Assembly: GCA_030646295.1 (NCBI GenBank)
Contig: JAUSND010000024.1
Coordinates: forward strand, 237,607 to 301,606
Source: Moraxellaceae bacterium
Lineage (GTDB): Bacteria > Pseudomonadota > Gammaproteobacteria > Pseudomonadales > Moraxellaceae
DNA length: 64,000 nt
Direction of reading: 5' to 3'
Shown: piece by piece, positions 1 through 64,000 of the stretch
How the letters are laid out: every line of letters begins with the position of its first letter
Numbering within the stretch: the stretch's first letter is position 1
Translations under genes and position numbers: made by a program
Notes under the pieces: generated by a model
The model's database searches: none
What the model was told of the DNA's origin: nothing
The model's input: only the letters and a program-made list of their open reading frames with translations

Positions 1-2545
1 TGATGAGCTCTGGATACCAGACCGTGCCGTCATCGCGCAGATAGACCAAGCCTTGATCGCTGCGCACCACCTGCTTGACACGCGTGATGAACTGATCGGG
101 AGTGCCCACGCGGCGACCGCTCTGCGGATAGGGCAGATTCCCCAGCGGGCGCGCAAGGCCGTCACCACCCAGCAGGTAGGTGATGCCAGTGGACGAGTTC
201 CACCACGCTTCGCTCAGAGTACGTGGGGTATCAAGCGGACTGTAGAGCGAGATGACGCGCCGGGCAGTACGGATGACGCCAGCATCATAGGGATCGCGGT
301 AGCGTGCGGTCACAAGCGTGAGGTATTCATTGCCGACGGTACCGACCATCAGCGTATTGCCACTCACCACGGCGGCGGCATTATCACTGCTCCACTCCAC
401 GCCACTGGGAATCGCGGTGGTATAGGGGCTGCCGTCGCGCTGCTTTTTGTTCCAAATCGCGCGAGCCGTTAATGAGTAAGTTTGGCCTTGCTGCGCAAAA
501 CCGTAGCCAGGCATGCCGCTCGATAGATCCAGCCCCACCAGTGCCAGGGACGCATTGCGTATCGTGACTGGATGTACCACCTGCAAGCGCTCGTTTGCAG
601 CGCAACCGTAACTAGGTTCTGGGCATATCGACGCGGTGGTCGAGATTACCTTGTCCGTCTGCTGATCAAGCAGATAGTAGGATTGCAGGCTGCCATAGCG
701 GTACTGTACAAACTCGGCAACCGTAGTATCCGACGACAACCAGGAGACGGAAGAGCTGACATCGGAGCGCGTGCCATCATCCCATGTCGCCCACGCCTGC
801 AAGGACGTCGTAGTGTTCTCCGACATTTCGCTGGCGCCAACAATCTCAAGACCAGTGACACGGAGCCTGCGTTGATTGAGAGTGATCCCCTGCACTGCCG
901 TCATGCCTTCGTAGCTGGCATTGACAGTGATGTTTTTCCACGCATTTTCGTTATTCCAGTTCGAGGTCAGCGTGGCACCATCGACCGTTACATAGGCGGC
1001 ATCATCCGCGCCCACACTCAACTCTGGCAGCACCTGTTGACGACTGTAGTCATCGTAGATGATCGAGCCGATACACGCAGTCGTCACGCCGAAATCCAGT
1101 GACCAGGGGCATTCGAGTTCAAACGCCATCGGCAGACGTACTCTTTTCTTCAACGTAACTACTTTCTCGGTGGTGTACTGCTGGCCACCAATGCTCTGCA
1201 CCGCGCGCAGGCGTACGCTCACATCATGTAATAGTGTGCCGATGTAAAGCTCAGTGAATTGGTTATAGGTCTCGAAGTGCACCGCCGCCTGCACATAGGG
1301 ATCGGGATCAACAATAGTCCAGGAGCCCTGACCGAGTTGAAGTGTGCCACCGCCGGCCTCAGGTGTGAGTTGTACCGTGGTAAAGAGATCATGGCTGCCG
1401 TTGGCCCTGAAGGTATCAGCCAGCTCACTCATGTCCACGCTTGCCACCGGCGCCTGCTCGACCAGCGTGAGGGTGACGCTGTCCTGCAGCAACTGGTCGC
1501 CGCTCTGGTAATGGCCGGTAACCGTAAGCGAATGACTTCCGGTGAACGTCCTGGCCGTTATCACACCATTTTCGTCGATGCTTGCCAGGCTGGAATCACT
1601 CAGCTCCCAGCGCACACCATGGTGAACCGGCAAGCTCCACCAGAACGCCCCATGCAGGCTGGCGGACAGGGTCTGTGAAGTCCCCGGCATCATGTAGATA
1701 TTATCGGTTATGACACTAAACCATGAGGGATCGCTGAGGCCGCCGGCGAACCTGTTGACTCCGACGATGGCACCGCTCGCCACCGATTTCTCCCAGGCCT
1801 CGCCGGTCTTGTCGTCATAAAAAAACCGCACGTCATCAAAGGCCAAATCAAGTCCCTGACCTATAGAAAAAAGACCTGCCACTGGATCCAGACCTGCCAT
1901 GGCGACGCCATGTACCTGCAGGCGCGAGCGAAAATAAGGCGAGGTCCGCAATAGCACTTGCTGTGTGACTGCAGCCAGCGCATCAGCATCCAGCTCGGCG
2001 AACGGCCCCGGAAACCCGTTAAAGACCTGTGCCAACGGCGTGTAGTCGCTGTACGGAACTTCGGCCAGAGATGCCACGATCCGATTGGTTAGCGGATTGA
2101 GGTGGCCACGCGTGGTCTCGCCGGTCTTCAACGCTACGCCATAAAGCGTGGTGGTGTGATCGTCGGAAGCGATACGCAGCATGAAGGGGCCTTTAAGGCC
2201 GGTGACATTGAATGTGTAATGGCCATCATCGGTGTGAGTAGCCTGCAACTTGCCGGTGGGCAAGTCCCTTAGTGTGACGATACCCTGTACCGGAGCACCC
2301 GTCGCTGCGATGCCCGAAACCGTCGCCATCCGAGGTGTCGTGGTCACCGATACGGAACTGCCGCTGCCGCTGTCATTGCTGTTGCCACCGCCACATGCTG
2401 TCAGCAGCAACCCCAACATCAGCAGCAGCGCCCCTTGCGCCCAGCGTGCTCCGTTCCACATTCCTCGCACCCCTGCCACTCCCCTACCCGCACCTGCGCG
2501 TCGCGCCATTTGTACATCCAACAACCGCTGCATGGTTCCATTCAT
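1..2545 (-). CDS. Large lipoprotein with carboxypeptidase-regulatory-like, Ig-like (Big) and RCC1-like regions; 3' end runs off the left edge of the window
   Basis: Minus frame from ATG at 2545 stays in register at the points checked (FDDVRFFYDD near 1840, LRDDGTVWYPE near 40). Missing from the ORF track because it has no stop inside the window. N-terminus has a lipobox (LLLTACGGG). Clear paralog of the 2556..5867 product. Confidence 0.8.
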   Translation of the reverse strand, partial: MNGTMQRLLDVQMARRAGAGRGVAGVRGMWNGARWAQGALLLMLGLLLTACGGGNSNDSGSGSSVSVTTTPRMATVSGIAATGAPVQGIVTLRDLPTGKLQATHTDDGHYTFNVTGLKGPFMLRIASDDHTTTLYGVALKTGETTRGHLNPLTNRIVASLAEVPYSDYTPLAQVFNGFPGPFAELDADALAAVTQQVLLRTSPYFRSRLQVHGVAMAGLDPVAGLFSIGQGLDLAFDDVRFFYDDKTGEAWEKSVASGAIVGVNRFAGGLSDPSWFSVITDNIYMMPGTSQTLSASLHGAFWWSLPVHHGVRWELSDSSLASIDENGVITARTFTGSHSLTVTGHYQSGDQLLQDSVTLTLVEQAPVASVDMSELADTFRANGSHDLFTTVQLTPEAGGGTLQLGQGSWTIVDPDPYVQAAVHFETYNQFTELYIGTLLHDVSVRLRAVQSIGGQQYTTEKVVTLKKRVRLPMAFELECPWSLDFGVTTACIGSIIYDDYSRQQVLPELSVGADDAAYVTVDGATLTSNWNNENAWKNITVNASYEGMTAVQGITLNQRRLRVTGLEIVGASEMSENTTTSLQAWATWDDGTRSDVSSSVSWLSSDTTVAEFVQYRYGSLQSYYLLDQQTDKVISTTASICPEPSYGCAANERLQVVHPVTIRNASLALVGLDLSSGMPGYGFAQQGQTYSLTARAIWNKKQRDGSPYTTAIPSGVEWSSDNAAAVVSGNTLMVGTVGNEYLTLVTARYRDPYDAGVIRTARRVISLYSPLDTPRTLSEAWWNSSTGITYLLGGDGLARPLGNLPYPQSGRRVGTPDQFITRVKQVVRSDQGLVYLRDDGTVWYPELI

Positions 2546-2555
2546 GATGCATTCC

Positions 2556-5500
2556 TCACGGCAAGACCAATTGCGGGCCATCGCTACTCTGCTCCGGACG
2601 CACCGGTTGAGGTGTCATCGGTGCGTCGTGGCTACCGTAACGACCCCACCACCAGACGCGGCCGTCTTCGCCAACGGCAAAGGCCCCGGCGACATCCCGT
2701 AGCAACGTGAAGTCGGCGACACGCTGTGGCTCATAATTGAAAAAGGAACCACTCCCCCACTGCCAGAGGCTGCCGTTGCTGCGCAGTGCGGCGGATCTCC
2801 CTGGCGAAAGCCGGGTGAACCCGGTCACGCTGCTGATGGGTGTTGCGAAGGTTCGGTATTGCGTATCGCCGAGGCCAAGCTGGCCCCCACTGTTATTGCC
2901 CCACACCCAAATAATGCCCTGATTATCGAGCGCAAAAGCAGCGTCGTTTGCCGTCGTGATGTCGACAATGCCGGTGAGAGGACTGCCGTTTGCCATCAGC
3001 ACCTGCCCGAAAGGCACTCCCACATTGCTGTTCCAGGCAACCTCGCGACCAAGTGCTGCCGAGGAGAGTCCCCGACTCTGTACCGTGCCATCCGGCAACA
3101 GTGCATAGAGTGCATCGCCGCTACCCGCAATCTTGACTACGTTGGCGATGCCATCAAACAGTGAGAGCGTGTGCGTGAGAGGGCCCGAGTAACTGCCCTG
3201 TGAATCAATCATCCAGATCGAGCCATCCTGACGCAGCGCGGCCAGACGGCCTGGTGCACTCGTGCCCAGCGACACCGGGACCACGGTTTTCACACTGTCG
3301 AGGCCCGGCACGCGCCGAGGCACATAGGCATAGGTGCCTCCGCCTGAAATCTGTGCCCTGATCTGCGTCTGCATCTCCTCAGGGAGAGTGGTCGCAAACA
3401 CCTGCTCGGGATACCAGACGGTGCCGTCGTCGCGCAGGTAGCCCGAGTCTTCGTACAAATACACCACCTGCGCCACGTTGCTCATGAACTGCATGGGCGC
3501 CGCGACCTTGGTGTAATAATACAAGGTATGGGTATAGTCGTAGGCCGTTTGCAGTGGCCGCGCGAGGCCGTCGCCACCCAACAGGTAGATGCGGTCATAG
3601 CCATAGCCATTAAATTCAACACTCAGGCGCTGCAGCGGATTCACTGGAGCGTGGTACAGCGTGATCACCTTACTGGCCGAGCGGGTGTTGCTCACGTCGT
3701 TCGGATCCTGATAGCTCGCCTTGAGCAGCACGAGCGGCTCGTCACCGGCACTGCCGACCGCGAGCATGCTCCCGCTGACCACGGCGCCAGGATGACTGCT
3801 TGTCCAGTTCACGCCGTCGCCAACCTCAGTGACGTAGTCCGAGCCGTCGACCAGGTTCTTGTTCCAGATTGCCCGTACACTCAGCGAATGCGTGTCTTGC
3901 TCAGCGAGAAAACCGGATGCCAGCACGCCAACATCCAGACTAAGACCGGTCAATACCGGTGGTGCATAACGCACCGCGACAACGGTGCTAGTGCTGACGT
4001 ATTCACCCGCCGGGCAATATTCATAACTGTACCCGGCCAGACGGCAGAACGCGGCCGTGATGGTGACATCTTTGTCGTCGCTTTGGTCGAGAATATAGCG
4101 TGCACGCAGTTCCCCGTAGGAATAGAAGGTCGCGATGGAGTCGTCCGAGGTCGTGTAGCGCGCCGAGTAGGTCCCAGTGATATCGGTCACCGTGCCGTCG
4201 TCCCAGGTAGCCCATACCCTGTAATTGGCGGTGGTGCCTTCTGCGAGCTCACTCACACCCAACAGTTCAATACTGCTGATGCGCGTCTTGCGTGGACTCA
4301 AGTAGATGGTAATCGGACTGGCGGTGGCGAGATCACCGTAGTGGCCGGTAACCGTTATGCTGCTCTGCTCGGTGCGGCTATCCCATGCCGACGTCAGCAT
4401 GTTGCCAGTCACGACCACCTGCGCCGCCCCGTCACCACTTATCTCCAGGGTCGGTGCCACCGCATCGGTGACACCGTCGTTGTACACGACAAAGGCAGTG
4501 CAGGGCAGCGACTGTTCATATTCAAGACTGGAAGGACAGCTCATGTAGAGCTTGACCGGCATCTGCACGAAGCGCGGCAGCATCACCACCCGTTCCGTTA
4601 CAGTTTCCACGCCATCCAGCATCTGCACAGCACGCAGGCGCACAGTGAGATCGCGTGCCGGCTTTTCTACGCGGAGATACGAAACACCTTCAGCGCTGAC
4701 GATGCTGACCGCTGCCAGGGTATCGGCATCAGGATCAACCAGACTCCATGTGCCGTTAAAAGCAAACAGCGAGCCACCACCGGCCGATTCTTCGACATGC
4801 AGCGTGGTGTAGAGCGGATAAGAACCCATGGGATCGAAGCTCGCGGGCAGGTGGCCCATGTCGACACTCGCGAGTGGTGGCAGCTCGCGCAGGGTGAGTA
4901 CGAGCGAATCCTGCAAATGCATGTCACCGCTGCGGTAATGCGCGGTAACAGTCAGCAACTGCCTTCCTGTGAAGGGCTTGGCGGTGATAACCCCGCGCTC
5001 GTCGACCTCGGCCAGACTCGCATCGCTCAGCTCCCACGCCACACTGCGGCCGAGCGCGACCGGACTGAAGCCCACTCCGCTCAGTGTTGCCATCAACTGC
5101 TGACTGGTTCCCGGCGCGAGAAAGTCACCCGAAGCGCCAATAGCAAGCACCCCGGGCTCTGCATTGGCAGAAAGAAACTTGAGCGAACCAACGATCGCGC
5201 CGCTGGCCACAGATTTTTCCCATGCCTCACCACGCGCCTCGTCATAGAAAAACCGCACGTCGTCAAAAGCGAGGTCGAGGCCGCGCCCCACAACGAAAGA
5301 GTCCCGTAGTGGATCAAGTGTGCCGATATCCACCCCATGCACCAGCAGGCGACTACTGAAATAGGGTGAGATACGGGAAAGAACCCAGTCGATGGCTGCC
5401 GCCAGTTCGGTACCCGTCAGTGCCGCCAGCTCTGTCGGCGCATCAAACAAGACCCCCAGGTCTGGCGTGCTGCCAGAACGGCCAACCGCGAGGCGAGCCA

Positions 5501-5867
5501 CAACGAGCCTGCTCAGCGGATTGATGTGGCCCCTTGTCGTGTTGCCCGTCTTCAGAGCAACACCGTAGAGTGTGGTCTGATAATCATCAGACTGTACGCG
5601 CAGAAGAAATGGCCCCTTAAGGCCAGTCACATTGAAGGTGTAGCGTCCGTCATCCGTATGGGTCGCCTGCATCTGGCCGGTGGGAATATCCTTGAGCGTA
5701 ACAATGCCGACTACCCCGGCACCCGTCGCCGCCACTCCCGAAAGCGTCTGGGCATTGGGGCTGGTGGTCGGCGCACCATCACCACTGCTACCGCCACCAC
5801 AGCCCGCCAACACTACCGCGAGCAATACCATCAGCACCCAGTGCAGCTGGCGCAATCCATCACGCAT
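2556..5867 (-). CDS. Large lipoprotein with Ig-like (Big_2-type) repeats and C-terminal RCC1-like beta-propeller repeats
   Basis: 1103-aa ORF. Lipobox VVLAGCGGG, Big-type motif WELSDASLAEVDERGVITAKPF, RCC1 signature WVWGNNSGGQLGLGD. Confidence 0.85.
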   Translation of the reverse strand: MRDGLRQLHWVLMVLLAVVLAGCGGGSSGDGAPTTSPNAQTLSGVAATGAGVVGIVTLKDIPTGQMQATHTDDGRYTFNVTGLKGPFLLRVQSDDYQTTLYGVALKTGNTTRGHINPLSRLVVARLAVGRSGSTPDLGVLFDAPTELAALTGTELAAAIDWVLSRISPYFSSRLLVHGVDIGTLDPLRDSFVVGRGLDLAFDDVRFFYDEARGEAWEKSVASGAIVGSLKFLSANAEPGVLAIGASGDFLAPGTSQQLMATLSGVGFSPVALGRSVAWELSDASLAEVDERGVITAKPFTGRQLLTVTAHYRSGDMHLQDSLVLTLRELPPLASVDMGHLPASFDPMGSYPLYTTLHVEESAGGGSLFAFNGTWSLVDPDADTLAAVSIVSAEGVSYLRVEKPARDLTVRLRAVQMLDGVETVTERVVMLPRFVQMPVKLYMSCPSSLEYEQSLPCTAFVVYNDGVTDAVAPTLEISGDGAAQVVVTGNMLTSAWDSRTEQSSITVTGHYGDLATASPITIYLSPRKTRISSIELLGVSELAEGTTANYRVWATWDDGTVTDITGTYSARYTTSDDSIATFYSYGELRARYILDQSDDKDVTITAAFCRLAGYSYEYCPAGEYVSTSTVVAVRYAPPVLTGLSLDVGVLASGFLAEQDTHSLSVRAIWNKNLVDGSDYVTEVGDGVNWTSSHPGAVVSGSMLAVGSAGDEPLVLLKASYQDPNDVSNTRSASKVITLYHAPVNPLQRLSVEFNGYGYDRIYLLGGDGLARPLQTAYDYTHTLYYYTKVAAPMQFMSNVAQVVYLYEDSGYLRDDGTVWYPEQVFATTLPEEMQTQIRAQISGGGTYAYVPRRVPGLDSVKTVVPVSLGTSAPGRLAALRQDGSIWMIDSQGSYSGPLTHTLSLFDGIANVVKIAGSGDALYALLPDGTVQSRGLSSAALGREVAWNSNVGVPFGQVLMANGSPLTGIVDITTANDAAFALDNQGIIWVWGNNSGGQLGLGDTQYRTFATPISSVTGFTRLSPGRSAALRSNGSLWQWGSGSFFNYEPQRVADFTLLRDVAGAFAVGEDGRVWWWGRYGSHDAPMTPQPVRPEQSSDGPQLVLP

Positions 5868-6542
5868 GAATTTCCCCTGAAGCGTCCCGCCAGCCAGTGC
5901 CGGGCCAAAAGCCGATCAAAAAGAGAGGCATCCTATCAAACCGGTCTATCCGGCGCATCCGCGCCATCCGCAAAGATTGGGGAATTCGAGCCGAACATAC
6001 CCAGCGCGCTGTGCATGCGACGTCCGAGTATTGCTCCGGTTCACTCCCGGACAGCCGCCTCCAGCTCTTCTGCTGCACGCGAAGCCCAACTGCGCGATTA
6101 CCAAAAGAAGTGCTTTGAACAGATATCTGCGCGCCGATATGTGGGGATCTCCCACGGCTGCTTCGTTTCCCTTAAAGCCATCCTTTGAGGGATATTTTGC
6201 AAGAGCCTCATCCCGGCGACCGCTGTCATCAGGCGCGCGGTGTCGCTGCCGCGATCCATGGAAAAGGTGTGGGGCCCGGGGCGGTATCGGCCTGCTCGGC
6301 GAGGTAGGCAATAAACTCCGGCATGACACCGCCAATGGGCGGAAATACATCGCGGCCCAGCGCTCCGGATTAAGACTGGTGGCCAGCACATGCTCGGGAC
6401 GGCCGAAAGTAATGACCAGTCCTGCCAGATTGACCTCAATAATGGTTATACGCAAAGCGGTTCTACTTTGCGTATAACTCAGGTTGATACAAGCGAATGC
6501 TCCACCCTGCTTTGCACAAATATCATGCAGGTCTTGTACGCT

Positions 6543-7904
6543 TCAAAGCTCCTTCCAGAGATAAGCCCTCATTTCCGTCTGGAAAATCCCGCAGGCCTTT
6601 TCATCGCGATTGAACACCACCCAGTTGATTCTATACTGGGGGCCACCGCCGCTGACCTTGAATTTTTTGGCATAGGCGTAGGTATTCAGAGGGCCGCGCT
6701 CTTGCCAGGACAGGCAGTTCTGACGGTCCGCGAAGGACGGAATGTCCACACGCAGTCGCGGCAGCTTCCTGGAAGGCCGCCCCAGCGCCTTGCGCACCTG
6801 CTCGGGTGTGGCGCCAATCAGCGGATCGGGTTGTGCCACGGACGGGGCGCCGGACGAATAATAGGACTTCGGCTGCAGGGCCAGGTTCTCCGCGGCCACG
6901 CGGTCGACCACGGCACGGATCGCGGCGGCATCAGCCAGGTTGACACCCTCCCAGGTGGCCGGCGAGAACAGCGGCCACCAGAACACCTGACTGAGATCAC
7001 GCTTGTCACGCTCCCCCAGCAGGAACAGTGGCTTGAACAGCCCCTCGGTGAAAGCATGGCCCGCAGGCAGCGCCGCCAGGCAGGCCTTGGTTTCCCGTGC
7101 GAGGTAGAGCTCGTCTGAAACATGACGGGGCGCCTCATCGTGATAGGGATCTCCCCGCCCCCACCTTCCCGTCCAGTTGTAAATCAGGCCGCAGAACAGG
7201 GCACGGTTCAGCACTGACGAATCCTTCAACACGGGCTGCAGGGCGCTCAGGCCACGGTAATAGCGCGACTTGTCGCAGTATGCCGGCATTGTCCGGGACC
7301 AGCGGTACAGCGACTCGTCATACGAGTCCATTCGCGTTTGGAGTGCCTCGTCATCACACCCTGCCGACAGCAGGAAGCCGAGCCGCAGCCGCCACAGCTC
7401 GGGATGAATCTGTTGTGCCCGTCGTGCCACCGACAGCATCACGTTGATCTCCGGATACGCGACAGCCATGGCACGGTCGAACACGGCAGGCTGGTTGGGC
7501 GTTGCACTCGCCGCATCCTCGGCATAAATCGCATTCACGCGCGCCAACCGGGTGTTGTAGTCGAGCAGGAAGGCGGCGCGTGCCTCGGCAGCACGCTCTG
7601 CCTTGCGACGCTCGTCAGCCTCTCGGCTCTCGATTTCGCGGCGCCTCTGCTCCTCCTTCTCGGCCATGAAGGCGCGCGTGGCGGGCGAAATATCCTGTCC
7701 GCCCTGCGGCTCGGTGCGACGCCGCATTTCATCAATAAATCCCTGCGGCACCTGCGGCGTGCTGCCGGGGTTGTTGGGCGCGTCGGCGCGATAGCCGTCC
7801 TCGCGACGCTTCTGCGTCTCGCGCTCGTATGTATCCATCACGCCGGCCTGCGCCAGCAGGGGAAGAAGCAGGGTGACACGGAGCAAGCGGGAAGCGAGTG
7901 ACAT
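6543..7904 (-). CDS. Secreted hypothetical protein with charged, coiled-coil-like N-terminal region
   Basis: Minus ORF; likely start is MSLASRLLRVTLLLPLLAQAG (signal peptide) rather than the upstream ATG at 8000. Confidence 0.65.
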   Translation of the reverse strand: MSLASRLLRVTLLLPLLAQAGVMDTYERETQKRREDGYRADAPNNPGSTPQVPQGFIDEMRRRTEPQGGQDISPATRAFMAEKEEQRRREIESREADERRKAERAAEARAAFLLDYNTRLARVNAIYAEDAASATPNQPAVFDRAMAVAYPEINVMLSVARRAQQIHPELWRLRLGFLLSAGCDDEALQTRMDSYDESLYRWSRTMPAYCDKSRYYRGLSALQPVLKDSSVLNRALFCGLIYNWTGRWGRGDPYHDEAPRHVSDELYLARETKACLAALPAGHAFTEGLFKPLFLLGERDKRDLSQVFWWPLFSPATWEGVNLADAAAIRAVVDRVAAENLALQPKSYYSSGAPSVAQPDPLIGATPEQVRKALGRPSRKLPRLRVDIPSFADRQNCLSWQERGPLNTYAYAKKFKVSGGGPQYRINWVVFNRDEKACGIFQTEMRAYLWKEL

Positions 7905-8326
7905 GAAAGCATCCTTCAAAAAGCAGCTACACCCGATGAGGCAAGGCTTCAGCAAGGCCAGACAACCGCAGATGATCAAGAACCAGTGGAAAATGACCAT
8001 TTACAATGGCGATCCATCATGAGTGCCGGCGCGAATCGGCTTGATCCGGATTATGTCGCAGGCGGGTACGGGCAGGAATCCCCCGCAAGCGGGGGGCTCG
8101 CGTAGCGGATCTGGAGGCTGCCTGTTTATATGGATGGCGTTGCCGACAGGACACTGCAAAGCAGCCTGGACAAGTATTTCCCCGTTTGAGCTCCAGCGCG
8201 CCCAGTGAACGCATCACCGGGGCAGCAAATTCGCTATCGGCGGCGCCAGCGCGAGCGATCATGTCCAGTGCCTCGCAATACGGCAATGATCACTGCTGCC
8301 AACCTGCCGCTCGGGGCCACTGTCGG

Positions 8327-9802
8327 CTACAGCTGTCCCGCCTCGCCCAGCAGTATCTCTGTTGCACGGTGAGCGGCATCCACTGCCGTGCGCTGTGGGC
8401 GGTCCATGTCTGTCATTAGCTTCATGCCCTGTGCATCATCAATGTAAAAGTTGAGATCCTCCATCAGGCCATCAACTTCGTTGTCACCCGCCAGTTTCAT
8501 GATTCCCATCCCGTCTCTTGCATCCTTGTAGTGCTCCAGCATCATGACGACGCCTTTCAACAGACTCAGCAGCAACCCGTCCTTGGCTTTTTCGACCATC
8601 AGCGCAATGTTGCCTGGCTTTGGGAACACGGGTAGCCGCGTGAGCGTAATGATGTTACGTGGGTCGCCGGGCTGCATGTCTTGAAGCTCAAGATGCTGCA
8701 TGGGGTTTTCGGCTTCGTTCACGCGCTTGCTGTTGAAGAACGAGGCATCCAGATCAAAATGTGACACGAGCATTTTGACGAGAGACGCATGATCGTAGTG
8801 ATGGATATCAAGCGTACCCGCACGCATGCGCGGATTGATCAGCACAGCAGGCACGCGTGGCCCGGTCATGCAAAAATCAAAGCCGTTTTCGGCAACAAGA
8901 TCATTGGGCGGACTAACATTGTGCTCCGGGTATACATGATCATAAAAGCCACCATGCTCGTCGTAGGTAACAATGAGCAGGGTTTCATCGAAAAGCGTTT
9001 TGTTTTCCTTTAGCGCGTCATAAATGTCGGCAATCAGTCTTTCGCCTTCGGCAAAGGACCAGTTGTCACACTTCCTGTCCATGAAGCCCGGGTGTTGTGA
9101 TGACGAGTCCCGCCCGAAATGATCCGGCTCTACCCAGCTGAATGCAGGAAAATCATCCGCAGCCGTGTTGCGGATGTCGTTTAGCAGTTGTTGGGTGCGG
9201 GAATAATGCGGACGGAGATGCACATCGGTCATTCCACGCATCAACATGGCCAGACAGGGGCCGTCATGATAGATGCGCCAGCTGACATTTTTCTTCAGTT
9301 CCAGCGCCCTGAAAACCGCAGGTACATCTACCGGCACCTGCAGATATTCGTTATCGACATGCCCGGCCGAGCTGCCGGCCATGGCAAAAAACCGGTTGGG
9401 CCAGGTGGCGCCGGGCACAGAGCAAAACCAGCGCGTGCAAAGGTGGTACTGACGAGCCAGCTGGCCAAGCACGGGGACTTCGTTGGGTGTGAGTGCCCGC
9501 ATGACCTCGTGAGGATCACCGCCCTTACCCTCGTGCGCCATGGCAAAGCCCTGCATCTTCCCGCCATGGGTCATCTGCTCAATGACATCCGAATGGTCGT
9601 GACCCGGTTTTGCATTGACGCCGTAGTCGCCGGGGCGGGCCTGCATTTTAACGTTGCCTGCAGTATTTGACGGGTTGGATTCGTTGCCCTGCAGAAACCC
9701 GGTTGCGTCCTGACTTTTATCGGGATGATCAAGCAGCCCCAGCATGTGATCGAAGGAACGGTTCTCCAGCATGAGCACAATGATGTGTTTGATTCCATTC
9801 AT
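8327..9802 (-). CDS. Phosphoesterase / phospholipase C family protein
   Basis: 491-aa ORF. N-terminal IKHIIVLMLENRSFDHMLGLL and internal TYDEHGGFYDHVYPEH are typical of the phosphoesterase (PF04185) family. Confidence 0.85.
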   Translation of the reverse strand: MNGIKHIIVLMLENRSFDHMLGLLDHPDKSQDATGFLQGNESNPSNTAGNVKMQARPGDYGVNAKPGHDHSDVIEQMTHGGKMQGFAMAHEGKGGDPHEVMRALTPNEVPVLGQLARQYHLCTRWFCSVPGATWPNRFFAMAGSSAGHVDNEYLQVPVDVPAVFRALELKKNVSWRIYHDGPCLAMLMRGMTDVHLRPHYSRTQQLLNDIRNTAADDFPAFSWVEPDHFGRDSSSQHPGFMDRKCDNWSFAEGERLIADIYDALKENKTLFDETLLIVTYDEHGGFYDHVYPEHNVSPPNDLVAENGFDFCMTGPRVPAVLINPRMRAGTLDIHHYDHASLVKMLVSHFDLDASFFNSKRVNEAENPMQHLELQDMQPGDPRNIITLTRLPVFPKPGNIALMVEKAKDGLLLSLLKGVVMMLEHYKDARDGMGIMKLAGDNEVDGLMEDLNFYIDDAQGMKLMTDMDRPQRTAVDAAHRATEILLGEAGQL

Positions 9803-10151
9803 GACTCTTTTTCCTTTTTGGTCAGGCGCACTTAAGACCAGCCATCATGGCGGCTTACCCTGCAATCTACCAATCCTGTACCAGACGTTAAAGACTCCGG
9901 CACAACCCGGGATTTTGCCCGACCAGTCACGCAGGCAATGCCGGCCGGAATGCTTCCGGCAATACACACTATTTCACTGCGGCATACTTGCTGCCCCGAA
10001 AGACAAGACGTCAGAATCGCCGACAAGACACTGTTTTCCGCGACAAGACGCGCACACGGCGGTATGTTCTCCCGTAGACTCAAGCAAGCAGGCCCGCTCC
10101 GGGCCCTTATAACAACATCCCCCTGCCCTGCAGGAACCAAGGGAGTACGCC

Positions 10152-11273
10152 ATGAAGTCCACGGCACCACAGGACAGCCGTCCCAATCCGCTGCTGTCCG
10201 CCATCGGCCGCATCACCGATCTTTTTGCCTACCCCCTGCGTACCTCGCACTATGTGGAGCTGGTCAACCCGCTGTGGACCACGCACCAGTTGCAGGCGCG
10301 GGTGGTAAAGGTATGGGACGAAACCCGCGATGCCCGCACCATCACGCTCAAGCCCGGCCTTAACTGGCGCGGCCATCGTGGCGGCCAGCATGTGCGCGTG
10401 GGCATTCCCGTGGGTGGCATGCATTACACGCGCACCTACACGATTTCGTCCGCGCCGGAACGCAGCGATGGCTGCTTCACCATCACGGTGAAAGTGGTGG
10501 ATGGTGGCCGCATCTCGCGCCATCTCGTGCGTAACCTCAAGGTGGGGGACTACCTGCCTATTGGTTTGCCACAAGGCGACTTCTACCTGCCCGATGCGCA
10601 ACCGGTAAAGCCGCTCTTCATCACTGCCGGTAGCGGCATCACGCCAGCCATGAGCATGCTGCGCAGCCTGACTGCACAGGAACGCCTGCCCGACAGCGTG
10701 CACATTCATTACGCACCGCATGAGTTCGATGTGATTTTCGGCAAGGAAATCGCAACACTGGCGCAGGAACATTCGCGCTACCGCTTTAATCCGGTGTTCA
10801 CGCGCGAGCTGGGTGAAGAACAGCGCCAGAAGCGTCATTTCAGTGAAGCACAACTTAACGAGCTATGCCCCGACTGGCGTCAGCGCGAATGCTATGCCTG
10901 CGGCCCGCAGGAAATGCTGGCGGCAATAGAAGCGCTGTGGGAACGCGAAGGCCTGTCTCGTCGCCTGCATGTGGAACGCTTCCGTGCTGCCTTTGCCACG
11001 GTGCCTGCCGGTGCTGTAGGTGGCCAGGTGAAGTTTTCTCGCGGCGGCGTTACTGCCACGGCAGATTCCGCCACCAGCCTGCTGCGCGTGGCGGAAGATG
11101 CAGGTCTTAATCCGGCGCACGGTTGCCGCATGGGCATCTGCCATGCCTGCGACACCACGCTGCTCGCCGGCTGTGTCCGCGACCTGCGCACCGGCCAGGT
11201 GGTGAACGAAACCGGCACCATCGTGCAGCCGTGCATTTGTGCCGCTGCCGGTGATTGCGAACTCGATCTGTAA
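10152..11273 (+). CDS. Ferredoxin reductase (FAD/NAD-binding plus C-terminal 2Fe-2S), probable electron donor to the adjacent desaturase
   Basis: RTYTISSAPE flavin motif, ITAGSGITPAMSMLRSL, C-terminal CRMGICHACDTTLLAGCVRDLRTG 2Fe-2S ligands; SD-like AAGGGAG upstream. Confidence 0.9.
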   Translation: MKSTAPQDSRPNPLLSAIGRITDLFAYPLRTSHYVELVNPLWTTHQLQARVVKVWDETRDARTITLKPGLNWRGHRGGQHVRVGIPVGGMHYTRTYTISSAPERSDGCFTITVKVVDGGRISRHLVRNLKVGDYLPIGLPQGDFYLPDAQPVKPLFITAGSGITPAMSMLRSLTAQERLPDSVHIHYAPHEFDVIFGKEIATLAQEHSRYRFNPVFTRELGEEQRQKRHFSEAQLNELCPDWRQRECYACGPQEMLAAIEALWEREGLSRRLHVERFRAAFATVPAGAVGGQVKFSRGGVTATADSATSLLRVAEDAGLNPAHGCRMGICHACDTTLLAGCVRDLRTGQVVNETGTIVQPCICAAAGDCELDL

Positions 11274-11307
11274 TCCCGCCACACAAGAATAAAAAGGGAG
11301 ACACCGA

Positions 11308-12495
11308 ATGAATGCCACTACCCTGCCGACCACATTGCCCACCACGTTGAATGCCGCACAGATCGAGGAGTTTGGCCGTGAGCTGGACGCCATCCGTGAT
11401 GAAGTCATGGACTCGCGCGGCGACCACGACCGTCGCTACATCCTGCGCCTGATCAAGACCCAGCGCAGCATGGCACTGGGCGGACGCGTGCTGATTTATG
11501 CCTCGCTGTTTTTAATGCCGGCATGGGGCCACGCGCTGGCCAGTTGGATCAGCTGCCTTGCCATCATGGGACTGGGCACGCTGATCCTCGGTCTCGCCAA
11601 GATTCTGGAGAACATGGAAATTGCGCACAACGTTCTGCATGCCCAGTGGGACTGGATGAAAGACAGCACCATCCAGTCCAACACCTGGGAGTGGGACAAC
11701 ATGAGCCCATCGGACCGCTGGATGCATTCGCACAATGTGGTGCACCACACCTGGACCAATGTGATGGAGAAAGATCTGGATGTGGGCTACGGCATTCTGC
11801 GCGTGACGCCAATGCAGCCGTGGGCATGGAAATACCTGCCGCAGCCGATCTATGCCTTTCTGCTCATGATGTTTTTTGAAGAAGGTGTGGCACTGCACGA
11901 ACAGGCCATCCTGGACTGGGTGGAGGGCCGCAAGTCCTACGCAGAAATCAAACCGCTGATGGGCAATATCGGACGCAAGGCCGGTCGCCAGATCCTCAAG
12001 GATTACATCATGTGGCCGCTGGCAGCCTTTCTGGTGGCACTGCCGCTGTCGGCCTATGTGCCGGCATCGCCATGGCTGGTGTTCGGTCTGGTGGCAGGCG
12101 CCAACGCGGTGGCCAACATCATCCGCAACATCTGGGCCTTCATGATCATTTTCTGCGGCCACTTTCCGGCGGGCGTACACACCTTCACACCGGCACAGGT
12201 GGAAGGCGAAACCCGTGCACACTGGTACCTGCGCCAGTTGCTGGGCTCTGCCAACATCGGTGGCGGCAAGATCTTCCACATCCTCTCCGGCAACCTGTCG
12301 CACCAGATTGAGCACCACCTGTACCCGGACATGTGCAGCAACCGCTACCCGGAGGTCTCGCCACGCGTAAAAGCGCTCTGCGCCCGCTACGGCCTGCCCT
12401 ACAACACCGGCTCGCTCACCCGCCAGTTTGGCACCACCGTGTGGAAAATCCTGCGGCTGTCACTGCCGGGCGGCTCGGACATGATCAAGGCCTGA
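11308..12495 (+). CDS. Fatty acid desaturase
   Basis: Three His boxes: HNVLHAQWDW, HSHNVVHHTWTN, HQIEHHLYPD. Immediately downstream of the ferredoxin reductase. Confidence 0.9.
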   Translation: MNATTLPTTLPTTLNAAQIEEFGRELDAIRDEVMDSRGDHDRRYILRLIKTQRSMALGGRVLIYASLFLMPAWGHALASWISCLAIMGLGTLILGLAKILENMEIAHNVLHAQWDWMKDSTIQSNTWEWDNMSPSDRWMHSHNVVHHTWTNVMEKDLDVGYGILRVTPMQPWAWKYLPQPIYAFLLMMFFEEGVALHEQAILDWVEGRKSYAEIKPLMGNIGRKAGRQILKDYIMWPLAAFLVALPLSAYVPASPWLVFGLVAGANAVANIIRNIWAFMIIFCGHFPAGVHTFTPAQVEGETRAHWYLRQLLGSANIGGGKIFHILSGNLSHQIEHHLYPDMCSNRYPEVSPRVKALCARYGLPYNTGSLTRQFGTTVWKILRLSLPGGSDMIKA

Positions 12496-12671
12496 GCCGG
12501 GCAAGCATGCTGATACCTGCCGCCATCCATGGTGGATGGCGCAGGCGTAGAAGTGGTGCACGGTTTCCGGCAAGATAACCCTAACTCGGCTGCTACCAGA
12601 CAAGCCATCATCAAGCACACGCTTACATGCCTCCGAAGATCCGGGGGCATTTTCATAAAAGGACTTCCGCA

Positions 12672-13976
12672 GTGAACGCCGGCTTTATCCATGAAATGAA
12701 AATCCAAAAGATCGCGCATACCTGCCTGATCCTGATTTTTTGTTTTCTGGGCATAAGTCCGGCACTCACGCATGCCACCAGCACTCAGGCAGTATTTGCC
12801 AAAAGCAAGGGGGCTGTCGTCCAGATACGGGTACTGGATATTGCCAGTGGCGCCCAACAATCCCTCGGCACCGGCTTTCACATTGGCAACGGGCTGTATA
12901 TCACCAACTACCATGTCATTGCCGACCTGCTGGACAAGGATCAGCACCTGCAGACACTTGCCCAGACCTTTGACAAGCAGGAGTTTGAACTGGAGCTGGT
13001 CACACTGGACGTTGTGCACGACCTGGCCGTCATGCATGCCCGGCGAGCCAACCTTCCAGTCATTACACTCGCCAGTCAGGAGCCTGAAAGAGGCGAGCGT
13101 CTTTATTCATTGGGCAACCCGATGGATATCGGTTTTACCATTGTGGAAGGCAACTACAACGGCTATGTAAAGGGTGATCCGCGAAAGAACATCCACTTTA
13201 CAGGCTCGCTCAATCCCGGCATGAGTGGCGGGCCCACCATCACGGAATCCGGCACTGTCGCCGGCATCAACGTTGCCACATCGGGCGATGAGGTCAGCTA
13301 CCTCGTCCCTGCAGAGTACGCAAAAGCCATGCTGGAAAGACTTCCGGCCAAACCGAAACCTGCAACAAGCATCAAGGCACTCAGGAAGCTGGTCAGGGAC
13401 CAGCTTCTTGCAGAGCAGGACCGGATCACCCAGGAGTTTCTTGCAAAACCATTGAAAGTAACCCGACTGGGAAGCTTCAACGTACCTGACAGCAATGTCG
13501 AATGGATTACCTGTTGGGGAAACAGCCGCAACACCGACAGTGATCTGCTGAAAGCCTCACAACGAAGATGTACGGCAGGATCAGCCATATATCTTGATGA
13601 AGACATCCAGATCAACTCGGTCGGCTATTTGCACTCGTTTCTGGACGGAAAGAAACTGCACCCCCTGCAGTTTCTCCATCAGTATGGCGACGCTTACATA
13701 AACTCGCCGGACGCGGGTGACAACAGCGACCGCATCAATCCCGCCGTATGCCAGCAAGACTTTTTCCGCAAGGACAACATCGTTTTCCGCGGCGCCACCT
13801 GCATCCGGCTTTACAGGGATTACCCCGGCTTGTACAACATCACCTTCCGGGCAGCCACACAGGGCAGCATGCACACCGGCTTGATCACCACCCTGAGCAT
13901 GCAGGGATTCAGCATGGCTAACGCCAAGAAAATGATCTCCCGCTATGTGAGTTCATTTCAGGGAGCAGCCAAATGA
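12672..13976 (+). CDS. Secreted trypsin-like serine protease
   Basis: Putative catalytic triad: H in YITNYHVIAD, D in VVHDLAVMHA, S in GMSGGPTI. Signal peptide KIAHTCLILIFCFLGISPALTHA. GTG start at 12672 with AAAGGA upstream preferred over ATG 12627. Confidence 0.75.
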   Translation: MNAGFIHEMKIQKIAHTCLILIFCFLGISPALTHATSTQAVFAKSKGAVVQIRVLDIASGAQQSLGTGFHIGNGLYITNYHVIADLLDKDQHLQTLAQTFDKQEFELELVTLDVVHDLAVMHARRANLPVITLASQEPERGERLYSLGNPMDIGFTIVEGNYNGYVKGDPRKNIHFTGSLNPGMSGGPTITESGTVAGINVATSGDEVSYLVPAEYAKAMLERLPAKPKPATSIKALRKLVRDQLLAEQDRITQEFLAKPLKVTRLGSFNVPDSNVEWITCWGNSRNTDSDLLKASQRRCTAGSAIYLDEDIQINSVGYLHSFLDGKKLHPLQFLHQYGDAYINSPDAGDNSDRINPAVCQQDFFRKDNIVFRGATCIRLYRDYPGLYNITFRAATQGSMHTGLITTLSMQGFSMANAKKMISRYVSSFQGAAK

Positions 13977-14989
13977 CCGCCATTCTGGAGATCATCAGCC
14001 CGGACGGATTCCACCAGTACCACAAGCCCGGCAATGCGCCGCTACTGCTTGGCCGCGGCTACGATTGTGACATCATCATTCCTGACGAGTACCTTTCCGC
14101 ACAGCACTTGCGCATATGGGCTGACGAGGCAGGGCAATACTGCATCAGCGACTGCAACAGCGAAAACGGCGTTTATCTTGAAGCCGCCAATGGTGCACGC
14201 AGCCGCATTTCACAAGAAACGGTTATTCCAGCCGGCTCATGCCTGCATGCTGGTAAAACCGCCATTTTCCTGCACGCTTCTGACGCTCAGGTGGCGCCTG
14301 CCAAAAAAATCCACCATGCGGGTAATGGCGTTAAAAGCTTCATTCTCCGGCACTCATGGGCACCTCCACTTCTTGCCTTCATCGCTCTTGTCGTAATGGA
14401 TGCCTATCTTGATCACTCGCAGAAGGAAAATTATTCGGAGCTTGTGGCCAACCCGTTTGCGGCCTTGATGCTGGCATCCTTCTGGTCGGCAGGCTGGGCA
14501 TTCCTGGGCCGCATGACGACCCATAACGCAAATTTCTTCAAGCATGTCGGCATATTTTCCAGCATCGCCTGCGTCGTGATGATTCTCAATGCGCTTGGAA
14601 ATGCCTTCGCTTACAGCATGGAAGGCACATCCGCCACGGGGCACTCCCTCAACGGCGCGTACCCTGCCCTTGTCGGCGTCGTCTTGTTTTCACTCTTTAC
14701 AGTAATGACTACATGGCACCTGAAATACTCGACACGGCTTGGCAAGGGCTCACGATGGAAAATGGCCAGCATCCTGCCCGTCACCATCATTATCTTCCTG
14801 TCCCTGGCTGATTATTTTGACGAGAATGGTCCAGATGGAAATGGCATATACGGAAACCTTATGCTGCCATTATCAATGCGGGTAGCCGACATAAAAACGC
14901 AGAAAGAATTCATCAATGAGATCAGTCTGCTTGAAAAGATCGCCAGGGAAGAAGCGGCAAAATCAAAAGACTGGACCAGCGACCTGTAA
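13973..14989 (+). CDS. FHA-domain protein with C-terminal transmembrane segments
   Basis: FHA signature LLGRGYDCDIIIPDEYLSAQHLRIW...SENGVYLEA, followed by several hydrophobic segments. 4-bp ATGA overlap with upstream protease. Confidence 0.8.
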   Translation: MTAILEIISPDGFHQYHKPGNAPLLLGRGYDCDIIIPDEYLSAQHLRIWADEAGQYCISDCNSENGVYLEAANGARSRISQETVIPAGSCLHAGKTAIFLHASDAQVAPAKKIHHAGNGVKSFILRHSWAPPLLAFIALVVMDAYLDHSQKENYSELVANPFAALMLASFWSAGWAFLGRMTTHNANFFKHVGIFSSIACVVMILNALGNAFAYSMEGTSATGHSLNGAYPALVGVVLFSLFTVMTTWHLKYSTRLGKGSRWKMASILPVTIIIFLSLADYFDENGPDGNGIYGNLMLPLSMRVADIKTQKEFINEISLLEKIAREEAAKSKDWTSDL

Positions 14990-15249
14990 GCACAGCTCAA
15001 GAGTCCGGGATGTCCATGACATAATCATGGATATCCCGGACCGTGCACTAACGACATCCAGCCCCTCTCCATACGTAAATCAGCCCCCACCCAAAAGCAC
15101 CAGATCGCGTGATCAGTCACACCACTCCATACGGATGGACTGCCACGGACCACAAACGGCTGCTAGAATGCGGCCATAAAAACAACTCCCGTTTATTCAT
15201 GCGCTCATGGACTTTTTGCATGAGCATCTGTATCTGCCATTGAAGGAAC

Positions 15250-16905
15250 ATGATGACTCTCCGCGTCCCCGGCATTGCCTTTATCCTTGCTCTTGCCCTG
15301 CCCATTGTCGCTAATGCAGATGGCATCCAGATCATCATCAGTCCCGGCTCGTCGACGCCGACCAATATTGATACCGCCTGGGGCAGCAGTGGCTTTGTCA
15401 GTTTTAATGATCAGTCCATCACCGCCAAGGCCCTGGATACCAACCGCCGCCTGCTGATTGCAGGGCAATCCGGCAGTGGCAGCCTGGTGCGCCGTCTTCT
15501 GGCCAACGGACAACCGGATACCAGCTTTGGCAATAATGGCTCCCTGGCCATCAGCCTGGGATCATCCACACTCAAGGACAGGCCAGCGGTGTTCGTTCCC
15601 ATGGCAGACGGCAGCTTTTACCTGCTGATCAATCATGACCGGGACACAACACTGCTCGACACGCCCAAAAACCACTCACTGGTGTATGTGAGCGCCTCTG
15701 GCAGCATCACTGGCACCAACGAAGGCGTGCGTTTCACACAGGAGGGCGTCGGCCTTGACGTTATCCGTGATGCCGAGGGCCGGCTTTACCTGCTTTCTGC
15801 CACAGGTTTTTCCGATCCCGACACCGGCAAAATGGAATGGTCCCTGCAACGCCTGATGGCTGATGGCTCACTGGACACCTTCTTCAGCGGTGATGGCGCC
15901 ATCCACTGGTCCAGCAACTATCCCTCGGTAATCGCCATGTTTGTGGGTGAGCGTATGCAGGCCCGCTACTTTGATCCGGACAACACCTGCCCGGTACGCG
16001 CGCTAGTGATTGGTGAAAATGGAGCAACGACTGAAAAGTGTGGCGAGAGTGCGAATGGGCGCCCTCTCAGACTGCTCTCCGTACCGTCGACAGAGTCTGG
16101 CGTCATTGAAGGGGTTTCCTATTCAGGTACGACGGGTCCACTTCCGGCAGGTGGCCCATATGTCGCCAACGAAGGCATTAGTATCCAGGCGTATCCGTTT
16201 GGCTTTTTCCAGATTATTGAACCAACCCAGATCAACTTCCTGACGTTCACACCGGCCTACGACAGCACGTTCTGGGATTTTGACTCTGCCGCGCTCATTG
16301 CGATGTCGACCAACGCCATTGGCACCATGGCACATCCGGATGCGGATGGCGGCCTCTATGTTTCCTTCAACAAATACGATGGTGGTGCGGACGGGTACTT
16401 TTTCTACTCGCCACCCGCAACGGTTTTTCGCAGCAAGGGCTTCACAGTAGACACCTTGCCCGACTCGCTTGGTAGCCCGAAAATCAGCACGAGCGGTGGC
16501 AACTACATCAGCGGCTGGATCACTGTTTCCGGACTGGGCAATTATGTCAGCGTGCCCGCCCGTGTAACCAGCGGTGAAATCAGCCTGAATGGCACCGACT
16601 GGCACAAGGGATGGGTATGGGTTCACAACGGAAGCCAGATACGTGTGCGCTACCCCTACACTACACGCCTGACCATCGGCGGCATCATTGCCCCCAACAG
16701 CCCGTCAACACCGGTGGGGAATGCGCAGTCCATGTTGCTCAGCAACCGCGTCATAACGGATGAAAAGCCCATGCCGCCGCCTGCTGATGCTGGTGGCGGC
16801 AGTGGTGGTGGCAGCACCGATATATTCATGCTGATTGCCGGGCTGCTCGCCCTGATAAAAACAGCAGCAGGCCGGAAAAAGACGGTACTTGGCAAAAGTA
16901 AATGA
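15250..16905 (+). CDS. Secreted delta-60-repeat-like protein with Gly-rich C-terminal TM tail
   Basis: Signal peptide; NGQPDTSFGNNGSLAI and ADGSLDTFFSGDGAI resemble delta-60 repeats; C-terminus GGGSGGGSTDIFMLIAGLLALIKTAAGRKK. Confidence 0.7.
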   Translation: MMTLRVPGIAFILALALPIVANADGIQIIISPGSSTPTNIDTAWGSSGFVSFNDQSITAKALDTNRRLLIAGQSGSGSLVRRLLANGQPDTSFGNNGSLAISLGSSTLKDRPAVFVPMADGSFYLLINHDRDTTLLDTPKNHSLVYVSASGSITGTNEGVRFTQEGVGLDVIRDAEGRLYLLSATGFSDPDTGKMEWSLQRLMADGSLDTFFSGDGAIHWSSNYPSVIAMFVGERMQARYFDPDNTCPVRALVIGENGATTEKCGESANGRPLRLLSVPSTESGVIEGVSYSGTTGPLPAGGPYVANEGISIQAYPFGFFQIIEPTQINFLTFTPAYDSTFWDFDSAALIAMSTNAIGTMAHPDADGGLYVSFNKYDGGADGYFFYSPPATVFRSKGFTVDTLPDSLGSPKISTSGGNYISGWITVSGLGNYVSVPARVTSGEISLNGTDWHKGWVWVHNGSQIRVRYPYTTRLTIGGIIAPNSPSTPVGNAQSMLLSNRVITDEKPMPPPADAGGGSGGGSTDIFMLIAGLLALIKTAAGRKKTVLGKSK

Positions 16906-16936
16906 AACCGGCCCGGCTACACGGATACTGTGCACC

Positions 16937-17557
16937 ATGAACATCGACCCCACCGAGCACAGCAGCGCTGACAACTACAAGCTGCTCACCAATATCGTGG
17001 TGCCACGACCGGTGGCATGGGTAACCTCGGTGAATGCTGACGGCGTGGTTAATCTGGCGCCGTTCAGCTTTTTCAATGCGGTGGGCAGTGACCCGCTGAT
17101 CGTGATGATCAGCGTGGCACACCATGATGACGGCTCGCACAAGGATACCGGCCGCAACATTCTGGCCAGTGGCGAATTTGTCGTGAACATGGTGACTGCA
17201 GAACTGATGGCTGCCATGAATGTGTCGGCAGCGGACTTCCCTGCAGGGGATAGCGAACTGCATGCCAGTGGCCTGCACGAAAAACCGTCTGTGCGTGTCA
17301 GGGTGCCGCGCGTAGCAGAGTCACAGGCCAGCATGGAGTGTCGCCTGCACAGCACGCAGGACTTTGGCAAATACACACTGATCTTTGGTGAAGTCGTCAT
17401 GTTTCATGTGGCCGATCATCTGGTCGGTGACAAGCTGCGTATTCACGGCTTTAACCCGGTGGGCCGCATGGGATCGCCGGCGTATTACTGCCGAACCGAT
17501 GACCGCTTTGAAGTGCCACGCACGACGTATGCGAAATGGAAGAGCGGGCAAGACTGA
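16937..17557 (+). CDS. Flavin reductase-like domain protein
   Basis: IVVPRPVAWVTSVNADGVVNLAPFSFFNAVGSDPL is the flavin-reductase-like (FMN-binding split barrel) pattern; ATG at 16937 preferred. Confidence 0.8.
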   Translation: MNIDPTEHSSADNYKLLTNIVVPRPVAWVTSVNADGVVNLAPFSFFNAVGSDPLIVMISVAHHDDGSHKDTGRNILASGEFVVNMVTAELMAAMNVSAADFPAGDSELHASGLHEKPSVRVRVPRVAESQASMECRLHSTQDFGKYTLIFGEVVMFHVADHLVGDKLRIHGFNPVGRMGSPAYYCRTDDRFEVPRTTYAKWKSGQD

Positions 17558-17566
17558 TGGCCACCC

Positions 17567-17600
17567 AATAAAAAGCCCCGCAGTTGCGGGGCTTTTTATT
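17567..17600. terminator. Bidirectional rho-independent terminator between convergent genes
   Basis: AATAAAAAGCCCCGCA-loop-TGCGGGGCTTTTTATT. Confidence 0.9.
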
Positions 17601-17649
17601 GGCTTCATACCGGTTTCATATTGGTTTCATATTGGTATCGCGCAAGCGA

Positions 17650-18549
17650 TTACTCGGACTGGATTCCGGTGATGAACCAGGGTGCATCATCCTTGGAGTA
17701 ATCACGCTCCAGATGCCAGATATCCACAAAGTCTTCTTCCACACCCTCCACCGTATCGCGGTAGCGACCGACGAAGCGGATGCTGACTTCGGCATTGCCA
17801 AACTGCTGGTCGGCACGCACCAGCTCGGCACTCACGCTGAGTACTTCGGTGTGCTGCTGCGCGGGCAGAGCGGCGCGCTCGGCCTGCAGGTCGGCGTACA
17901 GCTCGGGGGTGACGTATTCCTGGATTTTGGGCAGGTCGTTCTTGTTCCAGGCATCCTGCAGGATACGGTAGTGATCTTTTGCACCATCAAGAAACGCGGG
18001 CGTATCAAAACCCAGCGGCAAATTGAACGGCACGGCATGGGCAGCAGCACTGCTCACGGGCGCATCTGCCAGCGCTTCACGACGGGCACCGAACACGGGC
18101 TGCGGCGAAGACGGTTGCGATGCTGTCTGTTGCGATGGCGTCTGCTGGCCGGCACCGGCATAGGCCGGCTGTGGGCCACGGGCCGGTGCCGGCCCTTGCC
18201 GCATGCCGCGGATTACCTTGAAGATGACAAAAGCCAGCGCAGCGATGATGAGGATATCCATCATCTGCAGACCATCGAAGGCACCGCCAGCAAACAGCGC
18301 TGCGAACAGGCCACCCACCAGAAGGCCCCCGAGCAGCCCCCCCATCATGCCGCGGCCAGCACCCGGTGCCTGCTTGCCCGCCATGTCCTGCTTGCGTGCC
18401 GGTGCATCGGCGGTCGAACGACTGGGCGCAGGTGCGGTCTGGTAGCTACGACCAAACGACTTGCCGCCACCCATGCGCCGGGCTTCTGCCTCATCCACAA
18501 CAAGGGTAAAGGCGAACAGGATGGCAACGAGTGCCCACAATGTTTTCAT
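17650..18549 (-). CDS. Tim44-like domain protein, membrane-anchored
   Basis: MKTLWALVAILFAFTLVVDEAEARRMGGGKSFG N-terminus, Gly-rich TM region, C-terminal Tim44-like region. Confidence 0.8.
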   Translation of the reverse strand: MKTLWALVAILFAFTLVVDEAEARRMGGGKSFGRSYQTAPAPSRSTADAPARKQDMAGKQAPGAGRGMMGGLLGGLLVGGLFAALFAGGAFDGLQMMDILIIAALAFVIFKVIRGMRQGPAPARGPQPAYAGAGQQTPSQQTASQPSSPQPVFGARREALADAPVSSAAAHAVPFNLPLGFDTPAFLDGAKDHYRILQDAWNKNDLPKIQEYVTPELYADLQAERAALPAQQHTEVLSVSAELVRADQQFGNAEVSIRFVGRYRDTVEGVEEDFVDIWHLERDYSKDDAPWFITGIQSE

Positions 18550-18687
18550 GGATTTCCTCTGGGTGATGACTGAAGAGCCCCCCGCCAGCAAACACAGGGA
18601 GCCACAAGAAAAAGGTTGCTGCGGAGTGTGGAGAAAGTGATGGGCAAGTCAATGTGTCACTTGTATCACCCTGTCCTCTTTGCTTGC

Positions 18688-19209
18688 TCAGGCGGGCGCA
18701 AACAGGCGCAAGTGATCGCGAATGTGCATGGTATGCGCCTGCGCATACTCGTCCTTGCTTAACTGCCCATAGGCAAAGTGCGGCGCCAACCCACCCTCAT
18801 GTGCCGCAAACGTATCCAGCGCCACCAGCAGCCGCTCCAGTGCGGCCTGGGTATCACCGCTTGCGGCAATGGCAGGGGCACCGGGAATTGGCTCGGTGAG
18901 CGGATGCCGCATGGCACCTGCGGTGGTAAAGGCAAAGAAAGCTGTCGGTCCTGCGGTATGCCGGAAGACAGGGGACTTGAGGTCGGGATAGCCCGTCATG
19001 GACAGCTCGATGCTCTGTGCCAGATGGGAAAACACTGTATAGGCCGACCAGCCCGAGAGCGTGGTGATGGTGCGGGCACGCAAGGCCTGCAACTCCGCAA
19101 TGATGACAGCCACACCAGGTGCCGGCGTGGTGGCGCGACGCCAGGCAATGCCGGTAACAGCCGTGGCGGCCACAAGGCCGGAGGCAATAAGAAAACGTCG
19201 TCTGTTCAT
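18688..19209 (-). CDS. DUF1569-like protein with Tat-type signal
   Basis: MNRRRFLIASGLVAATAVTG (RRRFL), C-terminal HFAYGQLSKDEYAQAHTMHIRDHLRLF. Confidence 0.7.
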   Translation of the reverse strand: MNRRRFLIASGLVAATAVTGIAWRRATTPAPGVAVIIAELQALRARTITTLSGWSAYTVFSHLAQSIELSMTGYPDLKSPVFRHTAGPTAFFAFTTAGAMRHPLTEPIPGAPAIAASGDTQAALERLLVALDTFAAHEGGLAPHFAYGQLSKDEYAQAHTMHIRDHLRLFAPA

Positions 19210-19275
19210 GAGGTAAGCGTCTGCATCCATTCAATTGCTGGCGAAATAAAACAGGTAATTCTTACTGTGCCGTAA

Positions 19276-19887
19276 TTACCACAAGCGTGCGGGCGCGGGC
19301 GCACCTTTCACCAGCGCCTTGGCAGTCTTCTGGTATCTGGCGAGAAAACCGCTTTCTGCATGCTCGTCTGCATACAACGCCGCCAGATCCTTTTGCATCT
19401 GCAAAAAAAGATGTGCCGTCATGCTGGCATCAGCCAGCGCACGGTGATGACGACCATCAACCTTGATGTTGTGCAGATCCACCAGCGTGGCCAGTTTGTG
19501 ATTGGTGGACCATGGGTAAAGGCGACGGGCCAGAAGCACGGTGCACAAGAATTCATGCGCACACGGCACGCCAATGCGACCAAGTTCGTATTGCCAGAAC
19601 TTGCGGTCAAAGCTGGCGTTGTGGGCAACCATGGTGGCATCACCAACAAACGCGGCAATCTCGGCCATGACCTTTTCGGGCGGTGGCGAGGTGCGCACCA
19701 TCATGGGTGTGATGCCGGTAAGCGCAGTGATGAACGGCGGTACGCGCACGTCGGGGTTCATCAGGCTTTGCCAGGAATCAACAATCCGGTTGTCCTGCAC
19801 CAGCACGGCGGCCACTTCGATGGCACGTCCGCCGCTGTCTGGCATGAGTCCGTTGGTTTCAAAATCGATGATGGCGTAACGGGTCAT
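19276..19887 (-). CDS. DnaQ-like 3'-5' exonuclease
   Basis: Exo I IIDFETNG, Exo II VAHNASFDRKF, Exo III HRALADASMTAHL; start MTRYAIIDFETNG at 19887. Confidence 0.85.
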   Translation of the reverse strand: MTRYAIIDFETNGLMPDSGGRAIEVAAVLVQDNRIVDSWQSLMNPDVRVPPFITALTGITPMMVRTSPPPEKVMAEIAAFVGDATMVAHNASFDRKFWQYELGRIGVPCAHEFLCTVLLARRLYPWSTNHKLATLVDLHNIKVDGRHHRALADASMTAHLFLQMQKDLAALYADEHAESGFLARYQKTAKALVKGAPAPARLW

Positions 19888-20235
19888 GCGGGGGCTGTCC
19901 TGATGGCCGGGGTGACCGGCCCACCTGCTGGATTTGTCTGGGGGCGAATCTAGCAGGTGGGGGCAGCAGGGGGAACCGGAATCCGCCAGGCCACGTAAAA
20001 GACCCTGCAAAGTCCATACATTGTTGCCATGTCTCCGGTCGTTGCGCCTGATTTTGTGCACAGTTCCGGGCATGGCCGGATTCAACCGCTAATTGTCCCT
20101 TTGCATCCTGCACCCCCGTCGACTCTCTCCTAGATTGCGCATCTGCACCGAACCATCACCTTCCGGTCGATTCGTTGCAGCCAGGCAATTCACGCATGAA
20201 AAACAAGAAAACCATTCCATGGACAACGGAGAGTC

Positions 20236-22044
20236 ATGATGCACCTGTTATCGCGCACAACCCTGCTGGGGGGCCTGCTGGTCACTCTGGTATTGCCAAC
20301 ACTGGCGGCTCATGCCGCGCCTGCTCCCGGGCCGGCTGACAGCTCGTTTTATTCCCCACCCACTGCTGCCGGCACAGGCGCCCATGGCGACCTCATCTGG
20401 TATCGGCCGGCCACCGTCAATCTGGGTGCCGGCGTGCCCCCCGTACAGGGCTGGAATGTCATGTATCACTCGACGGATGCGCTGGGTGCACCAAATATCG
20501 TGACCGGTACCGTGATTGTGCCGTCAGCCACCTGGAGCGGCACGGGTGCTCGCCCCGTGATTGGCTATGCCGTCGGGACGCACGGCCTGGCCCAGCAATG
20601 CGCCCCCTCAATCCAGCTGGCGCGCGGCACGGATTACGAAGCGGCTAATCTTGTGGCGGCCACACGTGCAGGCTATGCCGTTCTGGTCAGCGACAATCCG
20701 GGTTACACCACAGGCAGCACACCAACCTACCTGGCCGGCAAGGCTCAGGGGCAGGCCGTGCTCGACATCTTCAGGGCCGCCGCTCAAATCCCCTCATCCG
20801 GGGTGAGTGCCAGTGCCAAGGCTGCCATCTGGGGTTACTCACAAGGCGGGCAGACATCGGCCTGGGCAGGTGAACTCAAGTCTACCTATGCCCCCGGGCT
20901 CAACCTGGTTGGTATCGCTGCCGGTGGCACGCCAGCTGACTTCATCAAGACGGCGTCTTATCTGGATGACAGCACCGGCGCGTCCTTTCTGCTGCAGGGC
21001 GTGATCGGTCTGGCCGAACAATATCCGGCCGGCATTCCCGTCAACAGCCTGACCAATGCCAACGGCCAGGCCGCGATTACACGCGCCAAATCAAGCTGCG
21101 TGTTTGAGTCGCTGTTCGAATTCATGAATCACAATGTTTCCGAATACACCGTGAACAACCAGACACTGTCCCAGCTGGTTGCCATCCCTTCGATCAACCA
21201 GACGCTGATGGCACAAAACCTTGGCAATACCAAAATTCCGGTGCCGCTGTACCAGTATCATGGCAAGGCCGACGAATTCATTCCGATCAGCCAGCATGCC
21301 TCACTGAAAAAGAAATATTGCAGCAAGTTCTCCAACGTGACGTTTGATGTATTCCCCAGCGAACACATTGCCACCCAGTTTCAGGCAGCACCGCATGTGC
21401 TGTCATGGCTGACAGACCGTTTTGCCGGCAAATACACAATGGGTACCTGTCTGACGCTGACGAAGGAACCTGTTTCTACTGCCAATCCTGGTGGCGGTAA
21501 TTTTGTGGTGTCGCTCAAGAGCTGGCCACTGTCCGGCAACATCGGCCTGAAAACCCTTGGGCAGTCGGTGACCATGCCAGCGGATGCCACGTTGACTGCC
21601 GATGCCGACATGACCGCCAAAACAATCAATGGCAACCTGTCCATTCCCAGCTTTACCACCAACCTCAAGATCATCGGCCTTCCGGTGGATGTGAAACTGG
21701 CGGTGACAGAAGCAAGCCCTACGACCGGAAGCTCCACGCTGGACAGTGACGGCAACCTGCATATACATGGCACTGCTGCCGTGAATATCCGGGTTGTGTC
21801 TGCAGGGGAATCCATCCTGCAGATTCCGTTTGGCTGCCAGACGGAACGCCCGGTGATTCTGCCGATTGATTTTGATGGCCCGGTTTCCTCACTTGGAAAT
21901 GGCAACCTGAATTTCTCCGGCACCACCACGTTCCCCAACATGACCGGGTGCGGCCTGTTCAACAGCCTGTTCACCACACTCATGTCGGGCCCGGGCCAGA
22001 CCTACAGCTTTACGGTAAAGCCGCCGGCACCAACCCGCTGGTAA
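20236..22044 (+). CDS. Secretory lipase family protein
   Basis: Signal peptide; nucleophile elbow WGYSQGGQTSAWAGEL; YQYHGKADEFIPISQH region. Confidence 0.8.
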   Translation: MMHLLSRTTLLGGLLVTLVLPTLAAHAAPAPGPADSSFYSPPTAAGTGAHGDLIWYRPATVNLGAGVPPVQGWNVMYHSTDALGAPNIVTGTVIVPSATWSGTGARPVIGYAVGTHGLAQQCAPSIQLARGTDYEAANLVAATRAGYAVLVSDNPGYTTGSTPTYLAGKAQGQAVLDIFRAAAQIPSSGVSASAKAAIWGYSQGGQTSAWAGELKSTYAPGLNLVGIAAGGTPADFIKTASYLDDSTGASFLLQGVIGLAEQYPAGIPVNSLTNANGQAAITRAKSSCVFESLFEFMNHNVSEYTVNNQTLSQLVAIPSINQTLMAQNLGNTKIPVPLYQYHGKADEFIPISQHASLKKKYCSKFSNVTFDVFPSEHIATQFQAAPHVLSWLTDRFAGKYTMGTCLTLTKEPVSTANPGGGNFVVSLKSWPLSGNIGLKTLGQSVTMPADATLTADADMTAKTINGNLSIPSFTTNLKIIGLPVDVKLAVTEASPTTGSSTLDSDGNLHIHGTAAVNIRVVSAGESILQIPFGCQTERPVILPIDFDGPVSSLGNGNLNFSGTTTFPNMTGCGLFNSLFTTLMSGPGQTYSFTVKPPAPTRW

Positions 22045-22139
22045 CGGCATTGTCATAACTGCAACGCGAGGTCATTGACTCATCGTTTCATCATGAGCCA
22101 ATGACCTCTGCCAAACACCGGACTCACGGATAATTTCAG

Positions 22140-22784
22140 ATGGATATCACTGATAAATATCGGGGCACCACATCACCACGTAACTCGCTGGTGATTACGC
22201 TGACGGCATCAGCAATACTGGCATTTTTTGCAATGATTATCCGGGGTAGCGACCTGCCCGCATCCGAGGCAACTGCTCACACAAATGATCCTGTCAGGCG
22301 TGCCGCCACACCGGCACAATCCTTTGACATGGCGGCGGCCAGCATCCAGAAAATCAATACTGATAAAGCAGTCCTTCAGACCACTGAAAACGCAACCAAC
22401 GACAAGCTCATCACTGCAAAACCGGACTATGTATCGGACATTGAGTGGCAGGTACTGCAGGGAGTGGCGCAACAACATGCAGAGCCTGACAAGGAGCTGA
22501 CACGTCTGGTGAACAAGTTGCGTTTCACCAAAGAGCTTGAGCTGTGGCACACCATGGAAGCATCAGCAGGCAATACCCGGCGCACCGCCCTGGCAAACAG
22601 GCTGATCAATGAAATTCCGGAAAGGGTCGCCAGCAAGGACATGGATATGTTCGAAGCAAGAAAACTGCAGGAAACCCTTCTGGAATCCACCATCAGCGAC
22701 CCGGACGTGTTGCGCCAGCGCACTGACAGTGAAGCACGGCGGCTGATGCTGCTGATTAAACCGACCGAAGGCACCTCACGGTAA
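22140..22784 (+). CDS. Hypothetical protein with single N-terminal TM segment
   Basis: 214-aa ORF after the lipase; LVITLTASAILAFFAMII anchor, no family recognised. Confidence 0.65.
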   Translation: MDITDKYRGTTSPRNSLVITLTASAILAFFAMIIRGSDLPASEATAHTNDPVRRAATPAQSFDMAAASIQKINTDKAVLQTTENATNDKLITAKPDYVSDIEWQVLQGVAQQHAEPDKELTRLVNKLRFTKELELWHTMEASAGNTRRTALANRLINEIPERVASKDMDMFEARKLQETLLESTISDPDVLRQRTDSEARRLMLLIKPTEGTSR

Positions 22785-22832
22785 CTGCTCACATCATTTT
22801 TTAATCATGCCGCATTAGCGCAAGCAATCACG

Positions 22833-23945
22833 TCAAACGCTGATGCGATTGCTATCCGGGCTGCCTTCCCGCTGCAGCTGGTATTCACTGGGCGAAAGTC
22901 CGGTCCATTTGCGGAAGGCCTTGGCAAAGGCTGATGAGTCGGCAAATCCCAGCATGAGCGACAGCTCGGTCACCGATGCACCGCCCCGCGCAAAATATTC
23001 CTCGGCCAGTTTCTGCCTGACCAGATCCAGCTCGCGCTGGTAGGACGTACCTTCCTCTGCCAGCTTGCGCCGCAGGGTACGCCCGCTCATGCCAAGATCA
23101 CCGGCCGCACGCTCCAGCGAGGGGAAGGCCCCGTAATATCGCATGAGCAAGCGGCGCAGGCGCAAGGGCAACAGGCGCATGGCCCTGGTGGGAATATTCT
23201 CGAACAGGGTTTTCTCTGCCGAAATTGCCATCAGCCGGTTGGCAAGCGGCAGCTCCCGCTCGGCGAGAAAGGCATCACCCACAATGGCTGTACGCGGCTG
23301 GTCAAAACGGACCGGGCAACGGAAATAACGTCGGTAAATATTGCCCCATGCCGGCTCCGGGTAGCTGAAGTCGACACTGTGCGGCTGGTAGTCGTCCCCG
23401 ATCAGCTGCAGGAAAATGTTATAGAAGCTGACCATATTCACTTCATGAAAAAAGTGCTTGTATGGCGCCAGCGTAATGTTTTCGCTGATGACCAGCATAG
23501 CCGTCTCACCCTCGACGACCCCACTCATTTCCAGCGGAGGGAAAAGCTCGGCGCAGAACCGGCAGACGGTTTCTATGCACCCGCGCAGGGTTGGCTGGGT
23601 GACCGCCGCAACACCGGCCATGCCATGATGGGAGATGGTCATCAGATTGCCCATGGCAAGCCCGAGATACGGCATCTCCAGGGCTTCGACAGCCTGCTGC
23701 ACGAGGGAAATACATTGGCGCGTACTGATATAACGGCTGGTATCGCCCGGGCAATAATCAATCCCGGCCTTGCGATAAAACTCTTCGGGATTGATCCCGA
23801 CAATAACCTCCAGCAGTTCGTGCGGATTACGAACCTGGATCTTGCTTTTGCGCAACAACCAGTCCACCTCGGGATTAAGGCTCTTGCGCAAATCAAAGTA
23901 GGTCTGGATATGTCCAAGCGGAATGCATTGTGTATCGACATCCAT
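22833..23945 (-). CDS. AraC family transcriptional regulator (Arabinose_bd + HTH_18 type)
   Basis: C-terminal LGMSGRTLRRKLAEEGTSYQREL...LMLGFADSSAFAKAFRKWTGLSPSEYQ. Confidence 0.92.
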   Translation of the reverse strand: MDVDTQCIPLGHIQTYFDLRKSLNPEVDWLLRKSKIQVRNPHELLEVIVGINPEEFYRKAGIDYCPGDTSRYISTRQCISLVQQAVEALEMPYLGLAMGNLMTISHHGMAGVAAVTQPTLRGCIETVCRFCAELFPPLEMSGVVEGETAMLVISENITLAPYKHFFHEVNMVSFYNIFLQLIGDDYQPHSVDFSYPEPAWGNIYRRYFRCPVRFDQPRTAIVGDAFLAERELPLANRLMAISAEKTLFENIPTRAMRLLPLRLRRLLMRYYGAFPSLERAAGDLGMSGRTLRRKLAEEGTSYQRELDLVRQKLAEEYFARGGASVTELSLMLGFADSSAFAKAFRKWTGLSPSEYQLQREGSPDSNRISV

Positions 23946-24331
23946 CGTACACCTCGATCAGGGTGGTCCCTGTTTTCTTGTTCTTGATCCGCAGGCTTAC
24001 CTGTCGACAGTCGTTTGCCCGGTAGCAGCCGATCTGTTGATCCCTGCCTTGCTGATACGGCACAGGTAATCCGCATGGGCAGGAATCTAGTCGCGTAACC
24101 CTGGCGGATGCAGGATCAGAGCGGCCATTCACCGGTTAAATCCGGCCACACCCTGTTTTACCGCACTAATCCTCTCTGTGGCTATGCTGCCGGTCGCCCG
24201 GCAAAAATCTGCCGACCTTGATGACGCAGAGGCACGGAAGCCATCTGGTTGCCGGCTGGACTTGCCTCAGGACAAGGCCAGCCGGCAGGAGACAGGGAGC
24301 ACAAAAACCGGCACCCCCTCGCAAAGCAGGC

Positions 24332-25270
24332 TTACTTTGCCTGCGTCAGAATCCCGTTGAGAAACTGGAGGTAATCATCTGCTGACCGGGACGGAGCCTC
24401 CAGAAACGGCAAGTGGCCCAGATCCGGGTAAATCACTTTCTTTGACCCGGCAATGCCCTTATGAAAAACATCGGCCATGGCGACGTGCAGAAGACGGTCT
24501 TTGGCACCCCATATGATCAGCGTCGGCACCTTGATTTCGTGCAGGCGCTCATTCCACATGTCCTTGCCGAAAATGGTTTTGAAAATTGACTGGTAACGCG
24601 CATTGCGTTCAACAAACTCACCAGCAAGATGATCCTTCACCAGCCCCGGCATCCACGGAATGTCATGCATGGTCATGGGCAGGAAGGCCGTAAAATCTTC
24701 GGGGCGACGCACATCAAACGGATTACGGCCGGTCTTCTCGATCTGCAGGGTAAGGTCACTCTTCATTGGCGACACCACACCGGCGGCATCGAACAGGGCA
24801 AGGGATGCCACCCGCTTCTGGTCCTGCAGGGCGTAGGTCAGCACGATATGCCCGCCCATGGATGACCCGGCCAGATGCAGCTTGCCGGAGGGCGACACGG
24901 CATTGACGAAGGCCTGCAGGCGCGATGCCTGCTGGGGGATCAGGTAACTGATATCGGCGCGGTAGGGTGACTGACCAAAGCCGGGCAGATCAGGCACGAT
25001 GAGGCAGCGGTCTTTCGGCATGTGCCGGGCAAAGCGGAACCAGTTGCCCGCCTCGGCCGTAAAGCCGTGAACGAGTACGATGCAATCGCCCTTGCCGGCA
25101 TCACGCACGTAATAATGCCAGGTGACCCCATCAACCTGCCGTGTCTTTTCTTCCAGACCGGCCAGCCAGGCTTCGGCACTGCGATTGCTGGTATAGAGGA
25201 ATTCCCCCAGCGAGGCCTGGGCGGCCAGCGAAACCACAGAGAACAGTAGAGCGGCAATCAGCTTCAGCAT
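24332..25270 (-). CDS. Secreted alpha/beta hydrolase
   Basis: LVHGFTAEAGNWFRF oxyanion region, LAGSSMGGHIVL elbow; start MLKLIAALLFSVVSLAAQA at 25270. Confidence 0.85.
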   Translation of the reverse strand: MLKLIAALLFSVVSLAAQASLGEFLYTSNRSAEAWLAGLEEKTRQVDGVTWHYYVRDAGKGDCIVLVHGFTAEAGNWFRFARHMPKDRCLIVPDLPGFGQSPYRADISYLIPQQASRLQAFVNAVSPSGKLHLAGSSMGGHIVLTYALQDQKRVASLALFDAAGVVSPMKSDLTLQIEKTGRNPFDVRRPEDFTAFLPMTMHDIPWMPGLVKDHLAGEFVERNARYQSIFKTIFGKDMWNERLHEIKVPTLIIWGAKDRLLHVAMADVFHKGIAGSKKVIYPDLGHLPFLEAPSRSADDYLQFLNGILTQAK

Positions 25271-25499
25271 AATGGGTGCCCACAAGGTCAAAAACGTTAT
25301 GTCGGGAGAGTTTATGTGGCCGTGGCGGGCAAAGTCATCACTGACTGTCGTCATACCGTGCACGCGGCCGGTCAATCCGGCACGTTCCTGCCTTGTTTGA
25401 CGCATGCGTTGCCACACCGTATTTTGCCTTGTACTACCCCGCCGCCCGGGCCAAGCCATACTGCCTGCCCGACAGGCTTTACCGCTCAAGGAAAGTAAC

Positions 25500-26411
25500 A
25501 TGGACCTGAAAGGAAAAACGATTGCCGTCACCGGCGCCAGCGGCATGATCGGTGTTTACATTTGCCGCAGCCTGCTGCGCGCCGGGGCGACTGTGGTGGG
25601 TGTTGTGCGCAACCCGGAAAAGGCGGCATTTCTTGCTGCCGAAGGGGTGACGTTCCGCAAGGCGGATCTGGCAGATACGGCGGCGCTGACACGGGCATTC
25701 GACGGATGCGATGCGGTTATTGCGAATGCCGCCATGTATGTTGCCATGAAAAGCATGAGCGCCTGGGCTGAGCACGAGAAAGCCAATCTCGATGGCACCC
25801 GCAATGTGTTTGATGCGGCACACAAGGCAGGCGTGAAACGTGTGGTGCAGATCAGCACCTTTGGCATTTATAAATGGTCCATCCTGCGCACACTCAATGA
25901 AGAGTCGCCCCAGCTTGACGGCAAGCGTCGTCAGGGCGGCCCCTACCGCGCCAGCAAACAGGCCAGCGAACGCATGGCGTGGGACATGTCCGCCTCCCTT
26001 GGACTTGACCTGACCACACTGCGCCCGACTGCGGTATACGGCGCCCGCGACGACAACACCATGCGACCGATCTACAAGCTGCTGCGCCTGCCGGTGCTGC
26101 CACTGCCCAGCATTTCATTTCCTTTTGTCTACGCCGGTGACGTGGCCGATGCCGTCGTGGGCGCACTGCGCAATGACGCCAGCATCGGGCAGGCCTATAA
26201 CGTCGGTGGCGCAGGTCATCAGGTTGCGGACTTCCTCAAGGCGGTCGTGAACGCAGCAGGACATGGGCCGAAAGTGCTTGGACTGCCAATGCCGGTGCGC
26301 ATCCGTATAGACAACAGCAAGGCCGAGCGCGACATCGGCTTTCGCAATCGTTTGCCGGAAGAAGCGCTGGCAGAAATCATTGCAGAAGATCCGCCACGCA
26401 GTGCCCGCTGA
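25500..26411 (+). CDS. NAD-dependent epimerase/dehydratase (extended SDR)
   Basis: MDLKGKTIAVTGASGMIGVYICRSL (GxxGxxG), YRASKQASE (YxxxK). Confidence 0.85.
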   Translation: MDLKGKTIAVTGASGMIGVYICRSLLRAGATVVGVVRNPEKAAFLAAEGVTFRKADLADTAALTRAFDGCDAVIANAAMYVAMKSMSAWAEHEKANLDGTRNVFDAAHKAGVKRVVQISTFGIYKWSILRTLNEESPQLDGKRRQGGPYRASKQASERMAWDMSASLGLDLTTLRPTAVYGARDDNTMRPIYKLLRLPVLPLPSISFPFVYAGDVADAVVGALRNDASIGQAYNVGGAGHQVADFLKAVVNAAGHGPKVLGLPMPVRIRIDNSKAERDIGFRNRLPEEALAEIIAEDPPRSAR

Positions 26412-26471
26412 AGTGCAGAACTTGCAGACTGCTGAATGCCATTTTCGCTCTCACGGGGTACCCCGACAGCC

Positions 26472-27482
26472 ATGAGCAACATCCTGCAATTCCAGGCAAC
26501 CTACTCGCGCATGGTGGCGCGCGAGCTTGGTCTGGATGATGCAGGGCTAACAGCATTGCTGGCGGGGACATCGCTTACGCCGCAGCACCTGTTCCAGCTG
26601 GACCAGCAGATTTCAGCAACTGACCAGTACCTGATCATCCGCAACGGTTTGCGCCTCGCGGGGAATCCGGCCTTTGGCCTGCAGTTTGGCAGTCGGCTGC
26701 CGGTGACCTCGCACGGCACGCTGGGCGTGGCCATGTCGACCGGGGCCAACCTGCGGGAGTGCTTCAAGGCCATTGCCCGGTTCCAGTCGCTGCGCGCACA
26801 GTTTGTGCGGGTGTCGTACCACGATGAGGACGAGCACTTTCGTATTGCAATGCAGCTGCAGGTGCCGCTGGATGAGGTGGGCCTGTTCCTGATCGAGGCC
26901 ATGGTCGCCTCCACCCAGTGGGCAATCGAATTTGTGCTGGGCCGTCCTGTGCCGGAGGCCGAATACCGGCTGGGCTACCCTGCCCCGGCCCATGCAGTGC
27001 GCTATGGCGAGTATCTGCATGGACGCTGCTCGTTCGGGCATGACACGACAGCGCTGGTCATTCCGTCGAGCCTGCTAACCGTCAACAATCCCTTCAGCGA
27101 CCCCGAGGCCTGTCAGCAGGCATGGCAGCAGTGCGAACGGCTGGAGGCGGCCATGCGCCCGCGTGAGCGCTGGCAGGCACGCATCAGCAGCCTGCTGCAA
27201 CAACACCCGGGACAGCTGTGGACGCTACCGGAGGTAGCCGCCGCACTGAACGTTTCTCCCCGGACCCTGTTGCGGCATCTGCAGGCCGAAGGCACCTGCT
27301 ATCAGGCCATCCTGGATGAGGAGCTGTACCGGCAAGCCCTGCTGCATCTGGAGTCGCCCCGGCATACGGTGGCCTCGGTGGCGGCCGCACTGGGCTATCA
27401 GGATGTATCGGCGTTCCGACGTGCTTTCAAACGCTGGGCAGGACATACCCCGCAAGCCCACCTGGCCTTACGAAAGGGCTGA
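26472..27482 (+). CDS. AraC family transcriptional regulator
   Basis: C-terminal LNVSPRTLLRHLQAEGTCYQAIL...AALGYQDVSAFRRAFKRWAGHTPQ; MSNILQF start. Confidence 0.9.
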   Translation: MSNILQFQATYSRMVARELGLDDAGLTALLAGTSLTPQHLFQLDQQISATDQYLIIRNGLRLAGNPAFGLQFGSRLPVTSHGTLGVAMSTGANLRECFKAIARFQSLRAQFVRVSYHDEDEHFRIAMQLQVPLDEVGLFLIEAMVASTQWAIEFVLGRPVPEAEYRLGYPAPAHAVRYGEYLHGRCSFGHDTTALVIPSSLLTVNNPFSDPEACQQAWQQCERLEAAMRPRERWQARISSLLQQHPGQLWTLPEVAAALNVSPRTLLRHLQAEGTCYQAILDEELYRQALLHLESPRHTVASVAAALGYQDVSAFRRAFKRWAGHTPQAHLALRKG

Positions 27483-27587
27483 TTCTGCCAAATTGGCGCA
27501 ATCTGCACCCATTACGGCATATTCCGACCTCCCCGCCACAGCAATGGCATGGGACGCTTCAGGCTCATACCAAGAGGGATAATCCCC

Positions 27588-28532
27588 ATGTCGACACCAC
27601 CGTCACTGTCGGCGGGCCGTGCCAGCGCCACGCCAGAAGAACAGGCGGCCATTCGTGCGCTGCAAGCCAAGCCTGTGATTGCCTGGCCCACCATGCTCAT
27701 CCTGCTGTTTTTTGTCCCGCCCATCCTGTTTCTGGATTATCTGGCGATCACACAGCAGATGAATGTGGTACTGGCCGCCGTGCTGGCGGCGCTCTGCGGC
27801 TACCTGAGTTTCAGCTCCATTCACGATGGCATTCACCGCGCGGTTTCCAGCAAGTCATGGGTCAACGAACTGGTGAGCATGGGCACGGTCAACCTGCTGT
27901 TTCCCTACATGCCGATTGCCGTGTTGCGCTGGGGCCACATGCAGCACCACGTACACACGGGCGATCCGGTCAAAGACCCGGATTACGCTACCTCGCACAG
28001 TTTCTGGGGCATGATGTGGTACGGGCTGTGGTGGGCCGACGTGTATTACCTGCGCAAATATTTCCAGCACCGGCATGAACGCCCCGCGCACGAATTGCGC
28101 ACCGTGAAAATTCATCTGTTGATTGGCGGCTCGCTGTTTGTGGGCATTGCCTCACTGCTGCCGCTGGAAGGCCTGATTTTCTGGCTGATTGCATCGCGCC
28201 TTACGCTGTGGGTGATTGCGCTGGTGTTCATGTACCTGCCACACGTGCCGCACACGATTGTGCAGAAGGATGCACCCTATCAGGCAACGCTGATTCGTGA
28301 AGGCTGGGACTGGCTACTGACACCTCTCATGGCTTACCAGAACTGGCATCTGGTGCATCACCTGTATCCGAGTGCGCCGTTCTATCGCTACAAGAAACTG
28401 TGGAATGCACGACGTGAATTCCATGAGTCACATATTCCGGCCCGGGTAAGCGCTTTCCAGATAATGCCTGACCAACAGGAACTGGCGGCCGGCGTGGCAC
28501 TCGCCACCGCCCGCCAGAAAAGAAAACAGTAG
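27588..28532 (+). CDS. Fatty acid desaturase
   Basis: His boxes HDGIHRAV, HMQHHVHTGDP, HLVHHLYPS. Confidence 0.85.
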   Translation: MSTPPSLSAGRASATPEEQAAIRALQAKPVIAWPTMLILLFFVPPILFLDYLAITQQMNVVLAAVLAALCGYLSFSSIHDGIHRAVSSKSWVNELVSMGTVNLLFPYMPIAVLRWGHMQHHVHTGDPVKDPDYATSHSFWGMMWYGLWWADVYYLRKYFQHRHERPAHELRTVKIHLLIGGSLFVGIASLLPLEGLIFWLIASRLTLWVIALVFMYLPHVPHTIVQKDAPYQATLIREGWDWLLTPLMAYQNWHLVHHLYPSAPFYRYKKLWNARREFHESHIPARVSAFQIMPDQQELAAGVALATARQKRKQ

Positions 28533-28565
28533 AATGTCGACAACCGGGACAAGGCAGCAGAGGTG

Positions 28566-28808
28566 CTACTTGTCCCCGGCCTCCTCCAGCAGCTCGCGCG
28601 GTACATCATGCTTGAGCATGAGCTGGCACTGTTCACTCAACGGATCAAACACGATCACCGCAACACCCTTGTCGAGGGCATGACGCACGCGTTGCACGCG
28701 CGTCTCCAGCGGTGTCTCGTCTCCATTATCGGTGCCTTCGCGCGTGACAAAGTCCTCGATCAGGCGCACGAGCGTATCCGGGTCCAGCATGTTCGGTGGA
28801 ATAATCAC
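28566..28808 (-). CDS. YheU (UPF0270) family protein
   Basis: VIIPPNMLDPDTLVRLIEDFVTREGTDNGDE matches my recollection of YheU ([22 protein letters not shown]); GTG start with GGAG upstream. Confidence 0.8.
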   Translation of the reverse strand: MIIPPNMLDPDTLVRLIEDFVTREGTDNGDETPLETRVQRVRHALDKGVAVIVFDPLSEQCQLMLKHDVPRELLEEAGDK

Positions 28809-28982
28809 GACAGGTCTCCTTGCGGCTTGCAGCATACCTGCGCGGCTGCTGAAGCGCCAAGACCAACCCTTCTTCTGGCGTTTTGAGCGTTACCGTCACC
28901 CGTTACGGTCATTGACGGTGGACTGCCGGCTGCCAGAATCGCGTCATGCCTGACACGGCAACCGCCAGCCCGAGGATACGCC

Positions 28983-30284
28983 ATGACCACCCGCCTGCCC
29001 CTGTCCAACCAGAACGGCCGCATTGCCATTGTTGATGGCCTGCGCACGCCCTTTGCCCGCATCGCAACCAACTTCCGCGACCTGAGCGCCATTGATCTGG
29101 GAGCACTTGCCGTAAAGGAACTGATTGCCCGCAACAGCCTGAAGCCGGCAGAGATTGATCAGCTGATCTTTGGCATGACCGTGATGATCCCGGAAGCGCC
29201 CTTCATTGCACGCGAAGTTGCGCTGCAGCTGGGCCTGGACAATCTGGATGCCTATTCCATTACGCGCGCCTGTGCGACCAGTTTCCAGACTGCCGCCAGT
29301 GCGGTCGAAAGCATTCTGGCCGGCAATGCCGAGGTGGTGATTGCCGGTGGCACCGACTCCACCAGCAGCGTGCGCCTGCCCATGTCGCCAAAATTCTCGT
29401 CGACCCTGCGCGATGTGAACTTTGCCAAGACCGTGGGCGATCGCATCAAACTGCTCTCCACGCTGCGCCCGAAGGACATACTGCCGCAGCAGCCTTCCAT
29501 CACGGAATTCTCTGTGGGGGAAACCATGGGCCAGAGCACCGAAAAAATGGTGAAGAAATGGGGCGTGACGCGCGCCGAGCAGGATGATCTGGCCCATGCC
29601 TCGCACAGCAATGCTGCACGCGCATGGCAAGAAGGTCGTCTTGACCGTCAGGTGATTGACGTACAACTGGGCAAGCGCGTCCTGAAAGACGACAACCTGG
29701 TGCGCAAGCAGTCCGAGCGCAGCAGCTACGACAAGCTCAAGCCGGTATTCGATACACATGGCACCGGCACGGTGACGGCGGCCAACGCCAGCCCGCTTAC
29801 CGATGGCGCCTCTGCCCTGCTGCTGATGAGCGAAGCGCGCGCCAAGGCCGAAGGGCGCGAGATTCTGGGCTATATCCGTTCCTATGCCTTTGCTGCAAAA
29901 ACACCGAAAGATGACCTGCTGATGGGGCCGGTGCTGGCGGCACCGATTGCACTCGACCGTGCCGGCCTCACCCTGAACGACCTGACCCTGATCGACATGC
30001 ACGAAGCGTTCGCCGGTCAGGTGGCCTGCAACATCAAGGGACTGGCCAGCGCGGACTATGCGCGTACCGTGCTGGGCCGCAAAGCCGCCGTGGGCGAGGT
30101 GGATTACAGCAAGCTCAACGTGAATGGCGGCAGCATTGCCTTTGGCCATCCCTTTGGCGCTACCGGTGCCCGGGTGATTGCACAGGCACTGTACGAACTG
30201 AAGCGTCGTGGCGGCGGGACCGCACTGACGACTGCCTGCGCCGCCGGTGGAATTGGCGCGGCCATGGTGCTTGAGGTGGACTGA
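28983..30284 (+). CDS. fadI: Acetyl-CoA C-acyltransferase, FadI-like thiolase
   Basis: Thiolase motifs ITRACATSFQTA, NVNGGSIAFGHPFGATGAR, TTACAAGGIGAAMVLE. Confidence 0.8.
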   Translation: MTTRLPLSNQNGRIAIVDGLRTPFARIATNFRDLSAIDLGALAVKELIARNSLKPAEIDQLIFGMTVMIPEAPFIAREVALQLGLDNLDAYSITRACATSFQTAASAVESILAGNAEVVIAGGTDSTSSVRLPMSPKFSSTLRDVNFAKTVGDRIKLLSTLRPKDILPQQPSITEFSVGETMGQSTEKMVKKWGVTRAEQDDLAHASHSNAARAWQEGRLDRQVIDVQLGKRVLKDDNLVRKQSERSSYDKLKPVFDTHGTGTVTAANASPLTDGASALLLMSEARAKAEGREILGYIRSYAFAAKTPKDDLLMGPVLAAPIALDRAGLTLNDLTLIDMHEAFAGQVACNIKGLASADYARTVLGRKAAVGEVDYSKLNVNGGSIAFGHPFGATGARVIAQALYELKRRGGGTALTTACAAGGIGAAMVLEVD

Positions 30285-30304
30285 GGCCTTAGTAACCTTG
30301 CGCC

Positions 30305-30339
30305 AATAAAAAATCCCCGCAGTGCGGGGATTTTTTATT
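30305..30339. terminator. Rho-independent terminator (bidirectional) between convergent genes
   Basis: AATAAAAAATCCCCGCA-g-TGCGGGGATTTTTTATT. Confidence 0.9.
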
Positions 30340-30361
30340 GCATGCGTCACTGTTCAATGCA

Positions 30362-30943
30362 TCACAACGGCGTGAACACCCTGATCATCCAGGCGTTGAA
30401 TTTCTGCACGCGCGTTGCATCATTCACCGTACAGCGCGGATCGGTATTCTGCAGGGCCTTTATGGCACCATCTGCAATTGGCAACTTTTCACAGCCATGA
30501 TCATCTTCACAGATCATGTCCCACTGCGGTTTTGCCTGCACATGACAGGCAAAACAGTTGCCGCCAAAACGGTTTTTCACATCTGCAAAGCCGCGCTTGC
30601 GAATGGTGGAGCCGCTCTTGCTCACATCAATCTCGAAAAACTCCCAGTCCTTGGTGACAGGACTGAAATCCTTCTCGCGCTTGATCATGACTTCATTGGG
30701 AAACAGCTGCACCACCGATCCCGGAGGATAGACGCCCCCCGTCGGCGATTTTGCCACCGCAAGGGTACCCTCCAGATTGCCGGCAATATTGTCGACAAAG
30801 AAACCACGCACAGGTGTCATGTCTTTCAGGCACTTGAAGGATTTCTCGGTCACCACCACCGGCTCTGCCGTCAATGACACTCCGGGCAACAGTGTCAGCA
30901 ACAGCAGGGCCAGGCTGGCGGCATTTCTCGGCATGGCAGTCAT
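30362..30943 (-). CDS. Secreted single-haem c-type cytochrome-like protein (possibly cytochrome P460-like)
   Basis: Signal peptide plus CFACH haem motif in GGNCFACHVQAKPQWD. Confidence 0.65.
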   Translation of the reverse strand: MTAMPRNAASLALLLLTLLPGVSLTAEPVVVTEKSFKCLKDMTPVRGFFVDNIAGNLEGTLAVAKSPTGGVYPPGSVVQLFPNEVMIKREKDFSPVTKDWEFFEIDVSKSGSTIRKRGFADVKNRFGGNCFACHVQAKPQWDMICEDDHGCEKLPIADGAIKALQNTDPRCTVNDATRVQKFNAWMIRVFTPL

Positions 30944-31048
30944 GACAGTTGTCCTTCACGTGCAGGAGTGTGGCGGTGATTCTCTATATATTCAGGCATC
31001 AGCCCCCATGTACACCAGACAAATGTATGACGCCACCATACTTTTCCA

Positions 31049-32245
31049 TCACGCTTGCAGCTGCTCGTCCGCCTTCTCGGTCAAGCCATACTGACGGATC
31101 AGGCGCTGCCGTCTGGCTGGCATGAAATTAATACGGGTAACATCACCGTTCACCGCCTCGATAAGACGTGGGTTCATTATGCGAAACCATACCGGTGGCA
31201 CATATGCCGCCAGGAACATGCCGAAGTAACCCACCGGCAGTCGTGGCAGATCAGGGAAGTCACGCAGCGACTGATAGCTGCGGGTCGGGTGCGCATGGTG
31301 ATCCGAGTGACGCTGCAGATGGAACAGCACCAGATTGGATGCAATATGGTTACTGTTCCATGAGTGATGCGGCTGGCACTGTTCGTAACGGCCATTGGCA
31401 AGCTTCTGGCGGATAAGTCCGTAGTGCTCGATATAGTTGGCAGAGGTGAGCTGGAAACCACCCCAGAAGGCCACCATCATCAGGATGGGCACCATGGCAA
31501 CGCCATACAGTGCGATCAGGCCTGCATACAGCACAAACGTGATGACACCACCCTGCACCATTTCATTGTCCAGACTCCAGTCGGACTTGCCGAGGCGTTC
31601 CATGCGCTCGCACTCCAGATCCCACGCACGAAAAAAGGCACCCGGCATTTCACGAAAGACAAAACGGTAGATGGTTTCACCCATGCGCGAGGACGCCGGA
31701 TCTTCCGGGGTTGCCACATGACGGTGGTGCCCGCGATTGTGCTCGACACTGAAATGTCCATACGCGCCCAGTGCCAGCGTGGCCACGGCCAGCTTGCGAT
31801 CCAGCAGGTTTTTCTTGTGGCCCATCTCGTGACAAAGGTTAAGTCCAAACCCCAGCATGCTGCCAGTGGTCAGCGTCACGGCAAGCCAGTGGTACCAGGA
31901 CAGTTCATGCGTGGCGAGAAAGATTACATTGAAGAAAAACCCGAACCACAACATGGGCACGACGGCATAGGTGATATAGCGGTAATAGTTGTCGGCCTCC
32001 AGACGCGGTACCGCTGACTCCGGCGGATTGCTCCGGTCTTCGCCAAACAGGCGGTCCATCATGGTTACGCCGACATAGAACAGCGCAAGGAAAGCCCACA
32101 ACCAGGCCTCACTGCCGGTCTGCAGGTAGAGAATAGGGCCCAGCGGTCCACCCAGCGGGGCAACCACGGACAACAACCAGGCGTATCGCTTGCGGTCGCG
32201 ATAGTTGAGGGCAGCGTGATCTGTAGGAGAAATGGCGGCAGTCAT
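31049..32245 (-). CDS. alkB: Alkane 1-monooxygenase (AlkB-type integral membrane diiron hydroxylase)
   Basis: HEMGHKK, EHNRGHHRHVATPEDPASS, NYIEHYGL, LQRHSDHHAHPTRSYQSLR. Confidence 0.92.
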   Translation of the reverse strand: MTAAISPTDHAALNYRDRKRYAWLLSVVAPLGGPLGPILYLQTGSEAWLWAFLALFYVGVTMMDRLFGEDRSNPPESAVPRLEADNYYRYITYAVVPMLWFGFFFNVIFLATHELSWYHWLAVTLTTGSMLGFGLNLCHEMGHKKNLLDRKLAVATLALGAYGHFSVEHNRGHHRHVATPEDPASSRMGETIYRFVFREMPGAFFRAWDLECERMERLGKSDWSLDNEMVQGGVITFVLYAGLIALYGVAMVPILMMVAFWGGFQLTSANYIEHYGLIRQKLANGRYEQCQPHHSWNSNHIASNLVLFHLQRHSDHHAHPTRSYQSLRDFPDLPRLPVGYFGMFLAAYVPPVWFRIMNPRLIEAVNGDVTRINFMPARRQRLIRQYGLTEKADEQLQA

Positions 32246-32365
32246 GGCAGATCCTTTCAGTCATCAATAAGACAGGTTCCAGACTAGGGCTCCCCTCTGC
32301 CCGAAATAACCGCTAGGATTGGCAATAAATCGTCTTTTTATGACAACTCAATCTGCGGAGGCCGC

Positions 32366-33382
32366 ATGATCGAACCGGAACACTGGCTTAGGCCCGCGAT
32401 ACATCCGGTCTACGCGCGCCTGCTGTGCGCCGAGTTGCGGCGTCGCGGCTTCAGCGAGGCCGAGATCGTTGCGGGCACCCATCTCGACTGGGAAACGCTG
32501 CATACGGACAACCGCTTCCTGAGCCTGGAGCAGATGCGCCGTCTGACGCTGCATGCGCTGGCCCTGTCACAGTGCCCCTGGCTTGGCATTGAAGTGGGCA
32601 ACCTCACACAACTGTCGGCCCATGGGGCACTTGGTAGCGCAGTGGTCGCCAGCAGCAATCTGGTGCAGGCACTGGCAGCGGTGGAACGCTATGCCTCGTT
32701 ACGGCAGGGCGTCGCCTCCATGCGGCAAGAGCAGGGTGAAAACCTGTGCATGGTGATTGATGAACACATGATGCCCGAGGAGTTGCGCGAGTATCTGCTC
32801 GGACATTTTGTTGCCAGCCTGCTGCGTCTGCTGGAAACAGTGACGGGAAAATCCCTGCAGGGAGAAGTACACATCGAGTGGCCCTTCGCAGAGCCAGCAT
32901 GGGCCGCGATGTACCAGCATCTTGCCGTGCAGAACAGTTTTGGTAACGCGCAACTGCGCATCCATGTCACGGCCAACCTGATCAACAGTCCCAGTCTTGC
33001 CGCCGACCCGGAGGCAGCCCGTATCGCACTGCGCGAATGTGAGCGCCTGCTACAGAAAGAGCAGCAAGGTGGCAGCCTGACCCAGCGGGTACAGTCGCGA
33101 CTGGTGCACTGCAAGGAAAGTTACCCGACGCTGGAAGAAATGGCGGAAGAAGAGCACGTGTCATCGCGCACCCTTATCCGCCATCTGCATGAGGAAGGCA
33201 CCACATACCAGCAACTGCTGGACGATGTGCGCAAGGAGCTAGCCTGCTGGCTGCTGCTGCAGACAGAACTGCCGGTAGAGATGGTGGCCGAGCGCCTTGG
33301 CTACGGCGACACCTCCAACTTCAGTCGCACGTTCCGGCGCTGGCTTGGCGTGACGCCGCGCGAATTCCGCACGACCTCATGA
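32366..33382 (+). CDS. AraC family transcriptional regulator, divergent from alkB
   Basis: VSSRTLIRHLHEEGTTYQQLL...RLGYGDTSNFSRTFRRWLGVTPREFR. Confidence 0.92.
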   Translation: MIEPEHWLRPAIHPVYARLLCAELRRRGFSEAEIVAGTHLDWETLHTDNRFLSLEQMRRLTLHALALSQCPWLGIEVGNLTQLSAHGALGSAVVASSNLVQALAAVERYASLRQGVASMRQEQGENLCMVIDEHMMPEELREYLLGHFVASLLRLLETVTGKSLQGEVHIEWPFAEPAWAAMYQHLAVQNSFGNAQLRIHVTANLINSPSLAADPEAARIALRECERLLQKEQQGGSLTQRVQSRLVHCKESYPTLEEMAEEEHVSSRTLIRHLHEEGTTYQQLLDDVRKELACWLLLQTELPVEMVAERLGYGDTSNFSRTFRRWLGVTPREFRTTS

Positions 33383-33391
33383 CAAACGTCA

Positions 33392-34444
33392 TCACCGGCT
33401 GGGCAGTGCATTGATGAACTGCGCAATAAACTCCACCATTTGCCCCAGACCCGGCTGCTCCAGCGGATAGTGCCCCGCGTTGTCGAGCATCACCATTTTT
33501 ACCGGTACTTTTTCAAGACGAGCCAGGAATGGCGTACTTAGTGTTATCGGCGTCCATGCATCCTTTGCCGGCTGTGTGAGCAGCACCGGACAGGTTGTAA
33601 AGGCCTCCGGCTCAACCACCGGAACGTAGTTCAGGTAGCTCTTCAAAAACCGGATGGACACCCAGTTACCCGCCGACGTCCTGTCGTCGAGAAACACATC
33701 AAGGGCCCTGGGATCATTGACCAGCGTACTCATCTTTGAAGTGAGCCACATGGGCGCCTTCATGCGCCCCAGCACGGTATCGCCCACCAGACTGGCGGAG
33801 AACCCGCCCACCCGGCTCATGAACAGGTTACGCGCAGTGGCATCCCGCACCTGCTGCAGGCGCTGATCCAGAAATGTCATGCCGACAATGCCGGCCACGT
33901 TCCTGTTTTTTGCCGCCACGTGATACGTCAGCATGCCACCCGCACTCAGGCCATACAGGACAATCGGACGGGGATCCCGCTTTTTCTCCGCATCCACAAA
34001 ATCACTGACCAGGTTCACCCAGGTGTCATAGGTAACCACTTCATCAGCATCAACCTGCGTTACACCATAGCCGGGCAGATCGAGGGACACCGTATCAAAT
34101 CCCCGCCGCCAGAGCGGCCCACCGGCAATCAGTGACATCTGCCGCCCATTGGTACCGACACCATGCAGCAGCACAATCCTGTAAAGAGCATCAGGATTGC
34201 GGAACTGGTCCAGATGGACCTTGTGGCCTTTCCAGTACCACCATGACTCTTCCGGCTGATACTGTTCGGTAAAATGAAGATCAGACGGCAGGAATGCCTG
34301 TACTTTCTTCCAGTCATCCTGCTGCTGGTAACCATCCTGAAAACTTGACGCGTCCTGCGCCCAGGAAAATTCCGGGAGTGTTCCAGCAATAAATACCGGC
34401 AGGAATATTGCAGAAAGACAAACCACCCTTAAAAATCCATTCAT
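33392..34444 (-). CDS. Secreted alpha/beta hydrolase
   Basis: Signal peptide MNGFLRVVCLSAIFLPVFIAG; VLLHGVGTNGRQM; VLYGLSAGGML elbow. Confidence 0.8.
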   Translation of the reverse strand: MNGFLRVVCLSAIFLPVFIAGTLPEFSWAQDASSFQDGYQQQDDWKKVQAFLPSDLHFTEQYQPEESWWYWKGHKVHLDQFRNPDALYRIVLLHGVGTNGRQMSLIAGGPLWRRGFDTVSLDLPGYGVTQVDADEVVTYDTWVNLVSDFVDAEKKRDPRPIVLYGLSAGGMLTYHVAAKNRNVAGIVGMTFLDQRLQQVRDATARNLFMSRVGGFSASLVGDTVLGRMKAPMWLTSKMSTLVNDPRALDVFLDDRTSAGNWVSIRFLKSYLNYVPVVEPEAFTTCPVLLTQPAKDAWTPITLSTPFLARLEKVPVKMVMLDNAGHYPLEQPGLGQMVEFIAQFINALPSR

Positions 34445-34476
34445 GATCATCCCTTTAATTTCGTCTGCATCCATGA

Positions 34477-35706
34477 TCAACTGGCCATCGAGTACTGGTG
34501 TCTTCCACGTTTTTTTGCCTCATAGAGTGAGGCATCTGCATCATCAATGATGCGCTTGTATGAAACGTTCATCTCTGGCACTGCAATCGCGACACCTACA
34601 CTGATGGTGACGTGCTCCGATATTGCCGATCCGGCATGCGCCATAGAGAGTCCATCGACAGCCGCAATCAACCTGCGCGCTACGTCCTCGGCACCATCCC
34701 TGTCCGTATTTGGCAGTATCACCACAAACTCCTCTCCCCCATACCGGGCCACCATGTCCCCGGAGCGCCGCATGGCACCCGACAGTGACCTGGCGACCGC
34801 TGCCAGACACTCATCGCCCGCAGGGTGCCCATAGGTGTCGTTGTAGGTCTTGAAGTAGTCGATATCCAGCAAGAGCACAGCAACCGCCGTCTTTTCGCGT
34901 CTGGAACGCTCCCACTCACGCAACAATGCCTCATCAAAATTACGCCTGTTGGGCAGTCCCGTCAGCGAATCCTGTCTGGCCATCTTCTCCAGAACTTCAT
35001 TCAGCCGCTGGATTTCACTTGCCTCATACTCAAGCAGGACAGACTTCAAAAATGACATCCGGTACTGGTCCTCCGCCAGTCCCGAGATGAAAAGACATAT
35101 CAGACACGTCATCAGATAGTAGTAAACAAACAGGGCAACATAGTTGTCATCGGCAGCATAAGCAGCGGCAATGAAACCAGACGACGCAATGACACAGGTT
35201 GCCAGACTGGCCATTGCCGATGTCTGCAGTGCCAGAGTAGCCACTATGATGATGGCAACCGTGATGTAAACCTGATTGATGGCCAGCTCCTGGCTATCCA
35301 TCAAAAGCCCGCCGATGATCTTGCACGCGATCAGGAGCCCTGCCGCAACAGGCACCCACGAATTGAATTTCTTCTGGATCGCAGGCCTCCGTACAAGCAA
35401 AAGGCTCCCGAAAAGGATAACCCCTGACAGAAACTCGGTAATCAGATAGACAATACGGTCATCACCAACAAGCACACTATTATAAATAAAATATGAGAAT
35501 GCATTCATTCCGACATACATCAGGAACAGCAATGGCGACCCGATGACAACCAGCCGTCCAAAATCATCAAGACGCTGCCTCTCATACGCCGGCTTCAGCT
35601 CTGAAGGAACCGGCAACAACCATCTCCGCCCCCATATCAGCTGCTTTATCTCCCCCTTGAGACCGGAATTTTCGCTACCAGAGTGCTGCGTTGATGACGA
35701 ATACAC
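34477..35706 (-). CDS. Membrane GGDEF diguanylate cyclase
   Basis: RYGGEEFVVILPNTD active site; upstream RSGD (RxxD I-site); multiple TM segments. Confidence 0.9.
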   Translation of the reverse strand: MYSSSTQHSGSENSGLKGEIKQLIWGRRWLLPVPSELKPAYERQRLDDFGRLVVIGSPLLFLMYVGMNAFSYFIYNSVLVGDDRIVYLITEFLSGVILFGSLLLVRRPAIQKKFNSWVPVAAGLLIACKIIGGLLMDSQELAINQVYITVAIIIVATLALQTSAMASLATCVIASSGFIAAAYAADDNYVALFVYYYLMTCLICLFISGLAEDQYRMSFLKSVLLEYEASEIQRLNEVLEKMARQDSLTGLPNRRNFDEALLREWERSRREKTAVAVLLLDIDYFKTYNDTYGHPAGDECLAAVARSLSGAMRRSGDMVARYGGEEFVVILPNTDRDGAEDVARRLIAAVDGLSMAHAGSAISEHVTISVGVAIAVPEMNVSYKRIIDDADASLYEAKKRGRHQYSMAS

Positions 35707-35771
35707 GATAATTTACCTGAAAACACTCATGCCATTAGACGAACAGAAAATATTCATATCTTTTTTAAAGA

Positions 35772-36425
35772 TCATATGAATTCAGGCGAAAGACAAATCT
35801 TCATTGCCATTGAATTAACAATGTATGGCGCAGGATTATTCTGATAATCCGTTATAAGCCTTCCAAGGAACATCCACTTCTGCTTCAGCTTCCTGCCGCT
35901 GCCTTTAGCAACCTCCATGACAATCCTGTCAGCATCCGGATAAACATCCTCAATCGAGTACTTTATCGACGGAACGATCATCATATCCTTCGTTCCCGCA
36001 GATGTTTTTGACAAATAGCGAAATCTCAGGTCAAGAATCCTGAATACAGGATCATTTTTACCGTACTTTACGGTTCGCTCAAAAAACATGTCGTACTCGT
36101 CAACCAGCAACTTCATGTCGTCATTTGAAATAGACATTGAATTATCAAGGTGAAGCAAGGCACGCGAAAATGCCTCAATCATTTTCCATGTTTCTCTTTT
36201 GTCTGAGGTTCCATAGACAGAAACAACTTCTTCAAGCTTGTTAAGCTTTCTCTCGATTGATCCAATTTTTTCCCTGTCAAAAGAGTCATAAGCAAACATT
36301 ATGTCGCCCATTATTTCTGCCACGAGCTGCGATCGATCAATCGATTTCCCATGGCACCAGACAGGAAAGACCGACAGGAGAAATACAAAAAATACCGGAA
36401 TTAATCTCACTGCATGATTCTCCAT
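35772..36425 (-). CDS. Hypothetical secreted protein
   Basis: 217-aa ORF with N-terminal signal peptide (LIPVFFVFLLSVFPVWCHG). Confidence 0.55.
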   Translation of the reverse strand: MENHAVRLIPVFFVFLLSVFPVWCHGKSIDRSQLVAEIMGDIMFAYDSFDREKIGSIERKLNKLEEVVSVYGTSDKRETWKMIEAFSRALLHLDNSMSISNDDMKLLVDEYDMFFERTVKYGKNDPVFRILDLRFRYLSKTSAGTKDMMIVPSIKYSIEDVYPDADRIVMEVAKGSGRKLKQKWMFLGRLITDYQNNPAPYIVNSMAMKICLSPEFI

Positions 36426-36636
36426 GTGCTACAAGAAGCTGCCACTGTCCGGAACATTGATGTACGCAACATCGCGCTGTATAGTTTTTACACGAAACAA
36501 GGTGCCGCCCCCGAAACAGGAATGACAACACGCTTGGCCAGAAACGTCGGGGCGCAGTATTGTCACTCCCGTCCAGATGCGGTTAGGGGAGATAAGCTCG
36601 TTTTCCTTGTCATTTTGGCTCAGCCTGGATGCTGCA

Positions 36637-37668
36637 ATGCAAGAATACCCAGCCTTCACAAAGATCCCTTCTGTTCCCGTGACCTATGCGTTACAGCTTG
36701 TCGCCATCCTTGAGCAGAGGGGAATTTCCCAGGAAAAGCTGCTGAAGGCAGCAAACAGCCCTGCCGATCTTCTAAGCCAACCGGATGCGCGACTGACACT
36801 GGCACAGTTTTCGGACCTGATTGACGAGGCAAAAAGACAGATCAATGAACCAGCGCTGGGCTATCTGCTTGGGCTGGAATTGAAACCGAGCGCTCACGGA
36901 GTCCTGGGCTACGCCCTGATGACCTGCAAAAACATCCGTGAGGCCGTATTGCTGGCCGAGCGGTTCATGAGTCTTCGCACCAACGTACTGGACATCCGGT
37001 TTTCCGAGGAGGGCCCGATTGGCGTACTCGAATTCGGGCTGGTCGGCTATCTGGGGCCGTATCGCCAACTGGCCATTGAAATAGTGACGTCGGCGGTGCT
37101 GCGGATTGCCCACTTTCTGCTGGGGAAAATTTCAGACACTACCGAAATCTGGGTGGACTACCCCGAGCCTGATTACTACAAGGAGTGGCAGGATCAGCTG
37201 CCCAAGATTCGTTTTGGCATGTCCACCATTCAGCTGCGATTTCCAACAGAGGTGCTTGACCGACCGTTGGCACTGGCTGACCTGATGTCCCAGAAAGAGG
37301 CAGTGGCAAAACTGGAAACAGAACTGGTGCTGATGGAAACAACGTCAGATATCGCTTCGCGCATACGCGCAATCATGGATCTGAACCAGGAAGAATTTCC
37401 ATCCCTTGGACTGGTTGCCGAAAAACTCAGCATGTCCTCCAGCACACTCAAACGACGACTGCAGCAGCAAGGAATAACTTTCCAGCAGCTGCTGGATGAG
37501 GCCAGATGTGCCCGGGCACTCATCCTGCTTGATAACCAGGCCTTGTCGATTGAGCGCGTTGCGCAGTCAATGGGCTATGCGGACTCGGCCAATTTTACCC
37601 GTGCCTTCAAGAAATGGACCGGGAAATCCCCCAGCGCATGGCGCGAAGGCCAGTCACAGGAATCATGA
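36637..37668 (+). CDS. AraC family transcriptional regulator
   Basis: LSMSSSTLKRRLQQQGITFQQLL...SMGYADSANFTRAFKKWTGKSPSAWR. Confidence 0.9.
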   Translation: MQEYPAFTKIPSVPVTYALQLVAILEQRGISQEKLLKAANSPADLLSQPDARLTLAQFSDLIDEAKRQINEPALGYLLGLELKPSAHGVLGYALMTCKNIREAVLLAERFMSLRTNVLDIRFSEEGPIGVLEFGLVGYLGPYRQLAIEIVTSAVLRIAHFLLGKISDTTEIWVDYPEPDYYKEWQDQLPKIRFGMSTIQLRFPTEVLDRPLALADLMSQKEAVAKLETELVLMETTSDIASRIRAIMDLNQEEFPSLGLVAEKLSMSSSTLKRRLQQQGITFQQLLDEARCARALILLDNQALSIERVAQSMGYADSANFTRAFKKWTGKSPSAWREGQSQES

Positions 37669-37718
37669 TGCAAGCAACCCCGAGTGGCGCTATTGCCCTG
37701 GCGCCACCCGGGTAATGC

Positions 37719-38792
37719 TTATTCATCCTTGAGTGCACACTCGAAGTTTGCCGGCTCGATCTTGCACCGCACTTTCTTCAGGATTGCCATCATGCGGGGG
37801 TCGTATGTCCCGTCTTTTGTCAGCTGCATGCGGGACTCGCGCATGAGCCGTGCGTACTTTTGCTGCTCCACCACGGGAAGGTCAAGCCAGTACTTCGGAT
37901 CAATATCTTTTTCACTCTTGTCGATCATTCCATAAACCGTATCCAGCTTGGTTGCGGCATAGGAACGCAGCTTGAGCACGAGATTATCGAACTCCGGCAC
38001 TTCCTTGACGAATTTCGAGCGGCGAATGACGATGGAGCCGGTGATCTGCACCAGCGGCATGCGGTAAATGGCGCCCTTGGTGCCAAGCCCGCGGTACAAC
38101 TCTAGCGGCTTGAATGCCAGTGCCGGCGCAGCAATGATGTCAACCTGCCCGTTATTGAACTTGCCGGCGAAATTGGTGATATCCGACGCCACCGGCTGTG
38201 CCCCGAGCTGCTGCACCATTTTTGCCTGTGACTTGTCCCACTCCAGTACTGCCACTTTCTTGCCGGCTGCCTTCTCGATCGAATTGATCTTGCGGTCATT
38301 CACCATGACATAGGCTGCACCCAGCGGAATGACCGCTACCGTCTGGTAGTCGCCACTGATGGTGAAATCATTCATCTTGGGGTTGTTTGTGAACATATGA
38401 ATGAATGCCTTCATGTGCTTCATGGATGGCAATGCACCCACTGCATCCAGACTGCCCATGAAGTGATTGAACTGCTTTGAGCGCAGGGTTGACATGGCAA
38501 CGCCATCACACTGGCCTGCCTTGAAATCCTCGGAGGCAACCCGCTCGTCACTATAGGCCTTCAGCTCTACAAACAGGTTCCATTTTCGCGCTTCCAGCGC
38601 AAGATCACGGGCATAGCTGAACACATCACCCTGCGTGCCAACCAGATCGAAAATACAGAACTTGATGTGAAGCGGTTTGGCCAGGGGCTTCATGTCGCCC
38701 AGCACAGGATCGGCAGCGGCCAGCGTTGTAACAGGTGTCATGGCCAGTAATGCTGCGGCCAGCATGCCATGGAACTTTCTTGTAATTTTCAC
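37719..38792 (-). CDS. Putative periplasmic solute-binding protein (TRAP-like, DUF6091-like)
   Basis: Signal peptide MLAAALLAMTPVTTLAAA; periplasmic binding-like sequence, no adjacent transporter subunits. Confidence 0.65.
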   Translation of the reverse strand: MKITRKFHGMLAAALLAMTPVTTLAAADPVLGDMKPLAKPLHIKFCIFDLVGTQGDVFSYARDLALEARKWNLFVELKAYSDERVASEDFKAGQCDGVAMSTLRSKQFNHFMGSLDAVGALPSMKHMKAFIHMFTNNPKMNDFTISGDYQTVAVIPLGAAYVMVNDRKINSIEKAAGKKVAVLEWDKSQAKMVQQLGAQPVASDITNFAGKFNNGQVDIIAAPALAFKPLELYRGLGTKGAIYRMPLVQITGSIVIRRSKFVKEVPEFDNLVLKLRSYAATKLDTVYGMIDKSEKDIDPKYWLDLPVVEQQKYARLMRESRMQLTKDGTYDPRMMAILKKVRCKIEPANFECALKDE

Positions 38793-38926
38793 GTTACCAA
38801 TACCTCAACCAGGAATGAATCCGCTGCCTGCCAGAAAATCCTGCTGGCAGGTACATCGCGTCTGGATCGTAACGTTGAAAATGCCCAGTCTCATGACCGC
38901 CAAGACAGCCACCCCGGTCAATCGGG

Positions 38927-39814
38927 TCACATGCCACAAAGTTGCTGGAGACTTTCGAAGCACCGTTCCTCACCGGTGACCGGATCGGTAAACGCCAGCG
39001 TCCTGGCCAGCAACTGCAGCGGCAAGGAAAAGTCATCGCCCTTGCGGGCCGTCTCGATGGGGTAATACGGATCATTCAGGATTGGCATGCCCAGTGCTGC
39101 CATGTGCACACGCAACTGGTGTGTTTTCCCGGTAACCGGTTGCAGGCGGTAACGCGCAAGGCCGTTACGCTGCTCCATCACATCAATCATCGTGATGGCG
39201 TTTGGCTCGCCCGGCACTTCCTGACGCCGGTAGAACGTCTCTGCAACGTCGATGCGGCTGCTGTACGTCAGCGGGAATGCATGTGCAGGATTCCACGGCG
39301 CAATGGCTTCGTAGGTCTTGCTGATGCGGTTGTCGCGGAACAGCGCGTGATGGGCGTCCCGCGTTGCAATGTTTGTTGACAGGATCAGTACGCCGGCGGT
39401 TTCCCGGTCCAGACGGTGCAAGGGGACCAGATGATCAATGCCCAGCCGTTGCTTGAGCCTGACCAACAGGGTTTCCTTCACGTATTGCCCCACCGGTGCC
39501 GTGGGCAGAAAGTGCGGCTTGTCGGCGACAACAATATTGTCGTCCTGATACAGAATGGCTTCGTCGAAAGGCACATGCAGTTCGTGCTCAAGCTCGCGGT
39601 AGTAATAAATGCGGATGCCCTTCCGGTAGGGCGCATCGGGCGTCAGCACCTGACTGCTGGCATCCACCACACTGCCGCTCGCCATGCGCGCATGCCAGCG
39701 CGCCTCCCCTACGCCGGGAAAGCGTGCCACCAGAAAGGCCAGCAGCGTCGGCCAGTCGCCCTCCGGCAGAAAGACAGCGCTCGGGCTGACGCCGTCACGG
39801 GTAGGAAGGGACAT
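38927..39814 (-). CDS. RluA-family pseudouridine synthase
   Basis: PLHRLDRETAGVLILS catalytic motif, GKTHQLRVHMAALGMPILNDPYY. Confidence 0.88.
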   Translation of the reverse strand: MSLPTRDGVSPSAVFLPEGDWPTLLAFLVARFPGVGEARWHARMASGSVVDASSQVLTPDAPYRKGIRIYYYRELEHELHVPFDEAILYQDDNIVVADKPHFLPTAPVGQYVKETLLVRLKQRLGIDHLVPLHRLDRETAGVLILSTNIATRDAHHALFRDNRISKTYEAIAPWNPAHAFPLTYSSRIDVAETFYRRQEVPGEPNAITMIDVMEQRNGLARYRLQPVTGKTHQLRVHMAALGMPILNDPYYPIETARKGDDFSLPLQLLARTLAFTDPVTGEERCFESLQQLCGM

Positions 39815-39976
39815 GGCAATGGTCACTGGCCGGAGAGAATGGGGATTATCCCCCAAAGCCGGTACGGACGGGAGCCGAACGCCGGCAAGCCTGCACTCTC
39901 CGGACCTCCGGTCGCCCGGCCCGGGCCCGGACCGGTTACAATGGCGTCATTCCCGCCCCTTTGTGCAGCGCAACAT

Positions 39977-40909
39977 ATGAGCATCAACTGGTTCCCCGGC
40001 CACATGAGCAAGGCCATCCGAGAGATCAAGGACATCCTGCCCAAGGTGGACATGATCATCGAGATTGTGGATGCCCGCATCCCGTACAGCAGCGCCAACC
40101 CGGTCATCAGCCAGTTTCGTGCCGGCAAGCCCTTCCTGAAACTGCTCAGCAAAAGTGACCTGGCCGATCCGGTCGTGACCCAGCAATGGCTGGCCCACTT
40201 CCAGAAAGAAGACAACGTAAAAGCGCTGGCCGTGACCACGGTGCACCCGGAGCAGATCCGCCAGATTCTCGGCATGTACCAGTCGATGGCAAAACCCGAC
40301 AAGCTGGGCAACATTACCGCGCTGATCACCGGCATTCCGAATGTGGGCAAGTCGACCATCATCAATACCCTGGCGGGCAAGATGATTGCCAAGACCGGTA
40401 ACGAGCCTGCGATTACCAAGGGACAGCAGCGCATCGACCTGCACAACGGACTGGTGCTGATTGACTCACCCGGCATTCTCTGGCCCAAGATCGAGAATCC
40501 GAACAGTGGTTATCGTCTGGCAGTGAGCGGCGCCATCAAGGAAACGGCCATCAACAATGATGAGGTCGGTCTTTGGGCGGCGGCATTTTTCCTGAAAAAT
40601 TATCCGGAGCTGATGAAAAAGCGCTTCAAGCTGGAAACGCTGCCGGAGCTGGATGTGGAATTCCTGGAAGTCATCGGTCGGCAACGTGGCTGCCTTGGCA
40701 GTGGTGGTCATGTCGATTTTCACAAGATCGCCACCGTGCTGATCAATGAATTCCGTACCGCCACCCTGGGCCTGATCTCGCTGGAAACACCCGAGGTCGC
40801 CATGGCAGAAGACGCCATCGTGCAGCAACGGCTGGCAGAAAAGGAAGCACTGAAGGCCGAGGCGCAGAGACTGCGCAAGCTGGCATTCAAGGCGCGCGCA
40901 AAAAAATAA
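39977..40909 (+). CDS. ylqF: Ribosome biogenesis GTPase YlqF/RbgA-like (circularly permuted GTPase)
   Basis: INWFPGHMSKAIREIKD, G4-like LSKSD before G1 GIPNVGKST, G3-like DSPG; in-frame upstream extension to 39416 is implausible. Confidence 0.88.
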   Translation: MSINWFPGHMSKAIREIKDILPKVDMIIEIVDARIPYSSANPVISQFRAGKPFLKLLSKSDLADPVVTQQWLAHFQKEDNVKALAVTTVHPEQIRQILGMYQSMAKPDKLGNITALITGIPNVGKSTIINTLAGKMIAKTGNEPAITKGQQRIDLHNGLVLIDSPGILWPKIENPNSGYRLAVSGAIKETAINNDEVGLWAAAFFLKNYPELMKKRFKLETLPELDVEFLEVIGRQRGCLGSGGHVDFHKIATVLINEFRTATLGLISLETPEVAMAEDAIVQQRLAEKEALKAEAQRLRKLAFKARAKK

Positions 40910-40931
40910 GCGGATCAACCAGCACAACACC

Positions 40932-41573
40932 ATGAGCAAACATCCGCACTGGCAAGCATCGCCACCGGCACACTACGACGGTCCCCGCATTGTGCTCGTG
41001 CATGGTTTGCTGGCCGGCCGGCACATGCAAAACCATCTGCTCACTTTCCTGCGCAACGCCGGCTACGCCGATACCACGCTGTACAGTAATCACTTGTCCC
41101 CCGACATTATTGCGCGTGACGTTCAGCAGGCCGCACAGGCCGGGCGGGCGGTTGCGCTGATTGGCTACAGTCAGGGCGGCTTTCAGGTCGTCAAGGTGTC
41201 GCACCTGTTGCGCCAGTCCGGCATTGCCGTTGACCTGATGGTGTCACTGGCCGCTGGCGGTGCCGGCCGGCTGTACCCGCCGCAATGGGGCGCGTCCGTT
41301 CGCCGCATTCCGGACAACGTAAAACGCCACCTGAATTTTTTTGCCACCGGTGACACCCTGGGGACAGACCCTGTTCACTCGCTTAATCTGGCACAGGCCG
41401 AGTCCGCCATGACACAGGTGGAAAACATCGCCTACTCCCTTGCTGACGGCGTCGATCACAAAAACATTGTGCGCTGCTTCCCCGCAGACAGGGTGCCGCC
41501 TGCCGTGCGCACCCTGTTCCTTGACCGGTTGCAGCAGGAACTGTCCGCACTGGACACGCGGCCCCGGCCCTGA
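40932..41573 (+). CDS. Alpha/beta hydrolase / lipase-like protein
   Basis: IVLVHGLLAGRH and IGYSQGGFQVVK. Confidence 0.7.
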   Translation: MSKHPHWQASPPAHYDGPRIVLVHGLLAGRHMQNHLLTFLRNAGYADTTLYSNHLSPDIIARDVQQAAQAGRAVALIGYSQGGFQVVKVSHLLRQSGIAVDLMVSLAAGGAGRLYPPQWGASVRRIPDNVKRHLNFFATGDTLGTDPVHSLNLAQAESAMTQVENIAYSLADGVDHKNIVRCFPADRVPPAVRTLFLDRLQQELSALDTRPRP

Positions 41574-41638
41574 CGCCCCTGTTGCCGCCGTCTGGTTTGC
41601 GTAACAATCAGGGCTATTGGCCCATCGGGAAACCACTC

Positions 41639-42799
41639 ATGCGTCTTGCCTCACTGTTACTGCTGCCGGCCCTGCTCACTGGCTGCTCCCTGTTTGCTCC
41701 GGCACCCGACAAAAGCGGCAGCACCACACAGACCACCGCGCCGGTCACGGCCGTCTATCGTGCAACAGAATGGCAAAATCTGCCGGCGTGGCCAGGCGAA
41801 CAGTTGCAGGCCAGCTGGTCCGCCTGGCTGAAATCCTGTGAAAAGCTGGCCCGCCGTGCCGACTGGCAAACACCCTGTGCCAACGCGGCGGCACTGACCA
41901 ATCCGGACGATGCAGCTATCCAGACTTTTTTCGAGACGCATTTCTCGCCGTGGCAGATCGAAAGCAGCACCGGCAGCAAGACCGGGCTGGTCACCGGCTA
42001 TTACGAAGCACTGCTCACCGGCAGCCTCACGCCAAAACCGGGCAGTGTGCCCTTATACGGGGTGCCCGAGGACATGCTGACGCTGGAGCTGGGCAGTGTG
42101 TACCCCGAGCTGAAGGGCAAACGCCTGCGCGGCCGGCTGGAGGGGAAAAAAGTACTGCCCTACTGGAGCCGGGCCGACATCGAGCAGGGCACGCCCCCGG
42201 TAAAAGGTGAAGTCCTGGCATGGGCCGATGATGCAGTTGATGCGTTTTTCCTGCAGATACAGGGCTCGGGCCGGGTACAGATGGAGGATGGCTCGCTGCT
42301 GCGTCTGGGGTATGCCGACCAGAATGGCCACCCTTACCGGTCCATCGGCAAATGGCTGGTCGACAATGGCGAGATGACACTCGATCAGGCCAGCATGCAG
42401 AGCATTCGCGCCTGGGGACAGGCCAATCCGCAACGCCTGAATGAAATGCTGAACACCAATCCCAGCTACGTGTTTTTCCGCATCCTGCCGAATAATGCTG
42501 ACGGGGCAATTGGTGCGCTCAATGTGCCGCTGACCGACGCTGCCAGCATTGCCATCGACCCGAAATTCACCCCGCTGGGCAGCCCTGTTTATCTGGCCAC
42601 CACGCGACCGGACACGGGGGCTGCAATGAACCGTCTGGTACAGGCGCAGGATACGGGCGGTGCCATTCGCGGCCCCGTTCGTGCCGATTTTTTCTGGGGT
42701 TTCGGCAAGGATGCCGGCGCACTGGCGGGCAACATGAAGCAGCGCGGCGAAATGTGGCTGCTGTGGCCCAAAGGCGTGGCCCTGCCGGGTACGCCATGA
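41639..42799 (+). CDS. mltA: Membrane-bound lytic murein transglycosylase A
   Basis: Lipobox LLTGCSLF; TGYYEALLTGS; VQGSGR-like IQGSGRVQMEDG; C-terminal AQDTGGAIRGPVRADFFWGFG. Confidence 0.92.
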   Translation: MRLASLLLLPALLTGCSLFAPAPDKSGSTTQTTAPVTAVYRATEWQNLPAWPGEQLQASWSAWLKSCEKLARRADWQTPCANAAALTNPDDAAIQTFFETHFSPWQIESSTGSKTGLVTGYYEALLTGSLTPKPGSVPLYGVPEDMLTLELGSVYPELKGKRLRGRLEGKKVLPYWSRADIEQGTPPVKGEVLAWADDAVDAFFLQIQGSGRVQMEDGSLLRLGYADQNGHPYRSIGKWLVDNGEMTLDQASMQSIRAWGQANPQRLNEMLNTNPSYVFFRILPNNADGAIGALNVPLTDAASIAIDPKFTPLGSPVYLATTRPDTGAAMNRLVQAQDTGGAIRGPVRADFFWGFGKDAGALAGNMKQRGEMWLLWPKGVALPGTP

Positions 42800-42839
42800 A
42801 TAAAAAAGACCCGCCATCATGCGGGTCTTTTTTATTCAT
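42796..42839. terminator. Bidirectional terminator overlapping the mltA stop codon
   Basis: ATGAATAAAAAAGACCCGC-CATCAT-GCGGGTCTTTTTTATTCAT, 19-bp arms, includes the TGA at 42797-42799. Confidence 0.9.
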
Positions 42840-42863
42840 GGCAGAAAGACATCAGTGACGTGA

Positions 42864-44666
42864 CTAGTCTCTGGTCGTCGACACCCTCAATCGCTTTTCC
42901 TTCACCACCAGTTCGGGCCACTCCGGTTTCACGATTTTTACCTGTTGTGCCTCAATGGATTGCCGCCAGTCCTTCATGGCAACGTTGCTGTTGTACTCGG
43001 CAGCAAACGCCCATCCCTTTTCCGACTCGGCAAACAGCTGGGCCTGTGTCCAGCTGGCGTTGTGATCGCCATGTGTCACCAGCAGCAGCGCTTCATTACG
43101 ACCATCACTGTTGAAGTCATGCAACCACGCCGTGCAGTTCCTGTCCGGCTGCAGACATTGCCTGGTGCGATCATCTGCCGCCGGATTGCGCAGCGCATCG
43201 AGCAATGCATCACTCACGTTCATGCCCGCAGGCAATACCTGGATTCTCGCCCGTGCATCACTCAGCGACAAACCTTTCGACGCCACATCATTGTCAGCAT
43301 CACGGCCATAGGGCGATTTTTGCGCCAGTATCTGCCGCGCACGGCCGGCAATATCAGCGGTCCTTGCATCACCCTTTCCGTTGCCCAGCTCCTTGAGCGC
43401 CAGCAAGCCCCAACGGCCCGACTGAAAGCGCAGATAGCGGTAATCAAACTCCTGCGGCGTGACCGCACCACTGAGCAATCGCGCCACCTGATCATGGACG
43501 GCAAGCCTGCGCGGATCGGCCACCGGTGATACCAGCAGGATCAGACTGGTGACGCCCAGCAGCGCCACCGCAATATTGGCGGGACCAATGCCGGCCATCC
43601 AGCCGCGCCCCTGCAGACGCGGCAACCAGCGTGAAAAAAGCGACACCGAATAACCGGTGGCATAGGCAAACGCATGCAGCCAGATGAAAGTTGCCCACAC
43701 GCGATCCTCGGTCCATCCGTACTGTGCAATGCGCAGATACAAGGCCCAGCCGGCGACGATTGTGACCGGCACCAGCGTCACCCATGCCACACGCACACCC
43801 TGCGCAAGCCAGTATGGATATGGCATGTTGCCGGCGCTACCGTTGTCGCCATCCTGCCAGGCCGCATTGATGAACAGCACGGCCAGTGCGGTGAACCACA
43901 GCAGGATGTAGGCCGCGTGACGCGTACTGAACAGGGGCTCCAGCCCGGTAAAGGGCAATGCCACCACCCACATCACACCAAACACCAGCAACAGCGGCAG
44001 CAACCAGGTGTTGAGTGCAAGCCAGTAGCGTCGCAGATTGATCAGCATGTCGGCACGGGCATGGCCCTGCGCAAACACGGCACCCGTCACCATGCCGGTG
44101 ACAGGAAAAGCAAAGACTGGCTCGCTGATCAGTTCCTTGATGAACGAAAGCCCGAGGCTTTTCATCAGCATGGCACCGGCCCACAACACGCCCCAGAACA
44201 GCATGACCAGCGCGATGACACTGGCACCCAGCAAGCCGTTACGCCAGGCCTGCTCGAACAACTGCGGGTAATGCCACCTGCGCTGCGATGCATCCCATGC
44301 GGCGACCAGAGGCACCAGCATGAACCCCAGAATCAATGCCGCCAGCACCTGCCCGAACGCCGCAGGAGGGCCACTGTGCTCCAGCGTTTCCAGTGGCATT
44401 CCCATCCAGCCGGCATAGGCGCCAAACAGCGCATATGCCACTGCCACAGCGCCAAGCAACACGGCACGGCGTGTCCGGGAAAAGCCGCTGTTTTCCGACA
44501 GATAAAATGCGGCGGGCACTGCCAGCACCAGCCAGAGAATCGCTCCCTGCCACATTGGTGCATTTGATGGCCACGCGTTATTCGCGTGGGCATGCCACAA
44601 CCACCAGAGTAATGCGCCCTGAAGCGTTCCAGTCAGCATCATGGGGCGGGAAGCGTGTGGAAGCAT
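42864..44666 (-). CDS. DUF4153-like polytopic membrane protein
   Basis: 600-aa ORF, many TM segments; N-terminal region resembles DUF4153 proteins. Confidence 0.7.
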   Translation of the reverse strand: MLPHASRPMMLTGTLQGALLWWLWHAHANNAWPSNAPMWQGAILWLVLAVPAAFYLSENSGFSRTRRAVLLGAVAVAYALFGAYAGWMGMPLETLEHSGPPAAFGQVLAALILGFMLVPLVAAWDASQRRWHYPQLFEQAWRNGLLGASVIALVMLFWGVLWAGAMLMKSLGLSFIKELISEPVFAFPVTGMVTGAVFAQGHARADMLINLRRYWLALNTWLLPLLLVFGVMWVVALPFTGLEPLFSTRHAAYILLWFTALAVLFINAAWQDGDNGSAGNMPYPYWLAQGVRVAWVTLVPVTIVAGWALYLRIAQYGWTEDRVWATFIWLHAFAYATGYSVSLFSRWLPRLQGRGWMAGIGPANIAVALLGVTSLILLVSPVADPRRLAVHDQVARLLSGAVTPQEFDYRYLRFQSGRWGLLALKELGNGKGDARTADIAGRARQILAQKSPYGRDADNDVASKGLSLSDARARIQVLPAGMNVSDALLDALRNPAADDRTRQCLQPDRNCTAWLHDFNSDGRNEALLLVTHGDHNASWTQAQLFAESEKGWAFAAEYNSNVAMKDWRQSIEAQQVKIVKPEWPELVVKEKRLRVSTTRD

Positions 44667-44727
44667 GACTCGTTCCTTGAGAAAAAACCGGAAATAAAAA
44701 GGACGCTTGTTACAGCGTCCCTGGTAG

Positions 44728-45183
44728 TCAGCCGCGACGGGCCTTGAGCGTTCGCTGGTCGTCCGTATGCAGGATCAATGCACCATCCGGCGTCAACTCA
44801 AAGCGTGTGACTGCTCCAAGAATTGCCAGAAATTCGCGCTCCTGATCCATCAGTGCCGTCGGGCAGGCCATCATCGTGGTAGCGATTCCTGCGAAGACCA
44901 GACCATTGCCTGTCTGCGTGTAGCCACCCATGAAACTGTTGCAGGAGGCCTTGCCGGCCACACGCCCTTCCTTATCAAAACTGATGGTCACGCGGGAGCG
45001 GTCAATGATGCCGCCCGCATCGATATCCTCCACCACCCATTCCCCGCTCCGGAGCAGTGTGGCCGCATTCTCTGGCACACTGACCTCCGTCACATCCGCC
45101 TTGTTACCGCCGGATGCAGCACAGCCGGAAAGCGCGACCACAGATGCCGATGTCATGACAGCAAGCAATACATACCGGATCAT
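44728..45183 (-). CDS. META/HslJ-like lipoprotein
   Basis: Lipobox VALSGCAAS; KASCNSFMGGYTQTGNGLVF...MACP..LMDQEREFLAIL. Confidence 0.85.
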   Translation of the reverse strand: MIRYVLLAVMTSASVVALSGCAASGGNKADVTEVSVPENAATLLRSGEWVVEDIDAGGIIDRSRVTISFDKEGRVAGKASCNSFMGGYTQTGNGLVFAGIATTMMACPTALMDQEREFLAILGAVTRFELTPDGALILHTDDQRTLKARRG

Positions 45184-45312
45184 GGAAACCCTCCACCCCG
45201 CAGGGGAAATCGCTGATACACACCAGCCTGAACAGAATCTAGCTCAGCATTTACCGTGGCAACACCCTGATATGTAACAACTGTTCATTACTGATGAGTA
45301 TCCAGCCCGCGC

Positions 45313-46155
45313 CTAGCCGATGCTTTTCAGCGGGTCGGCACGATGCAGGCGGTCGATGGTGCGCTCGGTGAAGTTTGCCGGACGCTTCTGCATGCCCGCC
45401 ATCACGGCCTCCATCTGGTTGGGCGTCATCAGCAACTGTGCCTGCAGCTTTTCTTCCATTTCCAGACCGCGCGCATCATCACCATGCCAGGTGCTTTCCA
45501 GCAGCAATTTGCCCAGCGTGACCGCCTGCGGATTCTTCTGGGCGATGTCACGCGCCATGGCCAGTGCCGCCTCGCGGGGATTATCGTCCAGACGAGTCAC
45601 CAGACCGATCTGCTGCGCCTCCGGGGCCTCTACTATGCGCCCAGTAAAGGCGAGTTCCTTGGCCACATCCAGCCGCACCAGATCGCGCAGGGTCTGGGTG
45701 CCGCTCATGTCGGGAATCAGCCCCCACTTGATCTCCATGAGTGACAAGCGCGTTTCCGGATGGGCAATGCGGATGTCCGCGCCCAGTGCAATCTGCAGAC
45801 CACCTCCAAACACCACGCCGTGCAGCGCGCAAATCACCGGCACCGGCACATCTTTCCAGAGGTAACCAGGCTTCTGGTAGAAATTCGGCCAGTAGCCGCC
45901 ACGGCCATTGCCAAAGGCATCGCCGCCGCCAAAGGTGTCGGGATTGGTGAAATTGGACAGGTCGAGGCCCGCACAGAAGGCACGGCCCTCGCCGGACAGG
46001 ACCACCGCCCGGATGGAGCGGTCCGACATGACGTGTTCGGCAGCAGCATTGATCGCATCGAACATCGGAATGCTGAGCGCATTCATTTTCTCGGGACGAT
46101 TGAGCCGGATATCGGCCACATGGTCGACAACACTGATGGTGACGAGTTCGGTCAT
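45313..46155 (-). CDS. Crotonase / enoyl-CoA hydratase family protein
   Basis: RLNRPEKMNALS; CAGLDLSNF; ALHGVVFGGGLQIALGADIRIA; start MTELVTISVVD at 46155. Confidence 0.88.
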   Translation of the reverse strand: MTELVTISVVDHVADIRLNRPEKMNALSIPMFDAINAAAEHVMSDRSIRAVVLSGEGRAFCAGLDLSNFTNPDTFGGGDAFGNGRGGYWPNFYQKPGYLWKDVPVPVICALHGVVFGGGLQIALGADIRIAHPETRLSLMEIKWGLIPDMSGTQTLRDLVRLDVAKELAFTGRIVEAPEAQQIGLVTRLDDNPREAALAMARDIAQKNPQAVTLGKLLLESTWHGDDARGLEMEEKLQAQLLMTPNQMEAVMAGMQKRPANFTERTIDRLHRADPLKSIG

Positions 46156-46382
46156 GACTGCTCCGCATAAAACTGATGGGTCACAACAATACCGCATCCA
46201 GACGAATACTGCAGTGCCTGACGCCGGAACAGTGATCCGGCACCTGCCAGTGACCGCCGGCGGCCCGAAGCCCCTCGCTGGTCTGGCCAGCAGGCAAGGG
46301 ATAGGTTAAACATGGGCCATCAGGGATCAAGCCGGCACCTGGACAACACAATCCGGCCACCTCGCAGGGACAAGGCTAACCA

Positions 46383-47552
46383 ATGAATACATGGCGACAA
46401 CGCATTGCATCCGTACTGGAGTGGAGCGACACCGACAAGGGCATGCTCCCCGTCATCATGCTGCTGCTGACAAACAGCCAGTATCTGCTGTGGGGACAAT
46501 ACGCCCTGCACCGGCCCGACAGCGACAAACTGATCCACGCCGCTGTCATGCACGAGCTTTTTTTCATGCAGCTTTTCCTCACGCTGGGCGCAGCCGTGCT
46601 ACTGGCAATCGGACTACTGCTGCGGCGCAAGCATCCGGACCTGCTGGCTTATCAGCTGGTCACCACCATGTACTTCGGACTGACACTGGTGGCCGCCAGC
46701 AACTATATCGGCACGATGCAGATTGCGGCCGGCGTGGTACTGCTCGGCGGCCCGGTGTTTGGCTTTATAGTGCTTGACCGCAAGGTGGTGTGGGCGGCCT
46801 TCATCAGCTCGCTGACTGCCCTTGCCGCACTCAGCTATCTGTCTGCCATTGGCATCATTCCATATGCCCCCGTATTCAAGACTCCAACAGATGTCAGCAG
46901 CGAACTGTTCTGGACCACCAGCTCATGGCTGTTTGCAGCGCCACACATCATATTCATTGTCCTGATCGCCGATCAGACCCTCAACTGGTGGCGCAAGCGC
47001 GAAGACACCATCCGCGAACTCAGCCGCACCGACGGCCTCACCGGCATCCACAACCGTCGCAGCATCATTGAAATGCTGGACAAGGAAACAGCGCGCACCC
47101 ACCGTCATGGCCCTCCCCTGTGTGTGGTGCTGCTGGATCTGGATCACTTCAAGAAAATCAACGACACCTGGGGTCATCCCATGGGTGATCGCGTACTGGT
47201 TGAAACGGCACGCCTGTTGCGCAGTTCAATCCGGCAGTGTGATGCCGTCGGGCGCTATGGTGGCGAGGAATTCATGCTGTTGCTGCCAGACACCCCGCTG
47301 TCCGGCGCCAGCACACTGGTGGAGCGTTGCCGTGCCAACCTTGCCGAGCTGGTCATTACCGCCGACTCGGGTGAACGGATTCCCGTGAGTGGCAGCTTCG
47401 GACTGGTGTGCAACGAGCATTACCTGTCCGCCAGCACCGAAACGCTGATCAAGGAAGCGGATGATGCGCTCTACCGCGCCAAGGAAGGCGGACGGAATTG
47501 TGTGGTCGCGCTGGACATGCATTCACTTGGCGAACTGCAAGCCGCCAGATAA
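46383..47552 (+). CDS. Membrane GGDEF diguanylate cyclase
   Basis: RYGGEEFMLLLPDT; RQCD I-site-like motif; about 6 TM segments. Confidence 0.9.
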   Translation: MNTWRQRIASVLEWSDTDKGMLPVIMLLLTNSQYLLWGQYALHRPDSDKLIHAAVMHELFFMQLFLTLGAAVLLAIGLLLRRKHPDLLAYQLVTTMYFGLTLVAASNYIGTMQIAAGVVLLGGPVFGFIVLDRKVVWAAFISSLTALAALSYLSAIGIIPYAPVFKTPTDVSSELFWTTSSWLFAAPHIIFIVLIADQTLNWWRKREDTIRELSRTDGLTGIHNRRSIIEMLDKETARTHRHGPPLCVVLLDLDHFKKINDTWGHPMGDRVLVETARLLRSSIRQCDAVGRYGGEEFMLLLPDTPLSGASTLVERCRANLAELVITADSGERIPVSGSFGLVCNEHYLSASTETLIKEADDALYRAKEGGRNCVVALDMHSLGELQAAR

Positions 47553-47590
47553 TTCCCAGGCACGCCCCGGAACAGCACAGGATCAGTGTC

Positions 47591-49078
47591 ATGTTTGAAG
47601 CCGCAGAAGTTGGCCACCGCATTTCAAAAGAGGAATACCGGAAGCGCGAACCGGAATTGCGCCATGCCTTGCTGCAGGCACAGTACCGGCTGCTGGAGAA
47701 AGGGAATTTCCCGGTCATCATCATCGTCGCTGGCGTGGATGGCGCCGGCAAGGGCGAAACCGTCAATCTTCTCAATGAGTGGCTGGACCCGCGTCACATT
47801 CACACCCATGCATTTGGCGCCCCGACGGATGAAGAGGCACAGCGGCCACCCATGTGGCGCTTCTGGCGGGCACTTCCCCCCAAAGGCCGCATTGGCGTGC
47901 TGTTCGGCTCCTGGTACACGGACCCCGTCGTCGGCCGGGCTACCGGCAAGACATCACAAGGCAATCTGGCACAATCCATTGAAGAAATCCGGCACTTCGA
48001 GCAAATGCTGGTCACCGATGGCGCACTCGTCATAAAACTCTGGTTCCATCTTTCCAAAAGTGCCCAGCGCAAGCGCCTGAAGGAACTGGAAAAAGACCCG
48101 AAGACACGCTGGCGCGTCGCCGAAACCGACTGGGAGCGCTTCAAGTCCTACGACAAGTTTCGCAAGGTATCGGAATACACCCTGCGGGAAACCAGCACCG
48201 GCGAAGCACCCTGGATGGTGATTGAGGGAGAGGACCCCCATTACCGTTACCTGACCGCCGGCAACCTGCTGCTGGAAGCGCTGGAAGCACGCCTCGCGGC
48301 GCCTGCAGAAAGGCGAAAATCTGCAGCGGCCCACCTGCTGCCGGCACTGGACAGCCGTAACGTGCTGAACACGCTGGATTACAGCCCGGCCATGGACAAG
48401 AAGGAATATGCGGCGCTGCTGGAAAAATATCAGGGCCGCCTGAACATACTCACCCGCGATCCGCGTTTTGCAAAACGCTCCATGGTGGTCGTGTTCGAAG
48501 GTCAGGATGCCGCCGGCAAGGGAGGCAGCATCCGCCGCGTGACCGCCGCACTGGATGCGCGCCAGTACAATGTCATTCCAGTCGCCGCACCGACCGACGA
48601 GGAACGCGCGCAGCCCTATCTCTGGCGTTTCTGGCGGCATTTGCCGCGCCACAACCACATCACCATTTTTGACCGGTCATGGTATGGCCGCGTACTGGTG
48701 GAGCGCGTGGAAAAATTCTGCTCGGATGCGGACTGGATGCGTGCATACGCCGAGATCAATGATTTTGAGGAACAACTCGTTCGCAACGACGTGATTGTGG
48801 TGAAGTTCTGGCTGGCCATTACCAAGGACGAACAACTGCGTCGCTTTCGCGAGCGTGAGCAGATTGCCTACAAGAACCACAAGATCACGCCCGATGACTG
48901 GCGCAATCGGCGCAAGTGGAAGGATTACGAACGGGCCGTCTGTGACATGGTGGAACGCACCAGCACAGAAATTGCACCATGGAACCTGGTACCGGCCAAT
49001 GATGTGGAATATGCGCGCATCATGATTCTTGAAACGCTGTGCAAGTCCGTGGAAGCCGCACTGGCCAGAAAAAACTGA
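47591..49078 (+). CDS. pap: Polyphosphate:AMP phosphotransferase (two-domain PPK2)
   Basis: Two PPK2 modules: GVDGAGKGETVNLLNEWLDPRHI and EGQDAAGKGGSIRRVTAALDARQY...FDRSWYGRVLVERVE. Confidence 0.9.
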   Translation: MFEAAEVGHRISKEEYRKREPELRHALLQAQYRLLEKGNFPVIIIVAGVDGAGKGETVNLLNEWLDPRHIHTHAFGAPTDEEAQRPPMWRFWRALPPKGRIGVLFGSWYTDPVVGRATGKTSQGNLAQSIEEIRHFEQMLVTDGALVIKLWFHLSKSAQRKRLKELEKDPKTRWRVAETDWERFKSYDKFRKVSEYTLRETSTGEAPWMVIEGEDPHYRYLTAGNLLLEALEARLAAPAERRKSAAAHLLPALDSRNVLNTLDYSPAMDKKEYAALLEKYQGRLNILTRDPRFAKRSMVVVFEGQDAAGKGGSIRRVTAALDARQYNVIPVAAPTDEERAQPYLWRFWRHLPRHNHITIFDRSWYGRVLVERVEKFCSDADWMRAYAEINDFEEQLVRNDVIVVKFWLAITKDEQLRRFREREQIAYKNHKITPDDWRNRRKWKDYERAVCDMVERTSTEIAPWNLVPANDVEYARIMILETLCKSVEAALARKN

Positions 49079-50356
49079 CTAGACCAGACAAAGCAGCGGC
49101 AGTTGCTTGCCAACCCTGATGCGCTTCAGTTTCGCGATGCAGGGCAAGCCATTCTGATAGGGAGGGTAATCCTCCCCTAAAATCAGCGGCTGCAGGTATT
49201 CACGGCACGCCTGTGTAATACCAAAGCCATCCCGACGGATAAAGCGGCGCGGCAGACACACTTCCTTTCCGACAACCTTCTCCAGCGGCACGGGCACAAT
49301 TTTCCATTGTGCCTTGCGGCCGGCATTGCGCTGCAGCGACGCCATCACCCTGTCCTCACCGGCCAGCGCCATCTTCACCGCAGCCTCGCCCACACGCCAG
49401 GCAGCATCCACATCGACTGCAGAAGCGATATGACGGGCCGAGCGCTGCAGGTAGTCGCTGACCGCAAAGTGGCAACGCAATTCCAGACGGCGTTCAACCA
49501 GTGCCGCAATGAAGGGAGCCGCCTTGCCCGTATGCACATTGAGCAGGTCCTTGCCATGGTCGGCCGGCATCAGCACATGCTCACCGACATCAGGATTGTT
49601 TACAGCCAAACCTTCTGCCGTAACCACCACACAAAAGCCGTCTGCGGCCACTGCCTTCTGCACCGCCGCCAGAAATTTTTCCTGATCAAACGCCACCTCG
49701 GGAAAAAGAATGATATGTGGCGCACCGGCGCCGCCTTCCTGCGTCAACGCACTCGCCGCCGCAATCCAGCCGGCATGTCGCCCCATGACTTCCATCACAA
49801 AGACCTGGGTCGAGGTCCTGCACATGGAAACAACATCCAGCGCCGCTTCGCGCGTGCTGATGGCCGTGTATTTGGCCACCGAGCCAAAGCCCGGCGAGAA
49901 GTCGGTGTGCGCCATGTCGTTATCCACCGTCTTCGGCAGATGAATCACCGACAGCGGATACCCTGCCGCACGGGCAGCATTGGCCACATGCAGACTCGTC
50001 CCTGCCGAGCCGCCACCGCCGTTGTAAAGAAACCAGCGGATGTTGTGGGCGCGGAACACATCAATGAGACGGGCGTAGTGCTGCGGATGGCTTGCCGGTG
50101 TCCCCAGCGCAAAACGGCTGGAGCCGAATGCGCCACCCGGCGTATGCCGCAAGTCGCGGATGGCCGTCTCCGACTCGCGGGAAAGATCCAGCAGGTTTTC
50201 CTGCAGCGCCCCCATGATGCCGTTTTCACCGGCATACACCCGGCCAATCCTGTCACGGTGCAGTCGTGCTGTGTGCACCACCCCCGCAGCCGTGGCATTG
50301 ATGACGGCCGTCATGCCACCCGACTGGGCATAAAACAGGTTGGGAAGACGAGACAT
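49079..50356 (-). CDS. 6-phosphofructokinase, PPi-dependent-like
   Basis: AQSGGMTAVINATAAGV, LPKTVDNDMAHTDFSPGFGSVAKY, VMEVMGRHAGWIAA; start MSRLPN at 50356. Confidence 0.85.
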   Translation of the reverse strand: MSRLPNLFYAQSGGMTAVINATAAGVVHTARLHRDRIGRVYAGENGIMGALQENLLDLSRESETAIRDLRHTPGGAFGSSRFALGTPASHPQHYARLIDVFRAHNIRWFLYNGGGGSAGTSLHVANAARAAGYPLSVIHLPKTVDNDMAHTDFSPGFGSVAKYTAISTREAALDVVSMCRTSTQVFVMEVMGRHAGWIAAASALTQEGGAGAPHIILFPEVAFDQEKFLAAVQKAVAADGFCVVVTAEGLAVNNPDVGEHVLMPADHGKDLLNVHTGKAAPFIAALVERRLELRCHFAVSDYLQRSARHIASAVDVDAAWRVGEAAVKMALAGEDRVMASLQRNAGRKAQWKIVPVPLEKVVGKEVCLPRRFIRRDGFGITQACREYLQPLILGEDYPPYQNGLPCIAKLKRIRVGKQLPLLCLV

Positions 50357-50469
50357 GCGGATACCCGTGGCAACCGGAAATGCGTCAGCGGACGATTCCA
50401 CTGACTGCTGGTCTGGACATGAATATTGAACAGGCCGTATCTCTTCTATGCTAGGAGAACAATCAGGGA

Positions 50470-52533
50470 ATGACTACTGCCATGTGTGCCAGCTCTGCCC
50501 AGGACTCCATGTTTGCCCGCCTGCCGGGCATGGCCTATCGCTACCTGAACGACCGCCAGTGGACCATGCTGGAGGCCAGCGGACAGGTAAAGGCATTAAC
50601 CGGCTTTGATGCTGACGCGTTCACGCAGACTCCAGGACTCTACGCCTCGCTCATCCAGGAAAGTGATCGTGAGCGCCTCTGGCACGACATACAGAACGGG
50701 CTGGCCAACAGTGGTGCCTTTGACGTGTCCTACCGGATAGTGACTGCCGATGGAACACTGAAACCGGTACAGGAGCACGGCGAGGGCATCTTTGATGAAC
50801 ACGGCACACTGCAGGAGCTGGTCGGCTTTATCAGCGACAGCTCGGCACGTGTGGCACAGCAGGAGCGACAGCATCTGGCCCATCGCGCCGTCGTCAGGGC
50901 GGCCGAACATCCCCTGCAAGGCAGCGGTGATATTTTTGCCTATGCACAAGTCCTGTCAAAACTGGTCGCCGACACCCTGCAAGTGCGGCATGCCGGCATC
51001 TGGTTGCTGGGAGAGGACAACACCCTGCTCCGCCAGTTCTGCTCCTATGACCGCATGCGGAATGCTTTCCGGAATGATGTCGTCCTGACATCACGTGACT
51101 ACCCCCGTTATTTCGAAGCACTGATCAGCGGCCGTGCCATCAATGCCAACGATGCCTGCGCGGATGCGCGCACCAGCGAATTCCGTGATGGCTATCTGCT
51201 GCCCTCCGGCATTTCGTCAATGCTGGACGCCGCCATTCGCGTTAACGGAAAAGTCATTGGTGTGGTCTGCTGCGAACACGTTGGCCCCATGCGTCACTGG
51301 TATGCCGATGAAACCTCATTTGCAGGCGAGATTGCCGACCAGATGGCACATGCCGTCATCTCCCGGGAAAAACAGAATGCGCTGAATGCGCTGCAGCAAG
51401 AGCGGGTGAGCACCCAGGCAAAATCGGATTTCATTGCCACCATGAGCCATGAAATCCGTACCCCCATGAATGGTGTACTTGGCATGGCCGAGCTGCTGAA
51501 AGGCACCCGTCTTGATGAAGAGCAGCGCGAATATCTCGACATGATCGAGGATTCCGGCAAGCTGCTGCTGCACATCGTCAACGACATTCTTGATTATTCA
51601 AAAATCGAAGCTGGCAAGTTTCCGATAAACCCCCAGCCCTGTGACATCCGTGAAAAACTGCCGAACCTTTGCCGACAGTTTTCAACCATGGCCGGCAATG
51701 CCGGACTGGAACTGCAGCTGCATATTGATCCGTCTCTACCGCCAGGCATTGTTTGCGATGCCGAGCGCGTGCAGCAGATCCTGGTCAACCTGCTGGGCAA
51801 CGGCATCAAGTTTACCCGGCAAGGATTTGTCAGGCTGCACGCACTACGGGATAACGAAAACGGCAGGAATGTCATTCGCCTCAGGGTCATCGACAGCGGC
51901 GAAGGGATTGATGCAGACCTGCTGGGCCGGCTGTTCGAGCCGTTTGAGCAGGGTATGCAGCGGGCCAACCTCAAGCAGCGCGGCACCGGCCTTGGTCTTG
52001 CCATTTCACGGCGCCTGGCAGAACTGATGGGCGGCACGCTGGCCGTGGAAAGCACCCCGGGCAATGGCTCGGTTTTTACCTTGACGCTGCCCTTGGTCCT
52101 TCCTACCGAAAGCACGGCTCACCCCCAGACGCCTGACACGACAGCACCTTCCCGCCGCAGTGAAAACATCCGCGTGCTGGTTGTTGAAGACAACCATATC
52201 AACCAGCGCGTAATCCTGGGCATGCTGGACAAGTACCACGGCATACAGGCCGACTGCTGCAGCAATGGCAAGGAAGCGCTTGAGCGGATACAGGGCAGCC
52301 CGCCTTACCATCTGGTTTTCATGGATTGCGAAATGCCGGTCATGGATGGCTATGACGCCACCCGCCATATCCGCCAGTTGCCGGCACCGCTCGCCAGCAC
52401 CCCGATTGCCGCCCTGACCGCCCATGCCATCACGGAGATGAAGGAACGCGCCTACGCGGCGGGCGTGGACTATTACCTGACCAAACCCCTGTCCCGCGAT
52501 GCGGTTGCCCGTGTCATTGCCGAGGTTACCTAG
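50470..52533 (+). CDS. Hybrid sensor histidine kinase (PAS/GAF-like, HisKA, HATPase, receiver)
   Basis: FIATMSHEIRTPMNGVLGM H-box; RGTGLGLAISRRLAELMGG; receiver VVEDNHINQRV...VFMDCEMPVMDGYDATRHIR. Confidence 0.92.
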   Translation: MTTAMCASSAQDSMFARLPGMAYRYLNDRQWTMLEASGQVKALTGFDADAFTQTPGLYASLIQESDRERLWHDIQNGLANSGAFDVSYRIVTADGTLKPVQEHGEGIFDEHGTLQELVGFISDSSARVAQQERQHLAHRAVVRAAEHPLQGSGDIFAYAQVLSKLVADTLQVRHAGIWLLGEDNTLLRQFCSYDRMRNAFRNDVVLTSRDYPRYFEALISGRAINANDACADARTSEFRDGYLLPSGISSMLDAAIRVNGKVIGVVCCEHVGPMRHWYADETSFAGEIADQMAHAVISREKQNALNALQQERVSTQAKSDFIATMSHEIRTPMNGVLGMAELLKGTRLDEEQREYLDMIEDSGKLLLHIVNDILDYSKIEAGKFPINPQPCDIREKLPNLCRQFSTMAGNAGLELQLHIDPSLPPGIVCDAERVQQILVNLLGNGIKFTRQGFVRLHALRDNENGRNVIRLRVIDSGEGIDADLLGRLFEPFEQGMQRANLKQRGTGLGLAISRRLAELMGGTLAVESTPGNGSVFTLTLPLVLPTESTAHPQTPDTTAPSRRSENIRVLVVEDNHINQRVILGMLDKYHGIQADCCSNGKEALERIQGSPPYHLVFMDCEMPVMDGYDATRHIRQLPAPLASTPIAALTAHAITEMKERAYAAGVDYYLTKPLSRDAVARVIAEVT

Positions 52534-52652
52534 CCACGCACAGCCGGATGACCGGGGCTTGCAGGGTCATAAGCTGACACTCCCGGGTCTGGACATCCCG
52601 AGGGGGGTCGCGCAGGGTAGACGCTTGCCTCCACTACACGCATACAACCACC

Positions 52653-54059
52653 ATGACCAAGACCATTCATGCCTTTTCCGGCGATATCCTGAGTGACCTT
52701 GATGCCGTCGGCATCGCCGAACTGATTCGTAGTGGCGCCGTCAGTGCCCGTGAAGTCGCAGAGGCCGCCATTGCGCGCGCGCATCAGGTAGAGACACACA
52801 TCAACGCCATCGAGCTGGCGTCCTTTGAACAGGCGCTGGCAACGGCAGACACCCGTACCAGGGGCATCTTTGCCGGCGTTCCCACCTTTGTAAAAGACAA
52901 CACCGATATCCGTGGCCTGCCCACCAACCATGGCTCGCAGGCGGTCAACGGGCGCCCGGCCAAAGCCGATGGCGCCTTTGCGCGGCAGTACATGGATCAG
53001 GGCTTTGTCTGCCTGGGCAAGAGCACCCTGCCCGAGTTCGGCTTCAATGCATCAACCGAGTACATGGGCAGCGCCCCTACCCGCAACCCGTGGCATACCG
53101 ACTACTCCTCCGGCGCCTCTTCCGGTGGCTCGGCGGCGCTGGTGGCTGCCGGGGTGGTAGCGATTGCCCATGCCAATGATGGCGGCGGCTCCATCCGCAT
53201 TCCTGCTGCCGCCTGTGGCCTTATTGGCCTGAAACCGACACGGGGCCGGCTGGTGGACGCCGAAGCAACGCGCTCCCTGCCGGTCAATATCGTGTCCGAA
53301 GGCGTGGTCACGCGCAGCGTGCGCGACACGGCACATTTCTATGCCGGCGCCGAACAGTCATACCGCAACCGCAAGCTGGCCCCGGTCGGGCTGGTCAAGG
53401 GGCCCGGCAGTCGGCGCCTGCGTATTGGGCTGGTCCATGACTCGATCACCGGTAACGCCACCGATGCCGAAACCCGTGCCACCGTGAGTGCCACCGCCGC
53501 ATTGCTGGAGAGCATGGGGCATGACGTAATCGAGATGCCGCTGCCCATCACCAAGACCTTTGCCAGTGACTTCAGCATTTACTGGGGCATGCTCTCGTTT
53601 CTTGTCTCGACCTTCGGCAAGAAGATCATGAGCCCTGATTTCGATGCATCAAAACTGGATAACCTGAGCCGCGGCCTTGCCTCGCACTACAAGAAGAATT
53701 TCCTGAAAACGCCCATGGTGCTGTACCGCCTGAACAAGTCGCGGGATGACTATGCGCGGATTTTTGATGACTACGACCTTATCCTCAGCCCCGTCCTTGC
53801 CCACACCACCCCCAGGCTGGGCCACCTTTCACCCGAGCAGGATTTTGACTCGCTGTTTGAACGCCTGCTGAACTATGTGAGCTTCACGCCGCTGAATAAC
53901 GCCAGTGGCGGCCCGGCCATTTCGCTGCCCATGGGGGCAACCAGCCTCGGCCTGCCCATCGCCGTGCAGTTCTCGGCCAATCACGGTGACGAGCGCACCC
54001 TGCTCGAAATTGCCTACGCACTCGAAGAAGCAAAACCCTGGCGCCGTATCCAGGACTGA
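52653..54059 (+). CDS. Amidase (amidase signature family)
   Basis: GASSGGSAALVAAGVVAIAHANDGGGSIRIPAAACGLIGLKPTRGR. Confidence 0.9.
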   Translation: MTKTIHAFSGDILSDLDAVGIAELIRSGAVSAREVAEAAIARAHQVETHINAIELASFEQALATADTRTRGIFAGVPTFVKDNTDIRGLPTNHGSQAVNGRPAKADGAFARQYMDQGFVCLGKSTLPEFGFNASTEYMGSAPTRNPWHTDYSSGASSGGSAALVAAGVVAIAHANDGGGSIRIPAAACGLIGLKPTRGRLVDAEATRSLPVNIVSEGVVTRSVRDTAHFYAGAEQSYRNRKLAPVGLVKGPGSRRLRIGLVHDSITGNATDAETRATVSATAALLESMGHDVIEMPLPITKTFASDFSIYWGMLSFLVSTFGKKIMSPDFDASKLDNLSRGLASHYKKNFLKTPMVLYRLNKSRDDYARIFDDYDLILSPVLAHTTPRLGHLSPEQDFDSLFERLLNYVSFTPLNNASGGPAISLPMGATSLGLPIAVQFSANHGDERTLLEIAYALEEAKPWRRIQD

Positions 54060-54084
54060 TGCCTCGGTACGGCAGCGCGTGACA

Positions 54085-54117
54085 GAAAAAAGGCGGCCCT
54101 TGCGGCCGCCTTTTTCA
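54085..54117. terminator. Bidirectional rho-independent terminator between convergent genes
   Basis: AAAAAAGGCGGCC-cttgc-GGCCGCCTTTTT. Confidence 0.88.
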
Positions 54118-54156
54118 TGAGAGTTCCTGTGCGAAGTCCTGCATGCGTGTCGGGCA

Positions 54157-56028
54157 TCAGACCCTGTTGCCCGACCGTCTTGGCGTCATCACGCAATTGC
54201 GGCCTGCCGCTTTGGCCTCATACAGCATCACGTCTGCCTTCTTCAGGATTTCGCGACTGTAGTCCTCATCCGGTGGCACCATCGAGGCAACACCAACACT
54301 CACTGTCACCGGCACAACCCGGTCGCCCACCATGAAGGACATGGCCTCGACGGCGGCACGGATACGCTCTGCCACCACACGGGCACCTTCAAGTTCGGTT
54401 TCCGGCATCACCACACAGAATTCTTCACCACCATAGCGCGCCACATGATCAATCGGCGTGCGCATTTCCATTGCCAGCACCGCACCGACGCGCCGCAGGC
54501 ACTCATCACCAACGTCATGACCAAACTCATCATTGAAGCGCTTGAAGTGATCAATATCGAGCAGCAGCACGGCCAGGGGATGCTGGTAGCGCTGGCAGCG
54601 GCAGCACTCTTCCTGCAACGCGCGATCCAGATAACGGCGGTTGCGCAACCCGGTAAGCTGATCCGAGGTGCTGAGCTCTTCGAGCTTGCGGTTGGCAATC
54701 TGCAGGGCCTCGGTGCGCTCGTGCACACGATGCTCCAGCAGTTCGTTGGCCTCACGCTCGGCCACCAGTGCCTTGTACTGTGCTTCGTTGGCCCGTCGTT
54801 CCGATGCCAGCATGTCCTGCTGCGCCTGGAAGCGCAGGCGCCGGTCCTCATTGATACGGTCGACAATGGCCAGCGAGAGCAGGATCACTTCCGCCGCCAC
54901 CCCCATCTGCATGGCATTTTCGGTGAGGAAGTTCAGTGGCAACAGCTGGAACTTGTTCAGCGCCAGCACCACCCCACCCAGCAGCATTGATCCCCAGGCA
55001 ATGGAATAGAACCGTGCCGAACGATCGCCCTGGTGCCAGCGCCACGCCCCCACCACCAGCAGCACCAGACAGGACAGTGCAGAGATGATGATGAGTGGCT
55101 GCATGAGCACGCCATAGCCAAGGAAGAAGGCCAGCACCACGGTCAGTCCCGCCAGCAGGACCAGCCCGATGGTCGGCCGGTAAAGCCGGGGCAGGAATTC
55201 GCGGATGCGCAGGAAGCGCAGCGTGAAGAGGCCGCCAAATGCAATCAGGGAGGCCAGTGAAACAATCAGGACACGGTCATTCCACTCGGTCGCACGCGGC
55301 CACAGAAACTGGAAGCTGAGCCCCTTCAGGCTACCCAGGAAACCCAGCATGCTGAACACGAACATGACATAGTAAAAATACACGCGGTCGCGCAGGGCGA
55401 TAAAGACAAAGATGCTGTAGAGCACCATCAGCCCCATGCCACCAAAGAAGAGCCCCTCGGCCAGCAGCACCCGTTGATCCTGCTCGTGGTAGTCGCGCTC
55501 ATCCCATAGCGTCAGGGGCGCCTGCATGGAGCTGGTCGTCTTCAGGCGCAACACCACCGTATGCTCGCCAGCAGGCGGCAACTCCAGCGGAACAAGGAAA
55601 AAGCGGTGCTGCAGAGGGCGACTGTGAAAAAGCTGCTTGTCCCCCAGACGATAGTGCGCCTTCAGCGTCTGATCACTGCCCAGCACCCAGACTTCGACAT
55701 CATCGAGTACCGGATAGGCCAGCTCCACCAGCAGGCGTGACGTCTGCCCGCTGGCGTTGCCAACCGTAAAGCGAAGCCACCAGTTGGCCTTGGTATAGCC
55801 ATGGCTGAAGCTGTCGCTGTCGTTTTGCTGCCAGGCGCTGCCGGGCAGGCGCACGACGTCAGCCAGGCCCAGCCGGCCGGTCTCATCGGACAGATACTGC
55901 ATGTCCGCCGTAATGACCCGGGAAGACTGGCCCTCCTCCAGCACAACCGCCGCCCGGCCGACACCCTGCCAGGCAAGCAGCATCAGCAACATCAGGCAGG
56001 AGGCCAGTTTTTTTATTGTTGTTCTCAT
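54157..56028 (-). CDS. 7TMR-DISM-type GGDEF protein
   Basis: Signal peptide, extracellular DISMED2-like domain, 7 TM segments, coiled coil, RYGGEEFCVVMPETE. Confidence 0.88.
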   Translation of the reverse strand: MRTTIKKLASCLMLLMLLAWQGVGRAAVVLEEGQSSRVITADMQYLSDETGRLGLADVVRLPGSAWQQNDSDSFSHGYTKANWWLRFTVGNASGQTSRLLVELAYPVLDDVEVWVLGSDQTLKAHYRLGDKQLFHSRPLQHRFFLVPLELPPAGEHTVVLRLKTTSSMQAPLTLWDERDYHEQDQRVLLAEGLFFGGMGLMVLYSIFVFIALRDRVYFYYVMFVFSMLGFLGSLKGLSFQFLWPRATEWNDRVLIVSLASLIAFGGLFTLRFLRIREFLPRLYRPTIGLVLLAGLTVVLAFFLGYGVLMQPLIIISALSCLVLLVVGAWRWHQGDRSARFYSIAWGSMLLGGVVLALNKFQLLPLNFLTENAMQMGVAAEVILLSLAIVDRINEDRRLRFQAQQDMLASERRANEAQYKALVAEREANELLEHRVHERTEALQIANRKLEELSTSDQLTGLRNRRYLDRALQEECCRCQRYQHPLAVLLLDIDHFKRFNDEFGHDVGDECLRRVGAVLAMEMRTPIDHVARYGGEEFCVVMPETELEGARVVAERIRAAVEAMSFMVGDRVVPVTVSVGVASMVPPDEDYSREILKKADVMLYEAKAAGRNCVMTPRRSGNRV

Positions 56029-56155
56029 TCGGGCAGGCGCCGTCTGGCAATGCAGAATTCGCGGCAAAGTTCGCAACAATCCGCCACCTCTACAAGCCAT
56101 CTCCGACAGAGTGCGCCCGGCACCGACACCCTGAGACGCAGTTCACAAAATGCGG

Positions 56156-57052
56156 TTAGCCGGCCTGCCGCAGGCTGTCCAGAAGGGCATCCTTGTCCAG
56201 CCACAGCTGGTTGATCCATTGCTGGAACGCGGCACGGTAGGTCTCGTCCTGATCGTAACTCCGGCCAATGAACTCCGATGGAATGGGCAACTGCTCAACG
56301 CGAATGTCGATCTTGCGGATGTTGCCGGTCAGCAGGTCCCAGAAGGTGGGGCGGCCATCCGGATAGTGGATGGTGACATTCACAATGGCATGCAGCTGCT
56401 CGCCCATGGCATCCAGCACAAAGGCCGTACCACCCGCCTTGGGCTTGAGCAGGTTGCGGAACGACGACTTCTGGGCGGCATGCTTTTCCGGCGTAAACCG
56501 GGTGCCTTCCAGAAAGTTGAACACGCAGACCGGGTTGGTCTTGTAGCGCTCGCAGGCCTTGCGCGTGGTGGCCAGATCCTGCCCCTTCATCTCCGGGTGC
56601 CGGGCCAGAAACTCCTTGCTGTGCCGTTTCATGAACGGAAACTCCAGCGCCCACCAGCACAGGCCAATCACCGGCACCCAGATCAGCTCCTTCTTGAGAA
56701 AGAACTTCAGCATGGGCATGCGGCCATTGAACTGGTACTGCAGGGCAAGGATGTCCACCCAGCTCTGGTGGTTGCTGGTGACCAGATAGGAGTGGTTCTT
56801 GTCCACGCCCGCCAGCCCCTGCACATCCCATTGCGTGCGCGAGACCGCGTTCATCCAGGCCTTGTTACCGCCAATCCAGACCTCCGCCACCCAGTGCATG
56901 CCATGACGAATGAGGCGCTGCACCGCCGTAAACGGCAGCACCACCTTGAGCAGGGCCAGGGCAAACAGCAGCCAGCACCAGAACAGGGTATTGAGTATCA
57001 GCAACAGGGCAGCAATCGCACCACGCAACGGTGCAGGCAGGAAATACAGCAT
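56156..57052 (-). CDS. 1-acyl-glycerol-3-phosphate acyltransferase-like protein (YihG-like)
   Basis: Acyltransferase motifs SNHQSWVDIL and FLEGTRFTPEKH. Confidence 0.82.
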   Translation of the reverse strand: MLYFLPAPLRGAIAALLLILNTLFWCWLLFALALLKVVLPFTAVQRLIRHGMHWVAEVWIGGNKAWMNAVSRTQWDVQGLAGVDKNHSYLVTSNHQSWVDILALQYQFNGRMPMLKFFLKKELIWVPVIGLCWWALEFPFMKRHSKEFLARHPEMKGQDLATTRKACERYKTNPVCVFNFLEGTRFTPEKHAAQKSSFRNLLKPKAGGTAFVLDAMGEQLHAIVNVTIHYPDGRPTFWDLLTGNIRKIDIRVEQLPIPSEFIGRSYDQDETYRAAFQQWINQLWLDKDALLDSLRQAG

Positions 57053-57250
57053 AGAGAGGCAAGGCCCTAGAAAATATACATATGTATATCAATACTACCC
57101 GGTATTGGCGCCAGCACAAAATCAGACGAGGCCATGTTTCAGTCTCTCAAGACCCGGCCATTCCGTTCCTGCTCAGGCAATACCCTTGGTAGGCACAGGC
57201 AGTGGCAAGCCGATACACTGGTCACTCGTTCTGCCCAAACCGAGCCTTTC

Positions 57251-58789
57251 ATGCAGAAAACCGCCATTCCCACTCTTCGTCCGCGCCGGATGGGCATCAA
57301 TACCCATTCCGAACCCGTTGCCTATCTGCGCGCCGATTGCCCGGTCTGCCGTTCCGAGGGGTTTGAGGCGCGTACCCGCGTCATGGTGCAGGTGGGCGCC
57401 AGCAGCGTGATTGCCACCCTCAACATCGTCTATGGCGACGAGTTGCTGGGCGAAGGTGATGTGGGTCTCTCCGAGGCCGCATGGACACGCCTGGACATTA
57501 CCAGCGGTGACACCGCGATACTGACACACACGCGCTCGCTGGACTCGATGTCACACGTGCGCAGCAAGATTTACGGCAACCGGCTCACCCACGACGGCCT
57601 GCATGAAATTGTCACCGACATTGTCGCCGGCAATTATTCCGACATCCATCTGGCCGCCTTCCTGACAGCCTCCGCCGGCAACCGGCTGGATCTGGACGAG
57701 ATGACCTCGCTGACCGATGCCATGGTGAGTGCAGGCGGACGCATCGACTGGTCCAAACTGACCGGCACACCGCACCCGCGCATCATGGACAAGCACTGCC
57801 TGGGCGGCCTGCCCGGCAACCGCACGACGCCGATCGTGGTGTCCATCGCGGCCGCCAACGGCCTGATCATTCCAAAGACATCGTCGCGCGCAATTACCTC
57901 ACCGGCCGGCACCGCCGACACCATGGAAACCCTGACCCGGGTCACCCTGACCGAAGAAGAAATGCGCACGGTGGTTGAACAGGAAGGCGGTTGTCTGGTG
58001 TGGGGGGGTGCCGTGTCACTCTCCCCTGCCGACGACATCCTGATTCGTGTGGAGCGCGCACTGGACATCGACAGCGAAGGCCAGATGGTGGCCAGCGTGC
58101 TGTCCAAGAAAATTGCAGCCGGTTCCACCCATGTGCTGATCGACATTCCGGTGGGGGCCACCGCAAAAGTGCGCAGCCCGCAGGCCGGCCAGCACATTGC
58201 CTACCATTTCGAGAAAGTGGGTGAAGCCCTGGGCATCAAGGTACGCACGCTGATTACCGATGGCTCGCAACCCGTGGGCAACGGCATCGGCCCGGCACTG
58301 GAAGCGCGCGATGTGCTGGCAGTACTGGGCAACAGCCCGGACGCACCGGAAGACCTGCGCCACCGTGCATTGCAGGTGGCCGGCGCACTGCTGGAAATGG
58401 GCGAAGCCGCAGCCCCCGGACAAGGCGAGGCCATGGCGCGCGAAACCCTGCTGTCGGGCCGCGCACTGGAAAAACTGCGTGCCATCTGCAAGGCCCAGGG
58501 TGGCTTTCTCACGCCCGAACTCGCGCAGCACACCCGCACGATTCACAGCGAACGCACCGGCATTGTCGGCTTCATCAACAATCGTCTGGTCGCACGTCTG
58601 GCCAAGCTGGCCGGCGCACCTGCCGCGCCGGGGGCCGGCCTCTACCTGCACACCCACCTTGGGCGCCGCGTGGAAAAAGGCGACGTGATGATGACGGTGT
58701 ATGCGGAAACGCCGGGCGAACTGGCCTACGCGCTCGAATTTTATGACAGTCACCGCGAGATGCTGCGCATCGAGGATGAGTCGGTATGA
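57251..58789 (+). CDS. Thymidine/AMP phosphorylase family protein (archaeal AMP phosphorylase-like)
   Basis: DKHCLGGLPGNRTTPIVVSIAAANGLIIPKTSSRAITSPAGTADTMETL. Start ATG 57251 preferred over 57134. Confidence 0.85.
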   Translation: MQKTAIPTLRPRRMGINTHSEPVAYLRADCPVCRSEGFEARTRVMVQVGASSVIATLNIVYGDELLGEGDVGLSEAAWTRLDITSGDTAILTHTRSLDSMSHVRSKIYGNRLTHDGLHEIVTDIVAGNYSDIHLAAFLTASAGNRLDLDEMTSLTDAMVSAGGRIDWSKLTGTPHPRIMDKHCLGGLPGNRTTPIVVSIAAANGLIIPKTSSRAITSPAGTADTMETLTRVTLTEEEMRTVVEQEGGCLVWGGAVSLSPADDILIRVERALDIDSEGQMVASVLSKKIAAGSTHVLIDIPVGATAKVRSPQAGQHIAYHFEKVGEALGIKVRTLITDGSQPVGNGIGPALEARDVLAVLGNSPDAPEDLRHRALQVAGALLEMGEAAAPGQGEAMARETLLSGRALEKLRAICKAQGGFLTPELAQHTRTIHSERTGIVGFINNRLVARLAKLAGAPAAPGAGLYLHTHLGRRVEKGDVMMTVYAETPGELAYALEFYDSHREMLRIEDESV

Positions 58790-59664
58790 CAACAAGCATC
58801 ATTGGTCTGCTGGACAGCGACCCGCTTGCAACAACGCTCGCCGAAAAATCAGGCTTTGAAAAAATTCCGCTGGACCTGCACCGCTTTCCGGATGGCGAAT
58901 GGCGCATCCGCCTGCTGGGCAAGCCGGATGAAAACGTGGTGCTGGTGTGCTCGCTGGACCAGCCCAACGACAAGACCGTGGCACTCGTGCTGCTTTGCGG
59001 CCTGCTGCGCGACATGGGCGTGAAACACATCACGCTGGTAACGCCGTATCTGGCGTACATGCGTCAGGATGTCGCCTTTAATCCCGGCGAGGGCGTGAGT
59101 GCGCGCTACTTCGCCAGACTGCTCTCCGGTCTGGTGGACAGACTGATCACGATTGATCCGCACCTGCACCGCATTGCCGCACTGGAAGAGGTGTACAGCA
59201 TTCCCTGCGTCACGCTGCATGCAGCCCCGCTGCTGGGTGAATGGGTGCGCGACAACCTTTCCGGCGTTGCCCTGATCGGACCGGACGGTGAAAGCGAACA
59301 ATGGGTGTCGGAAGTCGCCGGCATTGCCGCCGCCCCGTTTGCCGTGATGCAGAAAAAGCGCTTTGGTGATCGCGATGTGCGTATCGAGGTGCCGGATCTT
59401 TCTGCCTGGAAAGGACGCACCATCCTGCTGGTGGATGACATGATTTCCACCGGGCGCACCCTGATGGTGGTGGCCGAACAGTTACGGCAGCAAGGCTTTG
59501 ACGATGTGCGCGCGCTCTGCGTGCATGCCCTGCACGACGACGAAGCCGCTGCAAAAATGAAAGCCGCCGGCATCAACAGCGTGCTCAGTTGCAACACCGT
59601 CGCGCATGCAAGCAATGCCGTGGATATTTCTGATTTTCTGTTGCAGGGGATGACTGGCAAATGA
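58786..59664 (+). CDS. Ribose-phosphate pyrophosphokinase-like protein
   Basis: RFPDGEWRIRL, TPYLAYMRQDVAF, ITIDPHLHRI, PRPP motif LLVDDMISTGRTL; ATGA overlap with upstream phosphorylase. Confidence 0.85.
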   Translation: MTTSIIGLLDSDPLATTLAEKSGFEKIPLDLHRFPDGEWRIRLLGKPDENVVLVCSLDQPNDKTVALVLLCGLLRDMGVKHITLVTPYLAYMRQDVAFNPGEGVSARYFARLLSGLVDRLITIDPHLHRIAALEEVYSIPCVTLHAAPLLGEWVRDNLSGVALIGPDGESEQWVSEVAGIAAAPFAVMQKKRFGDRDVRIEVPDLSAWKGRTILLVDDMISTGRTLMVVAEQLRQQGFDDVRALCVHALHDDEAAAKMKAAGINSVLSCNTVAHASNAVDISDFLLQGMTGK

Positions 59665-59688
59665 GGGGCAAATGAGAGACGCCTGAGG

Positions 59689-60237
59689 TCAGCTGCCTGC
59701 CGCCATCTGCTCCAGCTCGACACGCGCCTCGTCCAGCCAGCGCAACCAGTCCTGCTCGTACAGGATGCCGCGACGCAGGGTGAGGTAGGGCAGACGGTAG
59801 GGCACCCTCTCCTCCGGCGTCATGGCCAGAAACCGTGCCTCGCTGGCGCGGTATTCCTCAAGACGCTCGCGATGCAGCACTGCATGCTCCTCCAGCTCGG
59901 CCAGCAACTGTGCCGGCGGCACATTCAGGCCGCCATAGACCTTCACCAGCAGCGCATCATTCACCTTGGGCGGCCTGACCGGCTGCAGCCGCCATTCGGC
60001 CAGTGCTGACTGCCCCGGCGGGGTCAGCCGGTACACCTTGCGGTCCGGCCGCTCGCTCTGGTGCTCCACCTCAAACTCCACCAGGCCCTCGCTGTTCAGC
60101 TTGCCCAGCTCCTGATACACCTGCTGGTGGCTGGCATTCCAGAAGTGGCCTATACCAGCCTTGAAGTGGCGCATCAGGTCATAGCCCGAGCCAGGGTCGC
60201 TTTCAAGCAGGGTGAGAATGGCGAAACGCAGGGACAT
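59689..60237 (-). CDS. PadR family transcriptional regulator
   Basis: MSLRFAILTLLESDPGSGYDLMRHFKAGIGHFWNASHQQVYQELGKLNSEGLVEFE winged helix; start at 60237. Confidence 0.88.
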   Translation of the reverse strand: MSLRFAILTLLESDPGSGYDLMRHFKAGIGHFWNASHQQVYQELGKLNSEGLVEFEVEHQSERPDRKVYRLTPPGQSALAEWRLQPVRPPKVNDALLVKVYGGLNVPPAQLLAELEEHAVLHRERLEEYRASEARFLAMTPEERVPYRLPYLTLRRGILYEQDWLRWLDEARVELEQMAAGS

Positions 60238-60259
60238 GGCAGCCACAGATCCGGTTTGT

Positions 60260-60318
60260 ATATGCAAAGTATTGCATATCATCGCGTTCTGACGTATCAC
60301 TATGCAACTTATTGCATA
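60260..60318. promoter_or_regulatory. Twin palindromic operators, probably for the adjacent PadR regulator
   Basis: ATATGCAA-AGTA-TTGCATAT (60260-60279) and TATGCAA-CTTA-TTGCATA (60301-60318) in the divergent intergenic region. Confidence 0.75.
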
Positions 60319-60349
60319 TGATTTATCCACTACCCGAAGGAGACACCCC

Positions 60350-61984
60350 ATGAAGCGCACAGGACGCCGCTACCGTAACGGCCGGGCCGAAGGCCACTAT
60401 GACGCCATCGTGATCGGCTCCGGCATTGGCGGGCTGTGCAATGCCGCCCTGCTGTCAAAGATGGGCAAACGGGTGTGCGTTCTGGAACAGCACTACACGG
60501 CGGGCGGCTTTACCCACTCCTACGAGCGCGAAGGTTTCGAGTGGGATGTCGGCGTGCATTACATCGGCGAGATGAACAAGCCCTCCATGCTCAAGCGACT
60601 GTTTGACGTGATCTCGGACGGCCAGTTGAAGTGGGCCGACATGGACCCGGTCTATGACCGCATCACCGTCGGTGAGCGCACCGTGGATTTTGTGGCCGGC
60701 AAAAAGAATCTGGCCGACTCACTCAAGGCACATTTTCCTGACGAGGCCGATGCCATTGATGCGTATATCGCACTGGTCAGCAAGGTCGCCGGCTCGGCGC
60801 AGAAATTCTATGCCGGCAAAGCCATGCCGCGTCTGGCCGGCAAGGCCTTTCACGCCATTCGCCCGCTGCTGGTGCCAAAAGAATGCTTCATGACGGTACG
60901 TGAAGTGCTGGAAGGCCTGACCAAAAACCAGGAACTGATTGGCGTGCTTGTCGGCCAGTGGGGCGACTACGGCATGGTGCCGTCCGAAGCCTCGTTCATG
61001 ATGCACACCTCGGTGGTGAAGCATTATTTCAACGGCGGCAGCTATCCGGTGGGTGGCTCGTGGAAAATGGCCGACACCATCATTCCGGTCATTCGAGCCG
61101 CCGGTGGCGAAGTCTTCACGTATGCAAAAGTGAAAGAAATCCTGATTGAAAAAGGCCGTGCCACCGGCGTTGTCATGGACAACGGCGATGTGCTGCATGC
61201 CGATGCCATTGTCAGTGATGCCGGTGCCAGCATTACCTTCAACTCGCTGCTGCCAGAAGCCGAACGCCAGCGCTACGGGTATGCCAAGCACATGCAGAAA
61301 GTTAAGCCGTCTGCAGCGCATCTGTGCCTGTACGCAGGCTTCAAGGGCACGGCAAAAGAACTGGGCATTCCGCGCACCAACTTCTGGATTTATCCCTCGG
61401 CCGACCATGAAGGCAACGTTGCACGTTACCAGGCCGACAAGAATGCACCGTTCCCCATGCTCTACATTTCCTTTCCCTCCGCAAAAGACCCGGAGTGGGA
61501 TGCCAACTATCCGGGCAAGAGCACGGTAGAAGTGCTGAGCTTTGGCCCGTGGGAATGGTTTTCGAAATGGGACGGCACCACCTGGAACCAGCGTGGCGAG
61601 GAATACGAAACACTGAAAGAAAACTTCCGCCTGCGTTTGCTGGACGAACTGTACAAGCAGATGCCGCAACTGAAAGACGCACTGGTGTATGCCGAACTTT
61701 CAACACCACTGTCCACCGCCTGGTTCCAGATGAATGCCAAGGGCGAGATTTACGGACTGGACCATGACGTGCAGCGCTTCAAGCAGGACTGGCTGCATCC
61801 GGTAACGCCGATCAAGGGCCTCTACCTGACCGGGCAGGATATTGTGTCCGGTGGTGTCGGCGGCGCACTGGTGGGCGGCATGATGACCACCAGTGCCATG
61901 CTCGGCAAGGATGCACTCAAGGTGATGAAACTGCTGAAAGAGTGGCGCCCCGCAGAAGCCACCGGCAGCGCCGTACCAGGCTGA
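60350..61984 (+). CDS. FAD-dependent phytoene desaturase/retinol saturase-like oxidoreductase
   Basis: YDAIVIGSGIGGLCNAALLSKMGKRVCVLEQHYTAGGFTHSYEREGFEWDVGVHYIGEM; C-terminal GLYLTGQDIVSGGVGGALVGGMM. ATG 60350 with GAAGGAG upstream. Confidence 0.85.
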   Translation: MKRTGRRYRNGRAEGHYDAIVIGSGIGGLCNAALLSKMGKRVCVLEQHYTAGGFTHSYEREGFEWDVGVHYIGEMNKPSMLKRLFDVISDGQLKWADMDPVYDRITVGERTVDFVAGKKNLADSLKAHFPDEADAIDAYIALVSKVAGSAQKFYAGKAMPRLAGKAFHAIRPLLVPKECFMTVREVLEGLTKNQELIGVLVGQWGDYGMVPSEASFMMHTSVVKHYFNGGSYPVGGSWKMADTIIPVIRAAGGEVFTYAKVKEILIEKGRATGVVMDNGDVLHADAIVSDAGASITFNSLLPEAERQRYGYAKHMQKVKPSAAHLCLYAGFKGTAKELGIPRTNFWIYPSADHEGNVARYQADKNAPFPMLYISFPSAKDPEWDANYPGKSTVEVLSFGPWEWFSKWDGTTWNQRGEEYETLKENFRLRLLDELYKQMPQLKDALVYAELSTPLSTAWFQMNAKGEIYGLDHDVQRFKQDWLHPVTPIKGLYLTGQDIVSGGVGGALVGGMMTTSAMLGKDALKVMKLLKEWRPAEATGSAVPG

Positions 61985-61989
61985 CCGCC

Positions 61990-62733
61990 ATGCGCCATAT
62001 CGTTGCCACTCTCCTCGCCCCCCCCCTCTCCACCCTCGTGCTTGGCCCGGTCCTGCTGCTGCAGGGCCGGCATGTGCGCAAGGTCACGCCCAAGTTGCCA
62101 GAGCCACCCGGTGAGCGCAGCGGCATTACGGGCAGCGGCCCCGAATTGCGTTTGCTCATTCTCGGCGACTCGGCCGCAGCAGGCGTGGGCGCCCCGCATC
62201 AACGCGACGCCCTGCTGGGCCAGCTGGTGAATGCACTGGCAAAGGATTTCTGTGTGCACTGGACGCTGCATGCGTGCACAGGGCACACCACGCAACAGGC
62301 CCTTGCCCATCTGGCACAACTGCCACCACAACCGTTCGACATGGTGGTGACCTCCATCGGCGTGAACGACGCCACTGCCGGCACCGCCACCAAACGCTGG
62401 CGGCAACACATGATGGAGTTGCTGCACACACTGGAAGAGCGGCACGAAGCGGGCCACATTCTGGTTTCCGGATTACCACCCATGCACCGCTTTCCCGCGT
62501 TACCACAGCCGTTGCGGTGGTATATGGGAATGCGGGCAGCCGCGCTTAACCGCGCGTTGCAGCAACTGTTAGCGGACAATCCGCGACGCCAACTGGTGGA
62601 GGTCGCGTTTTCAGATGATGCAGGGCTTATGGCCAGTGACGGGTTTCATCCTGGCCCGGGGGCTTATGCAGAGTGGGGGAGGATCGTGGCGGGCATTGTG
62701 CGGGAGCGACTGGAAGAGCAACTGCAGCATTAA
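61990..62733 (+). CDS. SGNH/GDSL hydrolase
   Basis: LLILGDSAAAGVGA block I, VVTSIGVNDATAG block III, SDGFHPGPGAYAEWG block V. Confidence 0.85.
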   Translation: MRHIVATLLAPPLSTLVLGPVLLLQGRHVRKVTPKLPEPPGERSGITGSGPELRLLILGDSAAAGVGAPHQRDALLGQLVNALAKDFCVHWTLHACTGHTTQQALAHLAQLPPQPFDMVVTSIGVNDATAGTATKRWRQHMMELLHTLEERHEAGHILVSGLPPMHRFPALPQPLRWYMGMRAAALNRALQQLLADNPRRQLVEVAFSDDAGLMASDGFHPGPGAYAEWGRIVAGIVRERLEEQLQH

Positions 62734-62792
62734 AAGGCAGAAGCTTGTCAGGAGACTGCCTTATACACTTGACTTGGTGATCACAGTCGCTT

Positions 62793-62799
62793 GTTAGGT
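62793..62799 (-). other. Cassette boundary: RYYYAAC-type attC core site on the minus strand (truncated attC)
   Basis: Plus strand GTTAGGT (minus ACCTAAC, continuing ACCTAACAAGCGACTG) just after the stop of the minus-strand cassette gene; no matching partner core site found toward 62700. Confidence 0.5.
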
Positions 62800-62807
62800 T
62801 TGTGCTA

Positions 62808-63701
62808 TCAAAACCCAATCTTCCGTAATCGGCTCATGAATTGTCTGGCAAGGCCTTCCCTTCTTGGCTTTGTGGATAGAAGATGCCTTACAAGCTCCTC
62901 TTTCCCAGTGAAGTTTGCCAACAATTCAGTGGCCTCAAGGAAGCTGGGAAGGTGATCCTTAGTTACGACATGGACGCAGTAGCGGTCACTGGAATCATGC
63001 GGATTAAATCTCCAGGGGAGCTGCACCATTGCCACACTCCAGTTGGATTTTTCAAGTATAGGTTCACCACTACTACTAAGTGTGACGTTGTAAAGAGGCG
63101 CATCTACTACCAAGCAGGCCACATGGAATTCGAATATATTTCTGTCCTGTATGTGCAAGCTGAGATCGGAGTGGCTATTCTCAAAAAATTCTTTCTGAAG
63201 TCGGCGATGATAGGTTGAGGCCGTTACCAGCCCCATAAGCCCGCTGAACAAGTGCGCATCAGAATTGCTGAATGCAGAGACCAAACTATAGGCTGATGGG
63301 CTATTTGAGGAAAACCCACCAACCGCATAGATTCGCTCCTCTTCCTGCATTCTCATTAGCGTAATGCAGGCCATTGCATTTGGACTTGGTAGATCTTCTG
63401 GATCCCCGTGAAACAGTTGGTATTCGAACTTCGGCTTGACTTCATTGCTGGCGCAAAGGGCCAGCACTGGCTTATCGGATTTTTTGCATTCAAAAACAAT
63501 TTTTCTGCAAATTACGTAAGAACCGCCATCGAACCCATGGTGGTAGCCAACGACATCTATTTCCCGAGGCTGATTAGTGTTGACGTCAACGTAAAGATCA
63601 GACTTCGAGCATAAATAGCCTCTTTTCTGGAGCTCTGCGGCCACATACAGCTCAAGAGGATAACCAGATTTTTCCAGCCAATCTTGAATTTTCTGTTCCA
63701 T
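62808..63701 (-). CDS. Integron-cassette-encoded protein with PD-(D/E)XK nuclease-like N-terminal region
   Basis: 297-aa ORF; YPLELYVAAELQKRGY...REIDVVGYH...KIVFECKKSDKPVL fits E/D/ExK nuclease-fold pattern. Start codon lies 9 bp from the attC core site. Confidence 0.7.
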   Translation of the reverse strand: MEQKIQDWLEKSGYPLELYVAAELQKRGYLCSKSDLYVDVNTNQPREIDVVGYHHGFDGGSYVICRKIVFECKKSDKPVLALCASNEVKPKFEYQLFHGDPEDLPSPNAMACITLMRMQEEERIYAVGGFSSNSPSAYSLVSAFSNSDAHLFSGLMGLVTASTYHRRLQKEFFENSHSDLSLHIQDRNIFEFHVACLVVDAPLYNVTLSSSGEPILEKSNWSVAMVQLPWRFNPHDSSDRYCVHVVTKDHLPSFLEATELLANFTGKEELVRHLLSTKPRREGLARQFMSRLRKIGF

Positions 63702-63710
63702 TTGTTGAAA

Positions 63711-63768
63711 ACCTAACGTTGGAATTGAGCGGCTGGCGCAGCCAGTCCGCTCGAATGACGGGTTAGGC
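63711..63768 (-). other. attC: attC recombination site (integron cassette)
   Basis: Minus strand GCCTAAC-CCGTCATTCGAGCGGACTGGC-tgc-GCCAGCCGCTCAATTCCAAC-GTTAGGT: RYYYAAC and GTTRRRY ends with an imperfect inverted repeat containing an unpaired base. Confidence 0.88.
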
Positions 63769-63866
63769 CTACCACTTTCTGGCGTAATTGCTTTTTATGG
63801 TTGCAGAGATGTATGAGTTCAAGCCGTAACCTTGAGCTGCCAAAGTTTTCAACCTATCGACGGGTT

Positions 63867-64000
63867 TTACCCCGCTTCCACGGACAGTTGAGTTAAGACT
63901 AAATCATTCCCTTTAAGCATTTCCAGCTGCCGACGTTTTCTCGGGTTATGGAAGCGCTCAATGTAGTCAAAAATATCGGCCCTGGCTTCTGCTCGAGTCC
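63867..64000 (-). mobile_element. C-terminal fragment of an IS3-family transposase (runs off right edge)
   Basis: Minus frame ends ...RAEARADIFDYIERFHNPRKRRQLEMLKGNDLVLTQLSVEAG*, typical of the IS3-family integrase-core C-terminus. Confidence 0.75.

Follow-up and report, generated by a model that had tools for sequence, protein, structure and literature searches.

A predicted PD-(D/E)XK nuclease gene stranded as the last cassette of a chromosomal integron array in a Moraxellaceae bacterium

Introduction

Does a lone gene that begins beside an attC site still belong to a gene cassette that can move, and what would the nuclease that it appears to encode do for its host? The locus that raises these questions lies in a gammaproteobacterial draft genome of 3.1 Mb, in the final 64 kb of one contig. 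This stretch of 64,000 nucleotides is referred to here as the window, and its end coincides with the end of the contig. A sequence-only reading of the window had proposed a compact, well-formed integron cassette on the minus strand, carrying a gene for a protein with a restriction-endonuclease-like motif. The boundaries of this cassette, the integron to which it belongs, and the family and possible functions of its product are considered below.

The attC site and the integron of the genome

The end of the window holds three features of the array:

63711..63768, minus strand: attC of the preceding cassette, forming the 5' boundary of the nuclease-gene cassette (covariance model and fold; hairpin on the plus strand of the window)
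63769..63859, minus strand: what is left of the preceding cassette at its 3' end, after interruption by an insertion sequence (boundary set by identity with contig C7)
63860..64000, no strand assigned: end of that insertion sequence, inside which the window and the contig stop

The attC site is real. Plain pattern and fold searches missed most attC sites, and a covariance model (R1) was used instead, trained on 11 attC sites from contigs C6, C11, C5, and C7 of the same genome, with the site of the window excluded. The stem of this model exhibits double-sided compensatory changes in 6 of its 21 pairs among the sibling sites. The attC at 63711-63768 is the sole match of the model in the window (35.7 bits, E 6.6e-8); Rfam gave no useful attC match. 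The site holds the R''/R' cores, the inner stem, and the unpaired bases, and prefers to fold as the bottom strand (-16.2 kcal/mol, versus -14.8 kcal/mol for the top strand), with a fold energy 4.2 standard deviations below that of dinucleotide shuffles, none of which was equally low (0/500). The attC proposed from the sequence was thus borne out to the exact position, both by its covariance-model score and by its fold, and the minus-strand direction read for the array proved correct.

As the window ends with its contig, the rightward search for an integrase and for further attC sites, which the sequence-only reading had suggested, was made through the other contigs of the genome. About 27 matches to R1 are distributed over six contigs. 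The genome holds a single integron integrase (TIGR02249, 475.9 bits, contig C6), the only match over the family cut-off, and none of 14 control genomes gave a match above it. A 141-bp overlap joins the end of C6 with the start of C11, and attC sites continue in the first 8.6 kb of the latter. Both the window contig and C7 terminate in the identical 141 bp of insertion sequence, which a reading frame suggests to be of IS3 type, and the start of C5 carries the apparent other end of such an element. The nuclease gene has a GC content of 46% (GC3 49%), compared to 58% for the window and a GC3 of about 71% for its neighbours, and is an acquired gene. The covariance model, the TIGR02249 integrase, the 27 attC matches, and the low GC content of the gene support its membership of the integron. 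Like a CALIN, the visible stretch has an attC and a cassette with no integrase; unlike a CALIN, however, the contig breaks inside an insertion sequence, and the complete integron on C6/C11 may connect to it.

On C11, a solo end that resembles the end of the window's terminal insertion sequence lies within an attC remnant (L016:3432-3489), and two mutually similar cassettes with no long ORF (L016:2143-2810 and L012:12518-12812) are located towards the end of the array that bears the integrase. At about 186-193 kb of C8 (L046:3097-10219), a NACHT/NCAB2 protein of 1521 residues is encoded between two weak attC-model matches, and the same stretch bears a SLATT_5 gene (PADLOC RTasSLATT, 102 bits) and a DUF4062 gene, making it a possible defence cluster. 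C8 also holds a gene for a 367-residue RelA/SpoT-domain protein near attC-model matches (L045:3689-4792).

A cassette without its own attC

The cassette and its distal surroundings comprise the following features:

62808..63701, minus strand: ORF of the cassette, 297 residues, predicted to have a PD-(D/E)XK-type nuclease domain at the N-terminus, followed by a C-terminal domain of beta-rich and helical parts
62793..62799, minus strand: isolated R'' half-core ACCTAAC, all that remains of the truncated attC of this cassette
62779..62790, minus strand: GCGACTGTGATC, likely trace of the attC loss (identity with the end of an IS110/IS1111-type element on contig C11)
61942..62733, plus strand: GDSL lipase/esterase gene, a conserved chromosomal gene at which the array ends on its distal side, both in this species and in its sister species

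The ORF is intact and starts 9 bp past the GTTAGGT core of the attC, just inside the boundary as had been read, and the ACCTAAC core is found 8 bp beyond its stop codon. After this core, the sequence continues as AAGCGACTGTGATC and shows neither L boxes nor a stem or R' core, and an unfiltered covariance scan of 60001-64000 found no attC at this position. The cassette therefore lacks an attC of its own, retaining only the 7-bp half-core, and is probably no longer mobile. A complete cassette with two attC sites is ruled out by the same scan. Of the compact, well-formed cassette first proposed, the 5' attC, the intact ORF, and the core near the stop codon stand, but the 3' attC is destroyed.

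The 12 bp of GCGACTGTGATC exactly match the end of an IS110/IS1111-type element on C11. This element interrupts an attC, encodes a DEDD transposase (PF01548 and PF02371), and lies beside the same attC half-core. With up to one mismatch allowed, the 17-mer at the joint, AACAAGCGACTGTGATC, occurs at only two sites in the genome, namely here and at the attC/IS110-type junction on C11. The simplest reading of the loss is the insertion of such an element into the last attC, followed by a deletion, an account inferred from a short match, these 12 bp beyond the core. Elements of the IS1111 family that target attC sites are known (PMC11187229). Like the IS1111-attC insertion sequences (Tetu and Holmes 2008; Post and Hall 2009, both as cited in PMC11187229), the element on C11 adjoins the R'' core of its attC, whereas the window retains only a 12-bp end-like remnant. 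The C11 element (L016:889-2142) interrupts its attC, the remainder of which is found on the other side of the element.

The lipase region of the sister species (G004) shares 93% identity with the window as far as position 62754 and diverges from there. The attC array of that species likewise ends at the lipase, but with different cassettes; at that array end (L062:6653-8847), DUF4917 and DUF4238 genes take the place of the nuclease gene. The nuclease gene was not found in the 97 other related genomes searched. With its 3' attC absent, and with a half-core followed by a 12-bp match to an IS110/IS1111-type end, the gene is the stranded last cassette of a chromosomal integron array, located beside a conserved lipase gene. 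An attC-targeting element of this type, through its insertion and the subsequent deletion, probably destroyed the attC of the cassette, so that excision by the integrase would no longer be possible. The gene would thereby be fixed beside the lipase, with expression only given transcription from upstream or from within the gene, and the cassette would now be immobile and perhaps silent.

A predicted nuclease of a rare family

The protein has nothing credible in Pfam, NCBIfam, PADLOC, or PHROGs, and a sequence search of the Protein Data Bank gave no match. A Pfam similarity to Ntox11 (E 0.095) scored far below the family cut-off and was therefore dismissed as chance. Used alone as the query, the protein found no relatives in the genome and viral collections. 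A whole-genome search located the family in 5 of 369 genomes of the class (its own and four others), a scan with a three-member alignment added relatives from Endozoicomonas, Limisphaerales, Tritonobacter, Nitrospirae, Nocardia, and Streptomyces, and more homologues are carried on plasmids of Enterobacter, Priestia, and Leptospira. No family member was found in viral and phage collections, nor in E. coli genomes searched at the DNA level. The family is rare, patchy, and unnamed.

An alignment of 12 divergent members from several phyla holds G13, E17, E47, D49, and K73 invariant, with R46, E71 (10 of the 12), and C72 nearly so. In the window protein, the motif reads E17...REID49...E71-C-K73. 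The E...EID...ECK pattern of the sequence-only reading is thus almost invariant across the family, with its aspartate, formerly numbered D51, corrected to D49. The predicted structure of the protein is of moderate quality (pLDDT 67), and the model of a homologue, built from the same seven sequences, reaches a pLDDT of 81. The nuclease domain is predicted to comprise approximately residues 1-87, with E17, E47, D49, E71, and K73, and the helix, the strands, and the motif-bearing strand are predicted in an order consistent with a PD-(D/E)XK core. Among the top structural matches of the homologue model are AF1548 (probability 0.95), MspJI, MGME1, R2 endonuclease, and Cas4, and those in a viral structure set include UL24 and phage restriction enzymes and exonucleases, also of the PD-(D/E)XK type. 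The matches belong mostly to this fold, all with E values above 0.001 and low TM-scores, and the assignment follows from the motif and from the concordance of many weak matches rather than from a single strong one. Motif conservation and predicted fold thus lend good support to a PD-(D/E)XK nuclease of predicted activity, in agreement with the fold likeness first proposed. The protein shares the E / D / E-x-K active-site pattern and the predicted core with AF1548, MspJI, and the Shedu nuclease SduA, but it differs from them in its own C-terminal domain, in matching no PADLOC model, and in having no detectable sequence similarity to solved structures.

Possible functions of the cassette gene

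The homologues are mostly lone genes, located between an alcohol dehydrogenase gene and sucD in Endozoicomonas, and between mutS and nadA in another genome (gene names as read from sequence). The Streptomyces homologue shares its cluster with two type IV restriction enzymes (PADLOC 1909 and 536 bits) as well as with an NsnA-like protein, and another homologue is found about 3 kb from an OLD/GajA-type (OLD/Gabija-type) ATPase. Known defence genes are therefore present beside 2 of 10 chromosomal homologue loci, most loci having no known defence neighbour among the subset of neighbours scanned. No neighbour gene is conserved among the homologues, the cassette holds no partner gene, and PADLOC matched neither the window protein nor the four homologues scanned.

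These two loci, the plasmid homologues, and the anti-phage cassettes of Vibrio favour a single-gene restriction-type defence nuclease, a prediction that is given slightly less than an even chance. The two loci near defence genes, the patchy distribution, and the lone gene make a defence role plausible. According to this prediction, the C-terminal domain would recognise incoming phage or plasmid DNA, and the N-terminal nuclease domain would cut it. Chromosomal integrons of Vibrio store anti-phage and defence cassettes (PMC12409362); about 10% of V. cholerae cassettes were anti-phage-active in one test (PMC12409362), and the base rate for such a function is consequently low. Also counted against defence are the lack of a PADLOC, Pfam, or NCBIfam family, the weak structural matches, the few defence neighbours, and the lack of a promoter-like site. 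As a single small gene that adjoins attC sites within a chromosomal array, the cassette resembles the defence cassettes of the sedentary chromosomal integrons of V. cholerae and V. parahaemolyticus, among which restriction-type genes have been reported (PMC12409362). However, it differs from them in its protein family, in its missing 3' attC, and in having a function that is only predicted.

The nuclease might instead act in DNA repair, recombination, or element maintenance rather than in immunity. Weak similarities of homologues to Pfam UPF0102/YraN and Hjc, a weak NCBIfam YraN match of one of them, and a damage-repair protein gene about 0.5 kb from a plasmid homologue point in this direction. 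Nevertheless, the patchy distribution, the lone insertion amid housekeeping genes (in Endozoicomonas and at the mutS-nadA locus), and the two neighbourhoods with defence genes argue against such a role, which is considered unlikely. Toxin-antitoxin cassettes are common in chromosomal integrons, and the product could be a toxin or an abortive-infection effector nuclease, for example one that stabilises the array, held in check by itself or by an antitoxin not yet recognised. The presence of MazEF and RelE genes close to the homologue on the Leptospira plasmid and the sub-threshold Ntox11 similarity, probably due to chance, would fit this role, but it is improbable for a cassette with no partner gene whose homologues have no conserved neighbour. 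Equally hard to favour is a silent, stranded relic, intact but unexpressed and with no present function, as the scan that found no promoter-like site for the cassette covered the sigma-70 consensus only and the ORF retains every motif residue, despite the distal position of the gene in the array, the insertion sequence interrupting the upstream cassette, and the loss of the cassette's own attC.

Significance

The defence reading can be extended to a widely scattered, unrecognised family of PD-(D/E)XK nucleases that would act as single genes against phages or plasmids, present in Gammaproteobacteria, Limisphaerales, Nitrospirae, and Actinomycetes and on Enterobacter, Priestia, and Leptospira plasmids. 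In the present genome, an integron would have carried the gene, and the loss of its attC would then have fixed it in the chromosome. This broader account is put forward as a proposal more doubtful than secure. The protein family is new, and its setting is a known kind of place. A small nuclease family missed by current defence catalogues thus joins the candidate integron-borne defence genes. Furthermore, the locus offers a concrete route from a mobile cassette to an ordinary chromosomal gene, through the loss of an attC, a loss that apparently took place at the end of an insertion sequence targeting attC sites.
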